This document shows, piece by piece, positions 1-35,269 of a stretch of 35,269 nt of DNA; within the stretch, counting starts at the first letter, position 1; every line of letters begins with the position of its first letter. The stretch covers positions 1 to 35,269 of the forward strand of contig JACVIX010000019.1 in assembly GCA_015711725.1 (NCBI GenBank), read 5' to 3'. Origin of the DNA: Candidatus Geothermincola primus. GTDB lineage: Bacteria; Actinomycetota; Geothermincolia; Geothermincolales; Geothermincolaceae. The translations under genes and the position numbers were made by a program. The notes below the pieces were generated by a model. The model saw nothing but the letters and a program-made list of their open reading frames with translations, did not search any database and was not told where the DNA came from.

Positions 1-137
1 CGCATCTTTTACGGGAAAACCGATTATTATTGGCAACATCTTGTAAAGATGTTTCGAAAGGCGAGAAGAAGAACAATCAGGGGAGAATTTTCTCAACACC
101 AATTAGCCACCCGCATCTTTTACGGGATAACCGATTA
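1..137. repeat. Pair of 26-bp direct repeats at the window edge
   Basis: Positions 1-26 and 112-137 carry the same 26-bp word (cgcatcttttacggga...) with one mismatch, 111 bp apart. Between them lies a perfect 7-bp inverted repeat with a 3-base loop (36-42 and 46-52, acatctt/aagatgt). The first copy begins at the first base of the window, so the array may extend to the left. Two copies with an 85-bp gap are not enough to call a CRISPR or a named element. The rest of 1-266 shows no gene. Confidence 0.6.
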
Positions 138-266
138 AATGAACGAAAAATGTAGGGGTGTCAATTCCGGAAAATTTTAAACGAATTATTCAAATAAACA
201 GAACGACGATTAAAGACATGATACGAATGGATAGGCTTACCGGCGGCTTGAATTTCTAATACTGCG

Positions 267-1082
267 TTAGTAAGCGACGCGCTCGAGCCATTCCATGATG
301 GCCCGATTGCTCTCCTCGGGCATGGTGTAGGTGCAACAGTGGCCCCCTCCTCTGATGAGCTTGAGCTCCGCCCCTGGAATTCCGCCCACCAATTGCAACG
401 TGGTTTCCGCGCTCACCAGACGGTCTTCCGTGCCCCGTATCACCAGGGTGGGAACCTCGATATTTTCCAGTAATTCCGTGTAAGCTGCTCTAGCCGCGGC
501 GATGATTCTGTCCAGGAAACAAGCGGGACCATGGGAAGCGCCGTGCTCTATTAAGTACCTGGCGAGCCCTTCACTCCCTGGCGCGGGATCCATAATGAAA
601 CCCCGGCTCTTCCCCGTCCTGATCATGATCCTCCGGCGAGCCTCCTCGCTTAAGCCTGGAAGTAAAGCGGAGAGATGGGCCAAAGTGGCCAAAGTGAAGC
701 GATTAAGCCCAAATCCTCCCCTTCGCGCGCGATCCATGGTATTGCACAGGATAAGGGCGTTTACCCGTTCTGGATGATATATAGCCAGCTCCAGCGCGAC
801 CATGCCCCCGAAGGATTCCCCCACCAGCGCAACTCTGGAAAGAGTTAAAATCTCCATGAGATTGATAACCGATTGCGCATAATCGGAGACGGTTCGTGAG
901 AGGCGCGGCGAAAAACGCGCTAGATCGCAGCATATCACGCGATATTTTTGGCTCAGCTCCATTAATTGGGGGCGCCAGAACTCCCTCGATCCTTCCATGC
1001 CGGGGATCATGATAAGCGGCTTGCCCACGCCCCTCTCAACATAATCCGGAACGATTCTTTCTCCAGGCGTCAATTCGCTCAT
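267..1082 (-). CDS. Alpha/beta fold hydrolase
   Basis: This 271-residue protein has the layout of a soluble alpha/beta hydrolase. The oxyanion-hole region is near residue 27 (IPGMEGS). The nucleophile elbow is GESFGG with Ser90, the acid is probably Asp220 in RGTED, and the catalytic His is H248 in GGGHCC. The full triad and normal length suggest an active esterase, lipase or C-C hydrolase; the substrate cannot be read from sequence. The ATG at 1082 follows a G-rich stretch (gcgagggg) that sits very close, so the ribosome site is not classical. It lies on the same strand as a second hydrolase upstream (1654-2454) but is separated by about 570 bp of repeat-rich DNA, so the two are probably separate transcription units. 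A TTACATAATGTAA palindrome lies 117 bp upstream. Confidence 0.9.
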   Translation of the reverse strand: MSELTPGERIVPDYVERGVGKPLIMIPGMEGSREFWRPQLMELSQKYRVICCDLARFSPRLSRTVSDYAQSVINLMEILTLSRVALVGESFGGMVALELAIYHPERVNALILCNTMDRARRGGFGLNRFTLATLAHLSALLPGLSEEARRRIMIRTGKSRGFIMDPAPGSEGLARYLIEHGASHGPACFLDRIIAAARAAYTELLENIEVPTLVIRGTEDRLVSAETTLQLVGGIPGAELKLIRGGGHCCTYTMPEESNRAIMEWLERVAY

Positions 1083-1198
1083 CCCCTCGCGGATTCAGTC
1101 AAAAGCTGGAGTTATTATAATATAATCGCCGCTTGAAAGGTTTGGAAACGAAAGGTTTTGTAAACTCATCGACATTCGACGCGACTCGCTGCATAATA

Positions 1199-1211
1199 TT
1201 ACATAATGTAA
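1199..1211. promoter_or_regulatory. Perfect 13-bp palindrome TTACATAATGTAA
   Basis: This perfect inverted repeat lies 117 bp upstream of the hydrolase start at 1082. It fits the pattern TTACA-N3-TGTAA, which recurs perfectly at 2538 and 7961 and with one mismatch at three other spacers. It is a candidate repressor or activator site; the binding protein is unknown. Confidence 0.4.
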
Positions 1212-1234
1212 ATATAAAATGATTTATCTCAAGA

Positions 1235-1400
1235 GAGGCGGGACAATCCCTGAGAAAACGGTGGTATTTCACAAAGCGAGGCGGATCGATCCCTGAGAAA
1301 ACGGTGGCATTTCACAAAGCGAGGAGGATCGATCCACGAGAAACGTGTCATTTTCGAAGCGAGGTGGGACAATCCTCGAAAAACGGGTCATTTCCGAAGT
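1235..1400. repeat. Four-copy degenerate 43-bp tandem repeat, possible IS-end relic
   Basis: Copies run about 1235-1277, 1278-1320, 1321-1360 and 1361-1400. Each starts gaggNgga, then has a (c)gatcc or caatcc word, a cgagaaa or tgagaaa word, and a gtggcatttcacaaagc-like end. The first two copies are nearly identical and the last two are diverged and 3 bases shorter. Blocks of this style, alternating gtggcatttc words with gaggcggatcgatcc words, are typical of the repeated subterminal ends of IS21-family elements, so a decayed IS end is my best guess. No transposase remnant is visible nearby. Confidence 0.7.
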
Positions 1401-1570
1401 GGAAACACGATGATTAAAAATAAAAATATTATTACGGATCTTCGGTGACGCTATTCCTTGAAACGATTTACGAACGAAGCTCCCACTCGCCATTGGGGAA
1501 CCGCGAAAGGCGTATAATGAACATAGGGGCGCTGAGGGAAAGTGAGAGCCTACTCGCTCAACAAATTACC

Positions 1571-1610
1571 CCTCGCCCTACTTGCCCAGGATATCCCATA
1601 TCACCCCAGC
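1571..1610 (-). pseudogene. Duplicated 3' tail of the adjacent hydrolase gene
   Basis: These 40 bp match 1647-1686, the last codons and stop of the neighbouring hydrolase, at 36 of 40 positions. Read on the minus strand they encode AGVIWDILGK followed by TAG, against AGVILAMLGK-TAG in the intact gene. Nothing hydrolase-like precedes it, so it is either a local duplication or the last scrap of a lost tandem paralogue. Confidence 0.65.
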
Positions 1611-1653
1611 TTGCCCTATCATCCGACTGTGAATAATATGATATATCCTCGCC

Positions 1654-2454
1654 CTACTTGCCCAGCATAGCCAATATAACCCCAGCGGTGTAGACGGGCT
1701 CTTGAGCGGGGAAATCATGTCCCAATCCGTTCAGATAGGTTACCCTTGCCCCGGGAATGCGCTCGACTAGGATCTCCGCGTTCTCTCTGGGCACCACCGC
1801 GTCCTCCTTTCCGTGCAGGATCCAAGTGGGGGCTTTAATCTTTTGCAGGCGTCCCCATATGGAAAAGTTTGCCACCGCCGCCGCCTGCATCTTCATAATC
1901 TCCGGTGGGGTGGGAAGAGAAGCGGCTCTGGCTAAATAAGCCTCCACCGCGCCAGGATTTCCGCTCACGAATTCAGGGGTAAACGCCAGACTCAGCCATT
2001 CCTCGTTTATCTCTCCGGTTCCCGTCGCTCCCGCCCTGGATAGCAGAGCCGCTATCACCTTTTCAGAGGGAGGCACCATCTCCTCTCCCCCGCAATGGGT
2101 AGCCCCTAGGATGAGACCCTTCACTCGCTGCGGGTATGAGAGGGCCATCTCCATAGCCACCATCCCCCCCATGGATAGGCCAAATATAATTGCCTCCTCG
2201 ATTCCTATAGCTTCCAGAAGTTTCGCCGCGTCGTCAGCCAGCACGGGGATTGAATACTCGCCTCCTCTGTGCTCGCTCTTTCCAGTCCCCCTGTGGTCGT
2301 AGAGGATTAAAGAGAAATGGGGCTTCAGGGCATCGATGAAGGCGGGGTGCCACCATCCCAGATGGGAACCGTAACCTCTAATTAGCAGAATGGGATCCCC
2401 CGCTCCCTCCACTTGATAATGAATCACGGCGTCCGGTAACTCCATCAAGGACAT
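1654..2454 (-). CDS. Alpha/beta fold hydrolase
   Basis: A complete alpha/beta hydrolase of 266 residues. From the ATG used here it shows the early loop LIRGYGS, the DHRGTGKS strand-turn, the nucleophile elbow GLSMGG (Ser about 94), the acid Asp in HGKED, and the His in GLGHDFP near the C-terminus. It belongs to the broad family of carboxylesterases, lactonases and 3-oxoadipate enol-lactonase-like enzymes; the substrate is not resolvable. The ORF track starts one codon earlier at a TTG, but the ATG at 2454 has a GGAGG (2463-2467) at 8-nt spacing and is preferred. Its sequence is only distantly similar to the hydrolase at 267-1082. The last codons are duplicated just downstream. Confidence 0.9.
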   Translation of the reverse strand: MSLMELPDAVIHYQVEGAGDPILLIRGYGSHLGWWHPAFIDALKPHFSLILYDHRGTGKSEHRGGEYSIPVLADDAAKLLEAIGIEEAIIFGLSMGGMVAMEMALSYPQRVKGLILGATHCGGEEMVPPSEKVIAALLSRAGATGTGEINEEWLSLAFTPEFVSGNPGAVEAYLARAASLPTPPEIMKMQAAAVANFSIWGRLQKIKAPTWILHGKEDAVVPRENAEILVERIPGARVTYLNGLGHDFPAQEPVYTAGVILAMLGK

Positions 2455-2537
2455 CAAAGCAACCTCCAGCTTATTTATTCTTCGTTTTTCTTAACTTTCA
2501 CTTAGGGAATATCGACATCCTTGGCCATGGAATTTAG

Positions 2538-2550
2538 TTACAGAATGTAA
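2538..2550. promoter_or_regulatory. Palindrome TTACAGAATGTAA
   Basis: A second member of the TTACA-N3-TGTAA family, about 84 bp upstream of the hydrolase start at 2454. The two hydrolase genes at the left of the window therefore both carry this site upstream, which suggests co-regulation. Confidence 0.4.
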
Positions 2551-2810
2551 AATCTTTAATCCCGGTTATGGTTTATCCACTTTTAAAAGTCTCAAAGCGC
2601 CATTCCCATGACGGTTAAATAGAAAGATATAAATCATGACGTGCTTTTTATAAGGATGAAACTTTGTCTAGATGGTCGGACTTCGTCATTGAGCAGGGAA
2701 AAACGCCACAAACGAACGTCTTCGCTTAATGACATCGAAAATTAGCTCATGGAATAGAAAGACATCCATACCTTTTATGCCTAGATAGCGCTTTTAGGAC
2801 CACAGTTTTC

Positions 2811-2839
2811 TTGACAGCGATACAAAATGCTAATATAGT
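2811..2839 (+). promoter_or_regulatory. Sigma-70-type promoter of the TrmB gene
   Basis: TTGACA at 2811-2816 is followed after exactly 17 bp by TATAGT at 2834-2839, one mismatch from the consensus. The predicted transcript start is about 2846, leaving a leader of only about 14 nt that begins almost at the ribosome site. Confidence 0.75.
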
Positions 2840-2859
2840 AACTACTAAAGGAGTTACTA
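2836..2859. promoter_or_regulatory. Inverted repeat over -10 and ribosome site, likely autoregulatory operator
   Basis: TAGTAACT (2836-2843) and AGTTACTA (2852-2859) form a perfect 8-bp inverted repeat with an 8-bp spacer. It overlaps the end of the -10 box, the transcript start and the AAAGGAG ribosome site (2847-2853), and ends at the start codon. A protein bound here would block both polymerase and expression of its own regulator gene. Confidence 0.5.
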
Positions 2860-3714
2860 ATGTCGGGAATGGGAGAGGTAGCGGAAAAAGATACCATAGA
2901 AGCTCTGATGGCCACTGGCTTCAGCGATTACGAGTCCAGGGCTTACTGCGCTCTTCTGGCTCAGTCGCCCGCCAATGGATATCAGGTATCTCAACGCAGT
3001 GGCATTCCTCGCGCCAAGGTGTACGAGATTTTAGAAAGATTAGCTATGCGCGGCGCGGCGGTTAGGGTGGAGTCGCTGGACCCCAGTGCTCGGCTCTACG
3101 CCGCCACTGACCCTAGGGAACTTTTGGAGAGCATGGAAAAGCGAGCGGTCTCCGCGTGCGAGCGGGCGCGCAAAATGTTGGAAAGATACCAGGGAGACCC
3201 CCGCGTGGTGGAGGTGCTTTGGAGGGTAACCTCCCAGCGGGATCTCATAGCGAGAGGCAGGGAACTCGCGCGAGAAGCGAGGAAAACCCTCCACGTGGCC
3301 TTATGGGCCGAGGAATTCGAGGCGCTTCTGCCTTCCCTGCTGGAGGCGGCGGAGCGCGGGGTAAGTATAGCCTTGATTCTTTACGATCCTCACCGGGGTA
3401 TCGATCAGCTGCATGCTCTGGGAGCGGGAGCGATCCTGCACAGCCGCACCAAACTTCAAGCGGTGCCCACGTTGGGAAGGCAATTCGCGATGGTGGCGGA
3501 TCAAGAGCGTTGCATCACCGGGACTATATTTCCCCAGGGAAAAGTGGAGGGGGTCTTCACCCTTAACCGGGGTCTGGTGGTCAACGCGATAGACCTGGTC
3601 AACCACGAAATATATCTGGAGCGCATACTCTCGGAGCTGGGAGACGCTGTCAGAAAAGTCTTCGGAAGAAACCTGGGCAGATTGGACGCCTTCTCCTCCC
3701 CGCCAAAGAAGTAG
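2860..3714 (+). CDS. TrmB-family transcriptional regulator
   Basis: This 284-residue protein has the two-part layout of TrmB regulators. An N-terminal winged helix-turn-helix (about residues 10-75, GFSDYESRAYCALL then GYQVSQRSGIPRAKVYEILERL) is followed by a short helical linker. A C-terminal effector-binding region with a phospholipase-D-like fold (about 100-270) follows, containing VALWAEEFEALLPSLLEAAERGV-like strands and helices. TrmB proteins usually sense a sugar or other small ligand and control neighbouring transport and catabolic genes. Here the next plus-strand genes are a transporter, an enolase-superfamily enzyme and an amidohydrolase, which are the likely targets. The ATG at 2860 has AAAGGAG at 6-nt spacing. 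Promoter and operator-like repeat lie directly upstream. The ligand is unknown. Confidence 0.88.
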   Translation: MSGMGEVAEKDTIEALMATGFSDYESRAYCALLAQSPANGYQVSQRSGIPRAKVYEILERLAMRGAAVRVESLDPSARLYAATDPRELLESMEKRAVSACERARKMLERYQGDPRVVEVLWRVTSQRDLIARGRELAREARKTLHVALWAEEFEALLPSLLEAAERGVSIALILYDPHRGIDQLHALGAGAILHSRTKLQAVPTLGRQFAMVADQERCITGTIFPQGKVEGVFTLNRGLVVNAIDLVNHEIYLERILSELGDAVRKVFGRNLGRLDAFSSPPKK

Positions 3715-3797
3715 CTCGTAAGCTTAACTCAATCTATTTTCGACAGTCCGCTATATGGGAATAAGGAGACAATTTCTCACGAAAAAAGGACATCACG

Positions 3798-4742
3798 ATG
3801 ACCAACGAGAAGGCGAAAAAGACTTCACACGATTTCGCCAGCCAGGGAGCAACAAAGCCCCCTCGCGATTTACTCATGCTGACAACGGCCAATTTGCTCT
3901 GGGGAAGCACCGACGTGGTGGCCAAGTTCGCGGTGCGCAACATGACGCCCGCCACAGCAACTTGGCTGAGGCTCTCCTTTGCCCTCCTGGTCTTCGCTCC
4001 CTTTTTGTTCAAAGCAAAAAGAGAGATACCTCGCTCGTTTCCCTCCCTGATGCCCTTCGTGGCTCTGGGCTTAAGCGGCTTTTTCCTCAACCACCTGCTC
4101 AATTACCATGGCATCAGATTCGCTCCCGCCTCTCACGCCTCGGCGCTGCGGGTGTTGGAGACCATGGTGATCATGTTACTCTCCGCCGGTCTGCTTCGCG
4201 AACCAGTGGGAAAGTGGTCCAAGGCGAGCCTGGTGGCGGGGATGTTGGGGGTGACCATGGTTCTCAACATCGATTTCAACCAGATCTTTCGAGCGCCTTC
4301 AGGATTTCTCCTGGGGGATCTCTTTATCCTGGGAGTGGTGATCCTGGAGGGCGCCTACGCCGTTACGGGAAAATGGGCACTGAAACGCGCTAGCCCGCTG
4401 ATGACAACCGCGCTGGCTTGTCTCTCCGGATGGTGTATGTTGAGCGTGGTTTGTGGATACAGCATAGTGATAGATTTGGCTCAGAATCCTCCTTCCCCGG
4501 GGGCAATACTGGCCTGTATCTATCTGGGATTCTTCTGCAGCGGTTTGGGTTTCTACCTATATCACTTGGTGCTCTCCCGACAGCCTTCCCACCGGGTGGG
4601 GGTCTCTCTTGTGATCCAACCCCTGGTGGGCGTCCCTCTTGCTGCCCTGCTGTTCCGGGAAGGTATGACCCCGGGATTTGTCGCAGGTATGTTTCTCATC
4701 AGCATGAGCGTTTATTTCGTTCTATGGAGGGAAAAAGAATAG
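3798..4742 (+). CDS. EamA/DMT-family membrane transporter
   Basis: This 314-residue protein has about ten hydrophobic segments arranged as two five-helix halves, as in the drug/metabolite transporter superfamily (EamA domains). The first half starts with LLMLTTANLLWGSTDVVAKFAV and the second with GFLLGDLFILGVVILEGAYAVTGKWAL, the usual repeated G-x-x-x-A/WG pattern at helix 1. A 30-residue polar N-terminus precedes helix 1. EamA proteins move amino acids, nucleobase-like compounds or other metabolites across the inner membrane, often as exporters. It starts 83 bp after the TrmB gene on the same strand, with an AAAAGGA ribosome site, and is probably co-regulated with it. The long overlapping ORFs on both strands are shadows. 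Confidence 0.9.
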   Translation: MTNEKAKKTSHDFASQGATKPPRDLLMLTTANLLWGSTDVVAKFAVRNMTPATATWLRLSFALLVFAPFLFKAKREIPRSFPSLMPFVALGLSGFFLNHLLNYHGIRFAPASHASALRVLETMVIMLLSAGLLREPVGKWSKASLVAGMLGVTMVLNIDFNQIFRAPSGFLLGDLFILGVVILEGAYAVTGKWALKRASPLMTTALACLSGWCMLSVVCGYSIVIDLAQNPPSPGAILACIYLGFFCSGLGFYLYHLVLSRQPSHRVGVSLVIQPLVGVPLAALLFREGMTPGFVAGMFLISMSVYFVLWREKE

Positions 4743-4760
4743 ACAACTCTGGGTTTTTGT

Positions 4761-5050
4761 CCCCGCTTTTAATTGGAGGAAAATTGGAAAAAACCGGCAG
4801 TTCACAAAGGGATGGAAACGGAATAAATTTTACATCTTCAATCCGTAAACGAGGGAAGGTTCGCCTAATTCATAGGAGGTAAATGTTGTAAAGCAAATAT
4901 TGGATTGCTCTGGATTTCCCAACCGCGCCTTTTAATCGGCGGAAAGTAAAGAAAGGGAATGTGAAGCCCTCATCAAGGAAGGAAGCGAAAAAAGATTTTG
5001 CATATTAAAAAGGGTCGAAGAAGATCTCGCCTAATTCATAGGAGGTACAT
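4761..5050 (+). repeat. Diverged tandem duplication of a leader with ribosome site
   Basis: Two copies, about 4761-4890 and 4926-5055, are offset by 163-166 bp. They share a ttttaat-ggNggaaa start, a loosely conserved middle and an identical 21-bp end, tcgcctaattcataggaggta (4861-4881 and 5027-5047). The second copy supplies the ribosome site of the enolase-family gene. The first has the same site followed by ATG TTG TAA, a two-codon reading frame. It is either a relic of duplication or a short translated leader. The 309-bp gap from 4743 to 5051 contains no other gene. Confidence 0.7.
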
Positions 5051-5051
5051 A

Positions 5052-6260
5052 ATGGAAAGCAATGATGAGGAGATAAGGTCTTTTCAAAATGGTCCTCGAA
5101 TCGTGCGAGTGGAGCTCACCCCGGTATACGTGCCTTTCCGGGAGACGGTGAGGGAGATTATGCGATCCGGCGCCGGCGGATTGGGAATGGCCATCCCGGC
5201 GGAGGAGGAGTGGTTGGGAGGCGATTTCGTCATCTGCCGGCTCACCGCCGATGACGGAAATACCGGCTTGGGAGAAGCGCTAGTCTGGTTACCGGAGACC
5301 GGAACCAACACTGACCAGGTAATCGGCATCATCAACCAGGCTCTCTCCCGCTACGCGCTTGGCGAAAGCCCCTTTGACGTGGAACGCATCCGCCATCGCA
5401 TGAACTGCAATGTCTCCCGCAACGAGGTAGCCAAAGGGCTGCTGGATATGGCCTGTTACGACCTGGCGGGACGTATATGCGGTCGGCGCGCTTGCGACTT
5501 GATGGGCGGATGCGTGGTAGGGGAGATACCTCTCGCTGCCCTCATCCCCCTGGTAGATGTGGAATCCATGGTTTTTCTGGCAAAAAGTTTCCAGCAGGGC
5601 GGAATCGGAACCATCCGGTGCAAGCTGGGGAGAGGCATAACCGAGGACGAGGAGATTATCCGGCGCATCAGAGAGGAAGTGGGAGAAGAGATGCGCTTGC
5701 GTGTGGATTACAATCAGGCTTACACCCCCGACAGAGCGGTGCGAGCCATCCACGCTATCGAGCCCTATGTCATCGACTTCGCCGAAACCCCGGTTCGAGC
5801 CACCGACTACCTGGGAATGGCAAGGGTGCAGAGCCAGGTAAACACTCCCCTCATGGCTCATGAGGGGTGCTTTTCCCTGCAGGATATCATCACCTTGAGC
5901 GAGTTGGGAGCCATAGGTGTGGTGGGCATAAACTCAGAGCGTCCCGGCGGGGTAACTGACGCGCTGCGTGCTATCAGCTACGCGGAAATGCGGGGGATGA
6001 GCGTATGCCTGCATAACCAGACCTTAGGCATCGCCTCAGCAATGCAGATGCACATCGCCGCCGCTCGTTTCCACTCCCTGGGACACGCCGTGGAGCTGTT
6101 CGGACACGTGATGTTCGAGGACGATCTCATCGTCGATGCCATAGATTATGAAGGCGGCTTCGCTTCACTGCCCACCGGGCCCGGCTGGGGAGTGGAGTTG
6201 GACCAGGATGCTCTCGACCATTACGCCACCGCGCCCACCTTAATTTTGGAGGAGAGATAG
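5052..6260 (+). CDS. Enolase-superfamily (mandelate racemase/muconate lactonizing type) enzyme
   Basis: This 402-residue protein has the N-terminal capping domain (about 15-140) and beta-barrel domain of the MR/MLE group. These enzymes abstract a proton next to a carboxylate and then isomerise or dehydrate. The three metal ligands are visible: Asp219 (RVDYNQ), Glu245 (FAETPV) and Glu271 (MAHEG). The usual barrel K-x-K is R189-C-K191 (TIRCKLG), and the motif where MLE enzymes have a second lysine reads NSERPGG. His321 in CLHNQTLG resembles the base of the glucarate dehydratase/mandelate racemase branch. The substrate is therefore uncertain; an acid-sugar or amino-acid derivative dehydratase or epimerase is likely. 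The ORF track starts at 4998, but ATG 5052 has GGAGG at 6-nt spacing. It ends 2 bp before the amidohydrolase, so they form an operon. Confidence 0.9.
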   Translation: MESNDEEIRSFQNGPRIVRVELTPVYVPFRETVREIMRSGAGGLGMAIPAEEEWLGGDFVICRLTADDGNTGLGEALVWLPETGTNTDQVIGIINQALSRYALGESPFDVERIRHRMNCNVSRNEVAKGLLDMACYDLAGRICGRRACDLMGGCVVGEIPLAALIPLVDVESMVFLAKSFQQGGIGTIRCKLGRGITEDEEIIRRIREEVGEEMRLRVDYNQAYTPDRAVRAIHAIEPYVIDFAETPVRATDYLGMARVQSQVNTPLMAHEGCFSLQDIITLSELGAIGVVGINSERPGGVTDALRAISYAEMRGMSVCLHNQTLGIASAMQMHIAAARFHSLGHAVELFGHVMFEDDLIVDAIDYEGGFASLPTGPGWGVELDQDALDHYATAPTLILEER

Positions 6261-6262
6261 AC

Positions 6263-7888
6263 ATGCCTGAAAATGAAGGAAGGAAGGGGGAAAGCCAGCT
6301 CTACCTGGGAGGGGATATCCACACCATGGACCCGGCGCGTCCCTTCGTCGAGGCGGTGGCGGTAAGGGATGGCTGGATCGTTGCGGTAGGTTCCAAATCA
6401 GAATGCGAGGCGGCTTTAGACCAGGATTATCATACCGTGGACCTTAAAGGCGGAGCCCTGTTCCCTGGTTTCATAGACACTCACCTTCACCCAGTAATCA
6501 TGGTGTACTATGACATGAATTTAAATTTACGCAATGTAACTTCTATATCCGACCTTCAAAGAAGCGTGAGCAGAGCCGCGGAGGAAGCGCCCGCGGATGG
6601 CTGGGTGGTGGGTTTGAACCTGGATGAACAGAATCTGGAGGAAAAGAGACTGCCTACCCGGCATGAACTGGACGCCGCTTCCTCCCGGAAGCCGGTAGTT
6701 CTAATCAAGCACGACGGGCATACTGTGATAGGCAATACCCTAGCCATCAAGGCCGCGGGGGTTACCGCCTCCACCCCTGACCCAGTTGGTGGGGTTATCG
6801 ATCGGGAGGAGGATGGCGCGCCGCTGGGCATCTTTCGCGAAAACGCCTCGGCGTTGCTGAAGGATGTAATCCCCTTACCGGACGCGCACTCCTTCGTCCA
6901 AGGCGCCAAGAAGTCATTCCAACGACTGTTGGCTAAAGGAATCGTCTCCGCGGGGATAATTTTACAAACGGGAGAAGAGGGTCCGGCGGGCGCGCAGGGA
7001 GCTTTCGAGCTTCCCATCATGCAGATGCTTTTGGAACAAGCGCCTATCAGCCTTTATAGCCTGCTGATATCCGCAGATGCGGAAACTATCCACGCCGCCC
7101 GCGACACCCCTCTTCACCAGCCGGAAGATCCTGGTGGTCATCGCGTCGGAGGGATGAAGTTGTTCGCCGACGGCACCTTCGGCTCCTGCACCGCCTACAT
7201 GCGGGAACCTTACAGCGACCATCCCGAAAGTCGGGGTTTGCTCACCACCAGCCCGGAAGAGCTTTATAAACGCATGGTCTCCGCTCATCAGGCGGGTCTG
7301 CAGATCGCCATCCACGCCATCGGCGACGCGGGAAATCGTCTCTGTGTCGACCTTTATGAGCGCCTCCTCCAGGAATACCCTCGAGATGACCATCGCCATC
7401 GCATCGAGCATGCTTCCCAGCTGGACGCCGCCATGATCGTGGACATGTCCCGGTTGGGACTGGTGGCTAACACCACTCCCCTCTACATACATTCCGAAAA
7501 GGAATGGTTGGAGAGGCGGTTGGGTTCCCAACGTGTGAGCTGGACTTATCCTTTCCGCTCTCTCCTTTATGGAGGAGTGGTCACGGCGGGTTCATCTGAT
7601 GCTCCTATCGAATCCGTCGACGTGCTGCGAGCGATTCAGTGTTGCGTCACCCGGGAGGGATTCCAGACCCATCAGGGAATAAGCGCCGCCGAGGCGGTGC
7701 GCATGTACACCCTGAACGCCGCCTACGCTCAGTTCTGCGACCATGTGCGGGGAAGCATCAGCGTGGGGAAGCGCGCCGATCTGGTGATTCTCTCCGCCAG
7801 CCCGCTATCCGTGCCCCCAGAGGAGATCGGCGATATCCAGGTTAAACGTACCATTATCGGCGGCAAGCCTCTCCACGACGCTGGCTGA
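6263..7888 (+). CDS. YtcJ-type metal-dependent amidohydrolase
   Basis: This 541-residue enzyme belongs to the amidohydrolase family 3 (YtcJ-like) branch. It has a small N-terminal beta domain (GGDIHTMDPARPF, VAVRDGWIVAVGS) and a TIM barrel. Its metal-site motifs are present: H74-x-H76 in FIDTHLHP, Lys299 in KLFADGTFGS, His351 in AIHAIGDAG, His383 in RIEHASQ and Asp446 in SSDAPIES. The C-terminal part (AAYAQF, GSISVGKRADLVIL) closes the beta domain. YtcJ relatives hydrolyse amide or related bonds, but most have no known substrate. The gene starts 2 bp after the enolase-family stop, and its ribosome site (GGAGG) lies inside the previous gene, so translation is probably coupled. With the TrmB regulator and EamA transporter it forms a plausible uptake and breakdown unit. 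Confidence 0.93.
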   Translation: MPENEGRKGESQLYLGGDIHTMDPARPFVEAVAVRDGWIVAVGSKSECEAALDQDYHTVDLKGGALFPGFIDTHLHPVIMVYYDMNLNLRNVTSISDLQRSVSRAAEEAPADGWVVGLNLDEQNLEEKRLPTRHELDAASSRKPVVLIKHDGHTVIGNTLAIKAAGVTASTPDPVGGVIDREEDGAPLGIFRENASALLKDVIPLPDAHSFVQGAKKSFQRLLAKGIVSAGIILQTGEEGPAGAQGAFELPIMQMLLEQAPISLYSLLISADAETIHAARDTPLHQPEDPGGHRVGGMKLFADGTFGSCTAYMREPYSDHPESRGLLTTSPEELYKRMVSAHQAGLQIAIHAIGDAGNRLCVDLYERLLQEYPRDDHRHRIEHASQLDAAMIVDMSRLGLVANTTPLYIHSEKEWLERRLGSQRVSWTYPFRSLLYGGVVTAGSSDAPIESVDVLRAIQCCVTREGFQTHQGISAAEAVRMYTLNAAYAQFCDHVRGSISVGKRADLVILSASPLSVPPEEIGDIQVKRTIIGGKPLHDAG

Positions 7889-7960
7889 AGAGGCAAAAGC
7901 GTGAAATAAGGATGTAACCACAGAAACAACCTTATGGCGCGAGAACCGCGATAAGTTAAT

Positions 7961-7973
7961 TTACATTTTGTAA
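7961..7973. promoter_or_regulatory. Palindrome TTACATTTTGTAA
   Basis: A third perfect TTACA-N3-TGTAA site. It lies between the ends of two converging genes (amidohydrolase and the radical-SAM pseudogene), so it is not in an obvious promoter position. The surrounding 7889-8179 spacer holds only a short GGGCTT/AAGCCC hairpin near 8059-8072 without a T-run. Confidence 0.3.
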
Positions 7974-8179
7974 TATATTTCTATCAAAGCGCGCATAGAT
8001 TGGGAACAAAAAAGCGCGCGCAAAGGCTACGCATTTAAGGCGCCTCGGAAATTTCAGGGGGCTTCCAAGCCCACGATCACATCAAACCTTAAAAGATATT
8101 AGCCCGCTAATATGCCGATCACGAGAACGAACAAATCATCTCCTCAATATTGATTTATCGAATATCCCCCCATCAGGTT

Positions 8180-9285
8180 TCAGTAATAGGAAGAGCTACC
8201 CGTCTCAAGTATCTCCCAGACGATGCGTTCGGTTACCTTTCCCACGCCTTTGATACCCCGCAAGTCGCTTTCCACGGAATCGAGGGGTTCCTTGAGCTGG
8301 GAGATGGAATAGGCGGCTCGTCCATAGGGCGATGGTTTTCCTTTCAAGCGCAGAAGATAGTCTATGTGTTCCAGAATCACAACTACCAGGTCGTTCCCCT
8401 TCAGCAGATCACCGTACACGGATTGGGGGACGCGCGCCGGTACCCGATATTTTCTGGCTATCTCGCCAAAAAACATGTTTATCGCCTCATAGTAGCTCTT
8501 CTCCGCCTCAACATCATCCTTGCCCCGGTAGATTTATGGTACTCAGGCAAAAGAGATGAAAATTTCTCCTTCAAGACATGATAAAAGTACTCCCTCTGTC
8601 TTCCTTCTTTTAAAGTCATGCCGCCGAAGATCACGCAGTCCAAGCTTGCCTCAGCCGCCTTGGCCACGCACTGCTCCATTATATCTAGGGCATCGGTGAT
8701 AAATAGGATAACCGGTAAAAGGAGCATGCCGCAGGCCAATGCCTCTCGCTTGAAGCGGATAAGCGCCTTCAACTGCTCGCAGGGAGAGGGCGCCCCCGGT
8801 TCAAAGATGGAGAAATCCCCTCATCCATGGATGAGAAGCTGTAACTGACCATAGCCCGTCGGCTTTGATTAATTTTTTTCAAAATGTCGATATCTTGCAG
8901 CGCCAGCGCAGATTTGTTGAGGACGTGTACCGGATAACCATGTTCTAAAAGCAGCTGGAGCGCACTCCGGGTCAATTGATACTCCTCTTCCACCAGCTGA
9001 TAGCTGTCCCCAACCCCTCCTCCCACCATGATGAAGCCCCCCCTATGCGCATCCTTTCTTTAATCCTGGGTAGCTCTTGTCCCAGCACAACCGGCGCGTT
9101 TACTTTACCGCCACGTCCCGCCCGAATTCCCCTTCCACGAAGTAATCCTCCGCTCGCCCATCGCAATAAGCGCAGTTATGCGCGCATCCACGGTAAAGGT
9201 TCATCCCATAGCGGGAGGCGAACCAGGAATCCATCTTCTTATAGCTATTCAGCACCGATTTTGCCATTATCTCCCTGACGCTCAT
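8180..9285 (-). pseudogene. Frameshifted radical-SAM protein related to spore photoproduct lyase, with helix-hairpin-helix tail
   Basis: Five minus-strand ORF fragments in different frames join into one protein of about 365 residues. The first (9100-9285) has a radical-SAM cluster motif CAHNCAYC after YRGCAHN. The middle parts read VVLGQELPRIKERM, FIMVGGGVGDSYQLVEEEYQLTRS and IFEPGAPSPCEQLKALIRFK, characteristic of the SplB/Rv2578c-like branch. The last part (8180-about 8545) ends in LRGIKGVGKVTERIVWEIL, a helix-hairpin-helix DNA-binding motif. I infer four single-base losses: near 9102 (gtaaaGgta), 9040 (run of seven G), 8827 (gagggga) and 8545 (run of A). Motifs are well kept between breaks, so inactivation is recent or the region contains sequencing errors. 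The start at 9285 has a GGGGAG ribosome site. Confidence 0.85.
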
Positions 9286-9960
9286 TACTCCCCTTCGCTC
9301 TCTTCTTGTTGCTCTTTACCTGTCTTTTGTCATGCAGCTACGCTCAGTGCTTGCCGCCGCGACGGAAGCTCTCCCGAATGGAGGGTTTAAACCACTCAAC
9401 TTCTCCTTTCAGGCCAAGGGAACCCCAGCCGCGCGCGAATCCCACGCAGATCATCGTCGGAACTTCTTGACATACCTCATTTCTGCACTCCCCTGGCACG
9501 GAAGACCCTTTCTTTACTCGACGGAGAACATGTTGAGAAAAGCCCTTGCGGTTCACTCCTCATCGTCCCGATTTCCGGGGCCAATCGGTCTCATGCTTAG
9601 CCACGGTCCTGTCTTCTCACCCCTATTCTTCCCATCACCATCATTCAATCATCGTCTCCGAGGAAAATTTTATTTTTACTCTCTTCTCATCCCTATTCCC
9701 CCATCACCATCATTGCCTAATATACAGGTTAAATTGGCCAAAGAGCGCAAATGCCGCACCGCCACTGATTTCAACAATTTCGGTATAATATCCCACGAAG
9801 CGACCTCTCAAGTCCGAAAGCACCAGAAACCCTCATCCGTTCGGAATAACCAAGCGGCTAGTCTTGTATTATTCAGAAAAATAAGTTTATTATCGCTCGC
9901 TGCGGGATAAATACTTAATAAGGATAAATTAAGGAATGCTTGAGGAAGAAAGGGGGAAAG
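9286..9960. other. Long spacer before the dodecin gene, with a short direct repeat
   Basis: This 675-bp spacer is pyrimidine-rich on the plus strand and contains two copies of a 32-33-bp word (cttctcaYccctattc... ccatcaccatcatt) at 9613-9645 and 9683-9714. A TATAAT at 9783-9788 could serve dodecin but lacks a recognisable -35. The overlapping ORF 9332-9910 spans these repeats and has no ribosome site or familiar motif, so I do not call it. Confidence 0.5.
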
Positions 9961-10179
9961 ATGACAGAGAGCGTCTATAAGATCATTGAGGTAGTGGGGA
10001 CCAGCCCGGACTCTTGGGAAGACGCAGCTAAGAACGCTGTAGAGACGGCGGCTCAGAGCCTGGAAGACCTGCGCATCGCTGAGATCTCTGAGCTGGATAT
10101 GAGGGTAGAAAATGGAAAGGTGGCCGCTTACCGGGCGCGGGTGAAACTCTCCTTCAAGTATCACGGAAAGGAAGCCTGA
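9961..10179 (+). CDS. Dodecin-family protein lacking the usual flavin-binding residues
   Basis: This 72-residue protein matches the dodecin fold along its whole length: a first strand VYKIIEVVGTSPDSWEDA, a long helix (about 19-37) and two strands ending in VKLSFKYHG. Dodecins are small twelve-subunit shells that store or buffer flavins. The signature tryptophan (LrWFEV) is replaced by Ile39 in LRIAEI, and the signature glutamine (yQV) by Arg58 in YRARV. Flavin stacking as described for known dodecins may therefore be lost or changed. The ORF track begins at a TTG at 9940; ATG 9961, preceded by AGGGGG at 4 nt, gives the normal family length. It is followed by an intrinsic terminator and appears monocistronic. 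Confidence 0.9.
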   Translation: MTESVYKIIEVVGTSPDSWEDAAKNAVETAAQSLEDLRIAEISELDMRVENGKVAAYRARVKLSFKYHGKEA

Positions 10180-10213
10180 TTTAAGAAAATATAGCATATC
10201 TCTTATTTTATGG

Positions 10214-10243
10214 GGGCGAACCAGGGTTCGCCCTTTTATTTTT
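10214..10243 (+). terminator. Intrinsic terminator of the dodecin gene
   Basis: The stem GGGCGAACC/GGTTCGCCC (10214-10222 and 10225-10233; physically 8 bp with a 4-base loop) is followed by TTTTATTTTT. It lies 34 bp after the dodecin stop. The acyl-CoA ligase terminator at 27943 uses a closely related stem. Confidence 0.85.
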
Positions 10244-10785
10244 CTCATCGACAAGTTCTTTACTGAATTTATTTACTGAATTTAACTATTTTTCAACATT
10301 ACCGGAAAAGTTATAAAAATACTTTCTAACGTCTACCTTTTTAAGTCCTTTCGCTGCCTCTCCATCAAGGCACCGGAACGACTCGTGAATTACCCTTCAG
10401 TCGAGCTACGCAATAATTTCCATGACGTTAAACGAGTTAAAACCATGGAAGGGCTCAGAAATTTTTTTCTTCAAGGGAATGGAGAATCTACGAACCTTTA
10501 ATATAAAGCTTAAAGTTATTAATATATTGGGATTGCCTTTATCAGAAGTAAGAATCACGCGCCGACGCGCTCCTCGCATAACCCTCTCGATGACAACCAG
10601 CTCGCTTGCTCGCTCTTATAATAAATTACATTATGTCAATATTTAAGGAATCAATATCTGTAAAAGCCACTGCGTGATTAGGAACTTTCGCGGATGGCGC
10701 GCTTCATTAGCTACCGAAACTCGATAGCACGAACCGCAATAATCGTTCCACCAGGAAAGCAGGAAAGTCGGCGATCGCGCCTCAC
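10244..10785. other. Spacer without supported genes
   Basis: This AT-rich spacer lies between the dodecin terminator and the end of the minus-strand HTH gene. It includes a one-mismatch TTACA-N3-TGTAA site (TTACATTATGTCA, 10626-10638). ORF 10422-10646 has no ribosome site and no familiar sequence. Confidence 0.4.
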
Positions 10786-11025
10786 TTAATTATTGGAATC
10801 GCCGCCGGCAGTTCTTCTCCGCCCACCCCGGGCGGGATCGGCCTCCATTATACGTTCCCCCCGCTCCATGAAAGCTTGGAGGTCCCTCTCCCGTATGCGC
10901 CACTGTATCCCGACTTTGGTGCCTTTTAGGAAACCGGATCTCACCCAGCTCCTCACCGTTCCCCGGCTGAGCCTCAAGTAGTCCGCCACTTCTTCCAGGG
11001 TATATATCGATTCAAATCCGTCCAT
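10786..11025 (-). CDS. Small excisionase/MerR-type helix-turn-helix DNA-binding protein
   Basis: This 79-residue protein has a single HTH_17 (excisionase-type) domain at about residues 6-55: YTLEEVADYLRLSRGTVRSWVRSGFLKGTKVGIQWRI. The wing-like end contains the usual W-R-I/V before a helix (LQAFMERG). A short basic, glycine-rich tail follows (ARGGRRRTAGGD). Proteins of this type act as phage or element excisionases, plasmid factors or small regulators. No integrase or att-like repeat is visible here, so a regulatory role is as likely as a mobile-element remnant. The ATG has a GAGGAG site 5-6 nt upstream. Confidence 0.85.
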   Translation of the reverse strand: MDGFESIYTLEEVADYLRLSRGTVRSWVRSGFLKGTKVGIQWRIRERDLQAFMERGERIMEADPARGGRRRTAGGDSNN

Positions 11026-11407
11026 ATCGCTCCTCTTCCATTTAAGCTATTCTATAATCCTGGGGATTATCCTTCAAAATCGGGGGTAAATCCTGCAAAT
11101 AGCGCGATATCGCCAGCATAGGAAGTGGATCTAAAGAAGGCAAGGGATGGGCGATTAATTAATGAGCTTAACCTACCGCTCAATCGCCGGAAAATAAGGC
11201 AAAAGGTCAACTAGTCGAAATCCACATCACCACGGGCGAAAAAATCGGGGGCCGGTCAAATAGGTATGCCTCGGTTAACCGGAGCGATGAAAAAGATGTC
11301 ACGTAAGCGCCCCGTCGCTGATTATTAGAAAGAATGCATGCGTCAAGCCTTTTCGGGCGCCTTCCACATGGATTGATGGAGAAGCGGAGGGAATGAATAG
11401 CCCCATT
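11026..11407. other. Spacer without recognised content
   Basis: These 382 bp between two minus-strand genes show no supported ORF, terminator or consensus promoter. A promoter for the small HTH gene is expected near 11040-11090, but none matches well. Confidence 0.4.
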
Positions 11408-12424
11408 CTATCCGGAGAAGAGAGGTTCTATGGGCTTCCCCTCCAGGGAATCCAACCTCATGATCTTTTTAGCCATTGCGGGGCCCGCTCCCCATTTGCT
11501 TATCCCCACCAGATAACTGAGCGCCGCGGCAACAAGCAGCCCCTTAATCCAGCCTAACTTGCGAATAAGGAAGGTGGCGGCTATCGCCGAGCCCAAGGTA
11601 TATCCGAAGATCACCAGATTGAGCCAGGCGAATGACTCAGCAGCCTCCTTTAACACGACCTCGGGGTCTGGCTCTATGCCTTTCTCCTGGTAATAACCCT
11701 CAAGAATCCACTGAATAATCCAGTAATACATCAACGGCAGGAAGAACATGCCGAAGAATAGCAAGATCCTAACCACATCGGAAGAGACGAACCCCCTTAC
11801 CTTATCGGCCCTGCTCGAGGAGTCCGATCGCTCGAAGGACTCGCGGTCTCTGGAAAAAAATCTCTGGTATCCCCGGTTATCCCATCCGTTCGCCAGGATG
11901 AAGAAGAATCCCAGATAAGCCAGGACCGGCTGCAGTGCCGCCTTGAAGTATTTACCCCGCATCAGGTAGTTGTAGGTGACCAGATAGCCTAGGATGCCCT
12001 GGGTGATGTTGGTGGCGGTGAAGGCTCCCACCAGCCATTTGCTTATGGTTTCATACTCTCCCACCTGCATAGTCTCCCAGCTGGGGTTTCCCCAGAGAAG
12101 CACCGCGCCGGAAGGGACAAACAAGAGAGATAAAAACAGGAGGGTTTTCACGAAATATTCATCCTGTAAGGCGGGAGCGTTCTTCTCCGCCAGCTCTTCC
12201 ACCAGCTTCCTCAACTTGGAATACTCCCGCTTGTTTAACGTCCCCGCATCTCTTCCTCTTTTTACTCCTTCCCTGAGCGCGCCTATCAAATTGGTCTTAT
12301 CCCACCAATCCACTTTCCACTTCTCCCCCTCGCGCTGCGCGCGCAGCCTGCGTAGCTGACGGTGAGCGGCCAGAGCGAAACTGGCGCCGATGCCATAGCT
12401 CCAGAAGACATCCACTTGTACCAT
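11408..12424 (-). CDS. Multi-pass membrane protein of unknown function
   Basis: I do not recognise the family of this 338-residue protein. It has a short N-terminal stretch, a charged cytoplasm-like region rich in Arg/Lys/Glu (about 22-88), then about six or seven hydrophobic segments. These include VKTLLFLSLLFVPSGAVLLW, LVGAFTATNITQGILGYLV, LQPVLAYLGFFFILA, ILLFFGMFFLPLMYYWII, FAWLNLVIFGYTLGSAIAA and a C-terminal GLLVAAALSYLVGI. The tail repeats small residues (GAGPAMAKK). The ATG at 12424 follows GGAGAGGGGAAATCAT. It sits behind a perfect consensus promoter with a palindromic operator, so it is probably strong but repressible. A metallopeptidase gene lies upstream on the same strand. Confidence 0.8.
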   Translation of the reverse strand: MVQVDVFWSYGIGASFALAAHRQLRRLRAQREGEKWKVDWWDKTNLIGALREGVKRGRDAGTLNKREYSKLRKLVEELAEKNAPALQDEYFVKTLLFLSLLFVPSGAVLLWGNPSWETMQVGEYETISKWLVGAFTATNITQGILGYLVTYNYLMRGKYFKAALQPVLAYLGFFFILANGWDNRGYQRFFSRDRESFERSDSSSRADKVRGFVSSDVVRILLFFGMFFLPLMYYWIIQWILEGYYQEKGIEPDPEVVLKEAAESFAWLNLVIFGYTLGSAIAATFLIRKLGWIKGLLVAAALSYLVGISKWGAGPAMAKKIMRLDSLEGKPIEPLFSG

Positions 12425-12483
12425 ATGATTTCCCCTCTCCTAACTTCCCCTTTATCAAAGCCAGCCATGTGTGTCCAATTTAG

Positions 12484-12501
12484 ATACTGACGCGTCAGTA
12501 T
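12484..12501. promoter_or_regulatory. Perfect 18-bp palindromic operator ATACTGACGCGTCAGTAT
   Basis: A perfect 18-bp inverted repeat centred on GACGCGTC overlaps the last two bases of the -10 box and the expected transcript start of the membrane-protein gene. Size and symmetry fit a TetR-type repressor site. No TetR gene is present in the window, so the repressor is encoded elsewhere. Confidence 0.75.
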
Positions 12502-12528
12502 TATATCAACGCGAATAAGCCGTGTCAA
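12500..12528 (-). promoter_or_regulatory. Perfect consensus sigma-70 promoter of the membrane-protein gene
   Basis: On the minus strand TTGACA (plus-strand 12523-12528), a 17-bp spacer and TATAAT (12500-12505) match the consensus at all twelve positions. The gene starts at 12424, giving a leader of about 70 nt. Confidence 0.9.
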
Positions 12529-12542
12529 CAAAGTTCGCCTAA

Positions 12543-12926
12543 TCAGAAGACGCCCAACTCCCGCAAGCGATCCTCGCCCAAGCCAGCCCGGTGTCCCAAT
12601 TCGTGAAGTATCACCGCCTTCACCCTCGCCCGAATATCCTTGGGGCAGCGCGCCGTAGCCAGTATGGGCAGGCGGTAGATTTTGATCATATCCGGCAACC
12701 TGGTCGTGTCTCTTCCCCACTGATTATAAGGAATGCCATGGTAGAGTCCCAGTATCTGCCAGGGATCGTTTACCCCCGCTTTGGAGGCCTCCTCTGGAGA
12801 TGCCAAATCTTCCACGATCACTGCCAGGTTATCCAGCAACCTCAGAAATTGCTCAGGAAATTCGTCCAGAGCTTCTTCGACTAATTCCTGGAACGAAGGT
12901 AAATCGAATCGCGATTCTTTATCCAT
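12543..12926 (-). CDS. Small zinc metallopeptidase (Zincin_1/minimal gluzincin-like)
   Basis: This 127-residue protein carries HELGHRAGLGE at 108-118, matching the HExxHxxGxxE/D zinc site of the PF06262-type minimal metallopeptidases. The two His and Glu118 (or Asp119) would bind zinc and Glu109 would be the base. Upstream elements also fit the family: FQELVEEALDEFPEQFLRLLDNLAVIVED near the N-terminus and ILGLYHGIP in the middle. No signal peptide or membrane segment is seen, so it is cytosolic. The substrate is unknown. The ribosome site (AGGATACGCTC before ATG) is weak. The next minus-strand gene has its own promoter about 20 bp downstream of the stop. Confidence 0.88.
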   Translation of the reverse strand: MDKESRFDLPSFQELVEEALDEFPEQFLRLLDNLAVIVEDLASPEEASKAGVNDPWQILGLYHGIPYNQWGRDTTRLPDMIKIYRLPILATARCPKDIRARVKAVILHELGHRAGLGEDRLRELGVF

Positions 12927-13401
12927 GAGCGTATCCTAAAAAAAGCAGTTCTCGACTTCTCATTATGACTTATCCTCCCTCATGGTTCCATATCCTCTCA
13001 TGTCGAATATGATGGCAACTAAAAATCATCCCTTCGAAGAGGAAACGAAAGAGGCTTTTGGGAAGGCGAAACGTTCTTTTAACATAAAATATCGAAAATG
13101 AAAGATAATGGGAGTTCCATCTCGGTCTTCACATTTTTAGAACGTCTCGAGAGAAAGAATGTGATAAAATGCGCTCGAGCCGGCGAACCGATCGTTTTCA
13201 TATAATAAAGATGGCTGGGGATGACAGGGATTCCTTCATCGATCAACCTCTTTTCAAAACAACTTGTAAGAATCGTGTATCATATTTAAAGGAAGAGGGA
13301 TATCGCAAACCGAGAAGAGGCTGAGTCGCAACCCAGTCGATATATGATTCTCCGAGATCAAGCTATTATCCTCACCCCTGACCACCCAGACGGGAGGCGC
13401 C
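12927..13401. other. Divergent spacer without recognised content
   Basis: These 475 bp lie between the divergently oriented metallopeptidase and SDR genes, so promoters for both should be here. I see no consensus pair on either strand. The minus-strand ORFs 13254-13805 and 13372-13617 are antisense shadows of the SDR gene. Confidence 0.4.
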
Positions 13402-14217
13402 ATGAAAGAACTGAGGGACAAAGTGGCGGTGATAACCGGAGCGGCCAGCGGCATCGGCAAAGCTTTGGCTAAAGCTTTCTTGGAGGAAGGAGCGCGGGCG
13501 GTGCTGGTGGATATCGACACTAAGAAGGTCGAATCCGCCTCCAAAGAGCTGCAAGGCGCCCCTTTCTTTCTGGTGGACGTATCCGACCCCGGCGCGGTGT
13601 CCACCTTCGCCGCCCAAGTGGAGGACTTGATGGGGCCAGTGGATATACTGGTGAATTGCGCCGGCGTTGCCATGGTGGGAGAGATCGTCGACACCACTTT
13701 AGAGGACTGGCAGTGGGTACTGGGAGTAAACCTGTGGGGACCCATCAACATGATCGGCGCCTTCCTTCCTCGCATGTATAAGCGCGGAAGTGGGCATATC
13801 GTCAATATAGCCTCGGTAGGAGGGCTATATCCCGTAGCCGGTTTGGGCGCCTATATCACCAGCAAGTTCGCGTTGACAGGTCTCTCGGAGACGCTCGCCA
13901 TGGAGGCCAAAGACCGCGGAGTGGCGGTGACTCTGGTCTGTCCCTGGGCGGTGCGCACCCCTATTATCGAAAACCCGTTGATTCGGGGATATCAACCCCA
14001 GCGGGTGGAGCGGATGGTTCGTCTGGCTGCTCCCTCTATGAAAGACCCCGACACGCTGGCCAGGTTGATCGTGAAAGCGGTGCGCAAAGAGAAACCCATC
14101 CTAGTTCACACTCTCCGAGGAAAATGCGTGGATTTACTGCACCGCTCTTCACGCCACTTCTATATTTGGGCGATGGGGCATCTCCACCGCGGACTGATTC
14201 GCCGACTATTCTCATGA
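13402..14217 (+). CDS. SDR-family NAD-dependent oxidoreductase
   Basis: This 271-residue protein is a classical short-chain dehydrogenase/reductase. The cofactor loop is TGAASGIG (12-19), the acidic residue after strand 2 is Asp37 (LVDID), favouring NAD(H). NCAG is at 85-88, and the catalytic residues are Ser138, Tyr151 and Lys155 (AYITSK). The active-site asparagine is likely N110 in GVNLWG. After the core, a basic C-terminal extension (about 230-271) ends in HFYIWAMGHLHRGLIRRLF and may associate with membrane or lipid. Many such proteins oxidise or reduce long-chain, sterol-like or acyl substrates. GGGAGG lies 5 nt before ATG 13402. It is followed by UvdE on the same strand after 92 bp. Confidence 0.92.
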   Translation: MKELRDKVAVITGAASGIGKALAKAFLEEGARAVLVDIDTKKVESASKELQGAPFFLVDVSDPGAVSTFAAQVEDLMGPVDILVNCAGVAMVGEIVDTTLEDWQWVLGVNLWGPINMIGAFLPRMYKRGSGHIVNIASVGGLYPVAGLGAYITSKFALTGLSETLAMEAKDRGVAVTLVCPWAVRTPIIENPLIRGYQPQRVERMVRLAAPSMKDPDTLARLIVKAVRKEKPILVHTLRGKCVDLLHRSSRHFYIWAMGHLHRGLIRRLFS

Positions 14218-14309
14218 CCTCGAGCATTAAAGACAACTAGGGCGATCCTATATCTTATATAATTTAGATTTGAGGGCGAAGAGACGTGAAATTGTTAGGC
14301 GGATGATTC

Positions 14310-15191
14310 ATGAGAATCGGTTACCCATGCATAAATCTATCTCTGCAATGTAGGAGCTCCAGGACTTTTCGCCTGAAATCCTACTCACAGGAATTGATGG
14401 AGAAGACGGTGAGGGATAACCTCTCTTGCCTCCAAGAGATTCTTCAGTACAACCTAGCTCATGGAATTCTTTATTTCCGCATCAGCTCCGATCTAATCCC
14501 CTTCGCCTCCCACCCTATCTGTGACTTTCCCTGGCAGGAAGTGTTCAGTGAGGAATTCAAGGCTCTGGGCGGTTTCGTAAAGAAGCATAAAATGCGTGTG
14601 ACCATGCATCCCGATCAATTTATCCTTATCAACGCGCTAGAGGAAAGAATTATCACAAACAGCGTGCGGGAACTTGTATACCACGCCGAGGTGCTGGATC
14701 TTCTCGGCGTGGATCTTACTTGTAAGATCCAGATTCATGTGGGCGGCGCGTACGGGGACAAGAAGAGGAGCATGACGAGGTTTTCCCAAAATTTCAGGGA
14801 GCTACCTCCAGCGGTAAAGAGGCGCCTGGTGGTGGAGAACGACGAGAGGATTTATTCCGTCGCCGACTGCATGGAAGTACATCGTTTAACAGGAATCCCG
14901 GTGGTCCTCGACGCGCTACACCACAGCGCGAACAATCGGGGGGAAACCCTAGGCGAGGCGCTATCCCTGACCTCTTCCACCTGGAGGAAAAGGGATGGTC
15001 TTCCCATGGTGGACTACAGCAGCCAGAAAAAGGGGGCAAAAATAGGCACCCACGCCTATGCCCTTGATTTAAAGGACTTCCGCCGATTCTTGGCGGAAAC
15101 GCGGGGTTACGACTTCGATCTCATGCTGGAGGTTAAAAACAAGGAGCGCAGCGCTCTGCGCGCGCTTAAGTTGGTATCCGAAATCGAATAG
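14310..15191 (+). CDS. uvsE: UV damage endonuclease UvdE/UvsE
   Basis: This 293-residue protein is full length for UV damage endonuclease, a TIM-barrel metalloenzyme of the endonuclease IV-like fold. It nicks DNA 5' to pyrimidine dimers and 6-4 photoproducts. Recognisable segments are RIGYPCINLSL at the N-terminus, LYFRISSDLIPFASH, MHPDQF, IQIHVGGAYGDK, RLVVENDE, VVLDALHH and the C-terminal DFDLMLEVKNKE. These contain the His, Asp and Glu residues expected at the metal site. The ATG at 14310 follows a weak TTAGGCGG site. It is the second possible UV-lesion gene in the window, with the broken photoproduct-lyase-like gene about 5 kb to the left; they are not in one operon. Confidence 0.95.
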   Translation: MRIGYPCINLSLQCRSSRTFRLKSYSQELMEKTVRDNLSCLQEILQYNLAHGILYFRISSDLIPFASHPICDFPWQEVFSEEFKALGGFVKKHKMRVTMHPDQFILINALEERIITNSVRELVYHAEVLDLLGVDLTCKIQIHVGGAYGDKKRSMTRFSQNFRELPPAVKRRLVVENDERIYSVADCMEVHRLTGIPVVLDALHHSANNRGETLGEALSLTSSTWRKRDGLPMVDYSSQKKGAKIGTHAYALDLKDFRRFLAETRGYDFDLMLEVKNKERSALRALKLVSEIE

Positions 15192-15943
15192 AGTCAGAAG
15201 GCAATACTCTCGTGCCTAGCTAGCGCAAGCCCGGGATCAAACGGACGAATCTGCCCATAGGTTAGCCTCATATCGTCGTATCCCGCCCGAGAGCGTATTC
15301 GGAATCAATTCATGCGTATGTTCATCTCGTCTCTCGTTGGAGCCATTGACCGCTCTTTGCATCATTTCGCACATTTAATCACGGATTGCTACCGCTCCGC
15401 TCATAGATGGAACTCATATGGTCGCATCTCGCCCCAGAATGGATCTGGAAATAAGCCAGGCATAAATTCATTCCGTCTCTCGTTGGAGTCATTGACCGCT
15501 CTTTGCGTCTTTTCGTTTTTCTCCTCACGGATTCCCACTGCTTATAGGCAAAAATTACTTATCGACAACGGGAGTTTGCAAAGTGATTTTTTACACTATC
15601 CATTCAATCGGCCTTAGCTTATTCGAATATTCACAAACCACATCTTCTCAGCGCTTCTATCGGGTTGGCGCAAGCGCTACCTCGCTCGGATTGAGATTAC
15701 ATCTTCTAGAAAAGGAGGTCGGAATTTATACGCTTAATAATGTCTTGAGCCGGCGAGAATTAATCTTCACGAAAAGACGATGATCGCGTTCATCTTGTCG
15801 ATCCAAGCGACATCTAACGAAAATATCCCGTTTGCGACTTAGATGGATTACATCGTTTAAAATATAGTTATGCTGTTCGCCGGATGGATAGCGTTCGCTA
15901 GCTTAGCACATGCCAAGAAATAACTTATCGAGAAGGGGGTATC
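15192..15943. other. Long spacer with imperfect repeat
   Basis: This 752-bp spacer holds a direct repeat pair (listed separately) and otherwise nothing I can assign. The ORFs at 15312-15617 and 15583-15783 run through the repeats without ribosome sites or known motifs. Confidence 0.45.
15328..15548. repeat. Pair of about 80-bp imperfect direct repeats
   Basis: Copies start at 15328 and 15474 (offset 146 bp). The first 33 bp (cgtctctcgttggag...) are identical except for one base. After that they diverge with small deletions but still share tttcg, tcacgga, ccactgct/ccgctc and tata/atag words. This is a decayed local duplication. Confidence 0.75.
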
Positions 15944-16780
15944 ATGGAGAAGACCATTCTGGTAACCGGCTCCACCGACGGCATCGGCAAGCAAACCGCT
16001 CTGGAGCTCGCCATGCGAGGGCATCGAGTGCTTCTGCATGGGAGAAACGCTCACAAAGGGAAAGAGGTCCTAGAGGAGATCCGCTCTAAAAGTGGAAATC
16101 AACAAGTCCAGCTCAGCATCGCCGATTTTTCCTCATTAAGTCAGGTAAGGAAGCTGGCGGAGCAAATTAAGGAGCGGTTTGACAAGCTAGACGTTCTCCT
16201 CAATAACGCAGGCGTATTCATGACCCAACGGGCGCTCACCGAGGATGGCCTGGAGATGACCTTCGCGGTAAACCACCTGGCGCACTTTCTGCTTACCCTG
16301 CTCCTTTTAGGTGCGCTGAAGCGCGCCGCTCCCGCGCGCGTGATCACGGTGAGCTCGGAGGCTCACCGCTCGGGACACGTCGACTTCGATAATCTTCAAG
16401 GTGAAAAACATTTTGACGGTCACTCGGCATATAGCCTCTCCAAGCTGGCTAACGTTCTCTTCGCTTACGAGCTCGCGGAAAGACTGCGGGGAAGCGGTAT
16501 TACCTCCAACTGCCTCACGCCAGGAGCGGTAAACACCAAGATGCTCCGCGCGGGTTGGGGAAACTTTGGGAAGAGCGTGGAAGAAGGTGCAAAGACCCAC
16601 ATATACCTCGCCATCTCACCAGAGGTGGAAAAGATAAGCGGCTGCTATTTCGAAAATCTGCGTCCGGTTAAAACCTCCCCGCAAAGCTATGACGCGGAAC
16701 TGCGAAAGCGGTTATGGGAGATCAGCGAAACTTTAGCCGGAATCTCTTGGCAAGAAGTAAAGCTTCAACTAGATAACTAG
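15944..16780 (+). CDS. SDR-family NADP-dependent oxidoreductase, retinol-dehydrogenase-like
   Basis: This 278-residue short-chain dehydrogenase has TGSTDGIG at 8-15, Arg34 after strand 2 (LHGRN), which favours NADP(H), and NNAG at 87-90. The active-site Asn is in AVNHLAH (110), followed by VSSEAHRSG (serine about 137) and Y163-x-x-x-K167 in AYSLSK. The AVNHLAHFLLT and LSKLANVLFAYELAERL segments are typical of the retinol dehydrogenase/WW-domain-oxidoreductase-like subgroup. That subgroup acts on lipophilic alcohols and aldehydes, though the bacterial substrates are mostly unknown. ATG 15944 has AAGGGGG about 4 nt upstream. It stands alone, with long spacers on both sides. Confidence 0.92.
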   Translation: MEKTILVTGSTDGIGKQTALELAMRGHRVLLHGRNAHKGKEVLEEIRSKSGNQQVQLSIADFSSLSQVRKLAEQIKERFDKLDVLLNNAGVFMTQRALTEDGLEMTFAVNHLAHFLLTLLLLGALKRAAPARVITVSSEAHRSGHVDFDNLQGEKHFDGHSAYSLSKLANVLFAYELAERLRGSGITSNCLTPGAVNTKMLRAGWGNFGKSVEEGAKTHIYLAISPEVEKISGCYFENLRPVKTSPQSYDAELRKRLWEISETLAGISWQEVKLQLDN

Positions 16781-17088
16781 TTGGCAATATGTAGATTATA
16801 TATTGCGACTCGGATGGTTTGCGTATTTAATCTAGAACATTTCTTATCCGCTATCCGAAATGTGAGGGTAAATGACATCCAACCCACGCAAGCAAAGGCG
16901 GAAAATTACCGGTTGCAATATTCCAGCGTTCGTCTCTACACGCGAATCACGCATAGGAGTTGGGGGGAGGATTTAAATAAATCCTTTTATTACTGGATAG
17001 ATTATTTGATTAAGGTTGGGGAAAGAGGCTTTGCTCACACAGGTTGCATATCCACTCCCACAGACGCGACAATCCACGAAGGGACGTG
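16781..17088. other. Spacer between convergent genes
   Basis: About 308 bp between convergent genes. A weak AT-only hairpin (caatat/atattg, near 16787-16807) follows the SDR stop but has no T-run. ORF 16781-17092 begins with TTG directly after the SDR stop, has no ribosome site and no motifs, and is rejected. Confidence 0.4.
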
Positions 17089-17418
17089 TTAGGGAGTCAA
17101 CTCTAAGCCATCGCCTTCTTTAAAAGTAATTGGGCACGCGTTCTCGCAAAGAGAGTTCAAACCATGAGAGGCCTCTCCACCGCTATAGGTTGACACCGAC
17201 GTGGAGCCGTTTAGTTCAACCATGTTGCCGTTCTGGTCATGGGATCTCAAGACTTCCACAAAAGCGCTAGTTACCGAGTTCTCGATTACCCCCGAGATTT
17301 TGACCGCCGCGGATTTCTCTTTCGACGATCTCATGTAGCCCACCGCGATGATTGCCACATTTAGAAACACAGCAACCGCCACTACAATTTTTATAGTCAT
17401 ATTTTTCCCTTTTGACAT
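17089..17418 (-). CDS. Small membrane-anchored hypothetical protein
   Basis: I do not recognise this 109-residue protein. It starts with a basic MSKGKNMTIK, then one hydrophobic segment (about 10-29, IVVAVAVFLNVAIIAVGYM), then a polar domain of about 80 residues that would be outside the membrane. The outer part contains two cysteines in LCENACPITF, which could form a disulfide. There is no lipobox, so it is an anchored rather than lipid-modified protein, or a secreted one with an uncleaved signal. ATG 17418 is preceded by GGAGG (17426-17430) at 7-nt spacing, which supports it as a real gene. Confidence 0.65.
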   Translation of the reverse strand: MSKGKNMTIKIVVAVAVFLNVAIIAVGYMRSSKEKSAAVKISGVIENSVTSAFVEVLRSHDQNGNMVELNGSTSVSTYSGGEASHGLNSLCENACPITFKEGDGLELTP

Positions 17419-18098
17419 CTTTCAACCTCCATAAATCGCCTTCCCGCACTTTCACTCTGCCCATCGACGGCAAATATTAAGGATCTATTAACCAAAGGAA
17501 AAATTAGCGTTAAATTTTTTCTCCATCTCGTTTATAAGCGTAAATCTCCCCAAACCTGACGACTAGAGCACCGAAAGCACAGCCACCATAAAGAGTAAGC
17601 CCCGAGGGAACCAAAGGGATGAAGAATTCCAGGAATACAAAAGAATGGGCTGATTGGCGCTTAAGACTGGGGGCGACAATAATAAAATACGATAAACGAT
17701 TGTTCCATCTGCTCAGGAAGGGCCCGGATACGGTTTTCCCTGAGTGACGACGACATAACATATTGGGCTCGAACCCCGCTGCCCGAGCGGATGGAATATT
17801 ATTTTTACATTTTGAAAATATTAATATAGCTATTTATGCGCTTCTTAGCATGCCGCATGCACTCCGATCCTCTTGAGAAGACAACTCCAGAAAGAGAGAC
17901 GGACTTATTATTCAGCGTAAGGAAAGATCGGAAATGTCAGCTTGACTTGGCGACATGGAATGTCTCGCCTAATCATATTCCACAGAACCACACATGGAGT
18001 ATATCCAAACAAATCAGGCAAAGGCTAACCCCTTCACAGGTAAAGTAGCATAATATAAAGATGATAAGGGTAATTAGCGAAGGGAGGCTTACTTTTAT
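17419..18098. other. Divergent spacer without recognised genes
   Basis: This 680-bp spacer contains a one-mismatch palindrome TTACATTTTGAAA (17805-17817). The ORFs at 17510-17761 and 17836-18048 have no ribosome site and no familiar sequence. A string resembling a tRNA T-loop near 17767 does not fold and was rejected. Confidence 0.4.
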
Positions 18099-18512
18099 AT
18101 GGAAAGCGAGGAGATACTTACCATAATGCAGCGTATCACCAGAGACTTCGCCAAGCTAATCCCTCAGGTAAAGCTGGAGGTGGTCTCCTCCCAGGCGTAT
18201 CAAGCGCGTATAAAGGGAAGGCCCCTCCTTCCCCACGAGGACCAGGAGGATACTGAGACCGGTCTATACCCCCTGCGCGCCCTGCCAACCTCCTGCATGA
18301 TATTGGTGGATTTGGAGGGGACTCGCGGACTGGTAGAAAAGGAAGCGCCTCAGCTGCGCGGCCCCCTGGTGGAGGGCTTGATCCTACGCGAGATCATTTA
18401 TATGGCCGTCTGTATTCAGGCTTTTCCCGATGCGATAAGCAGAACCGAAGCCATCTTGCGCCGCCACTGGCCCTTGCAGTACACATTGGTGAAGGACTTG
18501 CGCCGTTTCTGA
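18099..18512 (+). CDS. Hypothetical soluble protein
   Basis: This 137-residue protein is unrecognised. It is mostly polar and predicted helical, without signal peptide, membrane segment or cysteine motifs. An N-terminal helix (SEEILTIMQRITRDFAKLIP) leads into a mixed region, then LVDLEGTRGLVEKEAPQLRGPLVEGLILREIIYMAVCI. The C-terminus is basic (LRRHWPLQYTLVKDLRRF). GGGAGG (18082-18087) precedes ATG 18099 at a rather long 11 nt. GC content and codon pattern match the neighbouring genes, which supports it as real. Confidence 0.65.
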   Translation: MESEEILTIMQRITRDFAKLIPQVKLEVVSSQAYQARIKGRPLLPHEDQEDTETGLYPLRALPTSCMILVDLEGTRGLVEKEAPQLRGPLVEGLILREIIYMAVCIQAFPDAISRTEAILRRHWPLQYTLVKDLRRF

Positions 18513-19007
18513 AGCACCAAGGTTACCCCTACTCCCTTGCACTATCTAAAGGATGTGTCCCTTTTTGTCCCTTATAATACGCGGTTCTGGCAAAAAGCCC
18601 ATTTGCCTGGCGTGCAAGACCATGCAATATCCCCTCACGGCTTCCCGAGAATAAAATAAATGCACGAACCAACCAGCTTCTCGGATAACGCAATGGCAAG
18701 CCACAACCCCAATGAACGGGCACGATATCGCGGGGTTTTCTATCCCTTAGAATTCGAGAGCTCTGCCAATTTACGGGCGTTTTTTCGCTTCGAGGCAGTC
18801 TTATGCGGCATGAGGAGGGTAAGTCTTTTTTCGTCGCGACCATTACGGATAACAAGATCATTAAAAATTGGAATGGATTTTTCGCTTCGTAACAATTCAG
18901 GATATCAGAAATCGGGCAAGTTTAGCGCCTTCGCTGTCAGGCGGTATGCCCTCAATCCCGCAAGCTTTGCGTATTCGCTGTATTCGGAAACCTGCAATTG
19001 GAGAAAT
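18513..19007. other. Spacer between convergent genes
   Basis: These 495 bp separate the hypothetical gene from the end of phaC. No hairpin with a T-run is evident for either gene. ORFs 18529-18861, 18660-19298 and 18868-19179 overlap one another on both strands with no ribosome site and run into phaC antisense, so none is called. Confidence 0.4.
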
Positions 19008-20174
19008 TTATGCCCTTCCCGATTTTGTCGCCTTTGTGCCTGTAGCGGCCCTGCTGGCACTACGCTTCGCTACTCTCTTTGCCGGCGTCGCCTTTTTTCT
19101 TGGTTGCGCGGAGCAGCGTTCTATCAGCCATTCAGCCACTTTAGGAGCCAATTCCTTTTGGGACTTGGAGCTTACGTAGATGCCTATATGTCCACCGGGA
19201 AAACTGTAAAGGGTCTTGTCCTCGCTCCCCACCAGATCGTTCAGCGGGATGGTGCTCGCTGGGGGAACGAGGTGGTCTTCCGTCGCGTAAATGTTTAAAA
19301 GGGGAACGGTTATGTTCTTCAGGTTCACCCTCCTTCCCCCGATTTCCAACTCGCCTTTTACCAGTTTGTTCTCCTGATATAAATCCTTAATGAACTTGCG
19401 ATAGGCCTCTCCCGCCTGGGCGGGGCTGTCGAAGATCCACTTTTCCATGCGCACGAAGTTAGCCACGGTAGCTGGGTCGTCCAGATTGTCCATCAAGCCC
19501 ACATACTTGTCAACCATCAATTGAAAGGGCTTGAGCATAAGAAACGCCACATTGAGGAATTCCCCGGGAATAATGCCCATCGCGTCCACCATCTTATCCA
19601 CGTCTAAATACTGACTCCACACGTTAAGCAAGCCATCGGTGGTATGAAAGTCGATGGGCGCCACCATGGTAATCAGATTGAGGATTTTCTCGGGATAGAG
19701 CGCGGTATAGATGGTGACGAAAGTTCCCCCCTGACAAACTCCTAAAAGGTTTATCCTATCATGACCCGTCTCTTTGCGCACGTAATCCACTGCGTCGTTT
19801 AAGTAGACATCGATATAGTCTTCCAGAGTGACATAGCGATCCCCATGGTCGGGATAGCCCCAGTCGATTATGTAGATGTCCAGCCCTTGGCCAAGAAGAT
19901 TGCGGATGAGGCTGCGATCGGACTGCAGGTCCATCATATATTGGCGATTAACCAGAGCATAGCAGATCAAAATGGGCACCGGGCAGATTATTTTCTTCCC
20001 AGGAAGGTAATGATATAGACGCATCTTATCTTCCTCAAAAACCAGCTCTTTGGGCGTGGGCTCCACGTCTATGTCGCTTAAGGTGGTGAGGGTCTCCATT
20101 CCCTTCACTACCTTGCGGGTGATGTCTTCCAACTCCCCAATGAAAAAGCCGGGATCCATGAATTCCCTGAGCAT
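19008..20174 (-). CDS. phaC: Class III poly(R)-hydroxyalkanoate synthase subunit PhaC, with basic tail
   Basis: PhaC polymerises (R)-hydroxyacyl-CoA into polyester granules. The 388-residue protein has the lipase-like box GVCQGG with Cys147, an Asp at 300 (ATEDHLVP) and His329 (GGHIG), very near the positions known for the Allochromatium vinosum enzyme. Other family landmarks are YHYLPGKK, PVPILICYALVNRQYMMDLQ, DIYIIDWGYP and NLITMVAPIDF. The catalytic part ends near residue 354, the usual class III length. A further 34 residues rich in Lys, Arg, Ala, Ser and Thr (KKATPAKRVAKRSASRAATG) look like the histone-H1-like tails of some phasins. phaC starts 2 bp after the phaE stop and is the last gene of the operon. 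Confidence 0.95.
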   Translation of the reverse strand: MLREFMDPGFFIGELEDITRKVVKGMETLTTLSDIDVEPTPKELVFEEDKMRLYHYLPGKKIICPVPILICYALVNRQYMMDLQSDRSLIRNLLGQGLDIYIIDWGYPDHGDRYVTLEDYIDVYLNDAVDYVRKETGHDRINLLGVCQGGTFVTIYTALYPEKILNLITMVAPIDFHTTDGLLNVWSQYLDVDKMVDAMGIIPGEFLNVAFLMLKPFQLMVDKYVGLMDNLDDPATVANFVRMEKWIFDSPAQAGEAYRKFIKDLYQENKLVKGELEIGGRRVNLKNITVPLLNIYATEDHLVPPASTIPLNDLVGSEDKTLYSFPGGHIGIYVSSKSQKELAPKVAEWLIERCSAQPRKKATPAKRVAKRSASRAATGTKATKSGRA

Positions 20175-20176
20175 AT

Positions 20177-21301
20177 CTATCCCACCCCCTCCCCGGATTC
20201 TTGCCGTGCAAGCAATTTCTCCAGCTCCTTTTTCTGCCTACGCACCTCTCTCTTCAATTCGTGAATGGTCTTGTAGAGATGGTTCATCTCCGAACGATTG
20301 GGGAAAGGCAGATCCTTGGCGATTTCCTCGATGAAAGTTTGGAGGCTGGATCGGAACTCCATACCTTTTTCCACCAGTTGTCCCAGGAGGCGAGAAAATT
20401 CCTCGGTGCGAAAGGTTTCCACATATACATCCTCATTGGTCTGCCACCATAAGCGGTAAAGATCCCTGAAGCTTTTCAGTTGCTCGCCCTCTCCCGAGGT
20501 CTGCATCTCAGCCAGCCTTTCCTGGAGTTTCTTAATGGCGACATCTCCCGCGCTCCCCAGAGAAGCGTAAAAATCTACCACCACCAGGTTGAATTCCATC
20601 AGGGAATCCAGCAGGCGATCGAATTTCTCCACCGCTTCCCGGTAATAGCCCATGGCGGGCACCCGCAACATCCTGCCCACGCTGCGTTCATACGCCCTCT
20701 TCCATTCCTCGGAAATCCCGGCTACTTGCTCCGGGGTCATCCTCTCGCCTTTCTGCCATCTTTTCAGCATGCTCTGGGAGAACTCCCACCAGGGCTCCCA
20801 GAAACGCATGACCGCCTCCGCCTCCATACGGGGGATCTCGCCAGAGTAAATCTCGGCGATCCATTGCCATGACTGGGGAAAGGCGACAGCGAAGATCTTT
20901 TTGATTATCTCCTCATACCCTCGCGACCATTCCTGGAACAGCTTTTCGTAAACCTCTGGCCCCATGGTTTCCTCTCCAGAAACCACATCTTGGAAACGCT
21001 GGAACAGATTCATCCACCAGGCGAATAGCTGCATGTATATATCCGCGCTGGAGAACATTTTAAGAAAAGTTTCTGGTCCCAAACCTTCAAGCGGGGGCGG
21101 GAATTTTTCCATGAGGTCTTTCATATAGGAAATCCATTGATTGTAGAGGTCCTCCGGGAGGGCCTCCATGGCAACCTTTTCCCCTTTCTTGCCCCAGTCA
21201 GCTATCTGGCTCCATCCCTTAACCCAATTTCTAAAAGCGTCAGCCTGCATCTCCGGCCATCTCTTCCATATCTCTAACCAAGGAGTGGACCCCGTTTCCA
21301 T
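20177..21301 (-). CDS. phaE: Class III poly(R)-hydroxyalkanoate synthase subunit PhaE
   Basis: PhaE is the non-catalytic partner that class III PhaC requires for activity. This 374-residue protein is rich in Trp, Glu, Lys and Arg, as PhaE proteins are, with PWLEIWKRWPEMQADAFRNWVKGW at the N-terminus and MLKRWQKGERMT and YSQSM-like helical stretches in the middle. It ends in the conserved region EFRSSLQTFIEEI, then FPNRSEMNHLYKTIHELKREVRRQKKELEKLL, a C-terminal coiled coil (about 335-365). No membrane segment is present. The ATG at 21301 follows GGGCGGAGAG. It lies 31 bp after the phasin-like gene and 2 bp before phaC, so all three are probably one transcript. Confidence 0.93.
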   Translation of the reverse strand: METGSTPWLEIWKRWPEMQADAFRNWVKGWSQIADWGKKGEKVAMEALPEDLYNQWISYMKDLMEKFPPPLEGLGPETFLKMFSSADIYMQLFAWWMNLFQRFQDVVSGEETMGPEVYEKLFQEWSRGYEEIIKKIFAVAFPQSWQWIAEIYSGEIPRMEAEAVMRFWEPWWEFSQSMLKRWQKGERMTPEQVAGISEEWKRAYERSVGRMLRVPAMGYYREAVEKFDRLLDSLMEFNLVVVDFYASLGSAGDVAIKKLQERLAEMQTSGEGEQLKSFRDLYRLWWQTNEDVYVETFRTEEFSRLLGQLVEKGMEFRSSLQTFIEEIAKDLPFPNRSEMNHLYKTIHELKREVRRQKKELEKLLARQESGEGVG

Positions 21302-21332
21302 CTCTCCGCCCCCCTCGCGATTTCCAATGCCT

Positions 21333-21593
21333 TTAGCCCGATCCTATTACCTCTTCCAGTTTACGCAGTCCTTCGTCCATGTTGCGTCGGAATTCTTCCC
21401 TGGACTTGCGCAGGGTCTCGAGCCAGTCGTTGAAAGCTTTTTCGCCCTCCTTCTGCAGGCTCTCGCTCTGCTCTAAAACCATCTTCCACATCTTGATCAT
21501 CTGCTCTTGAAGCGAATCCATGGCGTCCAGCGAGCCGCGAATGAAGGTGCGCATTCCTTCCAACATCATCTTCTGCATCATCTTGGTATCCAT
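21333..21593 (-). CDS. Small phasin-like helical protein
   Basis: This 86-residue protein is almost all amphipathic helix: MMLEGMRTFIRGSLDAMDSLQEQMIKMWKMVLEQ, then KAFNDWLETLRKSREEFRRNMDEGLRKLEEVI. The composition (Met, Glu, Lys, Arg, Leu) and the first position in a phaE-phaC operon suggest a phasin, a protein that coats PHA granules. It is shorter than typical phasins (about 110-190 residues), and the assignment rests mostly on context. The ATG at 21593 has a clear AAAGGAG at about 9 nt. No promoter of consensus quality was found upstream. Confidence 0.75.
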   Translation of the reverse strand: MDTKMMQKMMLEGMRTFIRGSLDAMDSLQEQMIKMWKMVLEQSESLQKEGEKAFNDWLETLRKSREEFRRNMDEGLRKLEEVIGSG

Positions 21594-22252
21594 ATTTATC
21601 TACTCCTTTCCTTCGTTAATACTTTTTCTTTATCTCTATTTCGCCAACTCTTTGTTTATTAATTTTCTTCCCCCGCGTTAGATTTATAAACATTTAGGCG
21701 CTCTTTTCCGGGTTACTTGTCACCTCCATTTAGCGTTATTTTATGCCAATAACCACCCACCTAGTATGGCACAAATCATGCTCGTATCTGATAGGCAGGC
21801 CAGATAGTCCCATCTTGTTCACATATAGGGGTGGCTATCCATCTCAATGCCGAATGCTAGCCGTTGAATAATTTGTTGTCCATTATTACTTTCTTTGAGC
21901 TACAGCTCATATGCGAAGTTTTATGAGAACTTCGGGGATCGCTGAGCTAAAAGATAATCGGCGCGCGATGAGACCATGCGGTCATGAAGAGGAGCTAACG
22001 AACCTATTTTTAATTTGCTCCAGAGAGCGGGCCAATTTTCGATGGCGCGCTATCTGGACGGCGAAAAGAGAGACGCGCCTCTTGAAAAATATTTAATATA
22101 AGTTGGAGGAAATGTCGATATTATAGGAAAATGCAAACATCAGAGCGGGTCGTAGCGAAAAATTCGGATTGGGCGCGGTCGCGGCCAATATCGCAACTTT
22201 TTCGCTTAGCAAAGCTTAATGGTGGAGAATTCTGGAAAAGGAGGCGATAATT
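21594..22252. other. Divergent spacer between PHA operon and zinc-ribbon gene
   Basis: This 659-bp spacer should contain the PHA operon promoter (minus strand) and that of the zinc-ribbon gene (plus strand), but no consensus pair stands out. It has one 7-bp inverted repeat (cgaagtt/aacttcg, 21914-21920 and 21928-21934). ORF 21911-22096 is not supported. Confidence 0.4.
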
Positions 22253-23002
22253 ATGCCTTTTTGCACACGTTGCGGGAACCAGATAAGCGATCAGGCCATC
22301 TACTGTACATCCTGCGGAGCGGAAGTAAAGGCCTCGCCCTCACAACAGCCCCCTTCCGCTTACTTTCGGGCTCCTCCATCTGGGGGAGCACCTCTTTATC
22401 AGTCCACAGGATATCAGCCTCCACCCGCCCCCGGCACACCCTCCTACCCCGACGTTCCGCCAACCGGCGAAGCTCCATATTCTCCACCTCCCCCAGCTAA
22501 AAAGTCAAAAAAGGGTTGCGTGATAGCCCTGGTCATCACGCTGGTTGTCATTTTGGTAGGAGCGGGGCTCGCTGTGGCCTTGGGTTTTTGGGTATTTAAA
22601 GCGGACAAGGAGCCCGTGGAGCCCGTCGAAACGGTGGAGTCCGGGGAAACGGCGAAGATCGTGGAAACCGTGAATAAATTTATGGAGGCGTTAAACAAAG
22701 GGGACACGGATACGGCATGGAACATGCTCTATTCCAACTCTCCGTTTAGGTGGTATTATAGCATGAGTAAGGAGCAATTCGATGCCTATGTGGTAAAGCC
22801 CTGTATAAACTACTTTTCTTCCTGGAACGCCTACGACTGCAGCGTGTCCGAAGACACCGCCAACGTGAAAACGAAGATGACGCCGCGAACAGGGGATCAA
22901 TACGAAATGACTATCATTCTTAACAAACAAGATGGAGATTGGAAGGTCTTCGACATGCTTTACGATTACGAGATGGAACGCCGAAAAGGGCACACCCTTT
23001 AA
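22253..23002 (+). CDS. Zinc-ribbon, single-pass membrane protein with NTF2-like outer domain
   Basis: This 249-residue protein has four parts. An N-terminal zinc ribbon has Cys4, Cys7, Cys18 and Cys21 (FCTRCGNQ, YCTSCGAE). A Pro/Tyr/Ser-rich disordered linker spans about 26-82. One membrane helix spans about 88-115 (CVIALVITLVVILVGAGLAVALGFWVF) behind lysines that place the ribbon in the cytosol. An outer domain of about 115 residues has the look of the DUF4878/NTF2-like group: IVETVNKFMEALNKGDTDTAWNMLYS at its start and DGDWKVFDM at its end. Such proteins are common in Actinobacteria and Firmicutes; their role is unknown. ATG 22253 is preceded by AAAAGGAGG at about 7 nt. Confidence 0.85.
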   Translation: MPFCTRCGNQISDQAIYCTSCGAEVKASPSQQPPSAYFRAPPSGGAPLYQSTGYQPPPAPGTPSYPDVPPTGEAPYSPPPPAKKSKKGCVIALVITLVVILVGAGLAVALGFWVFKADKEPVEPVETVESGETAKIVETVNKFMEALNKGDTDTAWNMLYSNSPFRWYYSMSKEQFDAYVVKPCINYFSSWNAYDCSVSEDTANVKTKMTPRTGDQYEMTIILNKQDGDWKVFDMLYDYEMERRKGHTL

Positions 23003-23155
23003 TATTCTCCGGTATTTACATTTGAACCACCTGTTTGACCGGCTTCCCCCATGCTTAAATTGGTCGTTTGGAACGGGCATTTCCGCACTATAAAAACGGA
23101 TGTTACAATTTTGTTAAATTTATAAAGGTTTGATAAAGGACCATCGAAATTATTT

Positions 23156-23257
23156 AATGAGGCGAGTGCAAGACCCACCATTGATAATCCTCCAAGGATT
23201 GGGAGGGTAGCTGACAAGGGAAGGGATGCAAGCAGGATCTTCTGCACTCGCCTTATT
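23156..23257. other. Long-range inverted repeat with inner hairpins, candidate structured RNA or small mobile element
   Basis: GGCGAGTGCA (23161-23170) pairs perfectly with TGCACTCGCC (23243-23252), and the pairing extends outward to aatga/ttatt with one wobble. Within it AATCCT-cca-AGGATT (23186-23200) is a perfect 6-bp hairpin, and GCAG/CTGC (23232-23245) is an alternative one. The structure spans 102 bp, larger than an ordinary terminator, with no T-run. It may be a cruciform, a small non-autonomous element or an RNA. Confidence 0.5.
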
Positions 23258-23290
23258 CCTTTATAGAGAAAAAGCCAATTCAATTTGGTT

Positions 23291-23444
23291 ATTTCAAGCG
23301 TCTTTTTTACCTCAAACCAGCACGTAACAAGAGAGTTCACGCGTCCAACAGCGCTTAGTTCATGAAAAATTTCAAGCGTCTTTTTTACCTCAAACCAGCA
23401 CGTAACAAGAGAGTTCACGCGTCCAACAGCGCTTAGTTCATGAA
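23291..23444. repeat. Perfect 76-bp tandem repeat
   Basis: Positions 23291-23366 and 23369-23444 are identical over 76 bp, with a 78-bp period. Perfect identity implies a very recent duplication or an assembly duplication. The period is 26 codons, so ORF 22999-23418 on the minus strand reads the same 26-residue word twice (NSLVTCWFEVKKTLEIF...). That ORF starts with GTG, lacks a ribosome site and is probably not a gene. The rest of 23003-23499 contains only the inverted repeat above. Confidence 0.9.
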
Positions 23445-23499
23445 GAGATTGTCTGATCGCTTTTAGGTGAAAAAAGATAGAGTATACCTTAAATTGCCT

Positions 23500-24270
23500 T
23501 TATGAAAAATCGCCTTTTGGCTTTCGCACCTCACCGGTTTTCTGGAATAGGGAAACCAGGCTGGATCCCCAGGGAAGATCAAAATGTCGCAGAATAACGT
23601 ACTCCAGCCGGTTGAGAATAGAAAGCGCCGTCTCACTAGCTGGATAAGCGGTCTCCATATCCTGGATCCACCTTCCATTCCCCCTAACCAAGTCTCCCTT
23701 TCTTATATAGAAACGAATCAAAGGGTGAGCCAGGCTGATATAGTGGCTGCAGCGCAGCGCGCGAAGTCCATTTTTTAAGCCCAGTTCCCTCATTTCTTTA
23801 ACCGTGTAACGTCTCAGATGGCCGCTTACGCAATCGAAAGAGCTATAGAGACGGGGATTGGCGGGAACGGTCAATAAGAGAAACCCATGTGGCTTGGTTA
23901 CCCTGGCCAATTCCTGAAAAGCTACAGTGTCCAGTGGAATATGTTCCAGCACATCCAGGCAAGTCACCAGATCATAGGAGCAATCGGGATAAGGAAGCTC
24001 GCATATGTCCGCGATCCGCACGTCACCGCAACCCCGGGAACGACAGTAGCGAATAGCTTCCTCGGCGCAATCGCATCCACTAACCTCTCCATATTTTTCC
24101 AAAAAAACCAGGTTTCCCCCTGTTCCGCAGCCCACGTCCAGTATCTTAGCGCCTTGAGGGAGACGAACCCCTCCAAGAACCCGCGACAAGACCGCCCTTC
24201 TGCTCCGGAACCACCAGTGCATATCTTCCTTTGAATAGATACTCTTATATGCCTCGTCTCTCAATTTCAT
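23500..24270 (-). CDS. Class I SAM-dependent methyltransferase
   Basis: This 256-residue protein is a class I methyltransferase. MHWWFRSRRAVLSRVL near residue 17 is the usual lead-in of the group that acts on lipid or sugar intermediates. Motif I is ILDVGCGTGG (43-52), followed by GCDCAEEAIRYCR (motif II), PYPDCSYDLVTCLDVLEHIP (motif III-IV) and LLLTVPANPRLYSSFD. The segment GHLRRYT is typical of methyltransferases linked to cell-surface glycan and quinone-like substrates, but the acceptor here is unknown. The ATG at 24270 has only a weak GGTGAT upstream. It stands alone between repeat-rich spacers. Confidence 0.88.
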   Translation of the reverse strand: MKLRDEAYKSIYSKEDMHWWFRSRRAVLSRVLGGVRLPQGAKILDVGCGTGGNLVFLEKYGEVSGCDCAEEAIRYCRSRGCGDVRIADICELPYPDCSYDLVTCLDVLEHIPLDTVAFQELARVTKPHGFLLLTVPANPRLYSSFDCVSGHLRRYTVKEMRELGLKNGLRALRCSHYISLAHPLIRFYIRKGDLVRGNGRWIQDMETAYPASETALSILNRLEYVILRHFDLPWGSSLVSLFQKTGEVRKPKGDFS

Positions 24271-25313
24271 CTCATATCACCGCGAGGGCCTCCGATGCCG
24301 CCATTCCATTGAACTCGACCCAGGGTATGTCTTTGCCGTTTTCCTCGACTGTTCCGACTTTCCCATTACCCCATATTCCTCATTGATTATGAATGTCTAC
24401 CTCGTAAACATCTCTCTTCGCAACCGGTTAAAAACGTGATTGATTTAAGCAATCTCAATTACCCTTATTGGCAATATGTTCTTATACGATATTAAAAACA
24501 TACTTTTGATAGAATTGATTCTTTTAACTCAACTATTTTAATTAAATATTCATCCTATCCCTATGCTATATGAAAAATCATTCATGAACCAGCCCGCGGA
24601 ACCAAGCATGCCAACGTTGTCGAGGCTAACGATAAGAATTAACACGCAGAACAAATTGGAGATGCCTGGACGAGGGCGTTTTCACAAGGACAAGGAGTGA
24701 TAAACAGAAGATGTCTTTCCCATCCATGATAAGTTTTTGATGAAACGGTAGAGGTTGACAAGGGGAAACATTCTTTAAAGATATGGATAATTTAAAGAGG
24801 TCGCGGAGCCGAGGAAATAATCGCGATATGGCTGTAACGATAAAGATACGGCATAAGGAGAAAAAACTTGTCGCCGTCTCTCATCTGACAAATATTGACG
24901 GTTTCGCTAAACGGATCTTTTTTAATCTGTAAAACATTTTCACGGAGTTTCGCGGGGAACGTCGGGTATGGACTATATCGCTAAACGGCTTTTTAGTCTG
25001 TATAAGCATTCTCACGGAGCTTCGCGGGGCATGTTCACTGAGCATGGAGGGATTTGAAAATAGACATCCTCACATAAACAAAGTGCTGGCGAAGCAATAA
25101 GTTAATTATTTACAACTCCCCACACAATAATCTAACCCCTCCAACTACCGACGGCGCTTCCTGGAGAGGGTCCCCATCGCATCCGCCAAGATACAATGCC
25201 GATACCATCGCAAAATAACATATCGCAGTCGTGATCCAAGGTCGTTCACACAGCCCTTCAACATTACGTAAAAACACTCACATTGTCTTCAAAAAATTCA
25301 ACTGGTTCTAGCG
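24271..25313. other. One-kilobase spacer with decayed tandem repeat
   Basis: No ORF above noise is found in 1043 bp. A repeat pair at 24904-25034 is listed separately. A TTGACA at about 24755 is not followed by a good -10. The region could hold a small RNA, but no terminator-like hairpin supports one. Confidence 0.4.
24904..25034. repeat. Pair of about 58-bp imperfect tandem repeats
   Basis: Copies at 24904-24962 and 24978-25034 (offset 74 bp) share tcgctaaacgg, a ttttt run, a tctgta word, and cattNtcacggagNttcgcggggNa with few differences. The function is unknown. Confidence 0.75.
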
Positions 25314-25667
25314 TCACTGTAGTTTATGGCCCTTGGAGCAGACCGCTTTGGGAGGATTGCCCTCCAGGCTGTAAGTGCCTCCGGCCGGTTCCACAGGCAC
25401 GCTACGCAGAAAGGTGGGAACTAGATCATTTATGCTCTTAGGGTAGCTGCCGTTCTGAGTGAAATAGGTTTGCACAGCGCCGTCGATGGTCCTTAAGTTT
25501 GCTTGGCAGACCCGCTCCACATTCTCCCCGCCTATCGCGCCGCTGTTGCCTTCCCAATCCTTAGATTCCCCACCTTTGGACCCGCACCCCACTGCTAAGC
25601 ACGCCGCCAGCAGGAAGAAGAGAAGAGTCGCCATAATGACGAGAACATTATAACGCTTTCTTTTCAT
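25314..25667 (-). CDS. Lipoprotein with a type II/IV pilin-like (GspG/ComGC-like) globular domain
   Basis: From the preferred ATG at 25667 this is a 117-residue secreted protein. A basic start (MKRKRYNV) and hydrophobic core lead to a lipobox LAAC (Cys23), with a second possible site AVGC (Cys28). A Gly/Ser/Asn-rich linker follows. The outer domain then reads VCQANLRTIDGAVQTYFTQNGSYP, INDLVP, LRSVPVEPAGGTYSL and CSKGHK, the pattern seen in the C-terminal domain of major pseudopilins and competence pilins. There is no prepilin peptidase site (G/FTLxE), so it is a pilin-like domain moved onto a lipoprotein. AAAGGAG at 6 nt supports this start over the track's M at 25694. Confidence 0.78.
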   Translation of the reverse strand: MKRKRYNVLVIMATLLFFLLAACLAVGCGSKGGESKDWEGNSGAIGGENVERVCQANLRTIDGAVQTYFTQNGSYPKSINDLVPTFLRSVPVEPAGGTYSLEGNPPKAVCSKGHKLQ

Positions 25668-26146
25668 CTCCATCTCCTTTCTTTTACGTCCCAACCATGC
25701 TTTCTTTATATCGGCATGAAAACATCTAAGCAGAACCTTTAAAAAAGGCGCGCTTTCTCCGGAGAATAAAGACGCCCAACATACATGGCGGTTCGGGCTC
25801 AGGGAAGAGGAGGTTGGATTTTGAGAATAAGAGCTGAGATCGATCGTCGTCCAGAACCATCATTAATAAACGGAGTATTGTTATCTCCAGCTGATTAAAT
25901 TTATGGGAATGTTCATTTAGGGGTAATGGATAAACTGCTAGACAACCGTGATAAAATACATATAGTTTATAAAAATCTTGCGAAAGGGAATAAGTATACT
26001 AAAGCTCCAATTCTAACAACATCACAGCACCCATCGAGCCATAACGCAACGAAGCACCGATTTGGCAAAGTAAAGCAAGGACGAGGCGGACATGTAAACG
26101 CATTCTTCCGCGGGTAAGGACCGTGACTAGTGAAAAGGAGGAAGAT
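25668..26146. other. Divergent spacer upstream of acyl-CoA ligase
   Basis: This 479-bp spacer holds the lipoprotein's ribosome site at the left and the candidate ligase promoter near 25939-25966. The roughly 170-nt predicted leader of the ligase mRNA shows no clear riboswitch fold. ORF 25926-26117 is not supported. Confidence 0.4.
25939..25966 (+). promoter_or_regulatory. Probable promoter of the acyl-CoA ligase gene
   Basis: TAGACA (25939-25944) and TATAGT (25961-25966) each differ from consensus at one base, with a 16-bp spacer. It lies about 180 bp before the start codon. Confidence 0.5.
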
Positions 26147-27871
26147 ATGGAGAAAATCTATAAGGCCTGGCCCAAAGGAGTCTTCAAGCAACTCTCTTAT
26201 CCCGAGATTCCCGTGTTTCAGCTTCTGCGTTCCGCCACCCTGCAGTGGCCTTGGCGCAACGCCATCATCTTCGCCGGGATGGAGGTCACTTACCAAGAGC
26301 TAGACCAGCTCTCCGACCGCTTCGCCACTGCCTTGGCCGACCTAGGGGTGAAAAAAGGAGACCGGGTTGCCGTTCACTTGCCCAACTGCACCCAGTTCGC
26401 CATCGCCTATTACGGATTGCTCAAAGCGGGAGCGGTTTTTGTCCCCATGAGCCCACTGCTGGCAGAGAGGGAGTTCGTCTTCCAGTTGAATGATTCAGGA
26501 GCGGAGACCTATATTGGATTGGACATTCTCTCCGCCATGCCCAAAGAAGCGCTTCCTAAAACCCCAGTTAAAAACGTTATCCTCACCAGCTTGGCTGACT
26601 GTTATCCTCCCGTCTCCGCGCCGGCCAAGATGCTCTCCAAAACCCCCTTCGAAGAGGGAATAATCGACTTCTGCGACCTGCTGGCCAAGTACCCACCAGA
26701 ACCACCCCAGATCGACTTCAACGTAAAAGAGGATCTTGCCCACATAGCTTATACCGGAGGCACCACCGGCACCCCCAAAGGGGTTATGCTCACTCACTAC
26801 AACGTGGTGGTGAACTGCTGCCAGTTCGCTTACTGGTTCGCGGGCGGGGACGTGCTCTACGAGGACGGAAAATTGGGCATAAAAAGGATGGAGGGGGATT
26901 CCGACGAGGACCATCCCATCGGGCGAGGAACGGAAATATCCCTGATCGTAGTCCCCTGGTTCCACGCGATGGGATCGGTAGGGTACCTCTCCATGCAGCT
27001 TTTGGGCGGAAACACACTAGTGGTGTTCCCCCGATTCGAGCCCACGGAGTACCTCCAGGCTATCCCCAAATACCGCGCTACCGTCTTTGGCGGGGCGCCC
27101 CAGCTCTTCGTTCCCCTGGTGGAAAACCCTATCTTCAAGGAGATAGACATGTCGGATATCCGTCTGGTGGCATCGGGAGCCGCGCCCATACCTCTCTATC
27201 TTCTGGAAGCGATGCAGGAGAAGATACCCGGTGTGGTGGTGGAGGCTTATGGGCTTACCGAGGTGACCATGGGCTGCACCTCCAATCCCCCCAGCCGGGA
27301 GGGATTCCGCCTGGGTTCGGTAGGCCTGCCTATGCAGGACACGGAGATTAAAATCGTGGACCCGGAGAACTACGAAAAAGAATTGCCCATTGGTGAAGTG
27401 GGGGAGATCTGCGTGAAAGGCCCCCAAGTAATGGTAGGCTACTGGAACAAGCCGGAGGAGACCGCTGCGGTGCTCAAAGAGGACGGCTGGTTGCTCACCG
27501 GGGATATCGGCAAATTCGACGAAGACGGATACCTTTACATCGTGGATCGTAAGAAGGACATGCTCATCTACAAGGGATACAATGTTTATCCCCGGGACCT
27601 GGAGGACGTTATCAACTCACATCCGGCGGTAGCCCAGTCGGCGGTGGTGGGAAAATACGATGATCGTTACGGCGACATCCCCATCGCCTTCGTGCAGTTA
27701 AGTCCAGGCGCGCAAGCCACCGAGGAGGAGATTCTGGAATTCGCCAACTCTCAGCTGGCGGCGTATAAGAAGATTCGCCTGGTCAAAATCTTGGAAGAGC
27801 TACCCGCCAGCGCCGCGGGCAAAATCCTGCGCCGTGAACTGCGTGACCAAGCGCAATCTTTCGAGTTGTAG
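26147..27871 (+). CDS. AMP-forming acyl-CoA synthetase (long-chain fatty acid CoA ligase type)
   Basis: This 574-residue enzyme belongs to the ANL superfamily, which activates a carboxylate with ATP and then forms the CoA thioester. The core motifs are intact: YTGGTTGTPKGVML (P-loop-like), WFHAMGSVG, GAAPIPLYLLEAM, YGLTEVTMGC, LTGDIGKFDEDGYLYIVDRKKDMLIYKGYNVYP (hinge), and the C-terminal lysine motif SAAGKILRRELR. The length and layout match long-chain or medium-chain fatty acyl-CoA ligases. The track starts at GTG 26123, but ATG 26147 follows AAAAGGAGG by 5 nt. The gene has its own promoter and terminator. It would feed the acyl-CoA dehydrogenases at the right of the window. Confidence 0.93.
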   Translation: MEKIYKAWPKGVFKQLSYPEIPVFQLLRSATLQWPWRNAIIFAGMEVTYQELDQLSDRFATALADLGVKKGDRVAVHLPNCTQFAIAYYGLLKAGAVFVPMSPLLAEREFVFQLNDSGAETYIGLDILSAMPKEALPKTPVKNVILTSLADCYPPVSAPAKMLSKTPFEEGIIDFCDLLAKYPPEPPQIDFNVKEDLAHIAYTGGTTGTPKGVMLTHYNVVVNCCQFAYWFAGGDVLYEDGKLGIKRMEGDSDEDHPIGRGTEISLIVVPWFHAMGSVGYLSMQLLGGNTLVVFPRFEPTEYLQAIPKYRATVFGGAPQLFVPLVENPIFKEIDMSDIRLVASGAAPIPLYLLEAMQEKIPGVVVEAYGLTEVTMGCTSNPPSREGFRLGSVGLPMQDTEIKIVDPENYEKELPIGEVGEICVKGPQVMVGYWNKPEETAAVLKEDGWLLTGDIGKFDEDGYLYIVDRKKDMLIYKGYNVYPRDLEDVINSHPAVAQSAVVGKYDDRYGDIPIAFVQLSPGAQATEEEILEFANSQLAAYKKIRLVKILEELPASAAGKILRRELRDQAQSFEL

Positions 27872-27942
27872 GAAAATAGGGATAACCAAAGAACAAATGT
27901 AGCGATAAATTAAGTCCTGTAGGTAATCGCTGGAAAAACAAG

Positions 27943-27971
27943 AGGGCGAGCCCAAGGGTTCGTCCTTTTTT
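27943..27971 (+). terminator. Intrinsic terminator of the acyl-CoA ligase gene
   Basis: AGGGCGAGCC pairs with GGTTCGTCCT (two G-T pairs) around a four-base loop, followed by TTTTTT. It lies 72 bp after the stop and shares its stem core with the dodecin terminator. Confidence 0.85.
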
Positions 27972-28388
27972 CCTTCCCAATGAAAGATGAGACCGTTGAA
28001 TTATCCATAACCTTGGAGCCGCATTCCAGGATAAGAGTTCATATCCGTCACTAACGTTCATAAAAATACTCTTAAACCTCGTGTTCTCTCGTTTAAAATC
28101 AATTTCAACTTCTTTCCCTCTATTTTCGCGATATTCCCGGAGTTATATTAAGCTTTAAAACTAAACCTGATTTCGACTTCGACCCCATTCAATTGATTAA
28201 AAAATCAACATAGATTGTCATAGCACGCCTTATATTCACTACTGCTGCATGTATGTGCGGTGTTTTTTCACCACCTGGACCACACGGACATGTTTCCCAT
28301 CCGTGAGCGTCATCGCCTCATGGAAAAGGTTTCTATCTTGTTGGAGCTCAATTATCAGTAGGATAATAGTTAACATCATATTCGACTC

Positions 28389-28417
28389 TTGACAGCGGAT
28401 TATTCCCGCCGTGATAA
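28389..28417 (+). promoter_or_regulatory. Possible promoter of the DUF2889 gene
   Basis: TTGACA at 28389-28394 is perfect, but the hexamer 17 bp later (TGATAA) matches the -10 poorly. The spacer contains GCGG-attattc-CCGC, a small inverted repeat that may be an activator or repressor site. It lies close to the start codon at 28439. Confidence 0.35.
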
Positions 28418-28438
28418 GCGAAGACAGGAGGTAGGCTT

Positions 28439-28948
28439 ATGGCACTTTTCTCCCGAAATATTTCGGTGGAGGTGGAAGAGGATGATGGAAACCTGATTCT
28501 TAAAGGAAGGCTCCATGATCAGCGTATGGGAACCGACCTGCACGTGATCGAAGCTCGCATGAGGGTATCCGTGTTAAACGGGGAGATTTTGGGGATAGAG
28601 GCATCCATGCCCCATATCCCCCTGGAGGAATGCGAGCTCGCTTTGGAGACGGTAAATAAGCTACATAATGTAATCATTCAACCAGGTTTCTCAGATAAGG
28701 TGAGAGAGATAGTGGGATCCGAATCGGGCTGCAGCCACCTCGCCAGCCTGATCATGAATATGGGCAACGTAAGCGTCCAGGGAAGGGCTTCTTACGTTCG
28801 AAAACACGCCGGGGATGAGGAGAGCTGGGCGAGAGCGCTGCGGGATCACGTGGAACAGCTGGGCATCATCGGCAGCTGCGTCTGTTGGAGAGAGGATGGT
28901 CCGTTGGTAAGGCGCTGGCGGGAACGCCTAGAGAAGAGCGAAGGTTAG
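28439..28948 (+). CDS. DUF2889-family protein
   Basis: This 169-residue soluble protein matches the DUF2889 family, seen next to metabolic and aromatic-degradation genes in several phyla but without a known function. An N-terminal strand pair (ISVEVEEDDGNLILKGRLHDQRMG) is followed by MRVSVLNGEILGIEASMPHIPLEECE, then the family hallmark GFSDKVREIVGSESGCSHLASLIMNMG, with Cys-x-His-Leu. A helical C-terminus (RALRDHVEQLGIIGSCVCWREDGPL) follows. AGGAGG lies about 7 nt before ATG 28439. It is convergent with the two-half zinc-ribbon gene that follows. Confidence 0.82.
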   Translation: MALFSRNISVEVEEDDGNLILKGRLHDQRMGTDLHVIEARMRVSVLNGEILGIEASMPHIPLEECELALETVNKLHNVIIQPGFSDKVREIVGSESGCSHLASLIMNMGNVSVQGRASYVRKHAGDEESWARALRDHVEQLGIIGSCVCWREDGPLVRRWRERLEKSEG

Positions 28949-29143
28949 GGACATCCCCACCCTCTTCCGCCGAGATTATCTTGGATCTTGCCTGTTAATC
29001 CGTGGCCCATCCACTCATCGCGATGTGTTAGCTTCAGCCCTGATATATTTCGCCGAAAGAGTTATATATGTCCTAAATATATGTACTGAATAAGTCCATT
29101 TATCGCAATCGAAGCATACGCTCTGAGTCTTCCCGCTCGCCGG

Positions 29144-30217
29144 TCAATCCCTAGGTGTCACCCGGATATGCAGATCTTTATCCTCCGAGACCTCCCATTC
29201 CACACGCGTATCCACCCCGAAAGCCAGTTCATAGATGCCTTGGGCTAGGCCTGTCACCATGAGATGCAGCGCCGAGTTTTCCACGCGCAGACTCATGCTC
29301 CGCCGAGATACCTCCATCTCTTCAAGGCTTCCCAGCCCCCTTAGCGCAAGCTGAAGGCGCATGGTTTCCACATCGCTGAATTCTTTCACTGAATAAAAGC
29401 CGGTTTTAACGAAACGACGCTGCGCCTCGATCACCGTCCTGGGCACCGCTTCCCCTACTTCCCTTTCCATCTCCTGAAAGAGGGGGTCCAGCATGCCGGG
29501 ACCTAGGAATGCCATGCGCCTGCCGGTCCTTCCGCTCCTGATGATCCCGCTCTCCTGGTCCCAGCGAAATTCGGAAAGCGCCGCCGGGCCGCCACAAGTG
29601 GAACACCTCTCCCAATGAATATGGCCCTCCCGATGGCGATATTCATCCATATACATTTTTTTTCTTAACTCCTTGGGGTGCGCAGCGGGAAAGACTTTCA
29701 CCTCATGGATTCCCGGCCTGATCTCACTGCAGGAAAAGCCGTGCTCCCGTTCAGTCAGCGCCTCCACGGTCCCCACTATATTCCCCAGAAAAAGAGGCAA
29801 GGAATAAGGTTTTTCCAGAAGCAGGGTTACATAGTCAGCCTCATCCCCCTGGTAGCGAATGCCGGCGAAAGTGGGCTTTCCGAAGCCCATGATCTGCCCT
29901 ATTTGCATCACCTTGTCTATGACCAGTTCCATCTTCATAGCTCGCTCTTTGACCATCTCCACCATGTCTTGAGGCAATAGGTATTTAATATAACTGAAGG
30001 TCATCCTGCGAGAAACATGTGCCACGATGTGCTCGATGGACTGCCCTATTAAGTTTCCGATGCCCGCATAAAGGGGGTCGAGGTTTTCGCACTCGATGAA
30101 GGCCAATCGGGTCTTTTTCTGCCTTTTCTGCACCATTACACCGCTGTTCAGCCACACATGCTCACTGGTTATATAGCGCGGGACGCCGCATTCGGTGCAT
30201 ACTGGAGCTTCCTGCAT
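29144..30217 (-). CDS. Unrecognised protein of two repeated zinc-ribbon halves
   Basis: This 357-residue soluble protein is not a family I can name. It consists of two full-length repeats, about 1-180 and 199-357. Each begins with a two-cysteine knuckle: C7-TEC10-GVP and C205-STC208-GGP. Both continue with a serine-glycine strand pair and basic patch (SGVMVQKRQKKTRLAF versus SGIIRSGRTGRRMAF). Each then has a LDPL motif (NLDPLYAGI versus MLDPLFQEM) followed by a helix (NLIGQSIEHIVAHVSRR versus REVGEAVPRTVIEAQRR). Each ends with a strand pattern (GTVEALTEREHGFSCSEI... HEVKVFP versus GIYELAFGVDTRVEWEV... LHIRVTP). The C-terminal half has kept only parts of the middle. No membrane segment or catalytic motif is apparent. 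The ribosome site AAAAGGATAA precedes ATG 30217. Confidence 0.75.
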   Translation of the reverse strand: MQEAPVCTECGVPRYITSEHVWLNSGVMVQKRQKKTRLAFIECENLDPLYAGIGNLIGQSIEHIVAHVSRRMTFSYIKYLLPQDMVEMVKERAMKMELVIDKVMQIGQIMGFGKPTFAGIRYQGDEADYVTLLLEKPYSLPLFLGNIVGTVEALTEREHGFSCSEIRPGIHEVKVFPAAHPKELRKKMYMDEYRHREGHIHWERCSTCGGPAALSEFRWDQESGIIRSGRTGRRMAFLGPGMLDPLFQEMEREVGEAVPRTVIEAQRRFVKTGFYSVKEFSDVETMRLQLALRGLGSLEEMEVSRRSMSLRVENSALHLMVTGLAQGIYELAFGVDTRVEWEVSEDKDLHIRVTPRD

Positions 30218-30754
30218 TCTAGGTTATCCTTTTCCAGTTAAGCTTTCCTGTTTCTTGCCTCAAGATAATAAGTTTCCTTATCATACGCGCTTGCAGGCCC
30301 TAAAAAGACAGGTCTTTTTCAACAAAAACGCTGAGAGAACTCTTAGGTTTATCGATTGCTTCAGTCCATCTATTAATACCATATTCCAACAGATCATGAA
30401 GATTCAACATGACGGGAAGTTATACCCTCCATGGGGCATCCTTGGTTTCCATCTGCAACCGACCCAAATCGAGAAAGAAGAATAGAACGCGAGCTGCCAT
30501 CCAAATATGTTACATATTATTAAATTACTATTTAAAGATGCCTCTTTTGACATTCACTGGTTGAGAGTTCTCGAGATCTCTTTATTGCTGCACCTTTATG
30601 TTTAATCTCCTTTGCGAATACCTAAGACATTAGGAGGGCTTCTTAGATTTTCACGGACAAATGTCATGCTTCCTAGTTTAATGACGAATGTCAGAAGGCA
30701 TGACAATATTTTTTTGCAAAATGTAAAATAACTGACGCGCGTTAATTCGATTAA
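30218..30754. other. Spacer without recognised genes
   Basis: About 537 bp upstream of the two-half zinc-ribbon gene. It contains a one-mismatch palindrome TTGCAAAATGTAA (30714-30726). ORF 30195-30485 has no ribosome site and starts inside the neighbouring gene on the opposite strand. Confidence 0.4.
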
Positions 30755-30777
30755 AAAGGGCGGGAAACCCGCCCTTT
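30755..30777 (-). terminator. Terminator of the acyl-CoA dehydrogenase/thiolase operon
   Basis: A perfect 10-bp stem (AAAGGGCGGG/CCCGCCCTTT) with a 3-base loop. On the minus strand it is followed by five T, placing it about 107 bp after the last operon stop. The symmetry could let it work in both directions, though no plus-strand gene needs it. Confidence 0.88.
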
Positions 30778-30883
30778 AATCTTACTCGGCCTTGATCGTC
30801 TCACGGCATCTAACCTTACCTCGACCTTAACTTTAGCTTAGCCGAGACATCCTCTCCCTTGCTTACGTAAAAACAAAATAACT

Positions 30884-32020
30884 TTATCCCAGCAGGTGCC
30901 GGGCGATGACCACTCTCTGCACCTGGTTAGTGCCCTCATAAATCTGGGTGATCTTGGCGTCCCGCATCATGCGTTCCAAGGGATATTCAATCATATAGCC
31001 GTATCCCCCCAGAACTTGCACCGCGTCCACGGTCACCTTCATAGCAACGTCGGAGGCGAAACACTTGGCCATGGCGGATACGGCTGAGGCTTCTCTTCCT
31101 GCCCGCTCCACCAATGCGGCGGAGTAGTAAACCAGCTGGCGCGCCGCCTCCACCTGCATGGCCATATCCGCGATCATGAACTGGATACCCTGCAGCCTGG
31201 CTATAGGCCCCCCGAACTGCACCCTTTCCTTAGCGTAAGCGATGGCGTGGTCAAGCGCTCCGGTGGCGATTCCCACAGCTTGGGCACCGATGGAGGGGCG
31301 AGTGCGGTCCAGGGTCATCATGGCGATCTTGAACCCTTCGCCCTCTTTGCCCAGCAGGTTCTCGGCGGGCACCTCCATATCGGTGAAGATCAGCTCAGTG
31401 GTTTGGGAACCGCGGATACCCATTTTGTGCTCAATCTTGCCCACCTCAAATCCGGGGAAATCCTTCTCCACGATAAAGGCGGAGATGCCTTTCACTCCCG
31501 CGCTTTCGTCGGTCTTTGCGAAGATGGAATAGGTGTCCGCGATGCCGCCGTTGGTGATGAAGCATTTCTGCCCGTTGATGATATACTTGTCTCCCTTCTT
31601 CACCGCACGGGTGGACATGGCGGCTGCATCGGAGCCCGCGCCCGGCTCGGTGAGACCGAAAGCCGCTTGTTTTTCACCCCTCGCCAGCGGGGGGATATAT
31701 TTCTTCAGCTGCTCGTCGTTGGCCGCCAACATGATAGGCTGGGAGCCCAGCTTGCAAACCGCCAGGATCAGGCTGGTATTGGTGCAAACCCTAGCCAGCT
31801 CCTCGATGGCGATACAGATGGTGAGCAGGTCTCCCCCGGCTCCATCCAACTCCTCCGGAAAACAGAGAGCCAGAAGGTCATTGTCCCTCAACAGCTCAAA
31901 CATATCCCAAGGATATTCCCCGGAGGCGTCTATCTCCGCCGCCCTTGGCTCCACCTTCTCCTTGGCCAACTGTCTCACGGTCTGTTGGAGCATCTTCTGT
32001 TCTTCAGTGAGTTCGTACAT
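30884..32020 (-). CDS. Acyl-CoA dehydrogenase
   Basis: This 378-residue flavoenzyme oxidises acyl-CoA to trans-2-enoyl-CoA and passes electrons to an electron-transferring flavoprotein. It has the usual N-terminal helical domain (MYELTEEQKMLQQTVRQLAKEKVEPRAAEID) and the FAD/substrate loop FGLTEPGAGSDAAAMSTRA. KCFITNGGIAD, RVQFGGPIARLQGIQFMIADM and QVLGGYGYMIEYPLERMMRDAKI follow, then IYEGTNQVQRVVIARHLL with the catalytic Glu in YEGT. These are hallmarks of the short/medium-chain group (bcd/acadS-like). The track starts 14 codons earlier; ATG 32020 with AAGGAGG is the correct start. It is the last gene of the operon, 121 bp after thiolase. Confidence 0.95.
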   Translation of the reverse strand: MYELTEEQKMLQQTVRQLAKEKVEPRAAEIDASGEYPWDMFELLRDNDLLALCFPEELDGAGGDLLTICIAIEELARVCTNTSLILAVCKLGSQPIMLAANDEQLKKYIPPLARGEKQAAFGLTEPGAGSDAAAMSTRAVKKGDKYIINGQKCFITNGGIADTYSIFAKTDESAGVKGISAFIVEKDFPGFEVGKIEHKMGIRGSQTTELIFTDMEVPAENLLGKEGEGFKIAMMTLDRTRPSIGAQAVGIATGALDHAIAYAKERVQFGGPIARLQGIQFMIADMAMQVEAARQLVYYSAALVERAGREASAVSAMAKCFASDVAMKVTVDAVQVLGGYGYMIEYPLERMMRDAKITQIYEGTNQVQRVVIARHLLG

Positions 32021-32141
32021 TCTTCCCCCTCCTTTTCGATCGGCCACAGCCGCCGAACACATCCTTTCCTCCGCTGAGGCAACTTATCATCCAATACAAA
32101 CGGAATAACCCTGGCGCGTAGTTTTAAAGAAATTTATCGAG

Positions 32142-33332
32142 TTATTCCACCTTTATGATCATAGAGTCTCCCTGTCCGCCTCCACCGCAGATTCCCGCTC
32201 CGCCATACCCCCCGCCACGGCGGCGGAGCTCATAGGCCAAGGTGGTGACTATGCGGGCTCCGCTCACCCCGATGGGATGACCGAAGGCGATGGCGCCGCC
32301 GTTCACGTTGATATTTTCGGCCTTCTCTGGATCAAGTCCCAGCGCAGCGGCGGAATGCCAGCACACGCTGGCGAAAGCCTCGTTTATCTCTATCAGTTTT
32401 AGGTCCTGAAGCTTTAAGCCAGCTTTATCCAGAGCGTTTTTCAGCGATTCGGCGGGAACGTTGTGCAAATTGGTAAACTCATCGGCTATCCAACCATAAG
32501 AAACGATGGAGCAGAGAGGTTCAAGTCCCAGCTCTCTCGCCCTCTCCCCGCTCATTACCACCGCGGCACAGGCGCCATCGTTAATCTGAGAGGCATTCCC
32601 CGCTGTGATAGCTCCTTCCTTATCGAAGGCGGGGCGCAGCGCCGCCAGCTTCTCCACAGTGGTATCCGGGCGAACTCCCTCGTCTTTCAGGAACATAATC
32701 GGCTCGCCCTTCTTCTGCGGAACTTCCACCCCCACAATCTCCCCCTCCAGCAGGCCTTTCTCCTGAGCGGCGGCTGCCCGCTGGTGGCTGCGCGCCGCCC
32801 ACAGATCCATCATCTCCCGGGTAATTCCCAGCTTTTTCGCCCACTCGTCGCTTCCCTTGCCCATATGTTTATTCTCGAAGGCGTCCCAAAGTCCATCTTT
32901 TATCATGGAATCCACCAGCTCACCATCGCCCATGCGGTAACCGAACCTTCCCTTAGGGATGAGATAAGGGGCATTGGTCATGGATTCCATGCCTCCCGCA
33001 ACGATTATATCCGCCTGTCCCAGCTTTATCATCATGTCCGCCATCTCCAAGGCGCTCATGCTAGAGATACATACCTTATTGACGTTGATGCACCATACCT
33101 CCTTGGGTATGCCTGCCTTGGTAGCCGCTTGGCGGGCGGTTATCTGTCCCTGACCGGCCATGAGCACCTGTCCCATGATCACGCAGTCCACCATCTCCGG
33201 AGCGATCCCCGCCCTTTTAAGAGCCTCGGCGATGGCTATGCCGCCCAAGTCTTGCGCGGAGAAATCAATCAGAGCTCCTCCCATCCTCCCGAAAGGGGTA
33301 CGAGCTGAGCTGACGATGACGGTATCCTTCAT
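32142..33332 (-). CDS. Acetyl-CoA acetyltransferase (thiolase)
   Basis: This 396-residue thiolase joins or cleaves acyl-CoA and acetyl-CoA. It shows the family start VIVSSARTPFGRMGGAL and the nucleophile Cys88 in NKVCISSM. It also has VAGGMESMTNAPYLIP, GNASQINDGA, EINEAFA, NVNGGAIAFGHPIGVSGARI with the catalytic His, and a C-terminal ICGGGGQGDSM with the second Cys. The usual glycine after the nucleophile (C-x-S-G) is replaced by Ser. Length and motifs match acetyl-CoA acetyltransferases of the PhaA/AtoB group, which could serve fatty-acid breakdown or supply acetoacetyl-CoA. The ribosome site AAGGAGGAAGGGG is strong. It lies 21 bp after the first acyl-CoA dehydrogenase. Confidence 0.95.
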   Translation of the reverse strand: MKDTVIVSSARTPFGRMGGALIDFSAQDLGGIAIAEALKRAGIAPEMVDCVIMGQVLMAGQGQITARQAATKAGIPKEVWCINVNKVCISSMSALEMADMMIKLGQADIIVAGGMESMTNAPYLIPKGRFGYRMGDGELVDSMIKDGLWDAFENKHMGKGSDEWAKKLGITREMMDLWAARSHQRAAAAQEKGLLEGEIVGVEVPQKKGEPIMFLKDEGVRPDTTVEKLAALRPAFDKEGAITAGNASQINDGACAAVVMSGERARELGLEPLCSIVSYGWIADEFTNLHNVPAESLKNALDKAGLKLQDLKLIEINEAFASVCWHSAAALGLDPEKAENINVNGGAIAFGHPIGVSGARIVTTLAYELRRRGGGYGGAGICGGGGQGDSMIIKVE

Positions 33333-33353
33333 ATCCCCTTCCTCCTTCCTTGT

Positions 33354-34502
33354 CTACAAACCTAGTTCGCGTGAGATCACCAGGCGCTGCACCTCCGAGG
33401 TGCCCTCGCCGATCTCCAATATCTTGGCGTCGCGGAAGAACCGGGAAACGGCGTACTCTTCCATATAACCGTAACCACCAAAGATCTGCACCGCCTGAAC
33501 CGCCGCCTGCATGCACATCTCCGAGGCGAATAGTTTAGCCATGGACGCCTCTTTGGTATGGGGTTTGCCCGCATCCCGCAAAGCCGCCGCTTTATAGGTG
33601 AAGGTACGGGCCAACTCGATATTGGTGGCCATATCCGCTAGCTTGAACTGGATGGCCTGGAATTTGCCGATGGGCTGACCGAACTGAACCCTTTCCTTGG
33701 CGTATCTAATCGACTCTTCCAGACAACCTTGAGCGGTCCCCACCGCCAAGGCGGCTATGGCGATACGTCCTCCATCTAGGCATTTCAAGAACTGGCGGAA
33801 TCCCTCACCTCGCTTGCCAATCAGATTTCCCTCGGGCACCCTGCACTCGTCGAAGTGGAGCTCCCGGGTGTCGGAAGCGTGCCATCCCATCTTCTTATAC
33901 TTGGGAGCGATGTTATAGCCAGGAGTGCCTTTGGGCACATAGATATTGGAGATCTCCTTCTTTCCATCCTCGCGGGTGCCGGTAACCACGGTGATGGTCA
34001 CTCCGGCGCTTATATCCGTTCCCGCGTTAGTGATGAAACATTTGGTTCCATTGATCACCCACTGTCCTTTCTCCAGACGGGCGTTGGTCTTCGTATTTCC
34101 AGCGTCCGATCCCGCCTCCGGCTCGGTGAGGCCGAAGGCGCCCAAAGCCTTGCCCTGTGCCAGCGGGACCAGCCATTCGCGTTTCTGTTCCTCGGTCCCG
34201 AAATGATAGATGGGTGCCGATCCCAGGCAGGTATGAGCCTCCAAGGTGATGGCGCAAGAACCATCCACGCGTGCTATCTCCTCCACCGCTATGGCGAAGG
34301 CCAGCTCATCTCCCCCAGAACCTCCGTACTCTTCCGGCCAGGGTATGCCCATCAATCCCATGTCAGCCATCTTCTCGATGATATCGTAGGGAAATTCCCC
34401 GGATTCCCACATCTCCTCCACTTTTGGCCTGATTTCCTGCTCGGCGAAGTCGCGCACGGAGTTTCTAAAGAGGGTCTTCTCTTCATCCAGTTCGAATAAC
34501 AA
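33354..34502 (-). CDS. Acyl-CoA dehydrogenase
   Basis: This 382-residue acyl-CoA dehydrogenase is a paralogue of the one at 30884. Landmarks are FELDEEKTLFRNSVRDFAEQEIRP, GIPWPEEYGGSGGDELAFAIAVEEIAR and GAFGLTEPEAGSDAGNTKT. They continue with TKCFITNAGTDISAGVTI, RVQFGQPIGKFQAIQFKLADMATNIELAR, IFGGYGYMEEYAVSRFFRDAKI and IGEGTSEVQRLVISREL. The catalytic Glu is in GEGT. The start is TTG 34502: an in-frame stop lies three codons upstream, GGCAGGTG provides the ribosome site, and no in-frame ATG is nearby. It is the first gene of the three-gene operon, behind a TATAAT promoter. Confidence 0.94.
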   Translation of the reverse strand: MLFELDEEKTLFRNSVRDFAEQEIRPKVEEMWESGEFPYDIIEKMADMGLMGIPWPEEYGGSGGDELAFAIAVEEIARVDGSCAITLEAHTCLGSAPIYHFGTEEQKREWLVPLAQGKALGAFGLTEPEAGSDAGNTKTNARLEKGQWVINGTKCFITNAGTDISAGVTITVVTGTREDGKKEISNIYVPKGTPGYNIAPKYKKMGWHASDTRELHFDECRVPEGNLIGKRGEGFRQFLKCLDGGRIAIAALAVGTAQGCLEESIRYAKERVQFGQPIGKFQAIQFKLADMATNIELARTFTYKAAALRDAGKPHTKEASMAKLFASEMCMQAAVQAVQIFGGYGYMEEYAVSRFFRDAKILEIGEGTSEVQRLVISRELGL

Positions 34503-34535
34503 GCTGCATCACCTGCCTTTTATCCTGCTGCAAAA

Positions 34536-34555
34536 AATCCTTCGACGAAAGGATT
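34536..34555 (-). promoter_or_regulatory. Hairpin with T-run at the operon start, attenuator or upstream terminator
   Basis: On the minus strand AATCCTT-tcgtcg-AAGGATT is followed by TTTT. The stem begins within the -10 box and ends in the first transcribed bases. It could be a second terminator for the upstream DUF35 transcript, or it could influence early elongation. Confidence 0.5.
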
Positions 34556-34581
34556 ATATATTAATTAGATTCCAGCTTCAA
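34553..34581 (-). promoter_or_regulatory. Promoter of the acyl-CoA dehydrogenase/thiolase operon
   Basis: On the minus strand TTGAAG (34576-34581), a 17-bp spacer and a perfect TATAAT (34553-34558) lie about 50 bp before the TTG start of the first gene. Confidence 0.7.
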
Positions 34582-34774
34582 TTAGAGTTGATGCCGACCA
34601 ATTTTTCCCAACTCGCCGTCGAAACATAAAAACTTCCGCCACCAAAACCATTGAGAGAATATAATTGTCTCGATCCATACACCAGAGAAATCATGGCAAA
34701 ATCCAAGTTCTAAAATCTTATCGAATTTGGCCACTATAAATACGTATGGGACCTACTGAAAGAGGGATGGGAAA

Positions 34775-34807
34775 GCGAAGGAGAGGATAGGTCATCCTCT
34801 CCTTCGC
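34775..34807 (-). terminator. Long hairpin terminator after the DUF35 gene
   Basis: A perfect 14-bp inverted repeat, GCGAAGGAGAGGAT/ATCCTCTCCTTCGC, with a 5-base loop lies directly after the DUF35 gene stop. The T-run on the minus strand is only three bases, so termination may be partial. Confidence 0.7.
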
Positions 34808-34813
34808 ATCAAT

Positions 34814-35269
34814 TTACGCGGGTTCAAACCACATTAAAAGCATTGGATGGTCCACGGGTTCGGTGGCGTAAGCGACTTTCACCGGCATTCCCACCTTGAT
34901 CTTATCCAGCTCTCCATAGTTTTTCATCTGATGGGTAAAGAGGGTATCCGCTCCATCCAGCTTAACCATGGAGAGGATATAGGGTGTCTCCACTTTCATG
35001 AAGGCGGGCACGAAGTAGGATACCGAAAAACTCTCCAGGGTGCCGGTGCCCGGCAGCTCCTTCCACTTGGTGATGCTACGGCAATCAGCGCAAAGTGGTC
35101 GGGGAATCGCCCATACCTTCCCACAGTTCTGGCACTCCGTGGCGAAGAATTTATGGTTAGCGAGCTCGATAAAGAACCGGGAATATTTGCCCAAGATATG
35201 CTTATAAGTAAAGTTCATCTTCCACTCGATCCGCATGATCTGGCGAAAATCTTTCCAGGGATCGCCCTC
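34814..35269 (-). CDS. DUF35 Zn-ribbon/OB-fold protein, 5' part cut by window edge
   Basis: This is a DUF35-type protein: a rubredoxin-like zinc ribbon (ECQNCGKVWAIPRPLCADC) followed by an OB fold (ELPGTGTLESFSVSYFVPAF... PYILSMVKLDGADTLFTH... VGMPVKVAYA). DUF35 proteins pair with thiolase-like or hydratase partners and help handle acyl-CoA. The ORF is open to the window end: codons before the ATG at 35236 read EGDPWKDFRQI without a stop, and no ribosome site is seen there, so the true start is probably outside. A thiolase-like partner gene would be expected just beyond the edge. It is separated from the dehydrogenase operon by a hairpin and a new promoter. Confidence 0.88.
   Translation of the reverse strand, partial: EGDPWKDFRQIMRIEWKMNFTYKHILGKYSRFFIELANHKFFATECQNCGKVWAIPRPLCADCRSITKWKELPGTGTLESFSVSYFVPAFMKVETPYILSMVKLDGADTLFTHQMKNYGELDKIKVGMPVKVAYATEPVDHPMLLMWFEPA

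Follow-up and report, generated by a model that had tools for sequence, protein, structure and literature searches.

A predicted tandem V4R-superfamily protein with split zinc knuckles, present in many diverged copies in Candidatus Geothermincolia

The gene at positions 29144..30217 (minus strand) of the window, as we call the whole analysed stretch of 35,269 nucleotides, encodes a protein of 357 aa with an ATG start. Judged from the ORF, AlphaFold2 models and family alignments, it consists of two predicted V4R-superfamily domains in tandem, each behind a CxxC knuckle. A preliminary description had called these 'zinc-ribbon repeats', a label that is unsuited because most of each half of ~155-180 residues is taken up by a V4R/H-NOX-type alpha/beta domain, the knuckle covering ~15 residues. 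The apt name would be a tandem V4R-superfamily protein with split zinc knuckles. As the best explanation of the family, we propose with middling confidence that its members are pseudo-dimeric ligand sensors, each standing alone and acting in trans, which together form a repertoire specific to this clade.

In the case of the window protein, Pfam (above cut-off) and NCBIfam gave zero matches, and a sequence search of the PDB returned no significant one. When 48 family members were scanned with hmmscan at E <= 1, the Pfam V4R profile (PF02830) was left unmatched, and so was that of XylR_N. A name for the family was found neither in Pfam or NCBIfam nor in the literature searched.

Internal duplication and conserved residues

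The homology of the two halves is beyond doubt, and the ORF is an internal duplication. Their Smith-Waterman score was 78, compared to 28.5 +/- 4.5 in 500 shuffles (z = 11), none of which reached 78. Comparing the profiles of the N-half and the C-half by hhalign gave 99.1% with 48 sequences and 99.8% (P 2.7e-29, 157 columns) with 144 members, so that the two full-length repeats proposed earlier stand. Together they occupy the chain entirely. The N-terminal repeat (residues 3-180; 29678..30211, minus strand) is based on hhalign of N- against C-half, hhalign to V4R proteins and AlphaFold2. The C-terminal repeat (residues 199-357; 29144..29623, minus strand) is based on the AlphaFold2 model of the C-half alone, Foldseek and hhalign. 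Each is composed of a knuckle and a V4R-like domain. An asymmetry of the halves, as was suspected, could be detected: the N-half is longer and less conserved, with a mean pairwise identity of 27% vs 33% in the C-half.

The first knuckle, C7-TE-C10-G-V-P (codons of residues 7-11 at 30185..30199, minus strand), and the second, C205-ST-C208-G (codons of residues 205-209 at 29591..29605, minus strand), hold the four cysteines C7/C10 and C205/C208, which are invariant in 144/144 full-length members. No other conserved Cys or His was found among the 144 members, the best being His180 (45%) and Cys316 (35%). Several further positions are kept in both halves, namely the Trp after the knuckle (W22 100%, W219 92%), a Gly-x-Ile strand (G26/I28, G224/I226), a basic residue (R37 91%, R234 93%) and a GxG (111/113, 294/296). 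Outside the four Cys, conservation is highest mostly at Gly, Pro, Trp, Arg and Glu positions. The LDPL that had been put forward as a family motif did not hold up: it occurs at the N-half site in 26/144 members and the corresponding C-half position is variable, so in these alignments it is largely peculiar to the window protein and its near relatives. The family is acidic, with a median pI of 5.4 and 5% of members above 9.

Predicted fold of the repeats

AlphaFold2 modelled the whole chain, using 47 relatives, with a pLDDT of 92.2 and a pTM of 0.89, and the second half alone with a pLDDT of 84.8 and a pTM of 0.74. Searching the PDB by Foldseek led to a single superfamily including MopR, PoxR, DmpR, H-NOX, Bet3/TPC6, YslB and the V4R protein MJ1460. 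With the C-half alone, the first 14 matches were all phenol-sensor domains (E 1.6e-6 to 3.3e-5), with moderate TM-scores over the query of 0.61-0.68; Bet3 was weaker (0.46-0.51), and palmitate-bound TRAPPC3 was also present among the matches. Altogether these models give good support for a V4R/XylR_N/H-NOX/TRAPP-Bet3 fold in each half, with the phenol-sensor domains of MopR/PoxR/DmpR as the nearest predicted relatives. The structure prediction proposed as a check thus returned a V4R-superfamily fold in each repeat, in the case of the C-half also alone, and the idea of a pseudo-dimer with a sensor-like fold is in line with these models.

The profiles point in the same direction. Compared by hhalign to V4R proteins of Geothermincolia genomes, the C-half reached 82% and the N-half 39%, co-linear over the domain, with reversed-profile controls at 0.2-0.3%. 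The landmarks common to the family and V4R are an acidic-x-x-x-G-x-I strand, a G-x-G, an N-(S/P) and a GxxxG helix, the last of which has been described for V4R/Bet3 (PMC2253512). This GxxxG lies in the last helix of each half. At N-half positions 145/149, Gly is found in 97 and 127 of the 144 members, the remainder being mostly Ala; at C-half positions 323/327, it is found in 134 and 101.

The stand-alone V4R proteins (PF02830) of Geothermincolia share the co-linear profile match, the GxG and the GxxxG helix with the family. They differ in being single-domain proteins of ~250 aa with a C-terminal Cys cluster, whereas the family is tandem and has N-terminal knuckles. V4R proteins proper were seen in 12/31 class genomes (L157-L166), often as two adjacent genes and often beside proteins resembling 2-hydroxyacyl-CoA dehydratase subunits; the window's own genome has none.

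The overall fold is also alike in the H-NOX/HNOB haem domain. However, compared to H-NOX, the family has no conserved His (no column above 45%), and YxSxR occurs in 3/144 members, by chance. A haem sensor was consequently rejected, as both the H-NOX proximal His and the YxSxR contacts are absent. TRAPP Bet3/TPC6 and YslB (DUF2507) resemble the family in overall fold and dimeric use, but there is no sequence-family match to them and they have no metal knuckles.

Putative shared zinc site

The CxxCGxP knuckle is common to the family and to zinc ribbons (zf-Mss51, eL37 and Zn_ribbon families). A zinc ribbon requires two knuckles, whereas each half of the family holds one knuckle with two Cys, and the two knuckles lie 198 residues apart. 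A single zinc held jointly by both halves, as had been suggested, would need exactly four Cys, and the family supports this reading, since it has only four invariant Cys and neither a conserved His nor a further conserved Cys. From the alignment, one Zn(Cys)4 common to both halves is thus plausible. In a covariation analysis, 27/60 top pairs were inter-half, about chance level.

Distribution and paralogs

The window's own genome (3.17 Mb, 99.7% complete) has 18 intact full-length copies, including that of the window, to which the others are 17-41% identical. Additionally, one broken copy with stops and frame shifts (L017:4360-5430, own contig 33), the sole degraded copy seen in this genome, lies directly behind a gene resembling seryl-tRNA synthetase. 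Searching with a profile of the own paralogs gave 2-53 matches in every one of the 31 class genomes covered, that of the window among them, with a sum of 520 and a median of 19; no match was obtained in 8 genomes of other classes. Among 397 genomes sampled from the phylum, 27 had matches, all of them Candidatus Geothermincolia, and the remaining 370 Actinomycetota genomes had zero. A pattern scan of ~85,000 species genomes, which reaches close relatives only as the pattern was built from these, gave 48 loci. All of these lie in MAGs with the label Actinomycetota, for many of which the name is Candidatus Solincola or Geothermincola; given the reach of the scan, distant relatives may exist in other phyla. 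Within these searches, the family appears confined to the class Candidatus Geothermincolia. A MAG labelled Acidimicrobium ferrooxidans holds at least 5 family copies (L067, L071, L075, L082, L086), and because the family is restricted to one class, this label is probably wrong.

The search for single-half homologues proposed earlier yielded none in the class genomes: family matches span both halves, apart from broken genes and fragments truncated at contig ends. A mobile or viral origin was rejected, as tblastn against plasmids gave no family match and viral contigs held no relative.

In a tree of 144 members, 17/18 own copies are closer to a copy of another genome than to an own paralog, and because of this the diversification is considered old. 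Local tandem duplications are also seen at L058, L080, L083 and L092, and at L099:3322-8487 four family genes follow each other on one strand, a local tandem expansion. Copy number correlates positively with genome size (Spearman 0.64). Where genomes maintain tens of ancient paralogs each, the function is usually a central adaptive one.

Genomic neighbourhood

The family genes lie scattered, mostly as single-gene transcription units, and no partner is conserved beside them. Of 18 measured upstream gaps in the own genome, only two were < 60 bp with the adjacent gene on the same strand, and one of these belongs to the broken copy. The median upstream gap is 400 bp vs the usual 240 bp (P = 0.03), with gene calls from a simple codon-score caller, so that start sites and small genes are approximate. 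In the case of the window gene, the upstream intergenic stretch of 666 bp (30218..30883), defined by the gene layout up to an acyl-CoA dehydrogenase gene, suggests an own transcription unit.

Neighbours in the own genome are mixed (Sir2, homoserine dehydrogenase, carA, ftsK, dapF, GH3, poly-A polymerase, amidohydrolases), and a partner common across loci, which had been another proposed check, did not emerge. Several ortholog sets retain local order, e.g. phoU/gltX/cysE/cysS, radical SAM/MazG/HK-RR and thiolase/polysaccharide flippase. Deriving a function from neighbours was rejected, as these sets differ in neighbours, which are mostly unrelated housekeeping genes. The preliminary description had also considered a link to the neighbouring DUF2889 protein, a homologue of which was found at no family locus other than that of the window copy; by this comparison the adjacency is incidental. 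An acyl-CoA dehydrogenase lies near 3/19 family loci, with 26 such domains in the own genome, and this proximity was dismissed as a clue to function, the enrichment being weak and without a clear pathway.

Possible function and mechanism

The fold of each half is common to the XylR_N-V4R sensory domains of MopR/PoxR/DmpR, sigma-54 activators of phenol catabolism. These domains work as a tightly associated pair, whereas in the family the pair is fused in one chain, and AAA+ ATPase or DNA-binding domains are absent among its Pfam matches. An effector fusion was also discarded: no Pfam domain was recognised in the N-terminal extensions of called ORFs, which are probably start-call artefacts. Superfamily members of known function have aromatics (MopR/PoxR/DmpR), haem (H-NOX) or acyl chains as ligands, and the superfamily also includes scaffolds (TRAPP) and possibly enzymes. 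Compared to the phenol sensors, the family has lost the V4R zinc ligands of the C-terminal part (three Cys and one Glu), which are missing in the 144 members, and has gained a CxxC at the N-terminus of each half. In DmpR, these ligands are C151, E172, C177 and C185, and the N-terminal residues 18-45 intertwine the two sensory domains to a homodimer (PMC7264223).

The models suggest that two divergent V4R/XylR_N-like domains, each behind its knuckle, are covalently joined into a pseudo-dimer. The two knuckles would meet around a single Zn(Cys)4 and so tie the halves together, and this zinc may replace the N-terminal arm exchange of the DmpR homodimer and lock the pseudo-dimer. For V4R domains, binding of hydrophobic ligands and signalling to effectors in cis or trans have been proposed (PMC2253512). 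By analogy, ligand binding is what we infer as the safest reading of the fold: one V4R fold, or each of the two, could accommodate in its cavity a small molecule that is probably hydrophobic, such as an acyl or aromatic compound. This ligand would differ between paralogs, with the more variable N-half as the candidate for specificity. As the protein has no recognised output domain, signalling would occur in trans through binding of a partner, perhaps via the better conserved C-half, with E253, G255 and the E264-A-Q-R-R-F helix as candidate contacts. An output in trans is our best guess because the acidic pI and the missing HTH disfavour DNA binding. Regulators tend to increase in number with genome size, and since the family behaves alike, its copy number was counted for the sensor reading. 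A more far-reaching version, which we put forward tentatively and regard as somewhat doubtful, is a private repertoire across the whole class, in which a genome would have as many as about 50 effector-less pseudo-dimeric V4R sensors with a zinc shared between the repeats, i.e. chemical sensing by a dispersed trans-acting family unlike classical one- or two-component regulators.

The rise with genome size would also suit a direct regulator of transcription or RNA, a one-component regulator without helix-turn-helix in which the paired knuckles together with R37/R234 and the QRR helix contact nucleic acid while the V4R folds bind an effector. The dispersed, mostly monocistronic genes with their longer upstream gaps would also be expected of such a protein, and eL37, a ribosomal protein, has a zinc finger to which the knuckle is weakly similar. 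Nevertheless, we regard this as unlikely, as the family is acidic, neither an HTH nor another DNA-binding Pfam match was obtained, and neighbours are unconserved whereas target operons often are conserved. The Foldseek matches to Bet3/TPC6 and YslB, which act as dimers in complexes, could instead indicate a structural or assembly adaptor in which V4R folds tether complexes and no diffusible ligand is involved; up to 53 diverged paralogs in a genome and a Bet3 TM-score below that of the phenol sensors make this quite improbable. Least probable in our estimate is an enzyme or enzyme subunit whose substrates, hydrophobic or sulfur-containing metabolites, would vary by paralog. Some V4R-related domains have been compared with ATC hydrolase (MetOD1, PMC5847659) and the wide diversification would fit, but the conserved residues besides the four Cys include no His, and the three Cys common to V4R and ATC hydrolase are missing from the family.

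The V4R/H-NOX/TRAPP superfamily would be extended by a fused tandem with a relocated metal site. The family also offers a concrete entry point to how Geothermincolia, represented here solely by genome assemblies from environmental DNA, perceive or process their substrates.

Other features of the window

A 338-aa ORF at 11408-12424 (minus strand) has a good codon score and no Pfam match. At 22253-23002 (plus strand), a short zinc-ribbon protein with a weak DUF4878-like domain is encoded, which is unrelated to the tandem V4R protein. A class III polyhydroxyalkanoate synthase pair, composed of a PhaE-like subunit and a PhaC-like alpha/beta hydrolase, lies at 19008-21301 (minus strand). Finally, 667 bp upstream of the family gene, a beta-oxidation-like cluster (30884-35269, minus strand) comprises two acyl-CoA dehydrogenases, a thiolase and a ChsH2-type OB-fold/zinc-ribbon protein.
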